From positions 54,166 through 118,165 of the forward strand of contig JAHDEX010000003.1 in NCBI GenBank assembly GCA_020628545.1: DNA of 64,000 nt, read 5' to 3'. The notes below the pieces were generated by a model, which saw only the letters and a program-made list of their open reading frames with translations, had not been told where the DNA came from and searched no databases. A program made the position numbers and the translations under genes. Numbering within the stretch: the first letter of the stretch is position 1; each line of letters starts with the position of its first letter. The stretch is from Paracoccaceae bacterium (lineage in GTDB: Bacteria > Pseudomonadota > Alphaproteobacteria > Rhodobacterales > Rhodobacteraceae). Shown here one piece after another: positions 1 through 64,000 of this stretch.

Positions 1-1605
1 ATGATGGATGCGCTCAAGCGCATGAAACCCGACTGTATTGAGGACATCATCGCGCTCGTCGCGCTGTACCGCCCGGGCCCTATGGAGAACATTCCGAAGT
101 TCTGTGAAGTCAAGAACGGGATCAGTGAGCGGGACCTGCTGCACCCGTCGATTGACCATATTCTGGACGAGACCCAGGGCATCATCGTTTACCAGGAACA
201 GGTGATGCAGATCGCGCAGGAAATGGCGGGATACACCCTTGGCGGGGCCGACATGCTGCGCCGCGCGATGGGTAAAAAGATCAAAGAGGCGATGGACGCC
301 GAACGGCCTAAGTTTGAAGCGGGCGCAAAGGAAAACGGAGTTGATGCCAAGAAAGCGCGCGAAGTTTTTGACCTTCTGGAGAAGTTCGCGAACTACGGCT
401 TCAACAAATCCCACGCGGCGGCTTATGCGGTCGTCAGCTATCAAACCGCCTGGCTGAAGGCGAACCACCCGGTGGAGTTCATGGCCGGGGTGATGAATTG
501 CGATATTCATCTGACAGATAAGCTCGCCGTGTATTTCCAGGAGGTCAAAAAGGGTCTCTCCATCGACTACATCCCGCCTTGCGTGAACCGCTCTCAGGCG
601 ACGTTTGATGTGGAAGATCAAAAGTTGGTTTATGGATTGGGCGCGCTCAAGAACGTGGGCGTCGAAGCGATGAAGCTAATCGTGGACGGGCGTGGCGACA
701 AACCGTTTGTGAACGTATTCGACATCGCTCGGCGCGTCGATCTGAAAAAAGTCGGCAAACGTCCGCTTGAAATGCTGGCCCGGGCCGGGGCCTTCGATAT
801 TCTCGATCCCAACCGCCAAAAGATGATGAAATCACTGGACGCATTGGTGGCCTATTCGGCGGCGATCCATGAACAGAAGGCGTCGAACCAGGTTTCGCTG
901 TTTGGCGAAGCGGGGGAAGATTTGCCCGAACCACGCCTGGCCCGCTGCGACGATTGGTTGCCCGCAGAGCGGCTCGCGGAAGAGTTTAAGGCAATCGGGT
1001 TTTATTTGTCCGGGCATCCGCTCGACGACTACATGCCGTCGCTGAAACGCAAGGGCGTGCTGACGCTGGACGAGGTGACAGCCAAGGCCGAGCGCGGGGC
1101 TTGTGTGGTCAAAATGGCGGGAACAGTTTCAGGCCGTCAAGAACGCAAGTCTGCCCGCGGGAATCGCTTTGCGTTTGCCCAACTCTCTGATCCGACGGGA
1201 CAATTTGAGGTGACGCTGTTTTCTGACACATTGGAGGCATCGCGCGACCATCTCGAAGCAGGTTCGCGCATCATCCTACAAGCCGAGGCAACGATGGAGG
1301 CTGATCAGCTGAAGTTGCTGGGCCGCTCTGTCAGTCCGATTGATACCGCGATTTCCGATATCGCGAGCGCGGGGCTGCGCGTCTTCCTTGACCAGCCAGA
1401 TGCAATCCCGTCTGTCGCCTCTATTCTTGAGAACGCGGCCAAGGATGGTGTGAAAGGCGGACGCGGGCCGGTGTATTTCTGCCTCATGAACTCGGAACTT
1501 CCTGGAGAGGTGGAAATAGATCTAGGTCAGGACTTCCCGGTGAACCCTCAGATCAAGGGCGCGCTCCGCTCGTTGGGTGGGGTCATTGAGGTGGAAGAGG
1601 TCTAA
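1..1605 (+). CDS. dnaE: DNA polymerase III alpha subunit (3' part of gene)
   Basis: This is the C-terminal 534 residues of the replicative polymerase subunit; the gene begins before the window, so the ATG at base 1 is not its start. The segment YRPGPMENIP near residue 25 and YGFNKSHAAAYAVVSYQTAW near residue 132 are hallmark stretches of the bacterial DnaE finger and helix-hairpin-helix region. An OB-fold follows around residues 365-450 (VVKMAGTVSGRQERKSARGN). The protein acts in the cytoplasm as the catalytic chain of Pol III. The TAA stop at 1603-1605 is followed by a 74-bp gap before the next gene. Confidence 0.96.
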   Translation: MMDALKRMKPDCIEDIIALVALYRPGPMENIPKFCEVKNGISERDLLHPSIDHILDETQGIIVYQEQVMQIAQEMAGYTLGGADMLRRAMGKKIKEAMDAERPKFEAGAKENGVDAKKAREVFDLLEKFANYGFNKSHAAAYAVVSYQTAWLKANHPVEFMAGVMNCDIHLTDKLAVYFQEVKKGLSIDYIPPCVNRSQATFDVEDQKLVYGLGALKNVGVEAMKLIVDGRGDKPFVNVFDIARRVDLKKVGKRPLEMLARAGAFDILDPNRQKMMKSLDALVAYSAAIHEQKASNQVSLFGEAGEDLPEPRLARCDDWLPAERLAEEFKAIGFYLSGHPLDDYMPSLKRKGVLTLDEVTAKAERGACVVKMAGTVSGRQERKSARGNRFAFAQLSDPTGQFEVTLFSDTLEASRDHLEAGSRIILQAEATMEADQLKLLGRSVSPIDTAISDIASAGLRVFLDQPDAIPSVASILENAAKDGVKGGRGPVYFCLMNSELPGEVEIDLGQDFPVNPQIKGALRSLGGVIEVEEV

Positions 1606-1679
1606 ACCCCTGCGGGTATTGGCGCTTTCTGGACTCTCCTGAACCGAATCGCGTAGCGTTCGGCTGGATTGGGGAATCT

Positions 1680-2402
1680 ATGATGTCTGCTCGTTTGTTG
1701 GCCCTGGTGGCCGCCGTCAGCCTCGCTGGCTGTACGTTTGATCTTGATGAGTCTGCGACGGCAGATGCCGAGTTGCTGCGCTTCAGCACGATGACGCTCG
1801 ATGCGGAAACGCAAGAGCAATTGGCTTTGGCTGAGGCATCCGCAGAAGCTGCGGATGACGAATTAAAGGAGGCCGGAGCGGACCTTCTGACGGCGCTCTT
1901 CACGGCTTCGGACACTGCTGCGACGCCCGATGCGCTGCGTCATCGCTTTGGTGATCCGGTGCCTTACGGCGAGATTGCCATCGTCTGTGACGCGCCACGC
2001 CGGCCCGGCACCAAGATCGCAAGCGCCGGTGGTTTCACGATCTTTGACAGCGCCCCGAACACCACCACCTTGCGCGCACATTACATCACTGGCTTTGATG
2101 ATCGCTGCGCCCGGCAATTCTCGGCTGCGCTGGTGCTTACCGGAGATCCGGGAACACACGAATTCCACCGCTATATTCCTGGTAACAAATCACGGTTCAA
2201 TGCGACTGACACGGCTTATGAAGCCGTCAAATCGTCATTCTGCCGCGTGCGGGAAGGCAAACCCTGTGGAAGCCGGATTGACGCACTTGCGCGTCAGACA
2301 ACATTTGTCACGGCCTATGAAAGCTTCGGATCCCGACCAACGTGGGTCGAGATCCTCCTGCATGACGGCGAAATGTCCGCGATCGATTTCAAATCGCGAT
2401 AG
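1680..2402 (+). CDS. hypothetical lipoprotein
   Basis: The 240-residue product starts with a short basic N-terminus, a hydrophobic stretch and the lipobox LAGC at residues 15-18, so it should be processed by signal peptidase II and anchored by Cys18. The rest is soluble and contains several cysteines (for example VCDAP and SFCRVREGKPC), possibly forming disulfides in the periplasm. I do not recognise the family. An ATG-ATG pair opens the ORF; either could be used, as the upstream GGGGAAT is a weak ribosome site. The gene ends just before a pair of hairpins and faces the flavoprotein gene tail to tail. Confidence 0.8.
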   Translation: MMSARLLALVAAVSLAGCTFDLDESATADAELLRFSTMTLDAETQEQLALAEASAEAADDELKEAGADLLTALFTASDTAATPDALRHRFGDPVPYGEIAIVCDAPRRPGTKIASAGGFTIFDSAPNTTTLRAHYITGFDDRCARQFSAALVLTGDPGTHEFHRYIPGNKSRFNATDTAYEAVKSSFCRVREGKPCGSRIDALARQTTFVTAYESFGSRPTWVEILLHDGEMSAIDFKSR

Positions 2403-2403
2403 A

Positions 2404-2448
2404 CAATTTCTTGCGCGAGAAATTGCCCCAAATTCTCTAGGAGAATTT
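2404..2448. terminator. tandem hairpins between convergent genes (bidirectional terminator)
   Basis: Two perfect inverted repeats lie side by side between the lipoprotein and the flavoprotein stop codons: CAATTTCT/AGAAATTG with a 6-nt loop (2404-2425), and AAATTCTC/GAGAATTT with the 3-nt loop TAG (2430-2448). The stems are A/T-rich on their outer side, so each strand reads out into T-containing sequence. The position between two gene ends fits a shared terminator. Confidence 0.65.
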
Positions 2449-2449
2449 G

Positions 2450-4951
2450 TCACCCATCGGCGCGGATCGTTGCATTTTTTGGATCGTACGGGCTGTCTTC
2501 GGTGACTTCCGCATCCCAAAGCTTGTTCTGAAGTTTCACCTGCAATTTCGTGCCCGGTACCGCCAGATCAGCGGAGACGTACCCCATTCCGATGCTCTTG
2601 CCGAAGGCGACCGAGTAACCACCTGACGTCAGGCGCCCCACACGTGTCCCATCCTGGGTGTAGAGTGCCTCACGCCCCCAAGGGTCCGCATCATTGGGCC
2701 CGTCGATCAGCAAGGTACAGCACATTGAGCGAATGCCAGTCTTTTCCATGGCCGTTTTGCCGTGGAAATCCTTCGTGAGATCGACAAATCGGTTCAACCC
2801 GGCTTCCAGTGGCGTAGCATCACGCCCCAACTCCGTGCCGAAAGCGCGATAGGACTTCTCTTGCCGGAGCCAGTTCTGCGCCCGCGCGCCTACCAGCTTC
2901 AAGCCATGCGGTTGGCCCGCCACCATGAGTTGATCCCACAGGTAATTCTGCATCTCCATTGGATGATGCAACTCCCAGCCCAGCTCACCGGTGTATGCAA
3001 CACGTACTGCATTCACTGGGCACATGCCCAATTCGATCTGCTTTGCAGATAGCCATGGGAACCGCTTGTTCGACAGGGCCGTCGTTGGATCGGCATCGCG
3101 GATCAACGAGGATAGCACGTCACGCGACTTTGGTCCGGCCAGCGCAAACACGCCCCATTTCGCCGTCACGTCCTCTTTGTTAATGCGGCCGAACTCTGCT
3201 TCTTTGTCCGCAATAGCTTTGTAGAGGTAATCCTGATCATAGGCCTGCCAAGCCCCGGCAGAGATCAGGTAGTAGTCGTCTTCGGCCAGCCGAACGATGG
3301 TGTATTCTGTCCGGGTCGTCCCGGCTTCTGTTAGCGCATAAGTCAGATTTATCCGGCCCACCTTAGGCAACTTGTTCGTTGTGAACCAATCAAGGAACGC
3401 GGTCGCGCCGGGACCTGAGATGCGATGCTTGGTGAACGCGGTGGCGTCGATCAGGCCGACGCCGTTGCGGATCGCCTCTGCCTCTGCCTTCGCATATTCC
3501 CACCAGCCGCCGCGGCGGAATGAGCGGGCGTCGTGGTCGAAGTTGTCGGACGCGTCGAGGGGACCATAGTAGTTTGGGCGTTCCCAGCCGTTGACCTGCC
3601 CGAACTGCGCGCCTTTTGCTTTCTGCCGATCATAGGCAGGGGCGGTTTTCAGCGGGCGGCAGGCTTCACGCTCTTCATCCGGGTGATGCAGGATGTAGAC
3701 GTGGGAATAGCATTCCTCGTTCTTCCGCATCGCGTATTCGGTCGTCATCCAGGAGCCGTAGCGCTTGGGATCAAGGCTCGCCATGTCAATCTCGGCCTCG
3801 CCTGCGACCATCAATTGGGCGAGGTAGTAGCCGGTGCCACCTGCGGCTGTGATCCCGAAGGAGAACCCTTCGGCGAGCCACATATTGCGCAGGCCCGGTG
3901 CTGGCCCGACCAGCGGGTTGCCGTCAGGCGTATAGCAGATCGGGCCGTTGAAATCGTCTTTCAGACCCACGGTTTCGGAGGACGGAATCCGGTGGATCAT
4001 CGACATGTATTCTTCCTCGATCCGTTCGAGGTCCAGCGGGAAGAGGTCCGCGCGGAAGGTATCAGGTACGTTGTATTCGAACCGCGCGGGCGCGCCTTGC
4101 TCATACGGCCCGAGGATCCAGCCGCCACGTTCTTCGCGGACGTACCATTTGGCGTCCGCGTCGCGCAGCACAGGGTGTTCGGGGTTGTTCTTCCGCCATT
4201 CGACCAGGGCGGGGTCGGGTTCGGTGACGGTAAACTGGTGTTCCACCGGGATCGCGGGGATCTTGATGCCGAGCAATTGCGCGGTTCGCTGCGCATGGTT
4301 GCCTGTCGCGGTGACGACATGTTCGGCGTGGATGACCGTTTGTTCGTCGGACGGCACCAGGTTGCCGCCTTTTTCAACCATTTTCGTGACGGTCACATCC
4401 CAGTGGTCACCGGTCCAGCGATACCCATCCACCTGCCATTTGCGTTCGATCAGCACCCCGCGCTGACGTGCGCCCTTGGCCATCGCCATCGTGACGTCGG
4501 CTGGGTTAATGTAGCCGTCGGTTGGGTGGTAAATCGCGCCTTTGAGGTCTTCAGTGCGGACAAGCGGATAGCGGTCTTTGATCTGCGCCGGTGAGAGCCA
4601 TTCGTAGGGCACATCACATGTCTCTGCCGTGGCGGCGTAGAGCATGTATTCATCCATGCGGTCCTGCGTCTGCGCCATGCGCAGGTTGCCCACGACAGCA
4701 AAGCCTGCGTTCAGGCCCGTCTCTTCCTCCAACGTCTTGTAGTAGTCGACAGAGTATTTGTGGATGTGGGTCGTCGCGTAGGACATGTTGAAGAGCGGCA
4801 GAAGGCCCGCCGCATGCCAGGTCGACCCGGATGTCAGCTCATCGCGCTCCAGCAGCATCACGTCATCCCAACCGGCCTTCGCCAGATGATACGCAATTGA
4901 CGTACCAACAGCACCGCCACCTACAACAAGGGCTTTGACGTGGGTTTTCAT
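2450..4951 (-). CDS. FAD-dependent oxidoreductase with GcvT domain (dimethylglycine/sarcosine dehydrogenase type)
   Basis: The 833-residue protein has an N-terminal Rossmann FAD fold (VVGGGAVGTSIAYHL, residues 9-23) and the STWHAAGL segment typical of dimethylglycine and sarcosine dehydrogenases. The C-terminal half (about 440-825) is an aminomethyltransferase/GcvT-like folate-binding module. Such enzymes remove a methyl or methylene group from N-methylated glycines and pass it to tetrahydrofolate; the exact substrate cannot be told from sequence. The ORF track starts 24 codons earlier, but I place the start at 4951 because MKTHVKALVVGGG opens the FAD fold and GGAG lies about 8 bases upstream. 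It stands alone, with no glycine betaine genes beside it. Confidence 0.88.
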   Translation of the reverse strand: MKTHVKALVVGGGAVGTSIAYHLAKAGWDDVMLLERDELTSGSTWHAAGLLPLFNMSYATTHIHKYSVDYYKTLEEETGLNAGFAVVGNLRMAQTQDRMDEYMLYAATAETCDVPYEWLSPAQIKDRYPLVRTEDLKGAIYHPTDGYINPADVTMAMAKGARQRGVLIERKWQVDGYRWTGDHWDVTVTKMVEKGGNLVPSDEQTVIHAEHVVTATGNHAQRTAQLLGIKIPAIPVEHQFTVTEPDPALVEWRKNNPEHPVLRDADAKWYVREERGGWILGPYEQGAPARFEYNVPDTFRADLFPLDLERIEEEYMSMIHRIPSSETVGLKDDFNGPICYTPDGNPLVGPAPGLRNMWLAEGFSFGITAAGGTGYYLAQLMVAGEAEIDMASLDPKRYGSWMTTEYAMRKNEECYSHVYILHHPDEEREACRPLKTAPAYDRQKAKGAQFGQVNGWERPNYYGPLDASDNFDHDARSFRRGGWWEYAKAEAEAIRNGVGLIDATAFTKHRISGPGATAFLDWFTTNKLPKVGRINLTYALTEAGTTRTEYTIVRLAEDDYYLISAGAWQAYDQDYLYKAIADKEAEFGRINKEDVTAKWGVFALAGPKSRDVLSSLIRDADPTTALSNKRFPWLSAKQIELGMCPVNAVRVAYTGELGWELHHPMEMQNYLWDQLMVAGQPHGLKLVGARAQNWLRQEKSYRAFGTELGRDATPLEAGLNRFVDLTKDFHGKTAMEKTGIRSMCCTLLIDGPNDADPWGREALYTQDGTRVGRLTSGGYSVAFGKSIGMGYVSADLAVPGTKLQVKLQNKLWDAEVTEDSPYDPKNATIRADG

Positions 4952-5137
4952 GAGGCTACTCCGCTTCTTTGTCAGCGACACATTGACGGAATTGCCATGC
5001 ACGCGGAAGAACCAGCCGACCACATCTTGCGCGAAACCGACAGCGCCGGAATTTGACGTCGCATTTGCGCCTTCGGGACATGGTCAAATCCGAATTCTGG
5101 CACTATATCGAATGGCAGTAGCTGGGGGGCTATGTGT

Positions 5138-5380
5138 ATGTTTTGGGACGACGCGTTTTTTGCGCATTCTGCTATTGAGCCATTAATCTGGGATCAGGAC
5201 CCGAGCGACCATCCTTTGATGGATCGTATTCCGCTATTTTTGACCCTGCGCGCTGCTCGGTCAGCAGAGGGCGTGATCTTTGCCTCGCGCCGTCCGGCAA
5301 TTTCGGCGAAACCGGTTAAAATCGGCGTCGTTCGGAACGGGAAGCGCCGTAAAGCGGTGCCCCTGAACTTGAGCGCTTGA
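5138..5380 (+). CDS. doubtful small ORF, 80 aa
   Basis: An 80-codon ORF (MFWDDAFFAHSAIEPLIWDQ...) begins 8 bases after a run of six G (5124-5129), which could act as a ribosome site; the track's ATG at 5132 is too close to that run. About two thirds of codons end in G or C, which is compatible with coding, but the first half is less biased than the second. A terminator-like hairpin lies 35 bp downstream. The second half is basic (SRRPAISAKPVKIG, RNGKRRKAV). I do not recognise it and it may not be expressed. Confidence 0.3.
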   Translation: MFWDDAFFAHSAIEPLIWDQDPSDHPLMDRIPLFLTLRAARSAEGVIFASRRPAISAKPVKIGVVRNGKRRKAVPLNLSA

Positions 5381-5414
5381 TGAGCTAAAACCGATTAAAA
5401 CTCTTAACACGTTG

Positions 5415-5440
5415 CAACCCTGCGTTAGGGTTTTGTTAGT
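5415..5440 (+). terminator. possible intrinsic terminator
   Basis: The inverted repeat AACCCT/AGGGTT with loop GCGTT is followed by TTGTTAGT. The stem is only six pairs, so this is a weak candidate. It would end transcription coming from the small ORF at 5138. Confidence 0.4.
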
Positions 5441-5463
5441 CCTGTCAAGGCCATGATTGCTGC

Positions 5464-5634
5464 ATGACAAGTTCACGCATCTTCCTAAAAGTGGCCTTCG
5501 CGCTTTCACTCACGCTCGCAGTGTCAGCATGTGGGCTTGGAACACACACCGTTGTCGCAGATCGCACAAGCAATGACATGATGCGTTTCACTGTAACGCC
5601 GATCACGCCGCCCGGCTCCGCCGGGTCCCAATAA
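5464..5634 (+). CDS. very small lipoprotein, 56 aa
   Basis: This ORF is too short for the supplied track. The N-terminus MTSSRIFLKVAFALSLTLAVSAC is a textbook lipoprotein signal with lipobox VSAC at residues 20-23, leaving a mature peptide of only 34 residues ending in PITPPGSAGSQ. It lies just upstream of the heparinase-like gene in the same direction. The function is unknown. The signal peptide makes the coding call fairly safe even though the mature part is tiny. Confidence 0.7.
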   Translation: MTSSRIFLKVAFALSLTLAVSACGLGTHTVVADRTSNDMMRFTVTPITPPGSAGSQ

Positions 5635-5668
5635 GATGACACCGTGACAGGCTGGCAGCGGCTGACTA

Positions 5669-7456
5669 TTGTCACGCCACACCACAGGCATCAAGCGCAG
5701 GCACAGACAGTTGGAATTCGCACGAACATGGCGTGCCGCAGTCACCCGCGCACTGAACCGCTTCCATGCGCGCAAGGCTGCCAAAACATCTGTTACAACC
5801 CGTTTTATTACCGAGCCTGAGCCACGTACCATTGGACGGTTTGCCCGGGGTCGACAGTTGGTCAACGGCAACTTCCTGTTTGCTGGTGCGTTTCATCAGG
5901 CGCCAAGCACTTCCATCTGGGACATCGCGCCGGGCAACCCACTTGTCGCGGAAGATGTGCAGCGTTTCGACTGGCTGGACGATCTTGCCGCAGTCGGTGA
6001 CGGGCGCGCGCGCGCCAAGGCTCAGACATGGGTGATCGACTGGATCGAACGCTACGGCGACGGCCGCACGGATGGCTGGGATCCCGGATTGACCGGGCGT
6101 CGCCTGATCCGCTGGATCAACCACGCAGCCTTTCTGCAGCGCGGACATAATGACCAGATCGCAGCCCTCTTCCTGCCCAGCCTCGGGCAACAGGCAACGT
6201 TTCTTTCAAACCGCTGGTCTGCCGCGCCAGAAGGCTTGCCGCAGTTTGAGGCTTTGACGGGAACCATCATCGCGGGTCTTGCGCTCGAAGGCTTCGGCGA
6301 TCGCGTTTTCCCTGCGGTCGATGCGCTGGCGCGGGCCTGCGCGCGTCAGGTTGATGACGAAGGCGGCGTGCCGTCCCGGAATCCCGAACATCTCCTTGAA
6401 ATCTTCACGCTTGTGACCTGGGCGTTTCAGGCACTTTCCGACGCAGGGCAAAAACCACCGCCGCAGCTTTTTGCGGCCTTGTCGCGCATGGCGCCAACGC
6501 TCCGCGCTTTGCGGCATGCAGACGGCGGGCTGGCGCGGTTTCATGGTGGGGGGCGCGGCCTCGATGGACGGTTGGATCATGCCTTGGCTGATAGCAAAGT
6601 GCCAATCGCGCCTGCCGATCAGGATGCGCTGCATATGGGCTTTGCCCGGATCAATGCTGGGCGCACATCGCTGATCATCGATGCGGCACCGCCGCCGACA
6701 GGCCCCGCATCGGTGAATGCCCACGCCAGCACGCTCGCGTTCGAAGTCACGTCAGGGCGCCGCCCGTTGCTGGTGAACTGCGGATCCGGCAGAAGCTTTG
6801 GCCACGATTGGCGACGCGCGGGCCGCGCCACACCCTCACATAGTACCTTGTGCCTGAACGGAATGTCGTCATCCAGGCTTACGCCAGCGAAGGGACACGC
6901 ACACGGCGAAGAGGAACTGACCCGCACACCCGAGACGGTAAGGTGCGAATTTTCGATGCTCGAAGACGGGCGGCGACTTGAACTGTCGCACGATGGCTAC
7001 CGCCCTCAACACGGCCTGACGCACGCGCGGATCATCGACGTCTCGCTAGATGGGCGGAATATCGTCGGCGAAGACTATGTGGCCGCCGTGAGCGAACCGG
7101 ACAAGAAACGCTTCTGGGCACGAAGCGAGGCGAGTGCGGAGGCGATCACTTTCAACATCCGATTTCACCTGCACCCGGACGTGGATGCCACTGTCGATCT
7201 GCGCGGCAACGCGGTCTCAATGGTGCTGAAATCCGGTGAGGTTTGGGTGTTTCGCCACGATGGACAAGCCCGTTTGGCGTTGGAGCCGTCAGTTTATCTC
7301 GAAACAGGCCGATTAAAGCCGCGTGCGGCCCAACAGGTGGTTTTATCCAGCACCGCTTTGGATTATGCGAACCGCGTTCGCTGGTCATTTGCCAAAGCGC
7401 AGGACACGCCCGATGCGGTCCGCGATCTGGCACCTCCTGACCCTGCGGACGGGTAA
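5669..7456 (+). CDS. heparinase II/III-like protein
   Basis: The 595-residue protein matches in length and composition the heparinase II/III-like family that precedes purH in many Rhodobacterales. An N-terminal alpha/alpha-toroid region (about 60-330, [20 protein letters not shown]) precedes a beta-rich C-terminal half with the [15 protein letters not shown] segment typical of the family. The substrate is unknown; true members are polysaccharide lyases. There is no clear signal peptide, and the N-terminus is basic. The ORF opens with TTG at 5669 because a TGA lies two codons earlier in frame; a second TTG at 5711 is possible, so the start is uncertain. Confidence 0.75.
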
Positions 7457-7475
7457 CCGAACCAAGAGAGATTTG

Positions 7476-9068
7476 ATGACCACCGACCTCGCCCCGCTGC
7501 GCCGCGCCCTGCTGTCTGTTTCCGACAAAACCGGATTGATCGAACTGGGCGAAGCGCTCGCGGCACGGGGGGTAGAGCTGCTCTCGACCGGCGGGTCCGC
7601 CAAAGCGCTGCGCGATGCCGGGCTGGATGTGAAAGACGTGGCCGATGTGACTGGTTTCCCTGAGATGATGGATGGTCGTGTGAAGACCTTGCATCCGGTT
7701 GTACATGGCGGTCTGCTCGCCCGCCGCGACTTGCCGTGCCATGTGGACGCGATGACAAAGCACAACATCGGTGGTATCGACCTCCTGGTTGTGAACCTCT
7801 ACCCGTTTGAAGAAACGGTCGCGAAGGGCGGCGACTATGCCGATTGTATTGAAAACATCGACATCGGCGGCCCTGCGATGATCCGCTCGGCCGCAAAGAA
7901 CCACGCCTTTGTCACGGTAGTTACAGATGTCGAAGACTACGACGCACTCCTAGCCGAATTGAACGCAAACGACGGTCAGACGACTTACGCGTTCCGCCAG
8001 AAACAAGCTCAGATCGCTTACGGTCGCACAAGCGCCTACGACACCGCGGTGAGCACGTGGATGGCTGGCGCGCTTGGCAACGCCGAGCCACGTCGCCGGA
8101 CTTTCACTGGCACGTTCAAGCAAAGCCTCCGCTACGGTGAAAATAGCCACCAATCTGCTGCGTTTTATACCGATGGCACGAGCCGTCCTGGCGTTGCGAC
8201 AGCCGTGCAGCATCAGGGCAAGGAGCTATCCTACAATAACATCAACGACACCGATGCGGCGTTTGAATTGGTGGCGGAGTTTGATCCCGCCGACGGCCCT
8301 GCGGTCGCAATCATTAAGCACGCCAACCCGTGTGGAGTTGGACGCGGGGCGACGTTGAAAGAGGCTTACACCAAGGCCTTCGACTGCGACCGGACTTCTG
8401 CCTTTGGTGGCATCGTCGCGCTGAATATGCCGTTGGATGAAGATACTGCGAAAGCGATTGTCGAAATCTTCACCGAAGTTGTCATCGCGCCCGGCGCGTC
8501 GGATGCCGCCAAAGCGGTGTTCGCGACAAAGAAGAACCTGCGTTTGCTGACAACCGATGGCCTGCCCGATGCAACGGAAAAGTCGCTGACCTACCGCCAG
8601 GTCGCGGGTGGGATGCTGGTGCAGGACAAGGACACAGACGATCTGCAAATCGCTGATCTAAAGGTTGTCACAAAAGTCGCGCCGACGGATGCGCAAATGC
8701 AAGATCTGCTGTTTGCCTGGAAAATCGCGAAGCACGTCAAATCAAACGCCATCGTCTACGTCAAAGACGGTGCGACCGTGGGGGTCGGTGCAGGTCAGAT
8801 GAGCCGCCTTGATAGCGCGCTGATCGCTGCCAAAAAGGCAGAGCGGATGGCGGAGGCGATGGACTTGTCGCAACCACTCACCATCGGATCTGCAGTTGCG
8901 TCAGATGCCTTCTTCCCATTCGCAGACGGATTGATGGAAGCCGCCGCAGCCGGAGCGACCTGTGTCATCCAACCGGGCGGGTCCATGCGCGATGAAGAGG
9001 TGATTGCAGCCGCCGATGCGGCCGGGATCGCCATGGTCTTCACTGGCACGCGCCATTTCCGACACTAG
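7476..9068 (+). CDS. purH: bifunctional AICAR formyltransferase / IMP cyclohydrolase
   Basis: PurH carries out the last two steps of purine synthesis: formylation of AICAR with 10-formyl-tetrahydrofolate, then ring closure to IMP. The 530-residue length is standard. The N-terminal IMP cyclohydrolase domain shows [33 protein letters not shown] and [20 protein letters not shown]. The C-terminal formyltransferase domain shows [18 protein letters not shown] and [10 protein letters not shown]. The track starts 51 codons upstream inside the previous gene; I use ATG 7476, preceded by AAGAGAG, where homology begins. lspA follows after 9 bp, so the two are probably cotranscribed. Confidence 0.97.
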
Positions 9069-9077
9069 GTTCCGCCC

Positions 9078-9569
9078 ATGCGAACGCTTTTCTGGACTGC
9101 CGCCATTACCTTCCTGATTGATCAGATCAGCAAGTACTACATCTTGCACATCCTGAAGCTGGATGTTGTGAAATACATCGATGTGGCGGCTCCCTATTTG
9201 ACCCTGCGCATGGCATGGAATCGCGGGGTGAATTTCGGCATCGGCGCCGGACTTGACATGCGTTGGGTGCTGATCGGTGTCGCGATTGTGATCTCGGTCG
9301 GGGTGCTAATCTGGCTATGGCGCAACGGTGGGACGCGGATGATGATGATCTCAGCCGGGCTACTGGTTGGCGGGGCCATCGGCAACGTGATCGATCGTGT
9401 TTTCTATGGCGCCGTCGCGGATTTCCTGAACATGTCTTGCTGCGGAATCGACAACCCATACGCCTTCAACGTCGCAGACATTGCGATATTTGCCGGGGCC
9501 ATCGGGCTTGCGTTTCTTTCCGATGACACGGGAAAGCCGCGAAAAGCGAAGGCCGCAAAGAAGGCGTGA
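9078..9569 (+). CDS. lspA: lipoprotein signal peptidase (signal peptidase II)
   Basis: This 163-residue inner-membrane aspartic protease cleaves prolipoproteins ahead of the lipidated cysteine. Four hydrophobic segments are visible. The two catalytic aspartates lie in GNVIDRVFYGAVADFLNM and AFNVADIAIFAGA, the conserved blocks of the family, and WNRGVNFGI is the other signature stretch. It sits directly after purH and before a short lipoprotein, one of several predicted substrates in this window. Confidence 0.96.
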   Translation: MRTLFWTAAITFLIDQISKYYILHILKLDVVKYIDVAAPYLTLRMAWNRGVNFGIGAGLDMRWVLIGVAIVISVGVLIWLWRNGGTRMMMISAGLLVGGAIGNVIDRVFYGAVADFLNMSCCGIDNPYAFNVADIAIFAGAIGLAFLSDDTGKPRKAKAAKKA

Positions 9570-9623
9570 CCTGCCCCGCCTGATGCGTTAACACACCGTG
9601 AAGACTTTTGGACGAGGACGACA

Positions 9624-9821
9624 ATGCGTGCAGTAACACTGGCAGGGCTTCTGGCACTGACACTGGCCGCATGTTCCGGCTCCGCTACGCCTATTCGCGA
9701 TTTTGGCGCCGCGACGATTAGCCAAATCGAACGAGACGTGGTCACCCAGAAAGAATTGGTGTTGCCGCCGACCTTCAATACCTTGCCTGTACCGGGCGGC
9801 TTCAACCGCGCGGATCCATAG
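9624..9821 (+). CDS. short lipoprotein, 65 aa
   Basis: The ORF starts after a GAGGACGACA ribosome site. Its signal MRAVTLAGLLALTLAAC has lipobox LAAC at residues 14-17. The mature peptide of about 49 residues ends in LVLPPTFNTLPVPGGFNRADP. That tail resembles proline-rich DUF3035-type small lipoproteins of alphaproteobacteria, from memory only. It follows lspA by 54 bp and ends 4 bp from the convergent murJ stop. Its role is unknown. Confidence 0.7.
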   Translation: MRAVTLAGLLALTLAACSGSATPIRDFGAATISQIERDVVTQKELVLPPTFNTLPVPGGFNRADP

Positions 9822-9825
9822 GGCC

Positions 9826-11379
9826 CTACCCGCGGCGCATCGCACCTTTCACATCAGACAGCTTTAAACCGCCAAACCATTGTGCAAAAGCGAAGTAGCT
9901 GACTATGCCTATGGCCACCGACACGGCGAGCGCGAGGTAACGCCAGCCAGGCGTGCCATAAAGCGGGCCAACAATAATTTCGGTGATGATCAAGACAACC
10001 CCCATCGCGAGCGCCGCTGCGACGATGCGCCAAATCCGTGCACGGAAGCGGTCATCTGTGTTTGCTGCATCACCCATCCCGCGTGCGCCGATCCATAGTT
10101 GGAGAACCATCGCCCATCCCGTCAGGGTCGTGCCAACCGCAGCCGCGATGTATCCGATATATGGCGCCAACCCGATGGCGATGGCCGCATTCAGGATCAT
10201 CGCAAGTACGGCGTAGTAGAAGGGCCGCTTTGTGTCTTCACGTGCAAAGTAGAGTGGCTGTAGTGATTTCTGCATTACAAAGGCGGGCAGACCCAATCCG
10301 TAAACAGCAACTGCCAGCGCCGTCGATGCGGTGTCGTCGGAGGTGAATTCGCCCCGCTCAAAGATCACGCTGGTCAGGGGGATGGCGAGGACAACAAGCG
10401 CGACGGCGGCGGGAATTGTCAGCGCCAAGGAAATTTCCAACGCGCGGTTGTAGGCGTCCCGCCCCCCGGCCTCATCCCCCGCACGCAAACGGCGGGACAA
10501 CTCCGGCAAAAGCACAACGCCAATCGCAATTCCAACAACGCCAAGCGGTAGTTGATAAAGCCTGTCTGCGTAGCTGAGCCATGCCACCGCGCCCTCGAAC
10601 TGCGACGATACCTGTCGCCCGACAAGCAAGTTGATCTGCACCACCCCACTCGCCAACGCAGCAGGTGCGGCAATGATGGCAAGGCGCTTCAACTCGGGCG
10701 TCATTTTCGGGATGCGCGGGAACAATGCGAAACCGGCGCGCTTGGCGGCGAGCCAGACCAAAGCAAACTGGGCCAACCCGGCGAACGGAACGGCCCATGC
10801 GAGTGGCAAGCCAAAATCCAAAGCCTCCAGCCCGCCCAGCGCCCAAGTCACCAAGATAACCGACACGAAAATGACATTCAGCAGAACCGGCGCTGCCGCA
10901 GCTGCCGCGAACCGTCCAGTGGCGTTCAAAACACCCGACAATAAAGCCCCGAGTGAAATGAACAGAATGTAAGGAAACGCGATCCGCCCATAGGTTACGG
11001 CCAGATCAAATCGCTCGTCCCCCCGAAAACCCCACGCCATTGCGGAGACGAGTGCGGGCATGAAGATTAGGCCAATCAGGCTTAACACGATCAGGATGAA
11101 ACCCAAGCCTGCGAAGGCGTCTTGCGCAAAGCGCTTTGGGTCTTCATCGCCTTCGAGCTTCTTCGAAAACATTGGCACAAACGCCATGTTGAATGCGCCT
11201 TCGGCAAAGAAACGGCGAAACAGATTGGGCAGGGAAAACGCGATGAAAAAGGCCTCTGCAACAGGACCCGCACCCAGAAATGCGGCCATCATCAAGTCTC
11301 GCGCGAGTCCGAGCACGCGCGACAGCATCGTCCAGATACCAACAGTGAAGAACCCGGCAAGCAGGCGGATCGGTTTCAC
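9826..11379 (-). CDS. murJ: lipid II flippase MurJ
   Basis: MurJ moves lipid-linked peptidoglycan precursors across the inner membrane. The 517-residue protein is almost wholly hydrophobic, consistent with 14 membrane helices, and starts MKPIRLLAGFFTVGIWTMLSRVLGLARD, the usual MviN/MurJ opening. The conserved segment AFFIAFSLPNLFRRFFAEGAF follows near residue 45. The start codon is GTG, overlapping the glnD stop as GTGA, so the two are translationally coupled. The glnD-murJ pairing is common in alphaproteobacteria. Confidence 0.96.
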   Translation of the reverse strand: MKPIRLLAGFFTVGIWTMLSRVLGLARDLMMAAFLGAGPVAEAFFIAFSLPNLFRRFFAEGAFNMAFVPMFSKKLEGDEDPKRFAQDAFAGLGFILIVLSLIGLIFMPALVSAMAWGFRGDERFDLAVTYGRIAFPYILFISLGALLSGVLNATGRFAAAAAAPVLLNVIFVSVILVTWALGGLEALDFGLPLAWAVPFAGLAQFALVWLAAKRAGFALFPRIPKMTPELKRLAIIAAPAALASGVVQINLLVGRQVSSQFEGAVAWLSYADRLYQLPLGVVGIAIGVVLLPELSRRLRAGDEAGGRDAYNRALEISLALTIPAAVALVVLAIPLTSVIFERGEFTSDDTASTALAVAVYGLGLPAFVMQKSLQPLYFAREDTKRPFYYAVLAMILNAAIAIGLAPYIGYIAAAVGTTLTGWAMVLQLWIGARGMGDAANTDDRFRARIWRIVAAALAMGVVLIITEIIVGPLYGTPGWRYLALAVSVAIGIVSYFAFAQWFGGLKLSDVKGAMRRG

Positions 11380-14204
11380 GCGTTGGCCTCTGCAGCGCGT
11401 TCAACACCTTTGGCAATTGCATCACGCAGCTTTGCTTCAAGCCGGTTCCGCTTGTTCTCCTGCGTGAATTTCAGGCCGGTCATGTCCTTGACATAGAAGG
11501 TATCCACCGCCTGTTCCCCATAGGTCGCGATGACGGCGGATGCGACGTAGACGTGGTTGTCGGCAAGGCAGCGGGTCAGGTCGTACAAAAGACCGGGCCG
11601 GTCGCGGGTATCTACCTCAATAATCGTGTAGATACCTGATCCTTCGTTATCGAAAGTAATGACTGTCGGTACACGGAATGCGCGTTCCCGCTTCTTGATC
11701 CTGTCACGGTCTTTAAGAGCCTCGCGCGCAACAACTTCGCCCTTCAATGTCCGCGTCAGCATCTGGCGCAACCGCGGCAGCTTGCTGACCTCATAAGGTC
11801 TCCCATCCGCGTCCTGTATCCAGAACGCAGCCGTCGCATAGCCATCTTTCGTCGTGTATGTCCGCGCATCGACAATGTTCGCCCCCACAAGCGCCAACGC
11901 CCCGGTCATCCGCGAGACAAGTCCCGGGTGGTCAACCATCACAAAGCAAACACGCGTCGCATCGCGTTCCGCGTCAGGAACAAGATCGACACCAATTGCG
12001 TCGTCTTCGAGGGTATCCAGCATTTTCGCGAAAATGGCGTGGGTCGCAGGCGGAAGACCCTGCCAGTATGGGCCATAGTGCCGCCCAATTTCCTTACGCA
12101 GCGCACTTTCCGACCAATCTGGCAATGCAGCGCGCAGGTCCCTCTTTGCGTCGGCTTCCAGAGTGCCCCGGTTGAGATCTTCCAAACCGTTTTCCAAAGC
12201 ATCTTTTGTCGCGGCGTAAAGCCTGCGGATCAACACGGCTTTCCAGTTGTTCCATGTCCCAGGCCCAACACCGCGAATGTCGCAAACCGTCAATACGGTC
12301 AGTAGATCAAGGTACTCCACCGACTTCATCGCCTTGGCGAAACCAGCGACGGTGCGCGGCTCTGCAATGTCGCGTTTCTGGGCTGTGTCGGACAAAAGCA
12401 AATGGTTGCGTACCAACCATTCGACTGTTTTGGCTTCCTTTTTCTTCAAACCAAGCCGTGGCGCCACCACCCGTGCGATCCGGGCGCCGAGTGCAGAATG
12501 GTCTTCCTGACGTCCCTTCCCGATGTCATGTAACAGAAGCGCCACATATAGGACCCTCCGGTTCACACCCTTTTTCAGGATACCAGAGACGATCGGCAAC
12601 TCTTCAACCAGCTCCTCCCGTTCAATCTGGCTCAGATGACTGATACATTGGATGGTATGTTCGTCGACCGTGTAGTGGTGATACATGTTGAACTGCATCA
12701 TCGCGACGATTGGGGCGAATTCGGGAATAAAGGCGGACAGTACGCCAAGCTCATTCATCCGTCGCAAGCCACGCTCGGGATTGCCGTGCTTCAACAGCAG
12801 ATCAAGAAACAGCTTCTGCGCTTTTGGATCTTCGCGCATCTCTTGGTCGATGAGGTGCAGATTGGACGATAGCAACCGCATTGCATCCGGATGAAGCAGC
12901 AAACCGGTGCGTAGTGCTTCTTCGATGATGCCAAGCATGTTCAGCTTGTCGGCAAAGAACGCGTCCTCATCCGCAACAGTCAGCCGGTTCTGAGCAATCT
13001 CGTAAGGGGCTCTGACGGACTTGCGCCGCTTGAAAAGCCGGGTCAGCATTGGTTCGGGCTTAGTATGGTCGGCTTCAAGCGCGGTGAGGAAGATACGGGT
13101 CAATTCACCGACCCGCGTGGCATGGCGGAAGTAGTCCTGCATGAAATGCTCGACCGCGCGCCTGCCACTGTGATCGCGATAGCGCAGGCGTTCCGCCACT
13201 TCGACTTGCAGATCAAACGTCAACTGATCCATCGCTCGCCCGGTGATGATGTGCAAATGGCACCGGACGGACCACAGGAAATCCTCGGCGGTTTTGAAGG
13301 TCACGAACTCATCATAAGTGTAGACACCAAGTTCAATTAGTTCTTTGGCGTTTTGCGTGCCGTGCACATATTTGCCGATCCAGAAAAGCGATTGGAGATC
13401 GCGCAAGCCACCCTTGCCCTCTTTGACGTTGGGCTCGACCACATAACGCTGACCACCCTGTTTGCGGTGGCGGGTCGCGCGTTCATCTAGCTTGGCATCA
13501 ATAAACTCGGACGCCGTGTCCTTGAACAGATCGCCCCAAAGCCGGGTGCTCAACTCCTCTGCAAGGGCGGCGTCACCTGCGATAAAGCGATGTTCGACCA
13601 ACGACGTCCGGATAGTGTAGTCTTCCTTGCCAAGTCGAATGCAGTCCTTGATCGTGCGGCTGGCGTGTCCGACCTTCAGCTTGAGATCCCAGAAGATATA
13701 CAGCATTGACTCGATCAGGCTCTCTGCCCAAGGCGTGATCTTGTAGGGGTTCAGAAACAAGAGATCGACATCCGAAAACGCCGCCATCTCGCCCCGACCA
13801 TACCCACCGACAGCCATGACAGCGAGCCGCTCTGCTTCGGTCGGATTGTGATTGGGATGCAAATACGTCTCCGCGACGTAGAGAACCTCGCAGACAATCT
13901 GATCGGTCAGCCACGCATAGGCACGGGTGCCCCGCCGCCCGGGAATCGGGTCTTGAAGAAAGGCCTCAGCGATGCGGTCCCGGCCTGCTTTGCGGGAGGC
14001 GAGCAAGATCGCTACGGTCGCTCTGCGTATCTCATTTGCGGCACTAAGATCACCCAGGGCCGCATCAAGGTCCGTCCGAACTGCGGTACTATCAAAAATC
14101 TCAGACGCCGGACAAATCAGATTGTCCGGCGTCTCATGTTGATCCGTCTCTGGTATGGTAACGTCAGAGACCTGGTCCGCCAAAGCTGCGGGGCGCTGGT
14201 TCAA
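11376..14204 (-). CDS. glnD: [protein-PII] uridylyltransferase / uridylyl-removing enzyme
   Basis: GlnD senses glutamine and adds or removes UMP on PII proteins, setting nitrogen status. Domains in order over 942 residues: nucleotidyltransferase with GGYGRGEMAAFSDVDLLFL (about 130-150); HD hydrolase with LLHDIGKGRQEDHS; and two C-terminal ACT domains (VDHPGLVSRMTGALALVGAN and DTRDRPGLLYDLTRCLADN). The track's first codon is TTG at 14204, which overlaps the upstream lipoprotein gene by 41 bp. No ATG occurs before the conserved region, and TTG 14183 is an alternative, so the start is uncertain. A 13-bp hairpin followed by ATTTTTG lies within codons of the N-terminus (see terminator entry). Confidence 0.94.
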   Translation of the reverse strand: MNQRPAALADQVSDVTIPETDQHETPDNLICPASEIFDSTAVRTDLDAALGDLSAANEIRRATVAILLASRKAGRDRIAEAFLQDPIPGRRGTRAYAWLTDQIVCEVLYVAETYLHPNHNPTEAERLAVMAVGGYGRGEMAAFSDVDLLFLNPYKITPWAESLIESMLYIFWDLKLKVGHASRTIKDCIRLGKEDYTIRTSLVEHRFIAGDAALAEELSTRLWGDLFKDTASEFIDAKLDERATRHRKQGGQRYVVEPNVKEGKGGLRDLQSLFWIGKYVHGTQNAKELIELGVYTYDEFVTFKTAEDFLWSVRCHLHIITGRAMDQLTFDLQVEVAERLRYRDHSGRRAVEHFMQDYFRHATRVGELTRIFLTALEADHTKPEPMLTRLFKRRKSVRAPYEIAQNRLTVADEDAFFADKLNMLGIIEEALRTGLLLHPDAMRLLSSNLHLIDQEMREDPKAQKLFLDLLLKHGNPERGLRRMNELGVLSAFIPEFAPIVAMMQFNMYHHYTVDEHTIQCISHLSQIEREELVEELPIVSGILKKGVNRRVLYVALLLHDIGKGRQEDHSALGARIARVVAPRLGLKKKEAKTVEWLVRNHLLLSDTAQKRDIAEPRTVAGFAKAMKSVEYLDLLTVLTVCDIRGVGPGTWNNWKAVLIRRLYAATKDALENGLEDLNRGTLEADAKRDLRAALPDWSESALRKEIGRHYGPYWQGLPPATHAIFAKMLDTLEDDAIGVDLVPDAERDATRVCFVMVDHPGLVSRMTGALALVGANIVDARTYTTKDGYATAAFWIQDADGRPYEVSKLPRLRQMLTRTLKGEVVAREALKDRDRIKKRERAFRVPTVITFDNEGSGIYTIIEVDTRDRPGLLYDLTRCLADNHVYVASAVIATYGEQAVDTFYVKDMTGLKFTQENKRNRLEAKLRDAIAKGVERAAEANA
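14094..14134 (-). terminator. terminator-like hairpin inside the 5' end of glnD
   Basis: On the minus strand AGACGCCGGACAA and TTGTCCGGCGTCT pair perfectly over 13 bp around the loop TCTGAT, followed after four bases by TTTTTG. It begins 30 bp after the stop codon of the LpoA-like gene. The same bases encode the conserved start of GlnD, so this is both a possible end signal for the upstream gene and a coding sequence. Confidence 0.6.
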
Positions 14205-15351
14205 GAATGCTCACCGTGTTGTTTTCAATCGTCGCGACCGACAGGCCACGCTGGTTTTGACCATTTCGCAGGAAACGGAAGATTCCTCCAGTCCCTTGGA
14301 ATCCCTCGGGTGTGGTTAACCCCCCTTTGGTCAACGCGTCGGACTTTCCCTGAGCGACCAAGGCACCGATGGCCGCAATACCATCATAGGCAAGGCCCGC
14401 AAGCGGGTGTGGCGACCCGCCGTAGATCGCAGCGTACCGGTTTTCGAACTGCGCCTGCAGTGCTTGATCCGGTAGCGCAAAGTAGCCGCCCTGAGCTGCG
14501 GGATTGGCAAAAACTTCGGCGTTCGCATCCCAGCGGGTCAAGCCAAGGAATTGCGCTTCACTCGGCGACAGACCCGCGCTGTTCAAGCCGTTGAGGATAA
14601 ACGGTAGGTCAGCGGATGGGTCGCCGGTATAGAAGACCGCATCTGTGCCACTTGCACGGGCGGCAGAGACGATCCGCGGTGCGGCTTCTGCGACACCTGC
14701 CTGCGTCAGCGCATATCCTTCAATCGTCGTGACTTGCCCGCCATTCGAGCGGACCGCGTTTGCAATTGCGTCTCGTCCAACTTGGCCTGCGGTATCATCC
14801 CCATGGACAACAGCATAGCGGCTGATGCCCTGCCGTCCGGCATATTGGACGAGGCGGTCCGCAGTGTTTGCGAATGTTGGCCCCAGAATAAAGACGTTAC
14901 CTCCCGCAATCCCCGGATTGTTGGAGAAGGCCAATACGTTGACGTTGCGACCGGCCACCGCGACACCTGCGGCATTTGCAGCCTCACCGAATAGCGGCCC
15001 AAGTATAATCTGCGCACCATCGTCAACGGCCGCTGTTGCGACTTCAGCAGCCTGCACCGGATTACCGGCAGTATTGTAGACCCGCAGATCAATCGCCACG
15101 CCGTTGAGATCCGCAATCGCCATCCGCGCTGCATTCTCGAGGTTGCTTGAAATAAACGCGTCACCAGCGCCTGCGGCAGCACCCGGCACCAGCAATGCGA
15201 CCTGAACGGGCGCGCTGGGGTCGATCGTCTGTCCGGTATCCTGGGTCAGCCCAACCTGCGCCGGGATCGAACAGGCCGCGAGCCACATCAACGATAGGAT
15301 TGCTGTGAAACGAGCAAGTGGCTTGCGCGCGCGATCAAAAGTAGCAAACAT
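14164..15351 (-). CDS. LpoA-like penicillin-binding protein activator (periplasmic-binding-fold lipoprotein)
   Basis: The 395-residue protein has a lipoprotein signal with lipobox LAAC at residues 24-27 and then a Leu/Ile/Val-binding-protein type I periplasmic fold (VQVALLVPGAAAGAGDAFISSNLENAARMAIADLNGVAIDLRVYNTAGNP). That combination, divergent from rsmI, is the usual setting of alphaproteobacterial LpoA-like activators of peptidoglycan synthases. Binding of a small ligand is an alternative. The track starts 33 codons upstream; I use ATG 15351, preceded by GGAGGGG. It is the first gene of a minus-strand run with glnD and murJ. Confidence 0.82.
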   Translation of the reverse strand: MFATFDRARKPLARFTAILSLMWLAACSIPAQVGLTQDTGQTIDPSAPVQVALLVPGAAAGAGDAFISSNLENAARMAIADLNGVAIDLRVYNTAGNPVQAAEVATAAVDDGAQIILGPLFGEAANAAGVAVAGRNVNVLAFSNNPGIAGGNVFILGPTFANTADRLVQYAGRQGISRYAVVHGDDTAGQVGRDAIANAVRSNGGQVTTIEGYALTQAGVAEAAPRIVSAARASGTDAVFYTGDPSADLPFILNGLNSAGLSPSEAQFLGLTRWDANAEVFANPAAQGGYFALPDQALQAQFENRYAAIYGGSPHPLAGLAYDGIAAIGALVAQGKSDALTKGGLTTPEGFQGTGGIFRFLRNGQNQRGLSVATIENNTVSILEPAPRSFGGPGL

Positions 15352-15434
15352 GAATTGTCCCCTCCATACGGCCTCTGGTACGAGCCGTCGTGTATCTTGA
15401 TAGCATATGGTGCATCTCGCAGAAGGGTCTAGGT

Positions 15435-16298
15435 ATGAATTTTCAGACAAAACCCTTGACGCCGGGTCTCTATTTTGTCGCTACACCCATCGGGTCCGCG
15501 CGCGACATCACATTGAGAGCATTGGATATTCTAGCAAGTGCTGACCTGATTGCATCGGAAGACACCCGGACCACCCGAAAGCTGATGGAAATTCACGGTA
15601 TTCCGCTGGGTGATCGGCAGATAGTGGCCTACCATGATCATAGCGGGGAGAAACCGACCACAAGACTTGTCGATGCCGTGGGCGCTGGCAAGTCAGTTGC
15701 TTACGCGTCAGAAGCGGGCACTCCACTGATTGCTGATCCGGGGTACGAGCTTGGGGTTGCAATGGCTGACGCTGGTTACTCCGTGACGGCCGCGCCGGGA
15801 CCATCTGCTGTCATTGCGGCATTGACCGTGTCAGGTTTGCCGACGGACCGATTTGCTTTCGTTGGGTTTTTACCCAGCACCGAAGCAAAACGCAAAAGCA
15901 CCATTGCTGATCTGCGCAGTTGGCCTGCCACGCTTATTTTTTATGAAAGTCCAAAACGCATTAAGGGATCATTATGCGATTTGCGCGATACTTTGGGTGG
16001 GGAACGACAGGCCGTCGTCTGTCGGGAATTGACCAAGAAGTTTGAGGAAGTGTCGCGGGGCACGCTTGCGGAACTAGCTGACCACTACGCTAAGCGCGAC
16101 GTAAAGGGTGAGATTGTTGTGCTTGTGGGGCGCGGTGATGAAAATGAAGCGGAGCAGAACTCAGTTGAAGATGCATTGCGTGATGCCCTTAAGACGATGC
16201 GCGTGAAAGATGCTGCGACGGCAGTCGCCGGGGCGATGGGCCTGCCGCGGCGCGATGTTTACCAACTCGCCCTGGACCTGGGGAAGGACAAACCGTGA
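15435..16298 (+). CDS. rsmI: 16S rRNA 2'-O-ribose C1402 methyltransferase
   Basis: RsmI methylates the ribose of C1402 in 16S rRNA using S-adenosylmethionine. The 287-residue protein shows LYFVATPIGSARDITLRAL, ADLIASEDTRTTRKL, the EAGTPLIADPGYELG loop and GPSAVIAALTVSGLPTDRFAFVGFLP, all standard blocks of the family. The track begins 15 codons early; ATG 15435 is preceded by AAGGGTCTAGGT and matches the family start. It is divergent from the LpoA-like gene with 83 bp between them and overlaps yraN by ATGA. Confidence 0.96.
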   Translation: MNFQTKPLTPGLYFVATPIGSARDITLRALDILASADLIASEDTRTTRKLMEIHGIPLGDRQIVAYHDHSGEKPTTRLVDAVGAGKSVAYASEAGTPLIADPGYELGVAMADAGYSVTAAPGPSAVIAALTVSGLPTDRFAFVGFLPSTEAKRKSTIADLRSWPATLIFYESPKRIKGSLCDLRDTLGGERQAVVCRELTKKFEEVSRGTLAELADHYAKRDVKGEIVVLVGRGDENEAEQNSVEDALRDALKTMRVKDAATAVAGAMGLPRRDVYQLALDLGKDKP

Positions 16299-16663
16299 CC
16301 ACCACATTGCGAAACGCCACAAATTACCAGGCAGGCCTTTCGGCGGAAGCCATCGTTGCCCGCGACTACCTCTCGCGCGGACGCACGCTCGCCGAAAAGC
16401 GCTGGCGGGGAACGGGCGGTGAGATTGATCTTATATTTCGGGAAGGTGACCGGGTCGTCTTCACGGAAGTGAAGAAAAGCCGGACCCATGAGATGGCAAT
16501 GCAACGGCTTTCGCCGCGACAGATGCGACGTATCTGCGCGACCGCAAGCGAATATATCGCTGGTGAACCACGCGGACAGCTGACCGAGATGCGTTTTGAC
16601 TTTGCGACGGTTGATCAGGCTGGAACCGTGCGCATTCTCGAAAATGCCTTCATGGAAGCGTGA
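16295..16663 (+). CDS. yraN: YraN family (UPF0102) endonuclease-like protein
   Basis: The 122-residue protein contains AEKRWRGTGGEIDLIFREGDRVVFTEVK, the restriction-endonuclease-like core (E-x-D-L ... E-V-K) of UPF0102. It is encoded next to rsmI in many Gram-negative bacteria, as here, with a 4-bp ATGA overlap. Members have been linked to nuclease activity, but the cellular role is not settled. gshB follows after 72 bp. Confidence 0.9.
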   Translation: MTTTLRNATNYQAGLSAEAIVARDYLSRGRTLAEKRWRGTGGEIDLIFREGDRVVFTEVKKSRTHEMAMQRLSPRQMRRICATASEYIAGEPRGQLTEMRFDFATVDQAGTVRILENAFMEA

Positions 16664-16735
16664 TCCGACACCCATTGCACCTTTAATCCGCATCGGCCAT
16701 GACTGCGCTACTTTCGCAATTCAGGAGGTGCGCCA

Positions 16736-17689
16736 ATGTCGATGAAAATTGCTATCCAAATGGACCCTATCGGGGCCATCGACATCGCGGCCGACAGCAC
16801 CTTTCGGATCGCGGAAGAAGCCCAGGCGCGGGGCCATACGCTTTTCTACTATACGCCGGACAAGCTGGCCTATCGCGAAGGCAAAGTTTTGGCGCGGGGA
16901 CAGTCGCTGAAGGTTCAACGGGAGGTGGGACACCATGCCATCCTCGGCGATATGGAAGAGGTTGATTTGTCAACGTTTGACGTGGTGTGGCTCCGTCAGG
17001 ACCCGCCTTTTGATATGGGCTATATCACCACCACCCATATTCTGGAGATGATCCACCCGAAGACTCTGGTTGTGAATGATCCCTTTTGGGTACGGAACTA
17101 TCCTGAAAAACTTTTGGTCCTGTCATTCCCCGATCTGACGCCGCCAACGATGATCGCGCGTGACCTCGAGACTCTGAAGTCCTTCCGAGCCGACCATGGC
17201 GATGTGATCCTGAAGCCGCTGTACGGCAACGGCGGGGCGGGCGTCTTCAAGCTGCGACAGGATGACGGCAATCTGGCCTCGCTGCATGAACTCTTCGCGG
17301 GGATCAACCGGGAGCCGCTCATTATGCAAAAGTTTCTACCTGCGGTCAGCGCGGGCGACAAACGGGTGATCCTCGTTGACGGGGAACCTGTGGGCGCGAT
17401 CAATCGAGTACCCGCTGCAGGTGAAACACGCTCGAACATGCATGTTGGTGGCCGTCCCGAAAAGGTCGATCTGACGGATCGCGATCGCGAGATTTGCGCA
17501 AAAATTGGCCCCCTGCTGCGTGAAAAAGGACAGATTTTTGTTGGGATCGATGTGATTGGGGAGTGGTTGACCGAGATCAACGTTACATCACCCACGGGGC
17601 TACAGGAGCTGGAACGCTTTGACGGCATCAACGTAACCGGAAAAATCTGGGACGCGATTGAGCGCCGCCGGGTGGAGCAAAAATCGTAA
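16736..17689 (+). CDS. gshB: glutathione synthetase
   Basis: GshB joins gamma-glutamylcysteine and glycine with ATP to make glutathione in the cytoplasm. The 317-residue ATP-grasp protein starts [21 protein letters not shown], typical for the family. It shows [33 protein letters not shown] in the ATP lid, and [13 protein letters not shown] near the C-terminus. An AGGAGGTGCGCCA ribosome site precedes ATG 16736. It is last in the rsmI-yraN-gshB run and converges on comM. Confidence 0.97.
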
Positions 17690-17699
17690 GCTAGACTCT

Positions 17700-17728
17700 T
17701 AAAAAAAAGAATCCTTTCTGCAAGGATT
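17700..17728 (-). terminator. intrinsic terminator of comM
   Basis: Read on the minus strand, AATCCTT-GCAGA-AAGGATT forms a 7-bp stem followed by CTTTTTTTT. It begins five bases after the comM stop codon. The convergent gshB reads the opposite way and gets only a short TTTT after the stem. Confidence 0.88.
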
Positions 17729-17732
17729 TTGC

Positions 17733-19247
17733 TCAAACCTCGCGCGCTTGCGCCAACCGATAGCTGACCGCCTCAGCCACGTGAGGCCGACGCACCTCCG
17801 CCTCCGCCGCGAGGTCTGCGATTGTTCGTGCCACACGCAGGATGCGATGATAGCCACGGGCCGACAAACCAAACCTATCCGCAACTTTCCCTAGCAGCGT
17901 CCGACTTTCATCGTCGAGGGTGACTACCTCGTCGAGCACCCTGCCCTCTGCTTCAGCATTCACCCGCACGCCAGGAATATCCGCGTAGCGCCCCGCTTGC
18001 ACCTTCCGCGCCGCCGCCACGCGTGCAGCAATGGCCGCGGAGGTTTCGCCATCCTCTGGCAGATCAAGATCCGTGTAAGCGACCGGCGGCACTTCGATGC
18101 GCAGATCGAAACGATCCATCATCGGCCCTGAGATACGGCCAAGATATTCCTCGCCGCAAATCGGGACGCGCGCGCAGGCCTGCGCCGCATCAGCCATATG
18201 TCCGCAGCGGCAGGGGTTCGCGGCGGCGACGAGCATAAAACGACAGGGATATTTCACATGGGCATTGGCGCGCGCCACGATCACTTCGCCGGTTTCAATC
18301 GGCTGTCGCAGTGTTTCAAGCACAGTCCGCGGAAACTCTGGAAACTCATCGAGAAAAAGAACGCCGTTGTGGGCGAGCGATATCTGTCCTGGCTTAGCGG
18401 TGCGCCCGCCGCCGATGATAGCGGCGGTCGACGCCGTGTGGTGCGGCTCCTGAAAGGGGCGCGTGCGGCTGATCCCCCCCTCTTCCAGCACACCGGCTAG
18501 TGAGTGGATCATGGAGGTTTCCAGCGCTTCAACCGGCGACATCGGCGGCAAAATCCCGGGGATACGCTTTGACAGCATCGACTTACCAGACCCAGGCGCA
18601 CCGACCATCAGTGTGTGATGCCGGCCGGCCGCTGCGATTTCGAGTGCGCGCTTTGCCCGCTCCTGCCCTTTGACTTCCGCCATGTCGCGCACGCCCGCAT
18701 CGGTGGTCACATCGCCGGGGAGGGCCGGGTCCAGAATGCCTTGTCCGGTGAAGTGCCGGATGGCCGCCGCCAGGGTCGGCGGTGCAATCACGCGTGCAGC
18801 GTCGACCCAGGCTGCTTCGGGCCCGCACACCTCGGGGCAAAGCAACGTGCGATTATCTTCGACTGCCGCCATCGCCGCCGGCAGCGCGCCCACCACAGGC
18901 AACAAGTTTCCGTTCAGAGACAATTCACCCAACGCAACCGTCGCGGCCACATCGTCTTGCGGCAGGATATCCAAAGCCGCCAACAGGGCCAACGCGATCG
19001 GCACGTCAAAATGGGACCCCTCCTTGGGCATATTCGCAGGCGACAGGTTTACAGTGATCTTCTTCGACGGCAATGCAATTGCAAGATGGCTCATGGCGGC
19101 CTTCACGCGCTCGCGCGCTTCTGACACCGCTTTGTCCGGCAGGCCGACAATGGCAAAGCCGGGCAAACCCGGCGTCACGGCGCATTGCACCTCAACCAGC
19201 TTGGCATCAATGCCATCGAAAGCCACTGTGTAGGCCAATGCCGTCAT
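17733..19247 (-). CDS. comM: ComM/YifB family Mg-chelatase-like AAA ATPase
   Basis: The 504-residue protein has an N-terminal Lon-protease-like fold (MTALAYTVAFDGIDAKLVEVQCAVTPGLPG), a Walker A motif GAPGSGKSMLSKRIP near residue 217, Walker B GVLFLDEFPEF and a C-terminal Mg-chelatase lid. ComM is a hexameric helicase that promotes branch migration during natural transformation in Vibrio and relatives; here the role is inferred from the family. It is the last gene of a minus-strand run (cobU, phosphatase, GST, comM) and is closed by a clear terminator. Confidence 0.93.
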   Translation of the reverse strand: MTALAYTVAFDGIDAKLVEVQCAVTPGLPGFAIVGLPDKAVSEARERVKAAMSHLAIALPSKKITVNLSPANMPKEGSHFDVPIALALLAALDILPQDDVAATVALGELSLNGNLLPVVGALPAAMAAVEDNRTLLCPEVCGPEAAWVDAARVIAPPTLAAAIRHFTGQGILDPALPGDVTTDAGVRDMAEVKGQERAKRALEIAAAGRHHTLMVGAPGSGKSMLSKRIPGILPPMSPVEALETSMIHSLAGVLEEGGISRTRPFQEPHHTASTAAIIGGGRTAKPGQISLAHNGVLFLDEFPEFPRTVLETLRQPIETGEVIVARANAHVKYPCRFMLVAAANPCRCGHMADAAQACARVPICGEEYLGRISGPMMDRFDLRIEVPPVAYTDLDLPEDGETSAAIAARVAAARKVQAGRYADIPGVRVNAEAEGRVLDEVVTLDDESRTLLGKVADRFGLSARGYHRILRVARTIADLAAEAEVRRPHVAEAVSYRLAQAREV

Positions 19248-19295
19248 CGCTGTCCCCTTTGAAACAGGGTTAACAGGGCGTGTCTTGCAAAATGG

Positions 19296-20165
19296 TTAAC
19301 CGTTCAGAGCAGTCATAAACTTTGGCCAAGCCCCGGGGTCAGCAACCGTTTTGTCCCGACAGACGGCATTGCAGAATCCAAAGATCCGCCCGCGACATTC
19401 CAGGAGGTGCGTGATCGGTTTTCCCGAATAGAGGCAAGCCTCATTTTCAGGCGTGCCGCTATCAACCGGCTTGGCTCCGATCAGATCAATGGGCCATGGT
19501 TTGCGGGGCAATCCGGAGTCGTGAGGAAACGGATCATATATCACCGTCTGACCCATCGCGCGCCATTGACGGTTCGAGATGTCTTGCGCATGGGCATCGA
19601 CATAGGCCTGCGCCGCGACGGGCAAAGCGATGCCGTACGTGGTAAAACGATTGGCAATTGGGGCGTAGAAAACATCCGCAAGGCTGTACTCACCAAATAG
19701 CCACGGGCCGCTGGCTCCGGATGTGTTTCTCGCCATCTCCCAAAGTGCGACGATCCGATCAATGTCCTCTTGAACAGTGGGTGTCGGCTTAAACCCTGAA
19801 ACCACATGATCCATGTTGTGCGGGCAGGCACCCCTCAAAGCACCAAAGCTGCCATGCATTTCGGCCACAAGCGACCGCGCCATCGCCCGCGAGGTTTTAT
19901 CCGCAGGATAGAGGCCAGCATGCGGGTTCTCTTCATAAAGGGTTTCCGCCATCGCGAGGCTGTCGGTCAACACAGCACCGGACGGCGTTGTCATCGCCGG
20001 CACTGTTTGCGCGCCTGGCAGATGCGCTAACTCTGCGCGGTAGGTGCCCGCGTAAAGGCCCACCAGAGTGGTGCGATACGGCAAATCAAATTTTTCAAGC
20101 ATCAGCCAGCCTCGAAGTGACCAGCTCGAAAAAGTGCGATCTCCGATGTAGAGGTGATAGGTCAA
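19296..20165 (-). CDS. glutathione S-transferase with C-terminal TRASH-like cysteine motif
   Basis: Residues 1-220 form a GST: the thioredoxin-like start (YHLYIGDRTFSSWSLRGWLMLEKFDLPY), a TVPAMTTPSGAVLTDSLAMAE glutathione-binding stretch, and an alpha-helical half. The last 49 residues are unusual: Cys244, Cys257, Cys265 and Cys269 give C-x20-C-x3-C (CLYSGK ... FGFCNAVC), the spacing of TRASH/YHS metal-binding domains. A role in metal handling or sensing is inference. The gene follows the cobC-like phosphatase by 15 bp and precedes comM by 48 bp. At 289 residues it is clearly longer than a usual GST of about 200-220. Confidence 0.85.
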   Translation of the reverse strand: MTYHLYIGDRTFSSWSLRGWLMLEKFDLPYRTTLVGLYAGTYRAELAHLPGAQTVPAMTTPSGAVLTDSLAMAETLYEENPHAGLYPADKTSRAMARSLVAEMHGSFGALRGACPHNMDHVVSGFKPTPTVQEDIDRIVALWEMARNTSGASGPWLFGEYSLADVFYAPIANRFTTYGIALPVAAQAYVDAHAQDISNRQWRAMGQTVIYDPFPHDSGLPRKPWPIDLIGAKPVDSGTPENEACLYSGKPITHLLECRGRIFGFCNAVCRDKTVADPGAWPKFMTALNG

Positions 20166-20180
20166 TCCAACTGCCCCTGT

Positions 20181-20756
20181 TTAAGCCCTGTGATTGATGG
20201 TCCCAATATTCCACCGCTGCAAGTCGTAGGTCATGTCAGTAACCGACAACGGCTCAATCTGATGGCCCATCGCCTCATACGCGCTGCCGCCGCACTGTGC
20301 GATCATCGTCATGATCATGCCCATATGGCCGACGACGACGATATCGTCCGCTGACTGCCTCTCCGCGAGGTCTCTCAAAGAAGAGACAACGCGCCGTGAC
20401 ACAGTATTCCAGCTTTCACCGCCGGGAGGCGCGAGGTCACCAGGCTCTTCCCAGAATCGGCGGGAAAGATCCGGATCCCGATTGGCCACATCCGTGAAGT
20501 GCAGCCCATCCCAGGCGCCGAAATCAAACTCGCGAAGCGTCTTTCGCGGCGACAAAAGTGTTCGTCCCTTGGCAATCGCCGTCGCCGTCGCCGTCGCACG
20601 CCACAGGTCGGACGATACAACGACGGCATCTGGCGGGAGATAGTCGGCCAGACGCTCAACCGCCGCCGCGTCCGATAAATCCGCAGGCACATCGCGCCAA
20701 CCAGTGAAGGCCTTTTCATGCGTCGGCCCGTGTCGGACCAGCCAAAACCGGGTCAT
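20181..20756 (-). CDS. histidine phosphatase, probable alpha-ribazole phosphatase
   Basis: The 191-residue protein has the RHG catalytic motif at the start (FWLVRHGPTHEKAFTGW), the acid-base region REFDFGAWDGLHF and a second histidine in VVVGHMGMIM, so it belongs to the phosphoglycerate-mutase-like superfamily. Overlap of 4 bp with cobU suggests the CobC role, removing phosphate from alpha-ribazole 5'-phosphate in cobalamin assembly. The superfamily is broad, so the substrate is inferred from context. A short GCCGTC repeat encodes an alternating ATATATA stretch near residue 57. Confidence 0.8.
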   Translation of the reverse strand: MTRFWLVRHGPTHEKAFTGWRDVPADLSDAAAVERLADYLPPDAVVVSSDLWRATATATAIAKGRTLLSPRKTLREFDFGAWDGLHFTDVANRDPDLSRRFWEEPGDLAPPGGESWNTVSRRVVSSLRDLAERQSADDIVVVGHMGMIMTMIAQCGGSAYEAMGHQIEPLSVTDMTYDLQRWNIGTINHRA

Positions 20757-21286
20757 CCCTCTTTCAACTGCGGCAGTTCACCTTTTAGTGCAAGCGGCAG
20801 CCCCGCGATCACCGTCACGACCGTCTGGGCTTGTTGCGTCAAAAGCTGGTTCAAACGCCCCTGTGAATTCCGAAACCGTCTGGCGAGAGCGTTGTCTGGC
20901 ACGATCCCCAGCCCCACCTCGTTTGACACAACTACGACGTCGTTTTCGCAGTTTTCCAAAGCGGTCAACAACGCGGCACACTCTTGCTCTATATCCCGTT
21001 CAGCCAGCATAACATTTGTCAGCCACAGCGTGACGCAGTCCAAGAGGACAATGTGGTCTGCCGGAACGCTGTCGAGCGCAGAAACGAGGTCAATTGGTGC
21101 ATCAACTGTGATCCAATCATCGCCGCGATCTTGTTGATGTTTGTGCACTTTCTCACGCATCTCGGAGTCGAAAGGTTGCAGCGTCGCAATGTAGGTTTTG
21201 GGTTTTTTTGGTGCGCGCGCGACCCGCTCTGCATAGGCCGATTTTCCGGAGGCACCACCGCCGACCACAAAAAAAAGTGACCCCAT
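20753..21286 (-). CDS. cobU: adenosylcobinamide kinase / adenosylcobinamide-phosphate guanylyltransferase
   Basis: The enzyme phosphorylates adenosylcobinamide and then adds GMP, in the nucleotide loop assembly of vitamin B12 (called CobP in aerobic-pathway species). The 177-residue length is standard. The P-loop is FVVGGGASGKSAYAERVA; HQQDRGDDWITVDAP and VVSNEVGLGIVPDNALAR are the other conserved blocks. It heads the minus-strand run, and no cobalamin riboswitch is visible in the 100 bp upstream, which it shares with rpoH. Confidence 0.94.
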   Translation of the reverse strand: MGSLFFVVGGGASGKSAYAERVARAPKKPKTYIATLQPFDSEMREKVHKHQQDRGDDWITVDAPIDLVSALDSVPADHIVLLDCVTLWLTNVMLAERDIEQECAALLTALENCENDVVVVSNEVGLGIVPDNALARRFRNSQGRLNQLLTQQAQTVVTVIAGLPLALKGELPQLKEG

Positions 21287-21309
21287 CGAAATTTTTTCGC
21301 CCCACGTAG

Positions 21310-21338
21310 TGATCCAATTAAGTGAACGCCGCGTAACA
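21310..21338 (+). promoter_or_regulatory. RpoE-type (ECF sigma) promoter of rpoH
   Basis: TGATCC (21310-21315), an 18-base spacer and TAACA (21334-21338) match the pattern of Rhodobacter sphaeroides RpoE promoters (TGATCC ... TAAGA-like), recalled from the literature. The -10 ends 48 bp before the rpoH ATG. Known biology agrees: in that species rpoHII is a target of RpoE during singlet-oxygen stress. Confidence 0.7.
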
Positions 21339-21386
21339 CAGGCAATAGCACGAGAAAAACGGCATTCAAATCGATAGGGAAATAAA

Positions 21387-22265
21387 ATGGCACTAGACGT
21401 GTTTTCTGACCAATCAATGACCCGTACCGCGATGAAAGCGGAATTGTTGGATGCAGAAACGGAGCTGGCGCTAGCCTACGCTTGGCGCGACGAACGCGAC
21501 GAACAAGCCCTGCATCGCCTGATCACAGCTTACATGCGCCTCGCCATCTCTATGGCCGGTAAGTTCAAGCGTTACGGCGCACCAATGAACGATTTGATCC
21601 AAGAGGCTTCGGTTGGCCTCATGAAAGCAGCTGACAAATTTGATCCAGACCGCGGCGTACGTTTTTCAACCTACGCAGTGTGGTGGATCAAAGCCTCGAT
21701 CCAGGACTACGTGATGCGGAACTGGTCGATGGTCAGAACAGGCTCAACCTCCTCCCAAAAGAGCCTGTTCTTTAATTTGCGCCGGGTGCAGGCGCGCCTC
21801 GAACGTGAAGCGGCCGCCGAGGGCCGGGTCCTGGACCGGCAGGACATGCGCGAGATGATCGCTCTCGAAGTTGGCGTTCCGCTGCATGACGTTGAGATGA
21901 TGGAAGGGCGGCTTTCCGGCTCTGACTTCTCTCTGAACGCGACGCAATCGACTGATGAAGAAGGGCGTGAATGGATCGACGCGCTTGAAGATGACAGCCC
22001 GCAGGCTGCAGACACCGTTGAAAACAGCCACGACACGGACACGCTGCGTCAATGGCTGCTCATGGCGCTGAATAATCTAAACGATCGGGAACGTTTTATC
22101 GTACGTGAGCGTAAGTTACGTGACGACCCGCGTACGCTCGAAAGCCTTGGTAACGAGCTTGGCTTGTCGAAAGAACGCGTTCGCCAGCTTGAGGCTGCTG
22201 CATTCGGGAAAATGCGCAAGTCTTTGGAGAACCATAACCCAGAGGTGCATCGCTTCCTGATATAG
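21387..22265 (+). CDS. rpoH: RNA polymerase sigma-32 factor, RpoHII type
   Basis: The 292-residue sigma factor has region 2 with DLIQEASVGLMKAADKFDPDRGVRFSTYAVWWIKASIQDYVMRN, the RpoH-specific SLFFNLRR box after region 2 (SQKSLFFNLRRVQARL) and a region 4 helix-turn-helix (TLESLGNELGLSKERVRQLEAAAFGKM). RpoH factors direct heat-shock and oxidative-stress genes. The TGATCC-type promoter upstream suggests this is the RpoHII paralogue under RpoE control; assignment to type II rests mainly on that. ATAGGGA precedes the ATG. A GC-rich terminator follows. Confidence 0.93.
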   Translation: MALDVFSDQSMTRTAMKAELLDAETELALAYAWRDERDEQALHRLITAYMRLAISMAGKFKRYGAPMNDLIQEASVGLMKAADKFDPDRGVRFSTYAVWWIKASIQDYVMRNWSMVRTGSTSSQKSLFFNLRRVQARLEREAAAEGRVLDRQDMREMIALEVGVPLHDVEMMEGRLSGSDFSLNATQSTDEEGREWIDALEDDSPQAADTVENSHDTDTLRQWLLMALNNLNDRERFIVRERKLRDDPRTLESLGNELGLSKERVRQLEAAAFGKMRKSLENHNPEVHRFLI

Positions 22266-22286
22266 CGACACCCCGACCACTCACGC

Positions 22287-22318
22287 AAAACCCCTCTCGC
22301 ATCTGCGGAGGGGTTTTT
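22287..22318 (+). terminator. intrinsic terminator of rpoH
   Basis: CCCCTC (22291-22296) pairs with GAGGGG (22308-22313), with inner pairing CGCA/TGCG, and the stem is followed by TTTTT. It starts about 25 bp after the rpoH stop codon. Confidence 0.9.
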
Positions 22319-22396
22319 CTATGCCCTCTTGGGTCAGCGGGAATTGCCCCTTCTGCAGCAAATGCCTAACTTACCTGCAAAGCGAGGGCCCGGAAC

Positions 22397-23590
22397 ATGT
22401 TGGCTGACAAACATATTTTGCTAATTATCGGTGGCGGGATTGCAGCCTACAAGGCGCTCGATCTGATCCGCCGACTACGCGAGCGTGGGGCCAGCGTAAC
22501 ACCCGTTCTGACGAAAGCGGGCTCGGAATTTGTCACACCGCTTTCGGTCTCTGCCCTGTCCAGCAACAAACTCTACAGCGACCTGTTCGACCTCACGGAT
22601 GAGGCCGAGATGGGCCACATTGAACTTTCGCGCGCGGCTGATTTGATCGTGGTGGCACCGGCAACCGCCGATCTGATGGCCAAGATGGCCGCGGGGTTGT
22701 CAGGCGATCTGGCATCGACCTTGCTGCTGGCAACGGACAAACGGGTCTTGATCGCCCCTTCGATGAATGTGCGCATGTGGGAACACCCGGCCACGCAACG
22801 CAACTTGGCGACACTGCAAGGCGATGGCATTCTGACAGTGGGCCCCAACGATGGCGACATGGCCTGCGGCGAATACGGCCCCGGACGGATGGCGGAACCT
22901 CTGGAAATCGTGGCTGCCGTGGATGCGGCGCTCAGTGACGGCCCGCTTGCTGGGAAACATGTGGTTGTCACCTCCGGTCCGACGCACGAGCCTATCGATC
23001 CGGTGCGATACATCGCCAACCGCTCTTCAGGGGCGCAAGGCACAGCCATTGCATCGGGGCTTTTGGCGCTAGGTGCAAAGGTGACCTTTGTGACTGGACC
23101 AGGAGATGTCGCACCACCGCGCGGGGTCGACCTTGTGGAAGTGCAAACCGCCAAACAGATGCAGGACGCTGTCAACGCCGCACTCCCTGCCGATGCGGCG
23201 GTCTTCGCAGCAGCAGTCGCTGATTGGCACGTCGCAAATGCGTCAGACAACAAGATCAAGAAAGACAAAGCTGGCTTGCCCACCTTAGAATTCGCTGAAA
23301 ACCCCGACATCCTTGCCTCCATCTCGCAGATGGCCTCGGGCCGACCCGGCCTGGTTGTCGGCTTCGCCGCAGAGACGACAGATGTGATTGCCAACGCGAC
23401 CGCGAAGCGTGAGCGGAAAGGCTGTGACTGGATCGTAGCCAACGACGTCTCACCGGAAACCGGCATTATGGGTGGTTCGGAGAACGATGTGACGCTCATC
23501 ACTTCCGAAGGCGCAGAGGACTGGCCACGCATGGGAAAATCTGAGGTGGCCGCACGGCTTGCCGCGCGCATTGCGCAGGCCCTAAGCTGA
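22397..23590 (+). CDS. coaBC: phosphopantothenoylcysteine decarboxylase / phosphopantothenate-cysteine ligase
   Basis: CoaBC makes 4'-phosphopantetheine for coenzyme A in two steps: joining cysteine to phosphopantothenate, then decarboxylation. The 397-residue protein has the N-terminal flavoprotein CoaC domain ([37 protein letters not shown] and the catalytic-cysteine block [12 protein letters not shown]) and the C-terminal CoaB domain ([22 protein letters not shown] and [10 protein letters not shown]). It is followed by dut after 22 bp. Confidence 0.96.
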
Positions 23591-23612
23591 CCATCGAGTG
23601 AAGGACATGACG

Positions 23613-24071
23613 ATGAAAGTCGCACTGAAGTGGGACGACGGCGCAGACCAGACAGTGCCTCTGCCAAGTTACCAAACCAAGGGCGCTGCTGGGGCAGATG
23701 TCTGTGCCAACTTCGGGCTCAATGGCAGCGGCATGACACTTGCGCCCGGTGCGCGCGCGTTGATCCCAACTGGATTGCGCATGGCGATCCCGGAGGGCAT
23801 GGAAGTCCAAATCCGCCCCCGGTCGGGTTTAGCACTTAAGAACGGGATCGCACTGGTCAATGCCCCTGGCACGATAGACAGCGATTATCGCGGACCGTTG
23901 GGAATTATCGTGATCAATCTGGGGCAAGAGCCGATTGAAATCACACATGGGATGCGTATTGCACAGATGGTGCTTGCTCCAGTCGTGCAGGCGCAATTTG
24001 GACTTGTCGAAAATCTTGATGAAACGGATCGAGGTGAAGGTGGCTTTGGCAGCACGGGCGTTCTCACATGA
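23613..24071 (+). CDS. dut: dUTP diphosphatase
   Basis: The trimeric enzyme hydrolyses dUTP to dUMP and keeps uracil out of DNA. All five dUTPase motifs are present: [42 protein letters not shown] and [10 protein letters not shown]. The track opens with GTG 23598; I prefer ATG 23613 because AAGGA at 23601-23605 is correctly spaced for it, giving 152 residues. The stop overlaps the next gene as ATGA. The coaBC-dut order is widely conserved. Confidence 0.95.
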
Positions 24072-25123
24072 TCATGGTCATCGTGATGGCCGCCGTCATT
24101 TGGGGCATCGGCTGGGCGATGGGTACACCCAAACGTGCGCGCTGGATCATGGTCGGGCTACTCCTCGTAGCGGTGATGGCGATTCAAATCGTCCTCCCGG
24201 ACGGGCACCCGCTGCGCGAAGCGACAGGCGGTGACGCGCGGCTTTGGGCCTTGGTGCTTGCCTTTGCCGGGCTTGTCTGGGGCTATCGCAAGTTCCTGTC
24301 CGCGTTGCGATCAAAAGCGGGACCGGGCGTATCACCTGTCCATGAGACCGCACCAAAGGCAGGTTTTTCCGACACCGAACTGAACCGCTACGCCCGTCAC
24401 ATTATGCTGCGCGAAATCGGTGGCGCTGGGCAAAAGGCACTGCGCGAGGCGAAGGTTCTGGTCGTCGGTGCTGGTGGTCTGGGCGCCCCCGCACTGCAAT
24501 ACCTTGCCGCAGCCGGCGTCGGAACGATTGGTGTGATCGATCACGATGTTGTCGACAGCAGCAACCTGCAGCGTCAGGTCATTCATGCCGACAGCCGCAT
24601 CGGGATGCCAAAGGTGCATTCGGCGCTGGAGGCGATGAAAGCGCTCAACCCATTCATCACCGTGCGGACCTACAACCGCCTCCTGACCGACGATATCGCA
24701 GCAGAGCTTTTTGCAGACTACGACATCGTCCTCGACGGCACCGACAACTTCACCACCCGTTATCTTGTGAACTCAACCTGTGTCGCCACCAAACGCCCGC
24801 TTGTTGCAGCAGCCCTAACGCAGTGGGAAGGCCAGATCAGCGTCTATGACCCGGCCAATGACGCACCATGCTACGCTTGTGTCTTCCCCGAAGCGCCAGC
24901 ACCCGGCCTCGTGCCAACCTGTGCCGAAGCAGGTGTGCTTGGCCCACTGCCTGGGGTCATCGGATCCATGATGGCGGTCGAAACGGTTAAACTGATCACA
25001 GGCGCGGGCGAGCCGCTCAGAAACCGTCTGCTCATTTACGATGCGCTCTATGCCGAAACACGCGTGATCAAGGCCGCCCGTCGTGCCGATTGCGCGACCT
25101 GCGGCAGTGAGGCCTTGTCTTAA
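24068..25123 (+). CDS. membrane-anchored HesA/MoeB/ThiF family adenylyltransferase
   Basis: Residues about 105-351 are an E1-like adenylyltransferase: nucleotide loop [37 protein letters not shown], the [20 protein letters not shown] block with the usual reactive cysteine, and two zinc-type CxxC pairs (CYAC, CATC). Such enzymes activate the C-terminus of a ubiquitin-like sulfur carrier (MoaD or ThiS). Unlike MoeB, the first 80 residues hold two hydrophobic segments (about 2-20 and 25-43), with a third near 60-75, so the enzyme is probably tethered to the inner membrane. It overlaps dut by ATGA; no ThiS or MoaD gene is adjacent. Confidence 0.88.
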
Positions 25124-25177
25124 ATGCTTTGGCAGTCATACTCACCGCTGATCATTTGACCTTTGGGGGAACACCGC

Positions 25178-25963
25178 ATGAGAACGCTCGTATCACTCGC
25201 CGCAAGCATGGTCCTGGCCACCGCAGCACACGCCGACGGCCATTTGCCTGATTTGGGCGGGCAAGAAATTGTCGTCGTGACGGAAAACGCTTACCCACCC
25301 CTGCAATTCATCGACGGCGAAGGCAATGCCGTTGGCTGGGAATACGACGCGATGGAAGAGATCGCAGAACGCCTGAACGCCACGATCGTTTATGAAAACA
25401 TTAGCTGGGACGCAATGATCGCAGCTGTCTCCGAGGGTCAGTTCGATATGGGCATGACCGGAATCACAATCCGGGAGGACCGGGCCGAAGTTGTCGATTT
25501 CTCCGACACATACATGACCTCTGAAATGGTCATGATGGTGCGCGGCGATGAAGACCGTTTTACCGACGCGGCCTCTTTCGCGGCTGACGAAGACCTCCTG
25601 ATGGCCGCCCAACCCGGCACCACGCCATTCTATGTGGGCGTTTATGATGTGCTCGACGGTGATGAGGCCAACCCACGTATCAAACTGATGGAAACCTTTG
25701 GTGCCACCGTGCAAGCCCTGCGCGCAGGCGATGTGGATCTTGTCCTGACCGATGGCACAGCCGGAAACGGCTACGTTGAAGCCTCTGACGGGGGATTGAA
25801 GATCATCGGTGAAAAGCTTGGGACTGAAGATTTTGGCTTCATCTTCCCCAAAGGCTCTGACCTGGTGGAACCGATCAACGCGGCGATTGCCGATATGGCG
25901 GCGGACGGCACGATTGAGGCGCTGAACACCAAATGGTTCCTCGAATACAAATTGGGTGAATAA
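25178..25963 (+). CDS. amino-acid-type ABC transporter substrate-binding protein
   Basis: The 261-residue protein has a cleavable signal ([21 protein letters not shown]) and a bacterial extracellular solute-binding family 3 fold: [54 protein letters not shown] and [14 protein letters not shown]. Family members bind polar amino acids or related compounds; the ligand cannot be named. ATG 25178, preceded by GGGGGA, fits the signal peptide better than the track start five codons earlier. The permease follows after 33 bp. Confidence 0.9.
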
Positions 25964-25996
25964 GACGGCGCGTGGGTTACACCCACCCGACGCAAC

Positions 25997-26806
25997 ATGA
26001 TCCCGACTTCGCCAGATGACCAAGACTTTCCCTGGTGGCTGCTGATTGTCGCAGCCACCGGAGCCTACCTGTTTTGGCAAGTTTTCACCGTTGAGGTCTA
26101 TTCCAAGGTTCTCAACACCCTGACCAAAGGGATCTGGATCACGGTCTATGTCACCGTGATCGCCTATGTCAGCGCCTGTGTCATCGGCCTCGCCCTTGCC
26201 GTCGCGCAACTGTCCCGCTTCATCGTATTGCGTCAGGCCGCGCGGCTGTATGTCGAGGTCATCCGCGGCATTCCAATCATTGTCCTGTTACTTTACGTCG
26301 CCTTTGTTCTCGCGCCAGCGATGGTCAACGGCTGGAATTGGATCGCCGAGAGTCTTGGGTGGGAGCCAATCCGCACCCGCGATTTTTCCCTGCTGTGGCG
26401 TGCAGTCATCGCGCTGACGATCGCCTATTCGTCGTTCCTCGCAGAGGTCTTTCGCGCGGGACTGCAATCTGTTGACACCGGGCAAATCGAGGCAGCCGAA
26501 GCGCTGGGCCTCAACCGCTGGCAGCGCTTTCGACACATCGTCTTCCCACAAGCCTTCCGCACAATCATGCCACCCTTGGGCAACGACTTCGTCGCGATGG
26601 TCAAGGACAGTTCCCTGGTGTCTGTCCTGGGCGTGACCGACATCACGCAATTGGGCAAAGTCTTGGCTGCCGGCAACTTTCGCTATTTTGAGACCTATAA
26701 CGTGGTCGCGCTTGTCTACCTGACCATGACAATCACATTGTCACTGGCCCTGCGTAGGCTTGAGAAACATATGCGACAACGCCCCGGCGATAACAGCGCG
26801 CGGTAA
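25997..26806 (+). CDS. amino-acid-type ABC transporter permease
   Basis: The 269-residue protein is a HisM/GlnP-type permease with five or six membrane segments. The cytoplasmic coupling loop is readable as EAAEALGLNRWQRFRHIVFPQAFR, the EAA motif that contacts the ATPase. It also shows RLYVEVIRGIPIIVLLLY, typical of polar amino acid permeases. It should work with the preceding binding protein. No ATPase gene lies on either side, so the nucleotide-binding subunit must be encoded elsewhere. Confidence 0.9.
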   Translation: MIPTSPDDQDFPWWLLIVAATGAYLFWQVFTVEVYSKVLNTLTKGIWITVYVTVIAYVSACVIGLALAVAQLSRFIVLRQAARLYVEVIRGIPIIVLLLYVAFVLAPAMVNGWNWIAESLGWEPIRTRDFSLLWRAVIALTIAYSSFLAEVFRAGLQSVDTGQIEAAEALGLNRWQRFRHIVFPQAFRTIMPPLGNDFVAMVKDSSLVSVLGVTDITQLGKVLAAGNFRYFETYNVVALVYLTMTITLSLALRRLEKHMRQRPGDNSAR

Positions 26807-26885
26807 CCTCTTTTGCCGGGATGCAGAGCGGCGAAGGTGGTCAAGCGCGGGGTCATTTCCTAGATTAAGCGCAAAGGAGACTTTT

Positions 26886-28913
26886 ATGACCAACCCCCTG
26901 CTGTCTGACTGGACTACACCGTTCGGCTTGCCACCCTTTGATCAAATCTCGGATGATGATTATGCGCCCGCCGTTGATGCGGCGCTAGAAAATGCCCGCG
27001 CCGCCTTTGCGGCGATTGCCCAAAGCACTGAGGATCCGACTTTCGACAACACGATCCTTGCGATGGAACTCGCCGAACTTGAGCTCAACAAAGTGCTTGG
27101 GACGTTCTATGGCGTCGCGGGGGCTGACAGCAATCCAAAACGGGAAGATTTGCAGCGTGAGTTTGGTCCAAAGCTCAGCGCCTTCGGCTCCGAAATTATC
27201 GAAAACAAGGCACTCTTTGCGCGGGTCGAAAGTCTCTGGCAGCAACGCGACGACCTCGATTTGACGGAAGAACAGCAACGCGTGCTGATGCTCACGCGCC
27301 GCGGCTTTGTCCGGCAAGGCGCGCAGCTTGAAGGAGCCGAGGCGAAACGCCTGCGCGATGTGAAGTCGCGTCTCACAGTTTTGGGCACGGAGTTTACGCA
27401 AAATCTACTCGCAGACGAACGCGATTGGATGATGCCCCTCGCCCAGGACGACATGGCGGGACTCCCTGATTTTGTCGTCGCCACCGCCCGCGCGGCGGGC
27501 GAGGAAAAAGGCGCGGACGGACCGGTCGTCACCCTGTCCCGCTCCCTGATCGTGCCGTTCCTGCAGTTCTCCTCTCGCCGCGATTTGCGCCAGAAAGCCT
27601 ATGAGGCCTGGACCGCCCGCGGGGCCAATGGTGGCAAGACCGATAACCGCGCAATTGCTGCGGAAACCTTAAAGCTACGCGAGGAGCGTGCACAACTGCT
27701 GGGCTATGACACCTTCGCGGATTACAAGCTGGAAACCGAGATGGCGGGAACGCCGAAGGCCGTGCGCGATTTGTTGATGCAGGTCTGGGAACCCGCCAAG
27801 GCGGCCGCGAACGCGGATGCCGACTGCCTTGCTGCGATGCTGAACGCCGATGGCTTTGATGGGCCTTTGGAACCCTGGGATTGGCGATACTACAGCGAGA
27901 AACGGCGGCAGGCTGAACACGACCTCGATGAGGCCGCACTGAAACCCTACCTGCAACTCGACCGCATGATCGAAGCCTCTTTTGCCTGCGCGACCCGATT
28001 GTTTGGTCTGCAATTCCAACCGCTCGACGGCCCAACCTATCATCCTGACGTGCGTCAATGGGACGTCACCCGCGACGGGGAGCACGTGGCCGTCTTCATC
28101 GGGGATTATTTCGCACGCGGTTCCAAACGCTCAGGCGCGTGGTGCATGGCGATGCGGGCCCAGCACCGGATGGCGGGTGATGTGCGGCCGCTTGTCGTCA
28201 ACGTCTGCAACTTCGCAAAGCCGGAAGACGGCCAACCCGCCCTCCTTTCATACGACGATGCCCGCACCTTGTTCCATGAATTCGGCCATGCCCTGCACCA
28301 GATGCTATCTGACGTAACCTACGACAGCATCAGCGGCACGTCAGTGGCACGCGACTTTGTGGAATTGCCAAGCCAGCTCTACGAGCACTGGCTTGAAGTC
28401 CCCGAAGTTCTGGCCGAGTTTGCAACCCACGCAGACACCGGAGAGCCGATGCCAAAGGTCATGCTGCAACGGATGTTGGACGCAGCGACGTACGACATGG
28501 GGTTCCAGACAGTTGAATACGTCGCTTCGGCCCTTGTCGATCTCGCCTTCCACGACGGCCCGGCCCCGCAAGACCCGATGCAAAAACAGGCCGAGGTGCT
28601 TGAAGACCTTGGCATGCCCCACGCCATCCGCATGCGCCACGCGACACCGCATTTTGCGCATGTCTTTGCGGGCGATGGCTACTCCAGCGGATACTACAGC
28701 TACATGTGGTCCGAGGTCATGGACGCAGACGCCTTTGCTGCATTCGAAGAAGCAGGAGACCCCTTCGACCCCGCGCTTGCGAAAAAGCTGGAAGACACCG
28801 TCTTGTCGTCCGGCGGTTCCGTCGACGCAGCAGAGCTCTACAAAAATTTCCGCGGCCGCCTTCCGGGGGTTGATGCGCTTCTCAAAGGGCGCGGTCTCGA
28901 TCAAGCGGCATAG
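26886..28913 (+). CDS. M3 family metallopeptidase (oligopeptidase A / Dcp type)
   Basis: The 675-residue cytoplasmic zinc peptidase carries the thimet-type zinc motif TLFHEFGHALHQMLSD near residue 460 and a downstream glutamate zinc ligand region (SQLYEHWLEVPEVL). Enzymes of this type trim short peptides, including those released from signal peptides. The absence of a signal peptide fits a cytoplasmic location. The track begins 42 codons early; ATG 26886 follows AAAGGAGACTTTT and matches the family start. It is followed by a pair of hairpins. Confidence 0.93.
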   Translation: MTNPLLSDWTTPFGLPPFDQISDDDYAPAVDAALENARAAFAAIAQSTEDPTFDNTILAMELAELELNKVLGTFYGVAGADSNPKREDLQREFGPKLSAFGSEIIENKALFARVESLWQQRDDLDLTEEQQRVLMLTRRGFVRQGAQLEGAEAKRLRDVKSRLTVLGTEFTQNLLADERDWMMPLAQDDMAGLPDFVVATARAAGEEKGADGPVVTLSRSLIVPFLQFSSRRDLRQKAYEAWTARGANGGKTDNRAIAAETLKLREERAQLLGYDTFADYKLETEMAGTPKAVRDLLMQVWEPAKAAANADADCLAAMLNADGFDGPLEPWDWRYYSEKRRQAEHDLDEAALKPYLQLDRMIEASFACATRLFGLQFQPLDGPTYHPDVRQWDVTRDGEHVAVFIGDYFARGSKRSGAWCMAMRAQHRMAGDVRPLVVNVCNFAKPEDGQPALLSYDDARTLFHEFGHALHQMLSDVTYDSISGTSVARDFVELPSQLYEHWLEVPEVLAEFATHADTGEPMPKVMLQRMLDAATYDMGFQTVEYVASALVDLAFHDGPAPQDPMQKQAEVLEDLGMPHAIRMRHATPHFAHVFAGDGYSSGYYSYMWSEVMDADAFAAFEEAGDPFDPALAKKLEDTVLSSGGSVDAAELYKNFRGRLPGVDALLKGRGLDQAA

Positions 28914-28949
28914 CTCTTTCTTCTTGCTGCAAATACCTCAGGGGGGTGA

Positions 28950-28984
28950 GGGGGACAGCGTCCCCCAATTTTCCGCAGGAAAAT
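28950..28984 (+). terminator. tandem hairpins after the M3 peptidase gene
   Basis: Two perfect 7-bp stems lie back to back: GGGGGAC-AGC-GTCCCCC (28950-28966) and ATTTTCC-GCA-GGAAAAT (28968-28984), both with 3-nt loops. The first is followed by AATTTT, so it could end transcription. The arrangement of a GC-rich and an AT-rich mini-hairpin resembles the pair at 2404-2448. Confidence 0.6.
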
Positions 28985-29051
28985 AGTGCCCCCTTGTCAG
29001 CCCGACGCAATAAGGCCAGATTGTGTGGGCGATAAAGCCAAAGAGCCATCA

Positions 29052-30590
29052 ATGCCGATCTCGATCGAGACCTTCTTTCTGGACCCCGATGCCGAGGGCA
29101 CGCTTCAGGCACGGATCCAGCAAATGGTGGCGCAGGGCATACTAACGGGTCGGTTTCGCCCGGGCGAACGTTTGCCCTCTTCGCGAAAGATGGCGCAGCA
29201 TCTGGGCGTCAGCCGGATCACGGTGACACTGGCGTATACTGAGCTTGTCGCAGATGACTACCTCACCTCGCGCGGGCGGTCCGGCTACTTCGTCTCCGAG
29301 AACGCCCCGGAACCCCCTGCCTTTCCGATGCGGCAGGCTCAGCGCAGTACGGTCGATTGGGGCCGTGTGCTTGGGCCGCGAAACACCACGCCTATTCATA
29401 TGGACAGGCCCAGCGATTGGGCGAAATACAAATACCCTTTCATTTACGGCCAAGCCGACCCGACTCTTTTTGACAGTGCCAATTGGCGGCTCTGTGCGCT
29501 GCAGGCCCTCGGCAAGCGCGACTTCAACGCAATGACGTCCGACTATTATGACGGCGATGATCCAAAACTAACCGAATTTATCGCACGTCAAATCCTCCCC
29601 CGCCGCGGCATTCTCGCCAGTCAGGACGAAGTCCTTGTGACCATGGGTGCGCAGAATGCACTATGGCTTTCGGCACAGGTGCTATTGAACGCGCGCCGCT
29701 ACGCCACGATTGAAAACCCGTGCTACCCGGCATTGCGGACTATCCTGACGCAGTCCAGCACCCGCCTGCACACGATCAACGTCGACAGGGACGGTTTGCC
29801 GCCGCACGCCATTCCCTCCGAGACAGATGTTGTTTTCACCACCCCCAGCCACCAATGTCCCACTGCCGCAACGATGCCCTTGGGGCGGCGCAAAGCCTTG
29901 CTTGCGAAAGCGGAGGAGGATGACTTTCTGATCGTCGAAGATGACTATGAGTTCGAGATGTCATTTCTCAAATCTCCTTCTCCCTCGCTCAAGTCGCTCG
30001 ATCAGAACGGTCGGGTCATTTATGTTGGGTCGTTCTCCAAATCCCTGTTTCCGGGGCTGCGCCTTGGCTACCTCGTCGGGCCAGCAGCGTTTATCCAGGA
30101 AGCCCGCGCGCTCCGCGCCTCCGTCCTGCGACATGCCCCCGGCCAGATGCAACGGACGGTTGCTTACTATCTGTCACTTGGTCATTACGATGCCCTCGTC
30201 CGCCGGATGTCGCGTGCGTATCACAGCCGTCGCACAGCAATTGATGCAGCCATCGCTGATCACGGCCTCGCGGTTGCGGGTCAGGGCACGCTAGGGGGCA
30301 GTGCGGTCTGGATGGCTGCGCCAAAAGCGATTGATACGACAGAGCTCGCCCATCGATTGCGGGCTGCAGGCGTTCTGATTGAGCCGGGGCAGGCCTTTTT
30401 CGCGGACGCCACGCCACCACAACACTATTACCGTCTTGCGTACTCATCGATCCCTGTTGAGCGTATCCCAACAGGGATTGCGCTGATCGCTAAGGCGATT
30501 GCACAACATGCCCAAGCGCAGCGGTCAGTGAACAGTCCTAGTCAGAGCCCTGAGAATCTGTTAGGAGGATGCAGGGAAAATGAGACGTGA
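29052..30590 (+). CDS. tauR: MocR-family GntR/aminotransferase regulator, TauR-like
   Basis: The 512-residue regulator has an N-terminal GntR winged helix (ERLPSSRKMAQHLGVSRITVTLAYTELVADDYLTSRGRSGYF, about residues 38-80) fused to a class-I aminotransferase fold; the PLP lysine is in VGSFSKSLFPGLRLGYLVGP. In Rhodobacter capsulatus TauR, of this architecture, activates taurine catabolism. Here the regulator lies directly upstream of xsc in the same direction, and a CTGGACCTAA site lies between them. The name is inferred from context. The track's GTG 28986 is replaced by ATG 29052, where the conserved N-terminus begins. Confidence 0.85.
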   Translation: MPISIETFFLDPDAEGTLQARIQQMVAQGILTGRFRPGERLPSSRKMAQHLGVSRITVTLAYTELVADDYLTSRGRSGYFVSENAPEPPAFPMRQAQRSTVDWGRVLGPRNTTPIHMDRPSDWAKYKYPFIYGQADPTLFDSANWRLCALQALGKRDFNAMTSDYYDGDDPKLTEFIARQILPRRGILASQDEVLVTMGAQNALWLSAQVLLNARRYATIENPCYPALRTILTQSSTRLHTINVDRDGLPPHAIPSETDVVFTTPSHQCPTAATMPLGRRKALLAKAEEDDFLIVEDDYEFEMSFLKSPSPSLKSLDQNGRVIYVGSFSKSLFPGLRLGYLVGPAAFIQEARALRASVLRHAPGQMQRTVAYYLSLGHYDALVRRMSRAYHSRRTAIDAAIADHGLAVAGQGTLGGSAVWMAAPKAIDTTELAHRLRAAGVLIEPGQAFFADATPPQHYYRLAYSSIPVERIPTGIALIAKAIAQHAQAQRSVNSPSQSPENLLGGCRENET

Positions 30591-30624
30591 AGTCTCAAAA
30601 AAATTCACCGTGGCGCTAACATGG

Positions 30625-30656
30625 TGGTTCAACTGGACCTAACACCAGTTCTACCA
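30625..30656 (+). promoter_or_regulatory. inverted repeat with TauR-like half-site upstream of xsc
   Basis: TGGTTCAACTGG and CCAGTTCTACCA pair at 10 of 12 positions around ACCTAACA. The left arm runs into CTGGACCTAA (30633-30642), which agrees with the CTGGACYTAA repeat I recall for TauR of Rhodobacter capsulatus. It lies about 75-105 bp before the xsc start, a suitable place for an activator. Confidence 0.55.
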
Positions 30657-30729
30657 AATATTTAGTGTCACCGCATCTTATTCGCCCATCTTGCGGCGCG
30701 CTGCATCACTTGTCTGGAGGGACCATCCG

Positions 30730-32502
30730 ATGAAAATGACCACAGAAGAAGCCTTTGTCAAAACACTGCAACGACATGGCATCCGTCATGCCTTCGGGAT
30801 CATCGGATCGGCTATGATGCCTATTTCCGATATTTTCCCTGCTGCGGGCATCAAATTCTGGGACTGCGCACACGAAGGATCCGCAGGCTTCATGTCTGAC
30901 GGCTACACACGCGCCACCGGCGAAATGTCGATGATGATCGCGCAAAACGGCCCCGGAATCACAAACTTCGTCACCGCTGTGAAAACAGCTTACTGGAACC
31001 ACACACCGGTTCTGCTGGTCACACCACAGGCGGCCAACAAGACCATCGGTCAGGGTGGCTTCCAGGAAATGGAACAGATGAACCTATTCAAAGACTGTGT
31101 GGCCTACCAGGAAGAGGTTCGCGACCCATCCCGCATCTGCGAGGTACTGGCCCGCGTGATCTCTAAAGCGCACCGCTTGTCCGGCCCAGCGCAAATCAAC
31201 ATCCCGCGCGACTTCTGGACCCAGGTTGTCGACATCGAGATCCCCGATCCGATTTCGTTTGAAGCTTCCCCTGGTGGCGAGAACTCCGTCGCTGCTGCTG
31301 CTGCGTTGCTCTCTGAAGCGAAGTTCCCAGTGATCTTAAACGGCGCTGGTGTTGTCCTCTCCGAGGGCGGCATCGAAGCTTCCAAGGCTTTGGCCGAGGC
31401 CCTCGACGCGCCTGTCTGCGTTGGTTACCAGCACAACGACGCCTTCCCAGGCTCTCACCCGCTGTTTGCCGGCCCCCTCGGCTACAACGGCTCCAAGGCT
31501 GGGATGGAACTGATCAACAAAGCCGACGTCGTTCTGGCCCTCGGCACACGTCTGAACCCATTCTCCACCCTGCCCGGCTACGGCATCGACTACTGGCCGA
31601 CAGACGCGAAGGTCATTCAGGTTGACATCAATCCTGACCGCATCGGTCTGACCAAGAAGGTCTCGGTGGGCATCGTGGGTGATGCGGCCAAAGTGGCAAA
31701 AGGCATCACTGCCAACCTCGCTGACGGTGCCGGTGACGCAGGCCGCGATGAGCGGAAAGCGATGATCGCCGACACCAAGTCGAAGTGGAAGCAAGAGCTG
31801 TCCTCGATGGACCACGAGCAGGACGATCCGGGCACCACATGGAATGAGCGTGCCCGTGCTGCCAAGCCTGACTGGATGTCCCCACGCATGGCATGGCGCG
31901 CGATCCAAGCCGCACTGCCACGTGAAGCGATCATCTCGTCAGACATCGGCAACAACTGCGCGATCGGCAATGCCTATCCGGACTTTGACGAAGGCCGCAA
32001 ATACCTGGCACCTGGCCTCTTTGGTCCATGTGGTTACGGCCTGCCGTCCATCGTGGGCGCGAAGATTGGCTGCCCAGACGTGCCAGTTGTCGGTTTCGCC
32101 GGTGACGGCGCCTTCGGCATTGCCGTGAACGAGTTGACGGCCATCGGCCGCGGCGACTGGCCCGCGATCACGCAGATTGTCTTCCGCAACTACCAGTGGG
32201 GTGCCGAAAAGCGGAACTCCACCCTGTGGTTTGACGACAATTTCGTGGGCACAGAGCTCGACACGGAAGTGTCTTATGCTGGCATCGCAAAGGCCTGCGG
32301 CCTTGAAGGCGTTGCGGTCCGCACCATGGACGAGCTGACCGACGTTCTTAACAGGGCGATCAAAGATCAGATGGAAAACAACAAAACCACGCTGATCGAA
32401 GTCATGCTGAACCAGGAACTGGGCGAGCCGTTCCGCCGCGACGCGATGAAGAAACCAGTCCGCGTTGCAGGTATTGATGCAGCCGATATGGCGGCGGAGT
32501 AA
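30730..32502 (+). CDS. xsc: sulfoacetaldehyde acetyltransferase
   Basis: Xsc is a thiamine-diphosphate enzyme that converts sulfoacetaldehyde and phosphate to acetyl phosphate and sulfite, the carbon-sulfur cleavage step of taurine and isethionate breakdown. The 590-residue length is that of known Xsc. Visible blocks are the N-terminal FGIIGSAMMPISDIFPAAGI, IAQNGPGITNFVTAV, and the ThDP-binding GDGAFGIAVNELTAIGRGDW ... NYQWGAEK. ATG 30730 follows a GGAGGGACC ribosome site, 13 codons inside the track ORF. A terminator-like hairpin follows, so xsc may be transcribed more strongly than the genes after it. Confidence 0.95.
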   Translation: MKMTTEEAFVKTLQRHGIRHAFGIIGSAMMPISDIFPAAGIKFWDCAHEGSAGFMSDGYTRATGEMSMMIAQNGPGITNFVTAVKTAYWNHTPVLLVTPQAANKTIGQGGFQEMEQMNLFKDCVAYQEEVRDPSRICEVLARVISKAHRLSGPAQINIPRDFWTQVVDIEIPDPISFEASPGGENSVAAAAALLSEAKFPVILNGAGVVLSEGGIEASKALAEALDAPVCVGYQHNDAFPGSHPLFAGPLGYNGSKAGMELINKADVVLALGTRLNPFSTLPGYGIDYWPTDAKVIQVDINPDRIGLTKKVSVGIVGDAAKVAKGITANLADGAGDAGRDERKAMIADTKSKWKQELSSMDHEQDDPGTTWNERARAAKPDWMSPRMAWRAIQAALPREAIISSDIGNNCAIGNAYPDFDEGRKYLAPGLFGPCGYGLPSIVGAKIGCPDVPVVGFAGDGAFGIAVNELTAIGRGDWPAITQIVFRNYQWGAEKRNSTLWFDDNFVGTELDTEVSYAGIAKACGLEGVAVRTMDELTDVLNRAIKDQMENNKTTLIEVMLNQELGEPFRRDAMKKPVRVAGIDAADMAAE

Positions 32503-32599
32503 GGCGATCTCAGCGGTCGCAATCAGTCACCTTTGGCAGGGCCCAGGCGGCGCGCGCGTTTGCCGCGTGCCCCAATCACGACCGCCACAGAAAGACAAC

Positions 32600-32634
32600 G
32601 CTCTGCCCGCGTCACGCGCGGGTAGAGCCGTTTT
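32600..32634 (+). terminator. terminator or attenuator after xsc
   Basis: GCTCTGCCCGCG (32600-32611) pairs with CGCGGGTAGAGC (32617-32628) through 12 positions with one G-T pair and a 5-nt loop, followed by CGTTTTAA. It sits about 100 bp after xsc and 125 bp before pta, so it could set the ratio of xsc to the downstream genes. Confidence 0.65.
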
Positions 32635-32757
32635 AACTCGTAATGCCGCAAACCTTACGCACCTCGGTCATCGTGCATCTGCGTCAACTTTTTGCATTTA
32701 CCCTCCCGCAAACCCGATCATTGTGGGGCATATCGAAGTGAGCCGGGGGATATTCTT

Positions 32758-33693
32758 ATGACATCCATTTTCGTTTCCGAGCGGGAGGCTGTCTGCCCGC
32801 CTAACCTGATAAAACTCGCACAAGGTTTTGCCGCACCCCGCGTCGCGATCGCGCGGGCGAGCGCACCGCTGCCGATGGAGGCCGCTGAAGACGCAACCAA
32901 GGCTGGTATCATGACCCCGGTCTTCGTGGGTGAAGCCGATGTGATCCGCGCTGAAGCGGACAAGCTTGATTGGGATATCTCCGGCTACGCCCTGCACGAC
33001 ACGACCGGCGAGGAAGAAGCGGGCATGACCGCCGCGCGCCTGTGCGGCGAGGGTGAGGCCGATGTGCTGATGAAAGGTCAACTGCACACGGACGTCTTCA
33101 TGAAATCCGCCGTCAGCCGTGACAACGGCCTGCGAACCGGCAAGCGTTTTGTCCATATCTTCCACATCAGCCATCCCGACGGTGGCAAACCGATCCTGAT
33201 TTCTGATGCTGCTGTGAACGTGTCGCCAAATCTTGAAACCCGCCAAAACGCCATGGAAGAGGTTGTCGACCTGCTGCAGCGTCTGGGCACAGAGCGCCCT
33301 AAACTCGCGATCTTGTCCGCGACCGAAAGCCCCATCCCTTCAGTCCCATCGTCTATGGATGGCCAAGCGCTCGCTAATTGGGCGAAAGAGAACTTGAAGG
33401 ACGCGGACGTCTCCGGCCCCCTCGCCCTCGACCTGATCCTGTCGAGCAAAGCGGCGGCGACCAAAGGCCTAGGCGATGATCCGGTGGCAGGGGATGCCGA
33501 CGGGATCATCGTTCCCGATATCGTTTCGGGCAACGCGCTGTTCAAAGCCATGGTCTATCTGTCCGGCGGCTGTGCAGCTGGGATCGTCAGCGGCGCCAAG
33601 GTACCAATCCTGCTGACCTCCCGCGCAGACCCTGCCGCAGCCCGCATGGCATCCGCTGCATTGGCAGCAATACGGTGCGGTTTGCCAAAATGA
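32758..33693 (+). CDS. pta: phosphate acetyltransferase (PTA/PTB family)
   Basis: The 311-residue protein belongs to the phosphate acetyl/butyryltransferase family, here of the short single-domain form. It turns the acetyl phosphate made by Xsc into acetyl-CoA. Visible blocks are VLMKGQLHTDVFMKSAV, HIFHISHPDGGKPILISDAAVNVSPNL and DGIIVPDIVSGNALFKAMVYLSG. ATG 32758 follows GCCGGGGGA; the track start is 22 codons upstream. It overlaps ackA by ATGA. The short form is the one commonly linked to xsc. Confidence 0.9.
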   Translation: MTSIFVSEREAVCPPNLIKLAQGFAAPRVAIARASAPLPMEAAEDATKAGIMTPVFVGEADVIRAEADKLDWDISGYALHDTTGEEEAGMTAARLCGEGEADVLMKGQLHTDVFMKSAVSRDNGLRTGKRFVHIFHISHPDGGKPILISDAAVNVSPNLETRQNAMEEVVDLLQRLGTERPKLAILSATESPIPSVPSSMDGQALANWAKENLKDADVSGPLALDLILSSKAAATKGLGDDPVAGDADGIIVPDIVSGNALFKAMVYLSGGCAAGIVSGAKVPILLTSRADPAAARMASAALAAIRCGLPK

Positions 33694-34751
33694 TCCTTGT
33701 GCTGAACGCAGGCTCGTCATCTTTGAAGGTCGAGGTTTTAGATCGGCAGTTGACTTCTGTGCTTAGCGGATCTGTGACCGAAATCGGTGCTGACGGGACG
33801 TTGCGGTTGGGTGACGAGCGCTCCCCAATCTCAGCGACACATCACGCCGCTGCACTCGGCGCGATGCTTGCGGCGCTCGAAGGCAAAGGCATTAGACCAG
33901 ATAATTTAGAAGCTGCAGCGCACCGCGTCGTCCATGGCGGTACCATCCTGACCCGACCGGCCAAGGTCACGCCGCAAGTGATCACCGCGATTGAGGCCTG
34001 CATCCCGCTCGCCCCGCTGCACAACCCCAACAACCTCGCGGCTATATTGGCGTTGCAAGAAACCGCACCCGACTTGCCGCAATACTGCTCTTTCGGGACT
34101 GCGTTTCATGCGACAAATCCCGACGTTGCAACGCGCTATGCCATTGCGCAGACCCAACACGACGCAGGTATCCGCCGCTATGGTTTCCACGGTCTGAGCT
34201 ACGCGAACATGGTTGCGGAGTTTGGCGACACACTGCCGTCCCGCTTACTGGCACTGCACCTTGGCAACGGCGCATCGCTCTGCGCAATCAAAGACGGCAA
34301 ATCCATTGCCACATCAATGGGCTATTCGCCGCTTTCTGGCCTGACCATGGGCACCCGGTCCGGTGACATCGACGGCGCCGCAGTTCTCCGAATGTCTACC
34401 GCACTCGGCGAAGACGAAACGGACCGGATGCTGAACAAAAACTCCGGCCTCAAGGCACTCGCGGGCGACAGCAATATGAAAACGCTGTTGGACCGAGACG
34501 ACAGTGCCGCCAAATTCGCTGTCGAGCATTTCTGCTACTGGGCCGCACGCCATGCAGGTTCCGCCATTGTTGCGATGGGCGGGGTTGATGCTGTCGCCTT
34601 TACGGGTGGTATCGGTGAAAACGCGGCTCCTGTGCGCGACCGGATCATGGCGCACCTCGCTTGTTTCGGCTCGCCCGATGTTCACGTCATCGCGGCAGAC
34701 GAAGAAAAACAAATCGCCCGCGACGCGCTCTCTATAATGGAGGCCGCATGA
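33690..34751 (+). CDS. ackA: acetate/propionate family kinase with altered active site
   Basis: The 353-residue protein has acetate kinase motifs: LVLNAGSSSLKVEVLD at the start, HRVVHGG, LHNPNN, YGFHGLS, LHLGNGAS, MGTRSGDID and FTGGIGENAA. In most acetate kinases the catalytic aspartate is in F-D-T-A-F-H; here the motif reads FGTAFH with GGG coding Gly136. It is also shorter than the usual 390-400 residues. The position between pta and tauE, with ATGA overlaps at both ends, implies a role in acetyl phosphate to acetate and ATP conversion. Activity may be reduced or different. Confidence 0.85.
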   Translation: MILVLNAGSSSLKVEVLDRQLTSVLSGSVTEIGADGTLRLGDERSPISATHHAAALGAMLAALEGKGIRPDNLEAAAHRVVHGGTILTRPAKVTPQVITAIEACIPLAPLHNPNNLAAILALQETAPDLPQYCSFGTAFHATNPDVATRYAIAQTQHDAGIRRYGFHGLSYANMVAEFGDTLPSRLLALHLGNGASLCAIKDGKSIATSMGYSPLSGLTMGTRSGDIDGAAVLRMSTALGEDETDRMLNKNSGLKALAGDSNMKTLLDRDDSAAKFAVEHFCYWAARHAGSAIVAMGGVDAVAFTGGIGENAAPVRDRIMAHLACFGSPDVHVIAADEEKQIARDALSIMEAA

Positions 34752-35509
34752 TTTGGCTCACCGATATCACGAGCCTGACAGCATCCGAATTCTGGATCGT
34801 CACGGCCATTGTTTTCCTGGCCGGTCTTGTGCGTGGCTTTTCTGGTTTTGCACTGTCGGCGCTCATAATGGCGACCGCCGTTGTCATCCTGCCGCCCGTC
34901 GAGCTGATTCCAATGCTTTGGTGGCTCGAGATGTCGGCATCGCTTCTCATGATCAAGGAAGGTTTCCAAGACGCCGACCGCCCAACGACATATGGCCTTG
35001 TTATCGGCAATACGGTTGGCTGGCCGATTGGTTTGTGGCTCACGGTTTCACTCGACGTGGCTATGTCCAAAATAGTCGCACTCACCATCATCGTGGTTCT
35101 GGCCGCCAGCCAACTTGCAAAAGTCCGCCTTGGATTCCTCGCGTCCAAACCCGGCCTCTACGGCACCGGGATTGTTGCAGGCATTGTCAGCGGTCTCGCC
35201 CACGTGGGCGGCATGGTCGTTGCCTTCTATGTTTTGGCCAGCAACGCACCTGCACGCTCCATGCGCGGCTCGCTGGTGCTTTACCTATTCCTCGGCTCAC
35301 TTGTCTCACTCTTCATCCAACTTGCGTTTGGCGTCATGGATATGTCCGGCGTCGCGCGCGGGCTGGTCTTTGCAATCCCTACGATGATCGGGGTCTTCTT
35401 GGGGCAAAAGCTCTTCATTGAACGCCTCGCCCCTTATTACCGCCCCTTCTGCCTGACGCTGCTGTGCGTTTTGGCCAGTGCGGGTCTCATCCGCACTGCT
35501 GTTTCGTGA
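34748..35509 (+). CDS. tauE: TauE/SafE family exporter, probable sulfite exporter
   Basis: The 253-residue membrane protein has about eight hydrophobic segments and the family signature GLVRGFSGFALSALIMATAVVILPP near the start with a second repeat GIVAGIVSGLAHVGGMVVAFY. TauE proteins export sulfite or related sulfur anions released by Xsc. It starts at ATG 34748, overlapping the ackA stop; the track start 29 codons upstream lies inside ackA. soeA begins 11 bp after its stop. Sulfite may therefore be either exported here or oxidised by SoeABC. Confidence 0.88.
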   Translation: MIWLTDITSLTASEFWIVTAIVFLAGLVRGFSGFALSALIMATAVVILPPVELIPMLWWLEMSASLLMIKEGFQDADRPTTYGLVIGNTVGWPIGLWLTVSLDVAMSKIVALTIIVVLAASQLAKVRLGFLASKPGLYGTGIVAGIVSGLAHVGGMVVAFYVLASNAPARSMRGSLVLYLFLGSLVSLFIQLAFGVMDMSGVARGLVFAIPTMIGVFLGQKLFIERLAPYYRPFCLTLLCVLASAGLIRTAVS

Positions 35510-35520
35510 AAGGACAGATG

Positions 35521-38343
35521 ATGTCACTTGATCAACCCAACCTGGATACATCACCGAAAGTCTCGGACGAGGTGCGCAAAACCACCTGCTACATGTGCGC
35601 CTGCCGCTGCGGAATCAACGTGCATATGAAGGGTGGCAAGGTGGCCTACATCGAAGGCAATCGCGACCACCCGGTGAACCAGGGCGTGCTCTGCGCCAAA
35701 GGCAGCGCCGGTATCATGCAGCATAATGCACCATCGCGCTTGCGTGCGCCGATGAAGCGCGTGGGCGAGCGCGGGTCAGGTGAGTTTGAAGAGATCAGCT
35801 GGGACGAAGCACTCAAGATGGCCGTCGATCTGCTCAAGCCGATCAGGGAGAACAACCCAGAGAAACTGGCCTTCTTCACCGGTCGTGACCAATCGCAGTC
35901 GTTCACCGGTTTCTGGGCGCAGGCCTACGGCACCCCCAACTTTGCAGCGCATGGCGGTTTCTGCTCTGTCAACATGGCGGCGGGCGGCATCTACACCATG
36001 GGCGGCGCGTTTTGGGAGTTTGGCCAGCCCGACTGGGACCGCACAAAGATGGTGATGATTTTCGGGGTCGCCGAAGATCACGACAGTAACCCGATCAAGA
36101 TGGGCATTGGCCGCGCGAAAAAGAAAGGCGCGAAGATCATCGGCGTGAACCCGATCCGCACCGGCTACAACGCAGTGGCCGACGAATGGGTTGGCATCAC
36201 CCCCGGCACCGACGGCCTTTACATCCTGTCGATGATCCACTGCCTGATGAAAGCAGGCAAGATTGACCTCGACTACCTGGCCCGTTTCACCAACGCCTCT
36301 TGCCTCGTGAATGAGGACCCGAACAGTGATCAACGCGGTCTTTTGCTGAAAGACAGCGATGGTCAGCCGGTTGTGATCGACCGGAACACCGGCAAACTAG
36401 CGCCTTGGAACGGTCAGGGTGTGGAGCCTGATTTATCCGCCACGTATCGCGATAAGGGCATCACCCACCGCCCGGTCTTCCACCTGATGGCGGACAAATA
36501 TCTGTCTGACGAATACGCGCCGGAGAACGTGGCAGAGCGCGTGGGCATCTCAGCCGAAAACATCCGCAAGATGGCCGCGGACCTGGCGCGTGTGGCATTT
36601 GATGAGGAAATCAGCCTCGACCGTACGTGGACAGACTTCCGCGGCAAAACCCATACCAAGATGGTCGGCCGCCCCGTGTCGTTCCACGCGATGCGCGGAA
36701 TCTCTGCCCACTCCAACGGGTTTCAGACCTGCCGCGCGCTGCATACGTTGCAGATCATCCTCGGTACGGTCGAAACACCCGGCGGCATGCGGTTCAAACC
36801 GCCATATCCAAAACCTGCGACGGCACACCCCAAGCCGCACGGCAAAGTGACCCCCGGCGCTCCGCTCGACGGACCGCATCTCGGTTACGCCCAAGGCCCA
36901 GACGACCTGCTGATTGAAGACGACGGCACGCCAAAGCGGATCGACAAAGCCTATTCGTGGGAGAACCCCATGTCCGCCCACGGGCTGATGCATATGGTAA
37001 TCTCTAACGCCCATGCGGGCACGCCCTATAAGATCGACACGCTGTTTATGTATATGGCGAACATGTCGTGGAACTCCTCCATGAACACGTCGGGCGTGAT
37101 GAAGATGCTGACGGACAAGAATGAGGACGGGTCTTATGTCATCCCGAATATCATCTACTCCGATGCCTACTCGTCAGAGATGGTCGCCTACGCCGACCTG
37201 ATCCTGCCCGACACGACCTATTTGGAACGGCACGACTGTATCTCGCTCCTCGACCGTCCAATTTGCGAGGCTGATGGCGTCGCAGATGCGATCCGCTGGC
37301 CGGTGGTCGAACCTGACCGCGACGTGCGCGGTTTCCAGACGGTGCTATGCCAGCTTGGCGCGATGCTCGACATGCCGGGATTCGTGAACGACGACGGCAG
37401 CGCGAAGTACACAGACTATGCCGACTACATCACCAACCACATCCGCCGTCCTGGCGTCGGCCCCTTGGCTGGGTTCCGCGGAAATGGGGATGACCATGGC
37501 CGTGGCGACGTGAATCCCAACCAGCTTGACCGCTACATCGAAAACGGTGGTTTCTGGATCGAACATGTTCCTGACGACTGCGCCTACTACAAACCCTTCA
37601 ACACCGCCTATCAGGAATGGGCAGTGAAGATGGGCTTCTATGATGTGGTCCAGCCCTATATCTTCCAGCTCTACGTGGAACCGCTGCGCAAGTTCCAACT
37701 CGCCGCCGAAGGCGTGGGCGACCGTCAACCGCCAGAACATTTGCGCGAACGTCTGAAGCGAACCATGGACCCGCTACCGATCTGGTACGCACCGTTCGAA
37801 GACGGGCATGTCGACCCGGAAGAGTTTCCGGTTCACGCCCTTACCCAACGACCCATGGCAATGTACCACTCCTGGGGCACGCAGAACGCGTGGCTGCGCC
37901 AGATCCATGGGCACAACCCGCTCTATGTTCCCACCAAGATCTGGGAGGAGAACGGCTTTGAAGAGGGCGATTGGGCGAAAGTGACCTCCGCACATGGCGA
38001 AATCGTTGTGCCGGTCGCGCATCAGGCCTCGCTCAACGCAAACACCGTCTGGACCTGGAACGCGATCGGCAAGCGCAAGGGTGCCTGGGCGCTCGACGAA
38101 GGCGCGCCGGAGGCCACCAAAGGGTTTCTGTTAAACCACCTGATCCACGAATTGTTGCCACCTAAAGGCGACGGGATGCGCTGGGCCAACTCCGACCCGA
38201 TCACCGGTCAGGCGGCGTGGTTCGACCTGCGCGTGAAGATCAGCAAGTCGGACGTACCGAATGAGGCACAACCCGCGATCCCGCCGATCAAATCACCAGT
38301 CGGCAAAGGCCCTGGCAAACTGACTTGGAAGGTGGGGTCGTGA
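35521..38343 (+). CDS. soeA: sulfite dehydrogenase (quinone) molybdopterin subunit SoeA
   Basis: The 940-residue protein is a DMSO-reductase-family molybdoenzyme. An N-terminal [4Fe-4S] site is visible (CYMCACRCG ... GVLCAKG), followed by the molybdopterin domains (VMIFGVAEDHDSNPIKMGIG, AYSSEMVAYADLILPDTTYLE) and a C-terminal dinucleotide-binding domain (RPMAMYHSWGTQNAWLRQIHGHNP). There is no Tat signal, which fits the cytoplasmic location of SoeABC and argues against a periplasmic reductase. The reaction is sulfite to sulfate. I use ATG 35521 rather than 35518, as AAAGGA is better spaced for it. Confidence 0.92.
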   Translation: MSLDQPNLDTSPKVSDEVRKTTCYMCACRCGINVHMKGGKVAYIEGNRDHPVNQGVLCAKGSAGIMQHNAPSRLRAPMKRVGERGSGEFEEISWDEALKMAVDLLKPIRENNPEKLAFFTGRDQSQSFTGFWAQAYGTPNFAAHGGFCSVNMAAGGIYTMGGAFWEFGQPDWDRTKMVMIFGVAEDHDSNPIKMGIGRAKKKGAKIIGVNPIRTGYNAVADEWVGITPGTDGLYILSMIHCLMKAGKIDLDYLARFTNASCLVNEDPNSDQRGLLLKDSDGQPVVIDRNTGKLAPWNGQGVEPDLSATYRDKGITHRPVFHLMADKYLSDEYAPENVAERVGISAENIRKMAADLARVAFDEEISLDRTWTDFRGKTHTKMVGRPVSFHAMRGISAHSNGFQTCRALHTLQIILGTVETPGGMRFKPPYPKPATAHPKPHGKVTPGAPLDGPHLGYAQGPDDLLIEDDGTPKRIDKAYSWENPMSAHGLMHMVISNAHAGTPYKIDTLFMYMANMSWNSSMNTSGVMKMLTDKNEDGSYVIPNIIYSDAYSSEMVAYADLILPDTTYLERHDCISLLDRPICEADGVADAIRWPVVEPDRDVRGFQTVLCQLGAMLDMPGFVNDDGSAKYTDYADYITNHIRRPGVGPLAGFRGNGDDHGRGDVNPNQLDRYIENGGFWIEHVPDDCAYYKPFNTAYQEWAVKMGFYDVVQPYIFQLYVEPLRKFQLAAEGVGDRQPPEHLRERLKRTMDPLPIWYAPFEDGHVDPEEFPVHALTQRPMAMYHSWGTQNAWLRQIHGHNPLYVPTKIWEENGFEEGDWAKVTSAHGEIVVPVAHQASLNANTVWTWNAIGKRKGAWALDEGAPEATKGFLLNHLIHELLPPKGDGMRWANSDPITGQAAWFDLRVKISKSDVPNEAQPAIPPIKSPVGKGPGKLTWKVGS

Positions 38344-38456
38344 TGAGTTTCGCCTTCGCCTCCGTCGCGGCAATCGCGACCATCCTTATTTACGGTGCGC
38401 GCCAAGTGCACAGCCAGTGCATGCCTTGTGCACAGCCAATTCGAGGGCCAAAATGA
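38343..38456 (+). CDS. 37-aa membrane mini-protein encoded between soeA and soeB
   Basis: This ORF is not in the supplied track. It opens with TGATG (its A is the last base of the soeA stop) and closes with ATGA overlapping the soeB start, so it is fitted exactly between the two genes. The product MSFAFASVAAIATILIYGAR... has one hydrophobic helix (residues 3-19) followed by a short polar tail containing CMPC. No strong ribosome site is needed because of the coupling. I do not recognise it. It could be a small subunit or assembly factor for SoeABC, or merely a spacer that keeps ribosomes moving. Confidence 0.6.
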   Translation: MSFAFASVAAIATILIYGARQVHSQCMPCAQPIRGPK

Positions 38457-39232
38457 CCCAGCTACCATCTTCAACCCAAAAGAAACTCGGCCTCGTGATC
38501 GACCTGGACACCTGCGTGGGTTGCCATGCATGTGTGATCTCCTGCAAAGGCTGGAATACCGAAAACTACGGCGCACCACTGTCGGATCAGGACCCTTATG
38601 GGGCCAACCCAACGGGCACATTCCTAAACCGCGTGCATTCTTATGAGGTGCAGCCACCAAACCTGAAAGACGGGTCAAAAGCCGCCGCTCAGCTGATCCA
38701 CTTTCCGAAATCCTGCCTGCATTGCGAAGACGCACCTTGCGTGACCGTCTGCCCCACCGGGGCCAGCTACAAGCGGCAGGAAGACGGGATCGTGCTCGTC
38801 AATGAAAGCGACTGTATCGGCTGCGGCCTGTGCGCCTGGGCCTGCCCCTATGGCGCGCGGGAACTCGACGCCGATGAAGGCGTGATGAAGAAATGCACCC
38901 TCTGCGTGGACCGCATTTATAACGAAAACCTACCCGAAGAAGACCGCCAGCCTGCCTGCGTGCGGACCTGCCCGGCTGAGGCGCGGCACTTTGGCGACTT
39001 CGCTGATCCAGAAAGCAACGTTTCCATCCTCACAGCAGAACGCGGCGGGATGGACCTGATGCCGGAACAAGGTACCAAGCCGGTAAACAAATACTTGCCC
39101 CCGCGCCCCAAGGACGAAGCTCCTGAATTCGATGTGCTCGCCCCCTACCTTGAACCCATCGCACAAGACGCAAAAGGCTTTGTCGGCTGGCTCGACAAAA
39201 CGCTGTCTGCCATGCCCAGAGGAGCAAAGTAA
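38453..39232 (+). CDS. soeB: sulfite dehydrogenase iron-sulfur subunit SoeB
   Basis: The 259-residue ferredoxin-like subunit has four cysteine clusters for four [4Fe-4S] centres: CVGCHACVISCKG, CLHCEDAPCVTVCPTGA, CIGCGLCAWACPYGAR and CTLCVDRIY ... CVRTCPAEARHFGD. It passes electrons from SoeA to the membrane subunit. The start is ATG 38453, 12 codons inside the track ORF, preceded by GAGGG and overlapping the 37-codon ORF as ATGA. It overlaps soeC by TAATG. Confidence 0.94.
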   Translation: MTQLPSSTQKKLGLVIDLDTCVGCHACVISCKGWNTENYGAPLSDQDPYGANPTGTFLNRVHSYEVQPPNLKDGSKAAAQLIHFPKSCLHCEDAPCVTVCPTGASYKRQEDGIVLVNESDCIGCGLCAWACPYGARELDADEGVMKKCTLCVDRIYNENLPEEDRQPACVRTCPAEARHFGDFADPESNVSILTAERGGMDLMPEQGTKPVNKYLPPRPKDEAPEFDVLAPYLEPIAQDAKGFVGWLDKTLSAMPRGAK

Positions 39233-40101
39233 TGCATCCCGCACCATCCGTTATCATCTTCACGACCTTCTCGGGCCTTGGGTTCGGTCTATTATTCTGG
39301 CTTGGCCTCGGCGCGATCAAACCCATGGGCTGGGGCGCATTCCTGTGGTTTTTCATCGCCTACGCGATGGCCGTTGGCGGTCTGATCGCCTCCACCTTCC
39401 ACCTCGGCCACCCGGAGCGGGCGATCAAAGCCTTCTCCCAATGGCAGACGTCCTGGTTGTCGCGTGAGGGGATTGCTGCCGTCTTCACGCTCGTTGTCAT
39501 GGGCATCTATGCGCTTGGCGCGCTGTTTGGCGTGCATATGGGTTTCACCGGCTTCATCGGTGCCATTGGGTGCCTGGCAACGGTTTTCACGACGTCGATG
39601 ATCTACGCCCAGTTGAAAACCGTGCCGCGCTGGCGGCATTGGTCCACACCGGCCATGTTCCTGCTTTTGTCCATTGGCGGCGGTGCCTTGTTTGCGGGAC
39701 AAGTCACAGTTGCAATCGTGCTGCTGCTGATCGCAGCGGTGATGCAGTATTTCGCCTGGATGTCAGGTGATGGGCGGCTGAGCCATAGCGGAACGAACCT
39801 GAAAACAGCGACCGGGCTGGGTACCATTGGTGAGGTCCGCGCGTTTGAACCGCCGCACACGGGCACTAACTATCTTCTGAAGGAGTTTGTGCATGTGGTT
39901 GGCCGCAAGCATTCTGCCAAGCTGCGCCAGATCACGCTGGGCCTTGCGTTTCTCGCGCCTATCCTGTTGCTGCTATTGCCGTTCAACCACTTCTTTGCGC
40001 TGCTCGCTGTGCTTTGCCATGTGGCAGGAGTATTGACGCTCCGCTGGCTCTTCTTTGCAGAGGCTGAGCACGTCGTCGGGCTCTATTACGGCAAGCGCTG
40101 A
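39232..40101 (+). CDS. soeC: sulfite dehydrogenase membrane anchor SoeC (DmsC family)
   Basis: The 289-residue protein is hydrophobic throughout, with about eight helices, and belongs to the DmsC-type quinone-reacting anchors (HPAPSVIIFTTFSGLGFGLLFWLGLG; STFHLGHPERAIKAFSQWQTSWLSREG is the conserved signature of the family). It hands electrons from SoeB to the quinone pool. It is the last gene of the sulfonate run and is followed by a hairpin. The next gene is convergent. Confidence 0.93.
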   Translation: MHPAPSVIIFTTFSGLGFGLLFWLGLGAIKPMGWGAFLWFFIAYAMAVGGLIASTFHLGHPERAIKAFSQWQTSWLSREGIAAVFTLVVMGIYALGALFGVHMGFTGFIGAIGCLATVFTTSMIYAQLKTVPRWRHWSTPAMFLLLSIGGGALFAGQVTVAIVLLLIAAVMQYFAWMSGDGRLSHSGTNLKTATGLGTIGEVRAFEPPHTGTNYLLKEFVHVVGRKHSAKLRQITLGLAFLAPILLLLLPFNHFFALLAVLCHVAGVLTLRWLFFAEAEHVVGLYYGKR

Positions 40102-40133
40102 CCAAAACGACGCTTTCGGATTCGAACAAGAAG

Positions 40134-40166
40134 CACGTCGCGAAAAACCCGCGACGCGCAATTTTC
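40134..40166. terminator. terminator between soeC and the convergent gene
   Basis: CGTCGCG (40136-40142) and CGCGACG (40150-40156) form a perfect 7-bp stem with the loop AAAAACC, followed by CGCAATTTTCT. It lies between two converging genes and may serve both strands, although the minus strand has no T run directly after the stem. Confidence 0.6.
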
Positions 40167-40181
40167 TAAGGAGTCAGTTTT

Positions 40182-43100
40182 CTAGACGAAGAGATCGTCG
40201 TAGGTGCCGGCGAACAAGCCAACATTGTCAAGCAGCGGACCGTTGCCATCAGACGCACCCGCAACTGTGCTTTCGCGAAAGACGAGTTCGTCAACGCCGC
40301 CAGTGCCAGTCACTTCTGCATAAAACGTTGTCCATTCCCCGTCCTGTTGACCCTTGTAGCCTTCTGCGCGGATCAATAATCCGTTCCACTCCACGTAAAG
40401 TGTCTCACTCTCACCATCGCGGTCGCCCCGGCGGGCCTGCATATCGAATGCCAATGTATAAACCTGGTCTTCGACGGTGTTAATCTCTTGCGAAATGCCA
40501 TCGACTTCCCCGGCACGTCTGTAGTCAATCTCCATCAGCGTTTCGCCGTCGGAAGCCTCAGTACCGTTGTGGCCGCTGTCCCAGAACTCGAGCCGCTCAC
40601 CATTCAGAGAGGTCCAGCCATCGACGGTTCCGGGATCGACATTTGTCCACCTGTTGTCGGCGACAGAAACGGACTCGAAAGAGCCGTTTGTAAGCAGGTT
40701 TACGGGTTCTGGTGTCGGGCCATTGTCTGCGCGTCCTTTGAGTGAGACGTTGTCAATCAGTGGCCCAAAGCCATCAGACGCGCCCTCCCGAAACACGATG
40801 CGGTCCGTGCCGCCAGTGCCAACAACCGTTACGCTGACGCTGGTCCAAGAAGCGTTGCTATCGGCATTGAAACCGTCCGCCTGCAGAAGCTGCCCGTTCC
40901 ATTCCACATAAAGCGTTTCGCTTCCGCTTGCGGCGTCGCTGCGCCGCGCGCGCATGTCGAAAGTTAGCGTGTAAACCTCGCCTGCAATCGTTTCGACGTC
41001 TTGATAGATACCATCAATTTCTCCGGCGCGGTTGTAGTCAAGTTCTGCAAGCGTCTCACCGTCTGACGCCGTCACGCCGGAATGACCGCTATCCCAGAAT
41101 TCTAGTCGCTCACCATTCAGGGACTTCCAGCCTGCTACTTCGCTGTCATCCACGTGGACCCAGCCTCCGTCGCGTACTGACAACGCCTCAAAGGAGCCAT
41201 TCACCAGCAGTTCTTCAGTTGGTGTTGGAAGAAAGATCTCAACTTCAGCCAGCGAGATCGAAGCGTCCTGGCTTTCAAGCTGAATGCGAACGTAGCGGCC
41301 TGTCACCCCTTCGTCGGTGTTGAGATTTTCGATCGCCCCTGCGGTGCCGGGGTTATGAAAGCTCCAGACACCGGGATCGGTGAGCGCGGCGCTGAGATTG
41401 CCGGAGTTGAACGGCACGTCAGAAACGAGGATCCAGTAATTGCTGATTGCAGCGCCTGTTTCGGTGTGCACACGGATCTGTCCAATGTCTTGGATGCCTC
41501 CAAGATCGACCTCCCACAAAGGTGTGCGTGTCACCACAGTTTTGGAGACAGACGCCGCAGTAAAGTCGGGTGCCGTGTTGCCATCAACAGCGCGTGACGC
41601 GAGCCCACCATCTGCTGTGCCCGATTGCGTTGTTGGACGACCCAAAGCCAAATTCGCGCCCTGTGACGCGTCAGAGACCACATCAACCTCAAAGGTCTTT
41701 GTGTCACTTCCGCCGTTTCCGTCTGTCACTGTCAACGTAACGTCATTCCTGCCGGGGGTCGTAAATGTGTTTTCGACGATAGCACCGGTGGCGTCAGTCA
41801 CCCCGTCACCATCAAAGTCCCAGGCAAAGGACAAGTCGTCACCATCTGCATCCGACGATTCTGTGGCGTCGAACCGGACATCGATCATGTTAAGACCCGC
41901 AGTACGGGACGCAACGCCGTCTGCAACAGGGTCAGCATTCGGCTGCGTCGGTTCGCCTTGTGAGACGATGCGCGATAGCTCCCCGGTAAAGAGGTTCAAC
42001 ATCCAAAGGTTACCGTCCGATCCCATCTGAATGTCGACGACACCACGGTAGGCGCCTGGCTCTCCAAACTCTTCATAATTTCCGCTTTGGTCTGCTGTGT
42101 AGATGATCCCCTGGTTAACGTTCGCGAAAAAATAGCGGCCATCATAGAAATCGGGATAAGTATCACCTCGATAGACAGCGCCGCCCAAAATTGAGTCGCC
42201 GCCACCCGCGTTGGTATGTGGCAGTTCGATAAAGGCGCTTTGATAGACAAAATCGATTGGCGGGTTTGGGTTGTGACCGGTCTGATTGTCGCCCTGATAG
42301 TAGGGCCAACCATAGTTTGGCAGGGTTGAGCCGTCGGCCCGCATCACGTTGATTTCTTCTGGGCCCCCGTCGGTGACCTCCCCCATATAGACGTCACCCG
42401 TTTCTCGATCGACGGTGATCTTCCAAGAGTTCCGAACTCCTGTCGCCCAGACGCGAGACGCGGTACCACCCGGATCCGTTGGATCGTAGTAAGGGTTGTC
42501 TTCGATGCCCTCAAAAGTCTCTCTATCGATACGGAAGAGTTTGCCCTGGACTGAATCCGGGTCTTGGGACGCAAGTCGCAGGTCGTTCCGGAAGCCACCG
42601 TCGCCCCACGTATAGATCAGATTCCCGTCATTATCGAAATCCACGTCACCCACCGCATGGGTCGCATGCGACATTTCATGACCATCCTGGATCACGACGC
42701 GCGTCGATAGGTCTGCGACGTTCGGGTTGTCCTCTGACGCGGTAATGCGGATCAGACGACCGCTCGCCGCGGAATTGAAGTTTGGCTCGTCCGGGTTTTC
42801 GGGGTTAATCTCCACCACGTACTGCAAGTAAACGTGGCCGTTTGTTTCAAACTCGGGGTCGAGAGCAATACCCATCAAGCCACGGTCGTGATGTGAATTC
42901 ACCTCTTCATTGATATCGATGAATTCGCTGACGATCTGACCGTTTTCAATGACTTTGACGCGGCCCGCTTTTTCGGTCACGAAGATGCGTCCGTCAGGCG
43001 CCTCAACAAATGCAATCGGCTGATCGAGACCTGCGACAATGGTTTCTGTGGTGAACGGCGGCACCTCCGGTTCCGGAAGGTCCACCACACCCTCAAACAA

Positions 43101-43595
43101 GCGAACATGATCGAGGAGAGGACCAAAGCCCGTCGAACCGCCTGCCGCCTCACTTTCCCGGAATGTCAGACGGTCGAGACCGCCGGTGCCTGTCACTTGG
43201 ACAGCGACGGTCGTCCACGAAAAAGCAGTAGGTGGCGTAAAACCATCGATTTCTACCGAGACGCCGTTCCATTCGACAATCAGCCGGTTGTCTTCGCCAT
43301 CCAGACTCCCGCGTCCCTGAATATCGAACATAAGCGTATAGGTTTCGCCAGCCTGAGTCTGCACATCTTGATAGATGCCATCAGTTGGACCGGCCCCCAG
43401 GTGGTCGATTTCAATGTGCCGCTCGCCATCGGACGATGGCGTTCCGGCGTGGCCACTGTCCCATGCCTCGATCTGGGTACCATTGATCGTGCCCCAGCCT
43501 TCAACATCGGACGCTTCAACTGCGCGAAACGCGCCTGCACCCACTTCGATCGTTTCAAACGACCCATTCACCAACAGATTGACAGCACCATCCAT
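40182..43595 (-). CDS. large multidomain sugar-dehydrogenase-like protein (GSDH, PKD, F5/8-C, carbohydrate-binding repeats)
   Basis: The 1137-residue protein contains, in order: a DUF642/CBM-like jelly-roll domain (about 1-165, NLLVNGSFE ... VEWNG), a soluble-aldose-dehydrogenase-like beta-propeller (about 185-545, LDQPIAFVEAPDGRIFVTEKAGRV, SHHDRGLMGIALDPEF), a PKD domain (about 560-645, FAWDFDGDGVTDATG), an F5/8 type C discoidin domain (about 655-800), and two more copies of the first domain that are closely alike (SLNGERLEFWDSGH in both). No signal peptide is present, and the C-terminus ends in an acidic and hydrophobic tail (TYDDLFV), suggesting type I secretion. I use ATG 43595; the track's GTG 43607 is four codons earlier. 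Confidence 0.8.
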   Translation of the reverse strand: MDGAVNLLVNGSFETIEVGAGAFRAVEASDVEGWGTINGTQIEAWDSGHAGTPSSDGERHIEIDHLGAGPTDGIYQDVQTQAGETYTLMFDIQGRGSLDGEDNRLIVEWNGVSVEIDGFTPPTAFSWTTVAVQVTGTGGLDRLTFRESEAAGGSTGFGPLLDHVRLFEGVVDLPEPEVPPFTTETIVAGLDQPIAFVEAPDGRIFVTEKAGRVKVIENGQIVSEFIDINEEVNSHHDRGLMGIALDPEFETNGHVYLQYVVEINPENPDEPNFNSAASGRLIRITASEDNPNVADLSTRVVIQDGHEMSHATHAVGDVDFDNDGNLIYTWGDGGFRNDLRLASQDPDSVQGKLFRIDRETFEGIEDNPYYDPTDPGGTASRVWATGVRNSWKITVDRETGDVYMGEVTDGGPEEINVMRADGSTLPNYGWPYYQGDNQTGHNPNPPIDFVYQSAFIELPHTNAGGGDSILGGAVYRGDTYPDFYDGRYFFANVNQGIIYTADQSGNYEEFGEPGAYRGVVDIQMGSDGNLWMLNLFTGELSRIVSQGEPTQPNADPVADGVASRTAGLNMIDVRFDATESSDADGDDLSFAWDFDGDGVTDATGAIVENTFTTPGRNDVTLTVTDGNGGSDTKTFEVDVVSDASQGANLALGRPTTQSGTADGGLASRAVDGNTAPDFTAASVSKTVVTRTPLWEVDLGGIQDIGQIRVHTETGAAISNYWILVSDVPFNSGNLSAALTDPGVWSFHNPGTAGAIENLNTDEGVTGRYVRIQLESQDASISLAEVEIFLPTPTEELLVNGSFEALSVRDGGWVHVDDSEVAGWKSLNGERLEFWDSGHSGVTASDGETLAELDYNRAGEIDGIYQDVETIAGEVYTLTFDMRARRSDAASGSETLYVEWNGQLLQADGFNADSNASWTSVSVTVVGTGGTDRIVFREGASDGFGPLIDNVSLKGRADNGPTPEPVNLLTNGSFESVSVADNRWTNVDPGTVDGWTSLNGERLEFWDSGHNGTEASDGETLMEIDYRRAGEVDGISQEINTVEDQVYTLAFDMQARRGDRDGESETLYVEWNGLLIRAEGYKGQQDGEWTTFYAEVTGTGGVDELVFRESTVAGASDGNGPLLDNVGLFAGTYDDLFV

Positions 43596-43645
43596 CACAC
43601 ACCCCACAACTGGCTAACGAAGCGTCAACATCGACACCGCAGCTT

Positions 43646-43674
43646 TAGTAAGCACCACCCAAAAACGAAGACAA
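43646..43674 (-). promoter_or_regulatory. candidate sigma-70 promoter of the multidomain gene
   Basis: On the minus strand TTGTCT (43674-43669), a 17-base spacer and TTACTA (43651-43646) form a plausible promoter, with transcription starting about 44 bp before ATG 43595. The rest of the 212-bp gap to the IclR gene shows only a weak 5-bp hairpin (AGGTC/GACCT at 43791-43804) just after the IclR stop. Confidence 0.45.
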
Positions 43675-43807
43675 GCGCGGACAACCTCGAGGTGAAATTG
43701 CGACAAAAATGGGGCATGACTGTCGTCGTTGCGGCGACAATCAGTGGGGGTTTACCGCGCATGTTTCTGGCTTTTGGGGAATAGTCAGAAAGGTCTGCGG
43801 ACCTGTT

Positions 43808-44590
43808 CTAGCCCTCGTCCCGGATATGCCAGTTCGCGGCATCGTGGGCGATGTCGCGGGCGGTTTGCTGAAGCATCGGCGCGAGTTTTTCGAGCTTGTC
43901 GAGCGTTTGTCGTTCCGTCGTGCTAGTCACGGATAATGCACCGAGGGGTCGCCCCTTTTCTGTAAGGATCGGCACTGCAATGCAGATGATCCCCGGCTCA
44001 TGCTCCTCGCGATCAAAGCCGTAACCGCGCGCCACAATGTTATCGAGCTCTTCCATCAACATGTCAGGCGTCGTCAGCGTTTCATCTGTGAAACGGTGAA
44101 ATGATTGTTGGTCGATCAGCCGCTGCAAATCCGGCTCTTGTGTGAACGCGAGCATCACTTTGCCAACGCCAGTACAATAAGCCGGTCCAACCTTTCCCGC
44201 CTGACTGTACATCTGCACCGGCTGCACCGCGTTGCGTTTATCGAGATAAAGTACCTGCGCGTTGTCCAGCTGTGCCAGGTGAACCGTTTCTCCGACTTCT
44301 GCGCTCAACTCATCCATGTAGGGCCGCGCAACAGGGGCGAGCGTTGATTGCGCCCAGGCCGCATGCGCTAAGCGCACCAGACGCACTCCGGGAGAGTAAG
44401 TCTGCCGATCAGGGTCGTAAGACAGCATCCCCTGATTCGTGAGGGTCTGGACAAAACGATACAGCGTGGGTTTCGGATAAGCGGACTGCGCAAGGATTTC
44501 ACCGAAGCGCACCGGTTGACCAAAAGCCGCAACTTGATCCAATACAGCAAGCGCTTTACCTACGGTGCCGTCTTCCTTGTCCCGCGTCAT
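43808..44590 (-). CDS. IclR family transcriptional regulator of galactoside genes
   Basis: The 260-residue protein has an N-terminal winged helix (VGKALAVLDQVAAFGQPVRFGEILAQSAYPKPTLYRFVQTL) and the C-terminal IclR effector domain (ARPYMDELSAEVGETVHLAQLDNAQVLYLDKR, GPAYCTGVGKVMLAF). It is divergent from the alpha-galactosidase gene across 128 bp that hold direct repeats, so it most likely controls the galactoside operon; KDGal-type sugar acids or galactonate are possible effectors by analogy with other IclR proteins. AAGGGGAACA precedes the ATG. Confidence 0.9.
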   Translation of the reverse strand: MTRDKEDGTVGKALAVLDQVAAFGQPVRFGEILAQSAYPKPTLYRFVQTLTNQGMLSYDPDRQTYSPGVRLVRLAHAAWAQSTLAPVARPYMDELSAEVGETVHLAQLDNAQVLYLDKRNAVQPVQMYSQAGKVGPAYCTGVGKVMLAFTQEPDLQRLIDQQSFHRFTDETLTTPDMLMEELDNIVARGYGFDREEHEPGIICIAVPILTEKGRPLGALSVTSTTERQTLDKLEKLAPMLQQTARDIAHDAANWHIRDEG

Positions 44591-44617
44591 TGTTCCCCTT
44601 TTCCCGCGCAGTCCGTG

Positions 44618-44648
44618 TTGACATTGCAGCGGGTTCTTCGCTTAGTAT
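44618..44648 (+). promoter_or_regulatory. candidate sigma-70 promoter of the galactoside operon
   Basis: TTGACA at 44618-44623 is a consensus -35 box. At 18 or 19 bases distance lie TTAGTA (44642) and TAGTAT (44643), acceptable -10 boxes. Transcription would start around 44655, inside the repeats at 44651-44687, so a protein bound there could block it. Confidence 0.5.
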
Positions 44649-44687
44649 CAATATTCAAAACCTAGTCTCACATATTGAAACTAGACC
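44648..44687. repeat. paired operator-like repeats (IclR candidate site)
   Basis: ATATTCAAAACCTAGTC (44651-44667) and ATATTGAAACTAGACC (44672-44687) form an imperfect direct repeat of the type ATATTsAAAnCTAG, allowing one extra base in the first copy. TCAATAT (44648-44654) and ATATTGA (44672-44678) are at the same time a perfect inverted repeat. The site lies between the divergent IclR gene and the alpha-galactosidase gene. Confidence 0.45.
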
Positions 44688-44718
44688 TGACAAGTGCCCA
44701 ACCTTCTGACAGGATCCC

Positions 44719-46800
44719 ATGACCCGCACTTTTCGCCTTGATGATGATCGGCAGACGCTTGTCCTTGCGGCAACGAATGAGCGCTTGCCGCAGGTCGTCT
44801 ACTGGGGTCCACGCCTGCCTGAGGGCGACGACCTTGACACTCTTCATGCAGCTCACGTCCTTGATGTTACCGGTGGCATGCTCGACGAGAACCCGGATTT
44901 GTCGATCTGCCCTGAAGCGACGCGAACCTTTCCCGGCCAGCCCGGTCTGATCATTCGCGACACTGATGGCACGCCGCTTCTGCCGAAGTTCTGCTTTTCA
45001 GACATGACGAATGGCGACAACCTGTCGCTTCAGTTTGTCGACGAAGCCAATGGTCTTAAGCTGACCACAACGTTTGTACCGGACGCCCATACAAACGTTA
45101 TTACCTGCCAGACGATCCTTGACGCGAGCCGTCCTGTCCACCTGCATTGGTTGGCGGCACCCGTCTTGCCCGCGCCGCAGCAATCAGAAGAAATGATTGA
45201 TTTTTCAGGGCGCTGGTGTGGTGAATTCCAACCAAACCGGACGGCATGGAGCCCTGGGATACGGTACCGTGAGAATCGTACGGGCCGCACCGGACACGAA
45301 CACTTTCCCGGCCTCATCGTGCCTTGCACAGGTGCCACGAACACGCAGGGCGAAGCCTATGGCTTCCACTACGGCTGGTCTGGCGGCCATCGCATGGTTG
45401 CCGAGGAACTGCCTGACGGTCGCCGTCAGATCCAATGGGGTCACGCGGCGCGGATGGAGACCGAGGCCGCGACCCAATTCAAGACCGCACCGCTTTACAT
45501 CACTTACTCATCCACCGGCCTCAACGGTGTCGCGGTCGCGTTCCAGCGCCATTTACGGGATCGGATTGTCACGTGGCCGAAACCGACCACGCCGCGTCCA
45601 GTTCACTACAATTGCTGGGAAGCCGTCTACTTTGACCACAAGCTGCCTGTTCTGAAAGATATCGCAGAACGTGCCGCGGCACTTGGTGCTGAACGGTTCG
45701 TGCTGGATGACGGCTGGTTTGGTCAGCGCGACGATGACACCCGCAGCCTGTCAGACTGGACAGTTGACCCCCGCAAATACCCGGATGGCCTCGGCCCACT
45801 GGTTGATCATGTCAAATCGCTCGGGATGACATTCGGGATCTGGTTTGAACCCGAAATGATCAATGAAGACAGCGACATCCACCGCGCTCACCCGGATTGG
45901 GCGTTAGGCAGCGAAGACCAAACATTGGGGCGCCAGCAAAAGGCGCTCAATATGGCGCTGCCAGAGGTGCGCGACTTTCTGTTTGATCGCATGTCAACGA
46001 TCTTGCGCGATCACGATGTCGACTACATTAAATGGGACCACAATCGCGTCCTGCCGATGCCAGATGCCGCGCAAACCCGCGGCTCTTACGCACTGATTGA
46101 CCGTCTGCGCAAAGAGTTTCCGGACACCGAAATCGAAAGCTGCGCATCCGGCGGCGGGCGCATAGACTTTGGCATCTTGCAACGGACTCAGCGTGTCTGG
46201 CTGTCCGACAGCAACGACGCACTAGAACGCCTGCGCATTCAACATGATGCTGCGCTCTTTCTGCCGTTGTCTGTGACCGGGTCCCATGTCGGACCGCGCA
46301 AGTGCCACACGTCAGGCCGCGTCCTCGACATTCAGTTTCGTGCTTGGGTTGCCGCCCAGCGCCATATGGGTTTCGAAATGGACCCGCGTGAACTTGATGT
46401 GCATGAAGCCTCGGTCCTCAAAGAAGTCACACATTGGTGGAAATCCAACCGCGACTGGATGCAATTGGCAGATATTCTCCGCCTCGACAGTGCAGACCCG
46501 GCCGTGTTGGCGGAACAGCAAATGGCGCAGGATGGCCACCGGTTTGTAGCTTTCGTTGGGAAGGCCGCAACCAGCAACCAGATTGCACCGCGCCCACTGC
46601 GCTTGACCCAATTGGATCCGGAAGCGATGTACAAAATTCGCCTTGCTAACCGGCTGCATGTGACACCATTGTCGCGCGGGACACCGTTGCTCAAAACGAA
46701 AGATATGACGGTATCGGGACGCTATCTGATGCACGCAGGGATCGTGCTGCCTTGGTCCTTCCCCGAACGCATGTGGGTCGTCGAGGGAGAGCGTCTGTGA
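44719..46800 (+). CDS. alpha-galactosidase, glycoside hydrolase family 36
   Basis: The 693-residue protein is a GH36 alpha-galactosidase that releases galactose from melibiose or raffinose-type sugars. The catalytic barrel shows FVLDDGWFGQRDDD, FGIWFEPEMIN, the nucleophile in YIKWDHNR and the acid/base aspartate in VWLSDSND. The N-terminal beta-sandwich precedes it. There is no signal peptide, so it should act in the cytoplasm on imported oligosaccharides, but no transporter is encoded nearby. The AGGA before the ATG is well spaced. It overlaps dgoK by GTGA. Confidence 0.93.
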   Translation: MTRTFRLDDDRQTLVLAATNERLPQVVYWGPRLPEGDDLDTLHAAHVLDVTGGMLDENPDLSICPEATRTFPGQPGLIIRDTDGTPLLPKFCFSDMTNGDNLSLQFVDEANGLKLTTTFVPDAHTNVITCQTILDASRPVHLHWLAAPVLPAPQQSEEMIDFSGRWCGEFQPNRTAWSPGIRYRENRTGRTGHEHFPGLIVPCTGATNTQGEAYGFHYGWSGGHRMVAEELPDGRRQIQWGHAARMETEAATQFKTAPLYITYSSTGLNGVAVAFQRHLRDRIVTWPKPTTPRPVHYNCWEAVYFDHKLPVLKDIAERAAALGAERFVLDDGWFGQRDDDTRSLSDWTVDPRKYPDGLGPLVDHVKSLGMTFGIWFEPEMINEDSDIHRAHPDWALGSEDQTLGRQQKALNMALPEVRDFLFDRMSTILRDHDVDYIKWDHNRVLPMPDAAQTRGSYALIDRLRKEFPDTEIESCASGGGRIDFGILQRTQRVWLSDSNDALERLRIQHDAALFLPLSVTGSHVGPRKCHTSGRVLDIQFRAWVAAQRHMGFEMDPRELDVHEASVLKEVTHWWKSNRDWMQLADILRLDSADPAVLAEQQMAQDGHRFVAFVGKAATSNQIAPRPLRLTQLDPEAMYKIRLANRLHVTPLSRGTPLLKTKDMTVSGRYLMHAGIVLPWSFPERMWVVEGERL

Positions 46801-47699
46801 GCCAAACCGTGCAGCCAGAGTGGATTGCAGCCGACTGGGGAACAAGCAACCTGCGCGTCTGGGCGATGGGGTCCGATGGGAATGTGCTTGCCGAGGCGTC
46901 CTCGGACAAAGGCATGGGGAAACTCACCCGGGATGAGTTTGAAGGCGCGTTTCTGGAGCTTGCGGCAGACTGGATCACCGGACCAACAACCGTCGTGGCC
47001 TGCGGAATGGTGGGTGCACGTCAGGGCTGGGCGGAAGCAAAATATGCGACTGTTCCATGCCCTGCCACCCCGGACGGTTATGCGCGCGCGGAAACGAGAC
47101 ACCCGGACCTTTCGGTCCACATCATCCCCGGCATTTGTCAGGACTCTCCCTCGGATGTCATGCGTGGCGAGGAAACACAGATCGCTGGCTTTTTGGCGCG
47201 CAACCCGAACTGGGACGGTATCCTGTGCATGCCCGGCACCCACACAAAATGGGTGCATGTGAGTGCGGACGAAGTGGTCAGCTTTCAAACCTTCATGACG
47301 GGCGAGCTTTTTGCGACAATCTCCCAAAACACGGTGCTGCGTCACTCCGTGGGCGCAAGCGGTTGGGATGAAGCCACTTTTGAGGCCGCCGTTGATGAAG
47401 CGATTAGCAAGCCTGAAAAGATGGCTGCGAACCTTTTCAACCTGCGTGCGCGCAGTCTGCTACAAGGCACCAGTGCCGAGGTCAGCCGTGCCCGCCTTTC
47501 TGGGCTTCTGATTGGGGCGGAACTTGCGGCGGCACGGCCTTATTGGTTGGGTCAGCAAATCGCCGTCATCGGCGCAGGGAAGGTTGCGGGCATCTATGTC
47601 GCAGCGCTCGCGCAACAAGGTGTGCCCGCGACGCAAGTACAGGTCGAAAGCGTGACCCTCGCGGGTCTGACCGCAGCATACAAACGTTTGAAAGGATAG
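46797..47699 (+). CDS. dgoK: 2-dehydro-3-deoxygalactonokinase
   Basis: DgoK phosphorylates 2-keto-3-deoxygalactonate with ATP in the De Ley-Doudoroff route. The 300-residue protein has the ASKHA-type nucleotide motif WIAADWGTSNLRVWAMG at the start, CMPGTHTKWVHV in the middle and QIAVIGAGKVAGIYVAAL near the end. The start is GTG 46797, overlapping the alpha-galactosidase stop as GTGA; the track ATG 46752 lies inside the upstream gene. dgoA follows after 4 bp. Confidence 0.93.
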   Translation: MSQTVQPEWIAADWGTSNLRVWAMGSDGNVLAEASSDKGMGKLTRDEFEGAFLELAADWITGPTTVVACGMVGARQGWAEAKYATVPCPATPDGYARAETRHPDLSVHIIPGICQDSPSDVMRGEETQIAGFLARNPNWDGILCMPGTHTKWVHVSADEVVSFQTFMTGELFATISQNTVLRHSVGASGWDEATFEAAVDEAISKPEKMAANLFNLRARSLLQGTSAEVSRARLSGLLIGAELAAARPYWLGQQIAVIGAGKVAGIYVAALAQQGVPATQVQVESVTLAGLTAAYKRLKG

Positions 47700-47703
47700 G
47701 GTT

Positions 47704-48309
47704 ATGTCCCATCGTCCGCTCATTGCTATCTTGCGTGGAGTCACCACCGCAGAGGCACCTGCCATGGCAGAAGCTTTGGTTAAGGAAGGCATCACACAGA
47801 TCGAGGTGCCGCTAAATTCTCCGACCCCTTTTGACACGATCACGGCCATGAAAGGTGCCGTAGGCGGGGATGCGATTATTGGCGCCGGAACCGTATTGTC
47901 GACGGACGACGTTGGGCGGGTCCGCGATGCGGGCGGCGAGCTGGTCGTGTCTCCAAACTGCGATCAACGGGTCATCGTCGCGACCAAAGCCGCTGGCATG
48001 GCAAGTTGGCCAGGTGTGATGACCCCAACCGAGTGTTTTGCCGCACTCAAGGCGGGTGCCGATGGATTGAAAATCTTTCCAGCCAGCCTGCTTGGTCCAG
48101 ACGGGATCAAAGCGATCCGCGCAGTTCTTCCCCCTGGCACGTTGGTCTATGCGGTCGGCGGCGCGGGCGCAGACAACTTTGGCGAATGGATGGCTGCGAC
48201 GGCAGACGGATTTGGCATCGGATCAGCGCTCTTCAAGCCGGGTTTCTCGGTTGAAGACGTCGCGACGCGGGCGCGCGATATGGTGGCCGCATATGAGGCG
48301 GCAAAATGA
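47704..48309 (+). CDS. dgoA: 2-dehydro-3-deoxy-6-phosphogalactonate aldolase
   Basis: DgoA splits KDPGal to pyruvate and glyceraldehyde 3-phosphate. The 201-residue class I aldolase shows ILRGVTTAEAPAMAEALVKEGITQIEVPLNSP, with the family glutamate, and the Schiff-base lysine in GLKIFPASLLGPDGIKAIRAV. This substitution pattern (NSPTPFDTI) is that of DgoA rather than Eda. AGGATAGGG precedes the ATG, and it overlaps the lactonase gene by ATGA. Confidence 0.93.
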   Translation: MSHRPLIAILRGVTTAEAPAMAEALVKEGITQIEVPLNSPTPFDTITAMKGAVGGDAIIGAGTVLSTDDVGRVRDAGGELVVSPNCDQRVIVATKAAGMASWPGVMTPTECFAALKAGADGLKIFPASLLGPDGIKAIRAVLPPGTLVYAVGGAGADNFGEWMAATADGFGIGSALFKPGFSVEDVATRARDMVAAYEAAK

Positions 48310-49133
48310 TCCACGACGCCACCCAGTGCGCCCTGGGGGAAGGTCCATTATGGCATTCAGAACGTGCGCAGTTTTTCTGGTTCGATATCCTTGGCAAGCG
48401 TCTGCACAGTGATGCGCAGACCTGGCAATTCTCAGAACATGTGTCCGCCGCCGGATGGGTGGACCGGGACAGACTGCTCATTGCGTCTGAAACCCAGCTT
48501 TTTACGTTTCATCTGGAAACTGGTGCCAAAGAAAAGATCGTCGCACTTGAGTCCGAAAATGCGGTGACGCGATCAAACGATGGCAGGGCTGATCCTTACG
48601 GCGGGTTTTGGATTGGAACGATGGGCTTCAACGCGGAGAAGCATGCCGGTGCGATCTATCGCTTCTTCAAAGGTGAATTGCGCGAGATCTACGCCGAAGT
48701 CACCATTCCAAACGCGATCTGCTTCAGCCCCGATGGAAAATTTGCCTACTATACGGATACGATCACGGGCAAGTTAATGCGTTGCGGCTTGGACGCCGAA
48801 GGATGGCCCGACGGCACCTTCACCGTGCTCATCGACCTTTCTGACGAAGATTTTGGGATCGACGGTGCCGTTGTGGACGCCGCGGGCAATATCTGGAATG
48901 CCCAATGGGGTGCGAGCCGTGTCGCCCAATACGCACCCGATGGAAGATTCTTGCAGGCAATCTCATTTCCGGCAAAGCAAACATCCTGCCCGGCCTTTGG
49001 CGGCCCCGATCTTCGGACGCTCTATTGCACCTCAGCTGCTGTGGATCTTGATCCCCCGGGCGCTGACGATGGCAAAACTTTTGCTGTGAAAACCGACCAC
49101 ATCGGCCAAAAAGAACACCAGGTCCTGCTTTAG
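48306..49133 (+). CDS. SMP-30/gluconolactonase family lactonase, probable galactonolactonase
   Basis: The 275-residue six-bladed propeller shows the metal-binding glutamate in ALGEGPLWH, the RSNDGRADPYGGFWIGTMGF block, AICFSPDGKFAYYTDT and GAVVDAAGNIWNAQWG. The family hydrolyses sugar lactones; between dgoA and beta-galactosidase the likely substrate is galactono-1,4-lactone made by a galactose dehydrogenase. That dehydrogenase and a galactonate dehydratase are not in this window. ATGA overlap with dgoA implies cotranscription. Confidence 0.88.
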   Translation: MIHDATQCALGEGPLWHSERAQFFWFDILGKRLHSDAQTWQFSEHVSAAGWVDRDRLLIASETQLFTFHLETGAKEKIVALESENAVTRSNDGRADPYGGFWIGTMGFNAEKHAGAIYRFFKGELREIYAEVTIPNAICFSPDGKFAYYTDTITGKLMRCGLDAEGWPDGTFTVLIDLSDEDFGIDGAVVDAAGNIWNAQWGASRVAQYAPDGRFLQAISFPAKQTSCPAFGGPDLRTLYCTSAAVDLDPPGADDGKTFAVKTDHIGQKEHQVLL

Positions 49134-49181
49134 GCACGACCGGTTTCTTCATCTGGCCACAACAACTCAGAAGGCAATGCC

Positions 49182-51083
49182 ATGCAACGCACACTCGGCG
49201 TTTGTTACTATCCTGAACACTGGCCGGAAGAGCGTTGGGAAACAGACGCCTCGCAGATGGCGGCCACCGGGCTGTCATGGGTTCGCATTGGTGAATTCGC
49301 CTGGAGTTTGATGGAACCGGAGCCCGGTCGTTTCGATTGGGCGTGGCTGGACCGCGCGGTTGAGACACTTGGCGCGGCTGGTCTGAAGGTCGTCATGGGC
49401 ACACCGACCGCAACACCGCCGCGGTGGATGATCGATAAATATCCCGACATGCTTGCGGTCGATGCAAATGGTCATCCCCGAAAATTCGGATCGCGGCGCC
49501 ACTACGATTTCAGTCATTTGGGCTACCGGGAAGAGGCGCACCGGATCGCACGCTTAATGGCGGAACGGTATGGATCAAACCCATATGTTGCCGCCTGGCA
49601 GATCGATAATGAATACGACTGCCACGATACAACGCTCAGCTACTCGCAAGCCGCCCGCAAGGGCTTTCAGGATTGGCTGGCTCAGCGCTACCAGTCCACG
49701 GACGCGCTCAACCGTGCATGGGGCAACGTCTTTTGGTCTATGCAGTACGAGAGTTTTGATCAGGTCGAATTGCCGAACCTGACCGTGACAGAACCGAACC
49801 ATGCGCATCAACTGGCGTTCCGTCGTTATAGCTCTGACCAGGTCGTGGCATTCAACAAGGTTCAGGCCGACGAGATCCGAAAGCACACAAATGCACCGCT
49901 GATCCATAACTACATGGGGCGGATCATGACGTTTGATCATTGGGCGGTGGGCGCCGACCTCGATATCGCGTCTTGGGACAGCTACCCGATTGGTTTTCTG
50001 AGCGATCGGCTTGAGGGCACCTCAGAGGAGAAGCAGTTCTATCTACGTCAGGGTCATCCAGACATGCAGGCGTTTCACCACGATCTGTATCGGGGTGTCG
50101 GTCGCGGGCGGCTTTGGGTGATGGAACAACAACCGGGCCCGGTGAATTGGGCCCCGTATAATCCGGCCCCGCTGCCAGGCATGGCTCGCCTTTGGGCGTG
50201 GGAGGCTTTTGCGCACGGTGCAGAGACTGTCTGCTATTTCCGATGGCGACAGGCACCGTTCGCACAAGAACAGATGCACGCGGCGCTGCTGCGCCCGGAC
50301 GCCGCGCCAGCACCGGCTTTGGCCGAAGCGCGTCAGGTGGCGGATGAAATCGCCACTCTGCCTGACGTCGGCACTGCAGACGCCAAGGTAGCGCTCGTCG
50401 TCGACTACGAAAGCGCCTGGGCCTGGGATGCGCAACCGCAGGGACGAGACTTTGACATGTTCCGTCTGGCATTTGCCGCTTACCGTGCCCTGCGGCGTGG
50501 CGGTTTGAATATCGACATTATTCCACCTGACACTGCGGATCTGAGCAACTATCGCCTCGTACTCGCACCTGGATTAATGCGGATCAGCGATACGCTGCGA
50601 GCTGCACTCGCGAAATTTGATGGGATCGCGCTGGTCGGGCCGCGGACTGATACAAAGACTGATGAGTTGGGCATTCCGACACCTCTTGGTCCGGACTTGC
50701 CGGATGTCAGTGTCAGCGTCGTAATGACGGAAAGCCTACCACCTAATGATGCGATCCCATTGGCCTCGGGTGGTGTCTTCAAACACTGGTTTGAGCATCT
50801 GGAAGGCGACGCCAAGATTTACCTTCAGACGGCAAACGGCCAGCCAGCGGTCATGGGGCAGCAGCACCTCCGCTATCTCGCCGGTTGGCCTGACGACATG
50901 ACGTTCCGCCAGATCATCGCGTCACTTTGTGAAGAGCTTGGTCTTAATTACGCTGAAATGCCCGAAGGGCTACGGGTGCGAGAAACCAAGACCCACCGGT
51001 TTGTTTTCAACTATGCCTCCGCACCGCGTCAGTGGGGCCAGGTGGAGATCCCAGCAGCGGGCGTCCACTGGGAGGATTTGTAG
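49182..51083 (+). CDS. beta-galactosidase, glycoside hydrolase family 42
   Basis: The 633-residue protein starts RTLGVCYYPEHWPEERWE, the classic GH42 opening. The acid/base glutamate is in AAWQIDNEYDCH and the nucleophile in LWVMEQQPGPVNWAPYNPAP. GH42 enzymes release galactose from beta-galactosides and are mostly intracellular; no signal peptide is visible. GAAGGCAATGCC before the ATG gives a ribosome site. The stop codon is followed at once by the epimerase ATG. Confidence 0.94.
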   Translation: MQRTLGVCYYPEHWPEERWETDASQMAATGLSWVRIGEFAWSLMEPEPGRFDWAWLDRAVETLGAAGLKVVMGTPTATPPRWMIDKYPDMLAVDANGHPRKFGSRRHYDFSHLGYREEAHRIARLMAERYGSNPYVAAWQIDNEYDCHDTTLSYSQAARKGFQDWLAQRYQSTDALNRAWGNVFWSMQYESFDQVELPNLTVTEPNHAHQLAFRRYSSDQVVAFNKVQADEIRKHTNAPLIHNYMGRIMTFDHWAVGADLDIASWDSYPIGFLSDRLEGTSEEKQFYLRQGHPDMQAFHHDLYRGVGRGRLWVMEQQPGPVNWAPYNPAPLPGMARLWAWEAFAHGAETVCYFRWRQAPFAQEQMHAALLRPDAAPAPALAEARQVADEIATLPDVGTADAKVALVVDYESAWAWDAQPQGRDFDMFRLAFAAYRALRRGGLNIDIIPPDTADLSNYRLVLAPGLMRISDTLRAALAKFDGIALVGPRTDTKTDELGIPTPLGPDLPDVSVSVVMTESLPPNDAIPLASGGVFKHWFEHLEGDAKIYLQTANGQPAVMGQQHLRYLAGWPDDMTFRQIIASLCEELGLNYAEMPEGLRVRETKTHRFVFNYASAPRQWGQVEIPAAGVHWEDL

Positions 51084-52049
51084 ATGCAGTTTGGCACGTC
51101 GAAGACCGGTGACGTAGTGGAGAAGCTGACCATCGGTGCCGGTGACCTGACGGTCAGTGTGCTGACCTGGGGAGCAATCGTCCAAGACGTGCGGTTACGC
51201 GGCGTCCCCTATTCACTCACGCTCGGCTCTGACACGCTGGCTGACTATGAAGACGCAATGATGCACCACGGTTCGTTGATCGGGCCGATTGCGAACCGAA
51301 TCAGCAACGCGCGCATTAAGATCGATGGGATGATGTATGAACTGGAGCGCAATCAGGACGACCGCCTCCATCTGCATTCCGGGAAAGAGGCAACGCACCG
51401 GCGGCAATGGGCGCTTGTCGATCAATCCGACACCCATGTCACACTGAATTGCACTTTGGGCGACGGCGCTTGCGGACTTCCCGGAAACCGCAGTTTCACG
51501 GTCACTTATCGTGTCGAGGCACCTGCAAACTTGACGATGGAGCTTCACGGCACGACCGATACCAAGACGGCGATGAATTTTGCCAACCACAGCTATTGGA
51601 ACCTTGATGGGACTGAGACCTGGGCTGGACACGCGCTACAGATCGCCGCAAAGTCGTATCTGCCAAGCAATGAGGACAATGCGCCGACAGGTGAGATTGT
51701 TCCGGTCGCGGGCACGCAGATGGACTTTCGTCAGTTGCGAGAAGTGACCCCCGACACCCATCCATTCGACAATAACTTTTGCCTTGCGACCCATCGGCTG
51801 CCGCAGCGAGATGTTTTGATTCTGCGCGGGGCAAGTGGGGTGCAAATGACACTCGCTACGACAGAGCCAGGGGTTCAGGTCTATGACGGGCGAGCCGCTG
51901 AGCGTCCGGGGCGAAACACTTATGAGGGGCTAGCCATCGAGGCGCAGTGCTGGCCGGATGCCCCAAACCACGTAGGGTTTCCGTCAATCCTTATGGGGCC
52001 TGATGAGCCCTACGCTCAGACGACAACCTGGCGGTTCGAGAAAACCTGA
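51084..52049 (+). CDS. galM: aldose 1-epimerase (galactose mutarotase)
   Basis: GalM interconverts alpha- and beta-galactose, linking both galactosidases of this operon to one downstream enzyme. The 321-residue protein shows RISNARIKIDG, HLHSGKEATHRRQWAL, the catalytic histidine in NFANHSYWNLDG and the catalytic glutamate in YEGLAIEAQCWPDAPNH. It starts directly after the beta-galactosidase TAG (TAGATG). It is the last gene of the operon and converges on puuD with 8 bp between them. Confidence 0.92.
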   Translation: MQFGTSKTGDVVEKLTIGAGDLTVSVLTWGAIVQDVRLRGVPYSLTLGSDTLADYEDAMMHHGSLIGPIANRISNARIKIDGMMYELERNQDDRLHLHSGKEATHRRQWALVDQSDTHVTLNCTLGDGACGLPGNRSFTVTYRVEAPANLTMELHGTTDTKTAMNFANHSYWNLDGTETWAGHALQIAAKSYLPSNEDNAPTGEIVPVAGTQMDFRQLREVTPDTHPFDNNFCLATHRLPQRDVLILRGASGVQMTLATTEPGVQVYDGRAAERPGRNTYEGLAIEAQCWPDAPNHVGFPSILMGPDEPYAQTTTWRFEKT

Positions 52050-52057
52050 CGAAGCCC

Positions 52058-53278
52058 CTAGCGAGCCGCGCGCACCCAGGCGACAAGCTGCGCGCGTTCT
52101 TCGTCTGTGATGTCTGTCAGGTTGCCGGGCGGCATGGCATGGCTGATCCCAGCCTGCGTATAGATCTGTCGCGCTGCGTTTGCGACTTCAGCCTCTGACT
52201 CGAGTACCACACCTTTTGGCGGGATCATGATGTTCCCCCAATAGGGCTCTTTGGCGTGACACATGCTACACCGACCCTGTACAATGCGATGCGCTTCAGC
52301 AAAGCCGTCTGCGGCGGCAAAGCGTTCGCCGTCCAACGACAGTGTCGCCTCGGTCTCGTAGTTGTAAGCGCGCGGAGATGACAGCCAGGCAATCACGAGA
52401 AAGATCACCACCGTCGCCCCCCATGTCCAATGTGGGCTTCCTTGCCGCGCGTGCATCGAGTTGAAATAATGCCGGATCGTGACACCCATCAGGAAGACAA
52501 GGCTTGCGATCAACCAATTGTATTCGGTCGCGAAGGCCAGTGGGTAGTGATTGGACAACATCAAAAAGATCACAGGCAGTGTCAGGTAGTTGTTGTGGGT
52601 GCTGCGCTGTTTGGCGATCTTGCCGTATTTCGCGTCTGGTGTCCGCCCGGCTTTGAGGTCGGCCACCACAATGCGCTGGTTGGGCATGATGATGAAGAAC
52701 ACGTTCGCCGACATGATCGTCGCCGTAAACGCCCCAAGATGAAGCAGTGCGGCGCGACCAGAAAAGACGCTGGTGTAGAAATAGGCCATTCCGACAAGGA
52801 TCACATAAAGGAACAGCATCAGCCGGGTGTTGTCGTCACCGAACTTGCTTTTGCAGATCTGGTCGTAGGCCACCCATCCGAAGCCTAAAGATGCCAACGA
52901 AATCAACGCGCCCTGCCACACAGGGATGTCGAGAACCGTGCGGTCAATAAGGTACAGCTCTCCCCCGAGGTAGTAGACGAGCACTAGCAAAGCGAAACCG
53001 GACAGCCACGTCGAATAGCTTTCCCATTTGAACCACACAAGGTCGTCGGGCATTTGCGATGGGGCCACGAGGTACTTTTGTACGTGATAGAACCCACCAC
53101 CGTGTACTTGCCATTCCTCACCATCCGCGCCGGAGGCGAGGTTGCGGTCTCTATGCAGGCCAAGGTCGAGCGCGATGAAATAGAAAGACGACCCGATCCA
53201 TGCGATCGCGGTAATCACATGAGTCCAGCGCGCCGCAAATTCGAGCCATTGCCAAAGAACGGCAGCGTCATACATCAC
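52058..53278 (-). CDS. puuD: membrane urate hydroxylase with cytochrome c domain
   Basis: PuuD oxidises urate to 5-hydroxyisourate. The 406-residue protein has about eight membrane helices ([21 protein letters not shown] near the start) and a C-terminal c-type heme domain ([16 protein letters not shown], with a likely axial Met in ISHAMPPGN). This is the membrane form that replaces soluble urate oxidase in many alphaproteobacteria; electrons probably leave by the heme. The gene overlaps uraH by 4 bp and is divergent from puuE. Confidence 0.94.
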
Positions 53279-53631
53279 GAACCTCGATACGTGGAGTAGC
53301 CGTAAGGAGATAGCAGCAGCGGCACGTGATAGTGCGCATCCACGTCGTTCATGCCGAACCGGATCGGGACTTGATCCAGAAATAGCGGGTGATCTCCGGC
53401 TTGACCGGTTTGCCGCAAATAGTCGCCGGCTTGAAAGATCAACTCATAGGTACCGGTTTCAAAGCGGTCTGTAGGCAAAATTGGACTTTCGGTGCGGCCA
53501 TCTTCATTTGTGACCATCTCAACGATTTTCGCGCGGTCGTCGCCAGAGATTTGGTAAAGCGCAATCGTCAGCCCGGACGCAGGCATCCCGCGCGCAGTGT
53601 CCAGAACATGAGTTGTTAGAAATCCGGCCAT
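53275..53631 (-). CDS. uraH: 5-hydroxyisourate hydrolase (transthyretin-like)
   Basis: The 118-residue protein hydrolyses 5-hydroxyisourate to OHCU. The signature start [19 protein letters not shown] and the C-terminal tetrapeptide-type end [10 protein letters not shown] are those of HIU hydrolases rather than transthyretins. The track ORF begins 11 codons early; ATG 53631 follows AAGGGGAACAAA. The overlap with puuD places two consecutive steps in one transcript. A divergent 88-bp gap separates it from puuE. Confidence 0.94.
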
Positions 53632-53719
53632 TTTGTTCCCCTTGTCACCGCGACAGTCTTCCAAGAAACTGCAAACAATGTCACGGCTTACCGCGACGAT
53701 TTCTCGATACAGGTGAAAA

Positions 53720-55129
53720 ATGCCCCGCTACCCGCGCAACATGATTGGCTATGGTCCGCGTATCCCCGATGCACAGTGGCCGGGCGGCGCGAAAATCGCG
53801 ATCTCGCTGGTGCTGAACTACGAAGAAGGCGGCGAAAACAACGTTCTGCACGGCGATGCCGGGTCGGAGGCGTTTCTGTCGGAAATCGTGGGGGCCGCCT
53901 CATGGCCCGGCCAACGTCACTGGAACATGGAAAGCATCTATGAGTACGGTGCGAGGGCTGGCTTCTGGCGCCTTCACCGCTTGATGGAAGACCTTCCCGT
54001 GACGGTTTATGGCGTGGCCGAGGCCTTGGCCCGCTCGCCTGAACAGGTAAGCGCCATGCAGGACTCTGGCTGGGAAATCGCAAGCCACGGGCTGAAGTGG
54101 ATCGAACACAAAGACATGCCCGAAGACGAAGAGCGGGCGCAGATCGCCGAAGCTGTTAGACTGCACACCGAAGTCACAGGATCGCGGCCGACGGGGTGGT
54201 ATACCGGACGATGTTCGATGAACACCGTGCGCCTGACGGCGGAGCAGGGCTTCGACTGGATCAGCGACACATACGACGATGACTTGCCCTATTGGTTGCC
54301 GACCGGGCGCGACGGGCATCAATTGATCATTCCTTACACACTTGATGCGAACGACATGCGGTTTGCTACGCCGCAGGGCTTCAACACCGGCGATCACTTC
54401 TTCCAATACCTTAAGGACGCTTTTGACTGCCTTTATGCCGAGGGTGCGGCAGGACAGGCAAAGATGATGTCTGTCGGACTGCATTGCCGACTGATCGGTC
54501 GCCCGGGTCGGATCATGGGGCTGAAACGCTTTATCGAATACGCACAAGGCCACGACGATGTCTGGTTTGCAACGCGAGGCAAAATTGCGGCGCATTGGCG
54601 CGAGGTGCATCCGTCCGCAACCGTCGCGCGCCCATCAACGATGACACGCGCCGCCTTCATTTCCGCCTTTGGTGGGATATTTGAACACTCGGCTTGGGTT
54701 GCGGAAAAGGCTTATGACCTTGAGCTCGGGCCAGCGCACGATACCGCAACCGGACTGCATAGCGCCTTGGCCCGATCTTTCCGGTCGTCCTCACACGAAA
54801 AACGCCTGGCGGTCTTGAATGCGCACCCCGATTTAGCGGGCAAACTTGCTGCAGCAAAGCGATTGACGGATGAGAGCACCGCTGAACAAGCCAGCGCCGG
54901 GCTTGATGCCTTGACGGACAAAGAACGCGAAACTTTCAAAAGCCTCAACACCGCATACGTCGAAAAGCACGGGTTTCCTTTCATCATCGCTGTGCGCGAC
55001 CATACCAAGGCCAGCATCATGGATGCCTTCTACGACCGGATTGACAATGACACGGGTCCTGAATTCGCAACTGCTTGCGGACAAGTTGAGCGGATTGCGT
55101 ATCATCGTCTGAAAGCACTTCTGCCATGA
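53720..55129 (+). CDS. puuE: fused allantoinase PuuE and OHCU decarboxylase UraD
   Basis: The 469-residue protein joins two enzymes. Residues about 1-305 are a polysaccharide-deacetylase-type allantoinase ([58 protein letters not shown]). Residues about 310-469 are an OHCU decarboxylase ([46 protein letters not shown]). They catalyse OHCU to allantoin (C-terminal part) and allantoin to allantoate (N-terminal part). It continues the pathway from uraH, divergently transcribed, and overlaps the next gene by ATGA. Confidence 0.93.
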
Positions 55130-55947
55130 CAACGTACGCTTTCCCCGGAGGCGGTTTGCCAGACCAAGGCGCTTGGCCTGAAAGCACTGCCATCTTTACC
55201 GAAAGCTACGCTGTTATCCCGGCGAGCGTTCAGACCGATATCGTCACAAGCCTGCTGCCCGGCTGGACAGGCACCCGCGCCTGGATCCTTGCTCGTCCTA
55301 TGACGGGGTTTGCAGAAACGTTTGCCCAATATGCAGTCGAACTCGCCCCCGAGGGCGGCAGCAGTGACCCCGAACCAGAGCGTGATGCGCAAGCCGCACT
55401 TTTCATGGCGCGGGGCACCGCAGAGCTGCGCATGGGCGCCGTATCACATACCCTCGAACCTGGATCGTTCGCCTACATTCCGGCCGGAGTACGCTGGTCG
55501 ATCTTCAATCACAGTGAAACGCATTGCGGATTTCACTGGATCCGCAAACACTACGAAGTCGTCGAAAGTGAGTTCCAGCTGGAGGCGACAGTCGTTCATG
55601 AAACGGAAATTCCGCGCACGCCTATGCCTGGCTGCGAGGGCCTGTGGTCAACGCAGCGATTTCTTGAACCGTTGAACCTTGCCTACGACATGCATGTCAA
55701 CCTGGTGACCTTTGAGAACGGCGGTCGCATTCCGTTCGCAGAAACTCATGTGATGGAACATGGGCTTTATGTTCTTGAAGGCCGTGCCAAATACTTGCTG
55801 AACAAAGACTGGGTCGACGTCGGGCCCGGGGATTTCATGTGGTTGCGGGCATTTTGTCCACAGGCTTGTATCGCTGAGGGCGACGGGCCATTCAGATACC
55901 TGCTTTATAAAGACGTGAACAGGCATCCAAAGCTGACACTGCCATGA
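55126..55947 (+). CDS. (S)-ureidoglycine aminohydrolase (bicupin)
   Basis: The 273-residue protein is a double cupin with metal-binding blocks in each half (GTAELRMGAVSHTLEPGSFAYIPAG and GGRIPFAETHVMEHGLYVLEG). It matches the AllE/UGHY family that turns (S)-ureidoglycine to (S)-ureidoglycolate. Database names for this family vary. It is placed between the allantoinase fusion and allA with ATGA overlaps on both sides. An allantoate amidohydrolase, the step before it, is not encoded in the window. Confidence 0.88.
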   Translation: MTTYAFPGGGLPDQGAWPESTAIFTESYAVIPASVQTDIVTSLLPGWTGTRAWILARPMTGFAETFAQYAVELAPEGGSSDPEPERDAQAALFMARGTAELRMGAVSHTLEPGSFAYIPAGVRWSIFNHSETHCGFHWIRKHYEVVESEFQLEATVVHETEIPRTPMPGCEGLWSTQRFLEPLNLAYDMHVNLVTFENGGRIPFAETHVMEHGLYVLEGRAKYLLNKDWVDVGPGDFMWLRAFCPQACIAEGDGPFRYLLYKDVNRHPKLTLP

Positions 55948-56429
55948 AGCTGACCTGCGAGCCACTGACCGCTACAGCTTTTGCTCCCTTTGGGGATGTG
56001 CTGGATTGTGCTGGTGCACCCGACAAGATGATCAACGCGGGCCTGTGTGGTCGCTATCATGACCGCGCACAACTTGATTTCGGATCAGACGGGCGTGCCG
56101 GTATTAGCGTGTTTCGTGCGCAGGCGCGGTCCCTACCCTACACCTGTGATTTGCTGGAGCGGCATCCCGATGGGTCACAAGCATTCATTCCGATGAGCGC
56201 TGATCCGTTCCTCGTCATCGTCGCCGAAGACAACAATGGGCCCGTCAACCCACGGGCATTCTTGACCGCTCCCGGCCAAGGCATCAATTTTCACCGTGGG
56301 ACGTGGCATGGGGTTCTCACGCCCTTGGCAGAGCCGGGGTTGTTCGCGGTCATAGATCGCATCGGAACGACACCAAATTTGGAAGAATCTTACTTAGAGG
56401 AGCCGCTGATCATCGATTCCGACCAATAG
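55944..56429 (+). CDS. allA: ureidoglycolate lyase
   Basis: AllA splits (S)-ureidoglycolate to glyoxylate and urea, the end of this catabolic run. The 161-residue protein shows the family pattern FAPFGDVLD, LERHPDGSQAFIPMSADPFLVIVAED and INFHRGTWHGVLTPL with the metal-binding histidine region. It overlaps the aminohydrolase gene by ATGA and is followed by 143 bp before cydA, in which I see no clear terminator. Confidence 0.93.
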   Translation: MKLTCEPLTATAFAPFGDVLDCAGAPDKMINAGLCGRYHDRAQLDFGSDGRAGISVFRAQARSLPYTCDLLERHPDGSQAFIPMSADPFLVIVAEDNNGPVNPRAFLTAPGQGINFHRGTWHGVLTPLAEPGLFAVIDRIGTTPNLEESYLEEPLIIDSDQ

Positions 56430-56572
56430 GCGTCTCATTAAGCAATTGCCCTTATTTAGAAGCATTTGCGGCGAGCCGTCGCACTCGCGATGTGCTGTCG
56501 CACCCCCTGTCCAGAGTGGTCTGAAGGACTATCTCAGCCGTAACGAGAGCAAACATAGAAAGTAGGCTCACA

Positions 56573-57985
56573 ATGGAAGTGATGGACACCCTGTTATTGT
56601 CGCGGATCCAGTTCGCGGCGAATATTTCGTTTCATATCCTGTTCCCAACGATCACCATCGCCTTGGGCTGGGTCCTTTTGTACTTCAAACTGCGGTTCGT
56701 GCGCTCAGGTGATGATCGCTGGATGGAAGCCTACCAGTTTTGGGTGAAGATTTTTGCGCTCTCCTTCGCGATGGGCGTGGTGTCCGGCATCACCATGTCA
56801 TTCCAATTTGGCACAAACTGGCCTGGATTTATGGAGACGGTGGGTAATATCGCCGGCCCTCTCCTCGCCTATGAGGTGATGACAGCGTTCTTCTTGGAAG
56901 CCGTCTTCCTTGGCATCATGCTATTCGGTTTCTCGCGGGTACCGGGATGGTTGCACACGATGGCGACCTTCCTTGTGGCCTTCGGTACAACGATGTCCGC
57001 CTTTTGGATCATCGTGCTGAACTCTTGGATGCACACGCCACAAGGCTTTGAAATGATTGAAGGTGTGGCGCATGCGACAGACTGGTGGGCGATCATCTTT
57101 AACCCATCAATGCCATATCGGTTCATGCATATGATGCTAGCGAGCTTCCTGACCGTCAGCTTCCTAATCGCTGGCATTTCTGCCTTCCGTTGGCTGATCG
57201 GCGGGCAGACCAAAGGCGTGCGGGCAGCCTTGCAGACGGCTGTGTTTGCTGCGGCGTTACTGATCCCCGTGCAGATCTTTGTGGGTGACATGCATGGTTT
57301 GAACACCAAAGAGTACCAGCCCGCAAAAGTCGCTGCGATGGAAGGACACTGGGAAACCGGTGGGAATGTACCGCTGATCTTGTTCGCGATCCCGGACCAA
57401 GAGGCCCGCGAAAACCACTACGAGATCGGCATACCAAACCTCGCCTCCTTTATCCTGACCCATACTTGGGATGGCGAGGTGAAAGGTTTGAATGACTTTG
57501 TGACAGAAGACGGTGAAGTTCTGCACCCCCGCGTCGCGCCAGTGTTCTGGGGCTTCCGGGTCATGGTTGGCACAGGCCTTGCGATGCTCGCCATATCATG
57601 GGCTGGCGTGTACCTTATCTTGCGGAGACGGCGTGAAACCGGCGATCGATTTGGCGTCGAAGGGCTGCCGCGGTTCTATCTCTACGGTCTCGTCGCCATG
57701 ACATTCAGCGGGTGGCTGGCCACACTGTCTGGATGGTACGTCACCGAAATTGGCCGCCAGCCGTGGTTGGTCCAGGGCGTGATGACAACCAAACAAGCGG
57801 TTGCCGATGTGCCTGCGCCCATGGTGCTGTCGACGTTGATTGCCTATCTCGCCGTCTATGCGATCCTTTTGGGCGCCTACATCACGGTGATTTTCTATCT
57901 CGCGCGGAAAGCGGCAAAGGGTGAAAAACTGCAAGGCCGTCTGTCCTCGACCGAGGCAGAAGTGGTCGCGGTACCAGGAGAATAA
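56573..57985 (+). CDS. cydA: cytochrome bd-type quinol oxidase subunit I (short Q-loop, CIO type)
   Basis: The 470-residue membrane protein carries the bd-oxidase hemes. The start SRIQFAANISFHILFPTI includes the conserved heme histidine; GRQPWLVQGVMTTKQAV is the family signature, and the quinol loop (GLNTKEYQPAKVAAMEGHWET) is short. A 470-residue length with a short loop is typical of the cyanide-insensitive oxidase (CioA) branch rather than E. coli CydA. The enzyme reduces oxygen to water with quinol, without proton pumping. cydB follows after 2 bp; no cydDC or small CydX-like ORF is adjacent. Confidence 0.94.
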   Translation: MEVMDTLLLSRIQFAANISFHILFPTITIALGWVLLYFKLRFVRSGDDRWMEAYQFWVKIFALSFAMGVVSGITMSFQFGTNWPGFMETVGNIAGPLLAYEVMTAFFLEAVFLGIMLFGFSRVPGWLHTMATFLVAFGTTMSAFWIIVLNSWMHTPQGFEMIEGVAHATDWWAIIFNPSMPYRFMHMMLASFLTVSFLIAGISAFRWLIGGQTKGVRAALQTAVFAAALLIPVQIFVGDMHGLNTKEYQPAKVAAMEGHWETGGNVPLILFAIPDQEARENHYEIGIPNLASFILTHTWDGEVKGLNDFVTEDGEVLHPRVAPVFWGFRVMVGTGLAMLAISWAGVYLILRRRRETGDRFGVEGLPRFYLYGLVAMTFSGWLATLSGWYVTEIGRQPWLVQGVMTTKQAVADVPAPMVLSTLIAYLAVYAILLGAYITVIFYLARKAAKGEKLQGRLSSTEAEVVAVPGE

Positions 57986-57987
57986 TA

Positions 57988-58998
57988 ATGGACCTCTTCG
58001 GCGACCCGGCCATCTGGCTGCCGTTCACCTTCGCTGCGCTCATGGGCGTGTCGATCCTGATCTACGTTGTCCTGGACGGATTTGATCTTGGCGTGGGTCT
58101 TTTGTTTCCGTTTTCGGATGACGATGAGAAAGATCGCATGGTCGCCGCCATTGGCCCGTTCTGGGACGCAAACGAAACCTGGTTGGTTTTGGCGGTGGGC
58201 TTATTGCTCGTCGCCTTCCCGGCAGCCCATGGCGCGATCCTGACAGCACTTTATCTGCCGGTCGCCGTGATGCTGATCGGTCTGATCCTGCGCGGCGTGG
58301 CGTTTGAGTTTCGCGTGAAGGCACCGACAAAGTACAAACCTTTGTGGAACAACCTGTTTTTCACCGGCTCGCTAATGACGTCGTTCAGTCAAGGTTTCAT
58401 GCTGGGCATGTATGTAATGGGGCTCACGTGGACATGGGCCCACGTCGGCTTTGCATTGCTGACGGCGGTCTTCTTGACGGTCGCATATAGCTTCATTGGC
58501 GCCACCTGGGTCATTCACAAGTCTGAAGGTTATTTGCAGGTGAAAGCCGTCGATTGGGCAAAAGGCGGCATCTGGGGGTTGGTGCTGGGGATCGGTGCAA
58601 TCTCTATCGCAACGCCTTACGTCAGCGCACGCATTTTTGATAAGTGGTTTGGCTTTCCTGAGATCCTGTATCTTGCACCACTCCCGATTGTATCGGGGCT
58701 TCTGATCGTTTGGCTCTGGTGGATGCTGCAACGGATGCCGTTTTACAACGACCGGTATTCCTGGTTACCTTTTGCAGCTGCGACAGCGCTGTGGATCACC
58801 GCCTTCATCGGAATGGCCTACAGCTTTTACCCCTATGTGGTCCCCGAAAAGATGACGCTCTACGAATCTGCGAGTGCGCCGGAGAGCCTATTTATCATCC
58901 TGATCGGGACCGCCTTCGTACTTCCGACAATCATCGCATACACCGTGCTGGCCTATACGGTTTTCCGCGGAAAGGCGGCAGAACTGCGCTATGACTAA
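57988..58998 (+). CDS. cydB: cytochrome bd-type quinol oxidase subunit II
   Basis: The 336-residue subunit is hydrophobic with about eight helices and starts IWLPFTFAALMGVSILIYVVLDGFDLGVGLLF, the CydB signature; WDANETWLVLAVGLLLVAFPAAHG is also characteristic. It supports heme binding in subunit I. It starts two bases after the cydA stop (TAATAATG). It is followed by a hairpin and the tRNA gene. Confidence 0.95.
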   Translation: MDLFGDPAIWLPFTFAALMGVSILIYVVLDGFDLGVGLLFPFSDDDEKDRMVAAIGPFWDANETWLVLAVGLLLVAFPAAHGAILTALYLPVAVMLIGLILRGVAFEFRVKAPTKYKPLWNNLFFTGSLMTSFSQGFMLGMYVMGLTWTWAHVGFALLTAVFLTVAYSFIGATWVIHKSEGYLQVKAVDWAKGGIWGLVLGIGAISIATPYVSARIFDKWFGFPEILYLAPLPIVSGLLIVWLWWMLQRMPFYNDRYSWLPFAAATALWITAFIGMAYSFYPYVVPEKMTLYESASAPESLFIILIGTAFVLPTIIAYTVLAYTVFRGKAAELRYD

Positions 58999-59022
58999 AG
59001 GACGCAAAAGAATGCGCCCTTT
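58997..59022 (+). terminator. hairpin after cydB, weak terminator candidate
   Basis: AAAGGACGCA and TGCGCCCTTT pair at 9 of 10 positions with a 6-nt loop, beginning inside the cydB stop codon. No T run follows, so it may stabilise the mRNA end rather than stop transcription. Confidence 0.35.
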
Positions 59023-59037
59023 CAGGTCAGAATCGGT

Positions 59038-59066
59038 TTGACAGGATGTGCCCCATTGCGTAGTGG
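59038..59066 (+). promoter_or_regulatory. sigma-70 promoter of tRNA-Met
   Basis: TTGACA (59038-59043), a 17-base spacer and TAGTGG (59061-59066) precede the mature tRNA by 10 bases. The -35 box is consensus, the -10 is poor, as is common in this group. Confidence 0.55.
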
Positions 59067-59076
59067 GAACGCCGTT

Positions 59077-59153
59077 GGCGCGGTAGCTCAGCTGGTTAGA
59101 GCGCTCGACTCATAATCGAGAGGTCGGGAGTTCAAGTCTCCCCCACGCCACCA
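59077..59153 (+). tRNA. tRNA-Met (CAU anticodon), elongator type
   Basis: The 77-nt gene folds into a cloverleaf: acceptor GGCGCGG, D arm GCTC/GAGC, anticodon arm CTCGA-CTCATAA-TCGAG with anticodon CAT, T arm GGGAG-TTCAAGT-CTCCC, and an encoded CCA end. The absence of three G-C pairs in the anticodon stem excludes an initiator. An Ile2 tRNA also carries CAU, so elongator Met is the more likely but not certain identity. The acceptor stem has a C-A mismatch at the fifth pair. Confidence 0.95.
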
Positions 59154-59291
59154 ACACCCCACTTTTTGATCGACCAAGTGTGCCTCGCGTGTCGCGGGCT
59201 GAACCGATGGTCTTTTGCTCCCGAAGTCACCTGCCAACGTAGCTTCCAAGCGCTGTCGCAACTGGTTAGACAAGGCGCGGGAGGATCGATC

Positions 59292-60701
59292 ATGTCAGTA
59301 CTTGATCAAATGCGTGCGGCCATTGGCGACGCTTATGTCCTGACGGCCGAGGACACGACGAAGTGGCGGTCCGACTGGACCGGGGACTATACGCTCAATC
59401 CAGCGGCCGTGCTGCGTCCGGGCTCTACTGCTGATGTCGCCGCCGTCCTAAAGATCGCAAATTACAGTGGAACGCCGATTGTACCCGTCTCCGGCAACAC
59501 AGGCCTGACCGGCGCAACATCTAATGACGGTGCGCTCATGCTGTCGGTCGATCGTCTGAATAAGGTGCGAAGCATTGATCCCGAAGGCAGGTCAATCACT
59601 GTCGAGGCCGGTGTGATCCTATCGGCCATCCACGATGCAGCCGACGAGCATAACCTTATCTTCCCGCTCACCTTTGGTGCACGCGGCACTGCAATGATCG
59701 GTGGCGCGCTCAGCACCAATGCGGGCGGGTCCAATGTTTTGCGCTACGGCAATGCGCGGGATCTCTGCATGGGGGTTGAAGTAGTTCTCCCCGATGGCCG
59801 CGTGATGGATTTGATGAGCGCGTTGCACAAAGATAATTCCGGCTTGAACCTGCGCAACCTTGTAATTGGCGCGGAAGGTACATTGGGTGTGATCACCGCC
59901 GCCGTCCTAAAACTGCATCCCAAACCTATTGCCTACGCCACTGCCATGGTTGCGGTGCCGACGGTTGAGGATGGCCTGACCCTGCTCAATGCGATGCAGG
60001 ATGCGACCGGTGGTGCCGTGGAAGCATTTGAGTACATGCCGAAGGAATACATTGATCGCCATCTGGAGCGGAAAGCGGATGCGCGGCGGCCTTTCGATGA
60101 GGACCACGCCGTCAATGTTATGATTGAAGTTGGTGCGACGGCCGAGAAAGACGGTAAGCCTGGTCCCGACGGTGCTATTCCGATTGTCACGTTGCTAGAG
60201 ACTGAACTGGGTCGCATGTTTGAAGACGGCAAAGTCCTCGATGCCATGGTCGCGCAATCGGATGCGCAACGTACCGAGATGTGGGCGCGCCGCGAAGCAG
60301 CAGGCGAGATCCTGTTTGATCCCGGCATCGCCGTGAACACCGATATTGCGGTCCCGCTGAGCAAGGTGGGGCAAACGCTGCGGATGATTACGGCCAACCT
60401 GAAAAAGCTGGATCCGGATGTGACCGAAATTGTCGTAGCCCACTTGGGTGACGGCAATATTCACCACACGGCCTATCCCCGTCGCAACACGCCAGACGTC
60501 ATGGCGCAAATGGTCGAGGTCGTTGAAGATGCCGTTGCAGAGGTGCGAGGATCTTTCAGCGCTGAACACGGCGTCGGCATCTCGAAGCTCGACACGATGC
60601 GGCGGCGCAAGGACCCGGTCGCGCTTGACGTGATGCGTACGATTAAGCGGGCCGTTGATCCCAATGGGATTATGAACCCGGGCAAGGTGATACCAGACTA
60701 G
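59292..60701 (+). CDS. FAD-linked 2-hydroxyacid dehydrogenase (GlcD/D-lactate dehydrogenase type)
   Basis: The 469-residue protein belongs to the VAO/PCMH flavoprotein group. The FAD-binding part shows VPVSGNTGLTGATSND and FGARGTAMIGGALSTNAGGSNVLRYGN; the C-terminal part ends FSAEHGVGISKLDTMRRRKDPVALDVM ... NPGKVIPD, as in D-lactate, D-2-hydroxyglutarate and glycolate dehydrogenases. The substrate is unknown. ATG 59292 follows GGGAGGATCGATC; the track start 42 codons upstream lies in the gap after the tRNA. Its stop codon shares CTAG with the stop of the convergent hemC. Confidence 0.9.
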   Translation: MSVLDQMRAAIGDAYVLTAEDTTKWRSDWTGDYTLNPAAVLRPGSTADVAAVLKIANYSGTPIVPVSGNTGLTGATSNDGALMLSVDRLNKVRSIDPEGRSITVEAGVILSAIHDAADEHNLIFPLTFGARGTAMIGGALSTNAGGSNVLRYGNARDLCMGVEVVLPDGRVMDLMSALHKDNSGLNLRNLVIGAEGTLGVITAAVLKLHPKPIAYATAMVAVPTVEDGLTLLNAMQDATGGAVEAFEYMPKEYIDRHLERKADARRPFDEDHAVNVMIEVGATAEKDGKPGPDGAIPIVTLLETELGRMFEDGKVLDAMVAQSDAQRTEMWARREAAGEILFDPGIAVNTDIAVPLSKVGQTLRMITANLKKLDPDVTEIVVAHLGDGNIHHTAYPRRNTPDVMAQMVEVVEDAVAEVRGSFSAEHGVGISKLDTMRRRKDPVALDVMRTIKRAVDPNGIMNPGKVIPD

Positions 60702-61639
60702 CTGTGCAGAAAGTCCGGCCCAGCCTGCGCGAGCAGTTTTTCAGCCATCGCTTTGCCAAGTGCAGCCCCATCTTCAATCGGCGCGGTTTGGTCATCCGCG
60801 AAAACGGCCGACCCGTCTGTCTTCAGGATTTCACCGCGCAGTCGCAAAGTGCCGCCGTCAAGATCAGCCAATCCGCTGATCGGTGTTTCACAGGACCCAT
60901 CCAGAGCCGCAAGAAACGCACGTTCAGCAGCAAGTCGTTGGTCCGTTGGCTCATCATGAATGGCAGCCAGCATTTCTGCCGCGCGGGTGTCGCTTATGCG
61001 CCGTTCGATCCCAATCGCGCCTTGCGCAATCGCGGGCAGCATATCGTCCGGATCAATGGGGTGGTGTGGAACGTCGGACATGCCGAGGCGATTCAGACCC
61101 GCTTGTGCGAGAAACGTCGCGACGGCCACACCGTCGGCGAGCTTGCGCAGCCGTGTTTGAACGTTGCCACGGAACTCAACCACGTTGAGGTCCGGGCGTC
61201 GCACAAGAAGTTGAGCACGACGGCGCAGTGACGACGTTCCAACAGTTGCGCCTTCTGCAAGATCCGCGATTCCCGAGGCAGCATGCGAGATAAACGCATC
61301 GCGCACGTCTTCGCGTGGCAAAAATGTATCCAGCACCAACCCGTCTGGCTGATCAACTGGCATATCCTTTGTTGAATGCACGGCGATATCGATTTCACCC
61401 GCTAGCATCGCTTCTTCGATCTCGCGGGTAAAAAGACCTTTGCCACCAATCTCTTTCAGCGCGCGGTCCTGGATCGCATCACCGGTGACTTTGATTACCC
61501 GGATCTCGAAAGCCTCTTCGGGCAAATCAAAAGCGGACATCAAGCGGCTGCGCGTCTCATGCGCTTGCGCCAGCGCCAAGGGCGAGCCGCGCGTGCCGAT
61601 CACAAAGGGTTGAGCGGGTGTGGGCATTTGCAAAGTCAT
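60698..61639 (-). CDS. hemC: hydroxymethylbilane synthase (porphobilinogen deaminase)
   Basis: HemC joins four porphobilinogens into hydroxymethylbilane. The 313-residue protein shows FVIGTRGSPLALAQAHETR, GLFTREIEEAML, VHSTKDMPVDQPDGL with the catalytic aspartate, TSSLRRRAQLL, and the cofactor-binding cysteine in LDGSCETPISGLADL. The start is ATG 61639 (MTLQMPTPAQPFVIG); ATG 61627 is an alternative. It is divergent from hemE across 93 bp. The promoter call below places transcription start at about the first codon. Confidence 0.96.
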   Translation of the reverse strand: MTLQMPTPAQPFVIGTRGSPLALAQAHETRSRLMSAFDLPEEAFEIRVIKVTGDAIQDRALKEIGGKGLFTREIEEAMLAGEIDIAVHSTKDMPVDQPDGLVLDTFLPREDVRDAFISHAASGIADLAEGATVGTSSLRRRAQLLVRRPDLNVVEFRGNVQTRLRKLADGVAVATFLAQAGLNRLGMSDVPHHPIDPDDMLPAIAQGAIGIERRISDTRAAEMLAAIHDEPTDQRLAAERAFLAALDGSCETPISGLADLDGGTLRLRGEILKTDGSAVFADDQTAPIEDGAALGKAMAEKLLAQAGPDFLHS

Positions 61640-61645
61640 TTCTGA

Positions 61646-61674
61646 TCGTTAGCAGTGTCAACTAAAGCTGACAA
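61646..61674 (-). promoter_or_regulatory. candidate promoter of hemC
   Basis: On the minus strand TTGTCA (61674-61669), 17 bases and TAACGA (61651-61646) form a good sigma-70 match. Transcription would begin near 61639, at or next to the hemC ATG, so the transcript would have almost no leader unless ATG 61627 is used. Confidence 0.5.
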
Positions 61675-61732
61675 CTCCCTTGACTTCGCAGGCAACACTT
61701 GGGACGACAGGTAGACCATGAAGGACCTCGCC

Positions 61733-62773
61733 ATGACATCCACAAAGACCATCCTGCGCGCCCTTGCGGGTGAAACGCTGCCAACACCACCCATCTGGAT
61801 GATGCGACAAGCCGGACGGTATTTGCCAGAGTATCGCGCCACCCGCGCACAAGCCGGCGACTTTTTGTCTTTGTGCTACAACTCCGACCTCGCCGCAGAA
61901 GTCACGTTGCAACCAATCCGACGCTATGATTTTGACGCTGCAATTCTATTTGCCGATATTTTGTTGCTTCCGCAGGCACTTGGCGCTGATCTTTGGTTTG
62001 TGACAGGCGAGGGCCCACGTCTCTCTACAATCACTGATGGCGCCGGGTTGGCCGCTTTGAAACCAGCAGACGCCATCCACGATCACCTTGCCCCGATCTA
62101 CGAAACTGTGCGCATCCTGTCCCAAGAACTGCCTGAAAAAACGACCCTGATAGGCTTTGCTGGCGCCCCTTGGACGGTGGCGACCTATATGATCGCGGGG
62201 CGCGGGACGCCCGACCAGGGGCCAGCGCATGCCCTGAAGGCCGAGGACAAAGAAACCTTCGAAGGCATCATTGATCTGCTTACCGAAAGCACGATCCACT
62301 ACCTGTCAATGCAGATTGACGCTGGCGCAGAGGTTGTGAAGATTTTCGACAGCTGGGCGGGGTCCCTCGAAGGGGAGGATTTCGTCAATTACGCAGTTGT
62401 CCCGGCGCAGCGCATTACAGCTGCACTGAAGCAGAAGCACCCAGACGTACCAGTGATCGCATTCCCGCGCGGCGCTGGAGAGCGATATGTTGGACTACAC
62501 GCAGCGATTGGGGCAGATTGTGTCGCGCTAGATGACGGCGTGACTGCAGAATGGGCCGCCAAAAATGTCCAGACAGGTGGTTGTACGCAGGGCAACTTGA
62601 AGTCGTCTCATATGGTCACCGGCGGCCAAGACCTTGTCGATGAGGTCAATCGAATCAAGGCCGCTTTTGCAAATGGGCCTCATATCTTCAATCTCGGTCA
62701 TGGCATCACTCCAGACGCCGATCCTGAAAATGTGCAGTTGATGATCGACACCGCTCGGCAGCAATTGCCATAA
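61733..62773 (+). CDS. hemE: uroporphyrinogen decarboxylase
   Basis: HemE removes four carboxyl groups from uroporphyrinogen III. The 346-residue protein has [36 protein letters not shown] and [21 protein letters not shown], the family hallmarks. The track starts at ATG 61718; I use ATG 61733, where GAAGGACCTCGCC gives a well-spaced ribosome site and the family N-terminus ([11 protein letters not shown]) begins. It is divergent from hemC and followed by two small genes and hemF. Confidence 0.96.
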
Positions 62774-62823
62774 TTTTAACATAAATTTTTGCCATGCCCT
62801 AAACAGTTGTTAAGGGTACAAGA

Positions 62824-63207
62824 ATGCCTGCAGGACAAAGTTTTCGTGTCAAACTATTGGCAATGAGCGCTGGTGTCGCCCTGAGTATTGGCGCGTGGAC
62901 GCACCTGTCAGACGAAGCGCTTTCAAAGGGCCTGTCCCTGACTGAGCTTGCAGCCCTTCCTTTAGCACAGCCAACGACGCCTCTTCCTCCTGACGCAACC
63001 CAAGGGCAGGTTGCCCTGCCCGATGCTGAGGTTCCGACCGTTGAAAGTGCACTTTTCGGCATGCAAGAAGCTTTGAAATCTGTTGGCGGCATCTTCTCTC
63101 ACGCCGTCACATTGGACGTAGGCGGCGGGTCAGGATCTGCGCAAAGCTCTAACAAGCGCGAGATGGTGCGGTCCGTTGGTGGTGCAAAGTTTGTCGCTGT
63201 CCGGTAA
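62824..63207 (+). CDS. hypothetical membrane-anchored protein, 127 aa
   Basis: The product has a basic N-terminus and one hydrophobic segment (FRVKLLAMSAGVALSIGAW, about residues 7-25), then a proline- and alanine-rich polar part ending SNKREMVRSVGGAKFVAVR. It may be anchored in or exported across the inner membrane. It follows hemE by 50 bp, with AAGGGTACAAGA before the ATG. I do not recognise the family, and the link to heme synthesis is only positional. Confidence 0.65.
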   Translation: MPAGQSFRVKLLAMSAGVALSIGAWTHLSDEALSKGLSLTELAALPLAQPTTPLPPDATQGQVALPDAEVPTVESALFGMQEALKSVGGIFSHAVTLDVGGGSGSAQSSNKREMVRSVGGAKFVAVR

Positions 63208-63255
63208 CGCTCAGACCTTCTCACAGAGCAGCCCTACTTACGCCCTGTTTCCGGT

Positions 63256-63286
63256 CTAACCCTTCCTTCAAATTCGAAAGGGTTAG
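63256..63286 (+). promoter_or_regulatory. hairpin overlapping the ribosome site of the next gene
   Basis: CTAACCCTT (63256-63264) and AAGGGTTAG (63278-63286) are a perfect 9-bp inverted repeat with a 13-nt loop. The right arm contains the AAGGG that should serve as ribosome site for GTG 63289, so folding would hide it. Confidence 0.5.
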
Positions 63287-63288
63287 CC

Positions 63289-63675
63289 GTGCTGTTTCAC
63301 CTGCGCCAGGTATTGTTCAAATTCCGCGTCTATCTCGGCGCGCTCCGAACTGGAATTTTCGGCTTTGCTCTTGTCTGCGCCGCATGGGTCTTTGCGGCAC
63401 CTCCATCGCAATCCGAGATAGCTCGCTTGAATTTGAACGCGCCCGATACTGCGCAGCATGAAGGTTTACGCGCACATCGGATTGCTAAGCTGTTGATCCT
63501 GGTGCCGTCAGATCGGCTTTATGAACTTGCTGCCAATCGCAGCGGAACGGGCATGAGCGCCGACGACTTCCGTCTTGGCGTGATCCTGGCTGCTGAAGGC
63601 ACGCCACTACGCGCGGCAGAGGCACCGACGGAGGAAGGTATTGGCGCAAAGTTTCTCCCAGCGCGTACGAACTAG
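63289..63675 (+). CDS. hypothetical membrane-anchored protein, 128 aa
   Basis: The ORF opens with GTG, preceded by AAGGGTTAGCC. One hydrophobic helix lies at about residues 21-37 (TGIFGFALVCAAWVFAA) and a soluble part follows (RIAKLLILVPSDRLYELAANRSG). It does not resemble a known family to me. It follows the other small hypothetical in the same direction after 81 bp, and ends immediately beside the hemF stop, which comes from the other strand. The hairpin at its ribosome site suggests controlled translation. Confidence 0.6.
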   Translation: MLFHLRQVLFKFRVYLGALRTGIFGFALVCAAWVFAAPPSQSEIARLNLNAPDTAQHEGLRAHRIAKLLILVPSDRLYELAANRSGTGMSADDFRLGVILAAEGTPLRAAEAPTEEGIGAKFLPARTN

Positions 63676-64000
63676 TCAGACCCACTTTGCCAAAGGCGGC
63701 AGACTCATCAGCACTGCGTTTGCATCGTGGCCGGTTGTCAGACCAAACTTCGTGCCGCGATCATAAACCAGATTGTATTCCGCATAGAGCCCGCGGTGTA
63801 CCAGTTGTGCATCCTTGTCCGCGGCCGACCATGGTGTATCGCGCCGCTTTTCGACCAGGGGCACATAAGCAGGCAGAAACGCTTTGCCGATGTCCTGCGT
63901 CAGCGCAAAGTCTGCATCCCAATCACCGCTATTGCGGTCATCCATAAAGATACCGCCGACACCGCGCGCCCGGTTCCGGTGCGGAACATAAAAATATTCA
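63676..64000 (-). CDS. hemF: oxygen-dependent coproporphyrinogen III oxidase (3' part of gene)
   Basis: Only the C-terminal 107 residues lie in the window; the gene begins beyond base 64000. The frame reads EYFYVPHRNRARGVGGIFMD, the HemF signature, then PLVEKRRDTPW, RGLYAEYNLVYDRGTKFGL and SLPPLAKW at the end. HemF converts coproporphyrinogen III to protoporphyrinogen IX using oxygen. With hemC and hemE, this puts three heme-synthesis genes within about 3.3 kb. Confidence 0.95.
   Translation of the reverse strand, partial: EYFYVPHRNRARGVGGIFMDDRNSGDWDADFALTQDIGKAFLPAYVPLVEKRRDTPWSAADKDAQLVHRGLYAEYNLVYDRGTKFGLTTGHDANAVLMSLPPLAKWV

Follow-up and report, generated by a model that had tools for sequence, protein, structure and literature searches.

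The element at positions 21310-21335 is very probably an ECF11 (RpoE) promoter, which would put rpoHII under the control of the singlet-oxygen sigma factor in this Paracoccaceae bacterium. The 64,000-nucleotide stretch of DNA that we analysed (hereafter the window) belongs, on good evidence, to the known RpoE to RpoHII cascade and adds one phototroph of the Yoonia/Loktanella neighbourhood to this photo-oxidative stress cascade, both predicted partners having been found. The source organism is a marine photosynthetic bacterium and the arrangement of promoter and rpoHII was already known; the new part is a comparison within the family, according to which there is an even chance that the sigma input of rpoHII has repeatedly changed hands. 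The features of the region are the following.

20753-21286, minus strand: cobU, adenosylcobinamide kinase, the divergent neighbour (NF004469, 194.9 bits; PF02283)
21310-21315, plus strand: TGATCC, putative −35 element of an ECF11 (RpoE) promoter, an exact match to the motif of PMC5036791, conserved in genus and family
21331-21335, plus strand: putative −10 element GCGTA (core CGTA at 21332-21335), spacer 15, or 16 to CGTA
21341-21344, plus strand: predicted transcription start region, placed by the usual ECF −10-to-start distance, with a 5' UTR of about 43-46 nt
21375-21380, plus strand: likely ribosome-binding site TAGGGA, read from the letters
21387-22265, plus strand: rpoHII, RNA polymerase sigma-32-family factor of 292 aa (NCBIfam NF005693 (PRK07500), 457 bits, cut-off 315; Pfam Sigma70_r2 and r4)
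22287-22317, plus strand: intrinsic terminator found by RNA folding, stem AAAACCCCTC/GAGGGGTTTT with CGC/GCG at its top, then a T run
22397-23590, plus strand: coaBC, the downstream neighbour (TIGR00521, 397.8 bits), then dut

The first-pass annotation had placed TGATCC-N18-TAACA at 21310-21338 and 48 bp ahead of the rpoH start codon, and the plus strand reads exactly so (TGATCCAATTAAGTGAACGCCGCGTAACA, with the ATG at 21387). In the published notation these letters become TGATCC-AATTAAGTGAACGCC-GCGTA with a spacer of 15, identical to the RpoE (ECF11) motif of R. sphaeroides, TGATCC(N15)GCGTA (PMC5036791). The RpoE pattern proposed earlier holds letter for letter, with one refinement: the −10 element is GCGTA/CGTA, three bases ahead of TAACA, which is therefore the tail of the −10 region and not the element itself. 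The whole element sits in a 100-bp gap between the start of cobU (21286) and rpoHII. This gap contains no GGAAC, hence no EcfG promoter of the form GGAAC-N16/17-CGTT, no RpoH-type element and no sigma-70-like site. One could imagine a mixed input, in which RpoE is the main sigma factor and basal rpoHII expression comes from a second promoter inside cobU or from read-through. The sequence is compatible with such a basal input, but cobU, encoded on the other strand, extends to the very edge of the gap, and 21200-22420 holds no sigma-70-like match, so that we regard this arrangement as unlikely and keep to the reading of a single RpoE-type promoter.

The gene behind the promoter is rpoHII, as the annotation had named it, and not the heat-shock paralogue rpoHI. 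Its product scores far above the cut-off of the RpoHII model and reaches 279 bits with the general rpoH model TIGR02392, below the cut-off of 323; the downstream coaBC-dut synteny is that of RpoHII, and an rpoHI-type paralogue with 43% identity to RpoHII lies at a separate genome locus. A simple scan for terminators was negative because the stem at 22287-22317 carries a one-base bulge. The fold nevertheless has an energy of −22 kcal/mol (z −3.75), and none of 200 shuffled sequences was equally stable. With a terminator after it, rpoHII is therefore probably transcribed alone.

As a bare string, the motif at 21310-21338 is only mildly unusual. TGATCC-N17..19-TAANA has a single match in the window, with both strands scanned, while shuffled windows contained 0.15 matches on average and at least one in 15 of 100 shuffles. 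The annotation had also called for a search for other TGATCC-N18-TAAnA sites; the whole genome (4.34 Mb) gave 13 matches to the loose TGATCC motif, most of the inspected ones intragenic, and the correctly spaced CGTA form showed no obvious enrichment genome-wide among the matches listed. On these grounds we rejected genome-wide motif counting as support. A second intergenic copy in the same genome, TGATCC-N16-CGTAACA (L004, G000:C82:28361-28389, minus strand), is a candidate further RpoE target; it lies 74 bp before a gene for an efflux-type membrane-fusion-like protein, divergent from a TetR-like gene.

The element at rpoHII is more than chance because of its position and its conservation. 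TGATCC-N16-CGT is kept at the same spacing in 20 of 20 same-genus rpoHII upstreams (those read in the right frame, three misoriented rows being left out). Among 131 Rhodobacteraceae rpoHII upstreams, TGATC(C/T)-Nk-CGTA occurs 80 times at k=16 and 0 or 1 time at any other k from 6 to 30. According to a further alternative, the TGATCC match is fortuitous, and a housekeeping or heat-shock promoter drives rpoHII. The shuffled windows leave some room for it, but the same element recurs at one spacing before the orthologous gene of 80 among 131 genera, which speaks strongly against it, as does the lack of a sigma-70-like site in the region, and we give it almost no credence. Beside the RpoE-type promoter, most same-genus leaders (for example L058-L069) share a block, AAAGTTAATGCA, that follows the −10 at about 25 nt and is missing in the window; it is possibly a 5' UTR regulatory element or a second promoter part.

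An RpoE to RpoHII cascade needs its regulators, and an rpoE-chrR pair had been predicted elsewhere in the genome. It is found on contig C111, where chrR (TIGR02451, 214 bits, cut-off 124.5, by profile search) lies directly 3' of an ECF sigma factor gene, rpoE. In the PDB, both proteins come closest to the SigE-ChrR complexes of R. sphaeroides, 2q1z/2z2s (E 1e-76 and 6e-78). Aligned with 2z2s, ChrR keeps the zinc ligands listed in PMC6852236 in both domains, HxxxCxxC and the cupin HxHxxxE/H, as in a ZAS/cupin anti-sigma factor. The own promoter of rpoE reads TGATCT-N16-CGTA. Next to the pair lies a divergent RSP_1091/1090-like operon, with a FAD-dependent amine-oxidase-like protein and then DUF1365, which is preceded by TCATCC-N16-CGTA (L044, minus strand, 3110); this gene order, rpoE-chrR beside RSP_1090/91 homologues, is reported to be conserved in Rhodobacteraceae (PMC7074977). 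The genome also encodes the reaction-centre L and M genes (pufL, pufM), and the cell therefore has a photosynthetic source of singlet oxygen. In R. sphaeroides, phrA is an RpoE target. Around the four photolyase-family loci of the present genome there is no strict copy of the motif, and the remaining R. sphaeroides RpoE regulon is therefore without support here.

We then considered the family. RpoHII (presence threshold E 1e-70) and ChrR were sought in 160 genomes, each under a different genus, and promoters were classed in 131. One genome, G084, had appeared as a ChrR-negative genome with a perfect TGATCC promoter. It matches the published primers for R. sphaeroides rpoHII (RSP_0601) exactly and is R. 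sphaeroides; its ChrR negative is a masking artefact, because the expected rpoE-chrR locus beside the DUF1365 gene (G084:C4:2848001-2888000) reads N, and the case was rejected. With G084 corrected to ChrR-positive here and in all counts by ChrR state, and with the reservation that other negatives could hide similar gaps, 121 genomes carry both genes, 12 rpoHII only, 13 ChrR only and 14 neither (p=1.4e-6). One same-genus genome, G022, lacks both chrR and rpoHII. In 13 ChrR-positive genomes (e.g. G048, G052, G069, G085, G090) RpoHII was not detected at E 1e-70, and the pair can therefore be uncoupled. An ECF11-like promoter (TGATCY, close variants, TGAACC or GGAACC, with CGTA) precedes rpoHII in 106 of 119 ChrR-positive and in 2 of 12 ChrR-negative genomes (p=2e-7), and 84 of the 119 have a TGATC-type −35. 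This conservation across the family supports the conserved RpoE to RpoHII cascade that the annotation had suggested.

A different element takes this position in many of the genomes without ChrR. An EcfG-like element occurs there in 2 of 119 ChrR-positive and 6 of 12 ChrR-negative genomes (p=4e-6), the class being GGAAC followed at EcfG spacing by GTT or CGTA and, like the hybrid patterns, widened after the sequences had been seen. The strict form GGAAC-N16/17-CGTT, in the tree set, was present in 6 of 22 rows then labelled ChrR-negative and in 2 of 77 ChrR-positive rows. The background of the patterns is low: a shuffled upstream matches in 0.3 to 0.6% of cases, and the reverse strand gave 1/131 for each class. 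No ECF11 RpoE was found in the tested ChrR-negative genomes, where the best matches had at most 35% identity. In a set of 50 named genomes, the nine that lack ChrR, seven Loktanella and two Rubellimicrobium, coincide exactly with the nine that have GGAAC-type upstreams (L190, L207, L218, L219, L225, L226, L227, L240, L245), although they represent two clades and one genome is common to both genome sets. All nine have NepR, the only general-stress regulator surveyed. All 41 ChrR-positive named genomes are ECF11-like at rpoHII. Further GGAAC-type upstreams occur in the rpoE-chrR-less genomes G046, G087, G098, G132 and G163. The RpoHII tree requires ChrR to change state 13 times, of which supported branches force only 3, and an independent-pairs comparison yields 3 pairs on supported branches, few for a test.

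Hybrid forms also exist. TGAACC-N15/16-CGTA stands before rpoHII in G088, G089, G186 and G194 and in about 16 others of the family. In these four, the genomes compared, the promoter of rpoE itself remains TGATCC; it is therefore the target promoter that moved and not the preference of the sigma factor, and we rejected the reading of TGAACC as a change in RpoE specificity shared by both promoters. Among the genomes compared, only G070 shows a joint shift, with TCATCC at both the rpoE and the rpoHII promoters (L170 and L314/L396), as if the −35 preference of RpoE had moved together with its target. We propose, giving the idea equal weight for and against, that in Rhodobacteraceae the input of rpoHII may have been handed repeatedly from RpoE (TGATCC) to EcfG (GGAAC-N16/17-cGTT), tracking the loss of rpoE-chrR, with TGAACC and GGAACC as single-base hybrids between the two, possibly recognised by both sigma factors. 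The existence of these hybrids suggests that rpoHII passed to the general stress response step by step. A search of open papers yielded no description of such a sigma switch at rpoHII within the family. TGATCC, TGAACC, GGAACC and GGAAC..GTT form a natural series along which the type of promoter can be compared with the loss of the regulator, and a regulon's change of master sigma factor thereby becomes directly testable with small reporter constructs.

The same comparison bears on the window, where EcfG or a different ECF sigma factor could be the main reader of rpoHII, as happens in rhizobia, the TGATCC match being incidental. Rhizobium etli rpoH2 is under EcfG1 with the motif GGAAC-N16-CGTT (PMC3892343), the present genome has two NepR matches, and ECF −10 elements are alike (CGTA, CGTT). 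However, the 100-bp gap is devoid of GGAAC, the −35 has the exact ECF11 form, and EcfG-like elements are rare in ChrR-positive genomes (2/119), to which this one belongs; we hold this explanation to be highly improbable and retain RpoE as the sigma factor of rpoHII.

That RpoE binds here, that rpoHII is induced, where its transcript starts and which genes RpoHII controls are inferred. By analogy with R. sphaeroides, ChrR would hold RpoE as a zinc anti-sigma factor, and singlet oxygen or organic peroxide would lead to the loss of ChrR and to free RpoE. The latter would bring RNA polymerase to TGATCC-N15-GCGTA ahead of rpoHII, RpoHII would be produced from a single-gene transcript, and it would in turn switch on a larger repair regulon.

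The closest known system is the RpoE-ChrR to RpoHII cascade of R. sphaeroides (ECF11; RSP_1092/1093, RSP_0601), in which rpoHII transcription is reported to be absolutely SigE-dependent (PMC6852236). It shares with our case the promoter motif and spacing, the RpoHII family, the RSP_1090/1091 homologues by rpoE-chrR and the zinc ligands of ChrR. It differs in that here, as known from sequence, the −35 of rpoE is TGATCT and that of the divergent operon TCATCC instead of TGATCC. In the Roseobacter group, the genera of Roseobacter denitrificans and Dinoroseobacter shibae are likewise reported to have rpoE-chrR beside RSP_1090/91 homologues (PMC7074977), and rpoHII is light-regulated in D. shibae (PMC4373377), whereas some Roseobacter-named relatives carry TGAACC, not TGATCC, before rpoHII. 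In Rhizobium etli, a gene of the rpoH2 group is also driven by an ECF sigma factor with a CGTA/CGTT-like −10 (PMC3892343), but there the −35 reads GGAAC and control lies with NepR/PhyR/EcfG instead of ChrR/RpoE.

Follow-up and report, generated by a model that had tools for sequence, protein, structure and literature searches.

A short open reading frame between soeA and soeB of a Paracoccaceae bacterium: a probable translation relay left after loss of a small membrane protein

In the stretch of DNA analysed here (64,000 nucleotides of contig JAHDEX010000003.1 of a Paracoccaceae bacterium, in the following called the window) the gap between soeA and soeB is filled exactly by a short open reading frame. 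We considered two alternatives why such a frame could be kept. First, its peptide (MSFAFASVAAIATILIYGARQVHSQCMPCAQPIRGPK) could be of use to the cell; second, the frame could be kept for the translational coupling of its neighbours. The two are easily confused in searches for small ORFs. Here they could be separated, and the soeA-soeB junction shows a coupling frame and a peptide gene side by side within one genus.

The flanking genes of the window (Table 1) show the subunit order of SoeABC, namely molybdopterin subunit, 4Fe-4S subunit and NrfD/DmsC-type subunit. The soeA start is the likely one as inferred from the sequence; the open frame runs from 35464. As the preliminary description had claimed, the mini-ORF starts in the soeA stop and ends in the soeB start: the stop codon TGA of soeA (38341-38343) overlaps the ATG at 38343-38345 (TGATG), and the stop codon TGA of the mini-ORF (38454-38456) overlaps the soeB ATG at 38453-38455 (ATGA). 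Initiation at the in-frame GTG would give a 4-nt overlap with soeA (GTGA) and the longer product. In species whose soeA and soeB overlap without a spacer, the place of the Shine-Dalgarno-like stretch at the end of soeA is the one in front of soeB (contexts of the type GGTGGGCAAATGA), and the mini-ORF architecture with coupling at both ends recurs in the soeA-soeB junctions of relatives.

Table 1. Coordinates of the features at and around the soeA-soeB junction of the window
Feature	Position	Strand	Basis or detail
soeA, molybdopterin subunit of sulfite dehydrogenase	35518..38343	+	Pfam Molybdopterin 4.6e-25, Molybdop_Fe4S4 3.2e-17
AGGTGGGG, Shine-Dalgarno-like, within the last soeA codons, 5' of the mini-ORF start	38330..38337	+	sequence
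Gap-filling ORF, putative relay	38340..38456	+	GTG 38340 = 38 aa, ATG 38343 = 37 aa
Hydrophobic segment FAFASVAAIATILIYGA, predicted helix	38349..38399	+	hydrophobicity, AlphaFold2
Degenerate 11-bp tandem array GTGCGCGCCAA GTGCACAGCCA GTGCATGCCTT GTGCACAGCCA	38395..38438	+	lag-11 identity
GAGGG, Shine-Dalgarno-like for soeB, inside the mini-ORF	38443..38447	+	sequence
soeB, 4Fe-4S subunit	38453..39232	+	Fer4_11 1.7e-23
soeC, NrfD/DmsC-type membrane anchor	39232..40101	+	DmsC 2.6e-10

To learn what the place between soeA and soeB holds in other genomes, we read 55 junctions from Yoonia, the genus of the window, and, from the other genera of the family, 146 that were readable. A conserved protein with a single transmembrane (TM) helix is encoded there in 48 of the Yoonia junctions and in 32 of those from the other genera; these counts are no census, because the family junctions were sampled in order of the similarity of their SoeB to that of the window. 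The TM protein typically has 47-65 aa with the consensus M(T/S)NRQVLLLIAAFVxLTLGSFIWFIATWDxxKExPV (in short form LLLIAAFVxLTLGSFIWFIATWD) and a variable tail. Scanning 84,980 genomes with a peptide pattern gave 80 loci, all 80 with soeB directly downstream and soeA upstream, and even in gaps that have taken up further genes the small gene still adjoins soeB. In a sample of 397 genomes from across the family the profile of the TM protein matches 37, with one copy per genome. Of 289 genomes sampled from the class it matches two, a same-genus one and one with a weak match (0.002), so that the protein is essentially confined to the family. The weak match lies in another family of the class (G713:C3:64110-64202, L317).

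The helix of the TM protein has a pooled pN/pS of 0.27 and a median dN/dS of 0.17, with 29/14/58% of the differences at the three codon positions, and the alignable tails have a pN/pS of 0.56. Purifying selection on the TM protein of the relatives is thus well supported by the sequence comparison. For one member AlphaFold2 predicted a helix at residues 3-36 (pLDDT 82), and by the positive-inside rule the positive N-terminus and the acidic residues past the helix suggest an N-in/C-out topology. No meaningful match was obtained in Pfam, NCBIfam or PDB, and the CydX/YbgT model of Pfam matched neither the window peptide nor 46 relatives at E values up to 1. Nor did the papers searched include one on a small membrane protein of SoeABC or on ribosome-profiled small proteins in Rhodobacteraceae, and there was no annotated plasmid-borne soe cluster of Rhodobacteraceae among the PLSDB matches. 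The conserved single-TM protein at the soeA-soeB junction of Rhodobacteraceae is so far unnamed and without a family model. A conserved small membrane protein stands beside the sulfite dehydrogenase of marine Rhodobacteraceae, and its role can be tested in Yoonia and Loktanella strains available in culture. One Yoonia subgroup (L073-L075, L077-L079) departs from the coupling rule: the TM protein is only 36-38 aa long there, which leaves about 95 nt between its end and soeB, although several of these junctions have another short ORF whose end overlaps the start of soeB.

The window peptide occupies the same place directly 5' of soeB, has the same double overlap and, like the TM protein, a single N-terminal hydrophobic helix, but it does not carry the core motif (G)SFIWF(I/V)ATWD. 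As a member of the TM family by profile it had to be rejected: it scores -0.8 bits, and 616 of 1000 of its own shuffles score as well or better. For the peptide of the sister genome G372 the score is -0.1 bits and the number of such shuffles 519 of 1000. All 78 family members score above 50 bits, 46 of these 78 having been used to build the profile. A second copy of the TM protein was not found in the window's own genome. In a tree built from the C-terminus of SoeA and the N-terminus of SoeB the window groups with G372, G031, G024 and G358 (support 100/98), and none of these five has the motif of the TM family. Because the clade is nested among TM-bearing Yoonia species, the simplest reading is that the window lineage has lost the conserved TM protein. 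Across the family the presence of the TM protein changes at least 19 times on a quick tree in which many branches are poorly supported, and on this basis the TM protein seems to come and go often.

The single membrane helix which had been claimed for the window peptide was borne out by prediction. Its hydrophobicity over 17 residues has an unusual peak of 2.0-2.2, a value of 2.0 or more being reached by three of 225 chance-size ORFs in the window, and AlphaFold2 run on the single sequence gave a helix at residues 4-27 of the 38-aa form (pLDDT 76). Among the fillers other than the TM protein, the divergent family members L129, L134, L148 and L222 being set aside, only the window and G372 exceed 2.0; the next highest value is 1.22. 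The two hydrophobic segments have this property in common and not their sequence. Between the first 18 codons of the window ORF and of G372 there are 14 replacement and 2 synonymous-only changes, as against 15 and 97, respectively, between the two soeB genes. The synonymous-biased conservation expected of a functional peptide thus failed to appear, and the excess of replacements is the pattern which the preliminary description had named as speaking against one. Purifying selection is not seen on the window helix, for which there is one close relative with a comparable spacer.

From these data we assessed whether the window peptide could be a fast-diverged functional member or replacement of the TM protein, that is, a one-helix accessory subunit stabilising the SoeC anchor in the manner of CydX. 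Its place and overlaps, the helix confined to the window and G372 among the non-TM fillers, the loosely alignable spacer DNA of the two and the purifying selection on the TM family of sister species would fit such a role, but the profile score is that of a shuffled sequence, replacements prevail over synonymous changes, the near-invariant S-F and T-W-D of the family are missing and the spacers of the three other clade members have no helix. We regard this explanation as unlikely. The broader proposal that the soeA-soeB junction of Rhodobacteraceae encodes an unrecognised single-TM component of SoeABC, either a fourth subunit or an assembly peptide, of which the window peptide would be a rapidly evolving functional version, appears quite unlikely. 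The idea of an overlooked small membrane peptide of SoeABC is well supported for most of Yoonia and part of the family, where a conserved TM protein (dN/dS about 0.17) always lies directly 5' of soeB, but not clearly for the window's own peptide. As for the window's hydrophobic segment, it may be what is left of the lost TM protein, or selection may have kept a helix for its hydrophobicity alone.

The exact fit of the window ORF to its gap is by itself weak evidence. For this one spacer a doubly coupled ORF would arise by chance with a probability of about 0.16 when any length modulo 3 is allowed, and of 0.56 at the actual length. Across the relatives the fit is far above chance. Among 67 junctions that have a spacer of 20-260 nt and no TM protein, 59 contain an ORF coupled at both ends, whereas 13.2 would be expected with the length free modulo 3 (at most 28 in 100,000 simulations) and 34.5 with the length kept. 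Of 132 short gaps, 113 have a length that equals 1 modulo 3, and a further 35 junctions lack a spacer altogether, their soeA and soeB sharing a -4 or -1 overlap. The filler peptides are unrelated, and many of their sequences contain recurrent DNA words such as AATATCCCGGGG, GGGCAGCGCCCC and CCGCCGGAGG. Comparison of the spacers of relatives, as had been proposed, shows that in those without the TM protein the frame is preserved and the peptides are not. Since so many junctions are coupled with little shared peptide and others overlap directly, it is the chain of overlaps that is constant. These persistent fillers point to selection for translational coupling of soeA and soeB, which explains the exact fit of the window ORF better than a peptide function does, because fillers with unrelated peptides fit equally well. 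The word CCGCCGGAGG was found in 27 short spacers (e.g. L002, L005, L015) in one orientation and in 2 in the other; the reverse orientation perhaps brings stops or lacks the Shine-Dalgarno-like AGG.

The same counts bear on the possibility that the window ORF is open merely by chance and has no role, be it through its peptide or through coupling, soeB being translated from its own ribosome binding site. The probabilities for a single spacer and the good distance of GAGGG from the soeB start are compatible with this, but chance would hardly account for the 59 coupled junctions, nor for the fact that all five members of the window clade keep the frame despite near-complete sequence turnover, and we consider a mere accident decidedly improbable.

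The CMPC motif reported in the short tail of the peptide is present, but it is not conserved in G372 and it overlies a tandem array of four 11-nt units with the translation HSQCMPCAQP. The lag-11 identity of the array is 0.58; of 2000 shuffles, 11 attain this value at lag 11 itself and 54 at any lag from 8 to 14. At the homologous place in G372 (L061) it is 0.91. A dispersed 11-bp repeat was not found in the window genome, strict patterns matching one of 81 family genomes, twice; we therefore speak of a tandem array and not of a genome-wide repeat. That the tail serves an assembly peptide of SoeABC in metal binding or redox chemistry is very unlikely: the C-x-x-C pair of the window has a resemblance in the CxxCA tails of L090, L091 and L095, but G372 reads CTSGA without the Cys pair, arrays of the same kind (TGCATGGGTTGTGCA-type) read as CMGCA and give such tails in L091 and L095, and the matches of the window peptide elsewhere in the family include arrays of this sort outside soe (L034, L035).

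We conclude that the window ORF of 37 or 38 codons is probably a translation relay left after the loss of a small membrane protein. Ribosomes finishing soeA would reinitiate at 38340 or 38343, translate the spacer, end at 38456 and restart on the overlapping ATG of soeB, so that the synthesis of SoeA and SoeB would stay coupled over about 110 nt of spacer, which without the ORF would interrupt the coupling. The gene of the TM protein, still present in most of the genus, would formerly have occupied this place; in the window clade it would have disappeared or become scrambled, with repeat-like DNA taking part of its place, the doubly overlapping frame being kept. The peptide is probably made but dispensable, its translation, the reinitiation and its lack of function being inferred, and its hydrophobic N-terminus may be a relic. 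We read the ORF as a relay because the overlaps are constant, because coupling collapses with distance and because short ORFs that deliver ribosomes are known. In experiments with E. coli and Haloferax, reinitiation was near zero at a spacing of 20-38 nt, and coupling of overlapping gene pairs requires short distances (PMC10666635); short ORFs that solely deliver ribosomes occur, for example, inside mycobacterial MIRU repeats (PMC12548453). Some findings count against the relay: with a Shine-Dalgarno-like GAGGG of its own, soeB might do without coupling, 8 of the 67 non-TM spacers are uncoupled, and the hydrophobic segment of the window and G372 is more than a random filler would be expected to yield, as 0.2% of shuffled open spacers give one.

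Several known systems resemble the proposed relay in part. Termination-reinitiation gene pairs with -4 or -1 nt overlaps (Huber et al. 2019, 2023) have TGATG and ATGA between the subunit genes of one complex as in the window, which differs in that its spacer is long and is spanned by an additional short ORF, so that both contacts are still overlaps. The MIRU short ORFs likewise consist in part of repeat-like DNA, overlap the next gene by 4 nt and need no peptide function (PMC12548453); unlike them, the window genome has no identified mobile repeat, and the place is that of a real protein gene in most of the genus. With CydX-type subunits (PMC4325964) the window peptide shares the 37-aa, one-helix format and the operon of a membrane-bound, quinone-linked enzyme, a comparison of how such a peptide might work only, as it has no Pfam match to any such family and its status as a subunit is putative.

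In several genera whole genes, named by eye from their translations, are inserted between soeA and soeB: a LysE-type exporter (L016, L026, L087, L099), an alpha/beta-hydrolase-like gene (L098, L114, L123, L172, L174) and further insertions in L082, L084 and L085. Most of the inserted genes keep a 4-nt overlap with soeA and many an overlap with the next gene.

In the window, xsc, pta, ackA and a TauE/SafE permease (30691-35509) lie directly upstream of soeABC, with a MocR-type regulator also among the upstream genes, all recognised by eye from the translations. Judged in the same way, this is a setting of sulfonate degradation, with a route that looks complete and leads from sulfoacetaldehyde to acetyl phosphate and to sulfite, which SoeABC would oxidise. 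At 40182-43607, on the minus strand, a secreted-looking protein of 1141 aa is encoded; by eye, NLLxNGSFE domains recur in it, its centre resembles sorbosone dehydrogenase and one domain is PKD-like.
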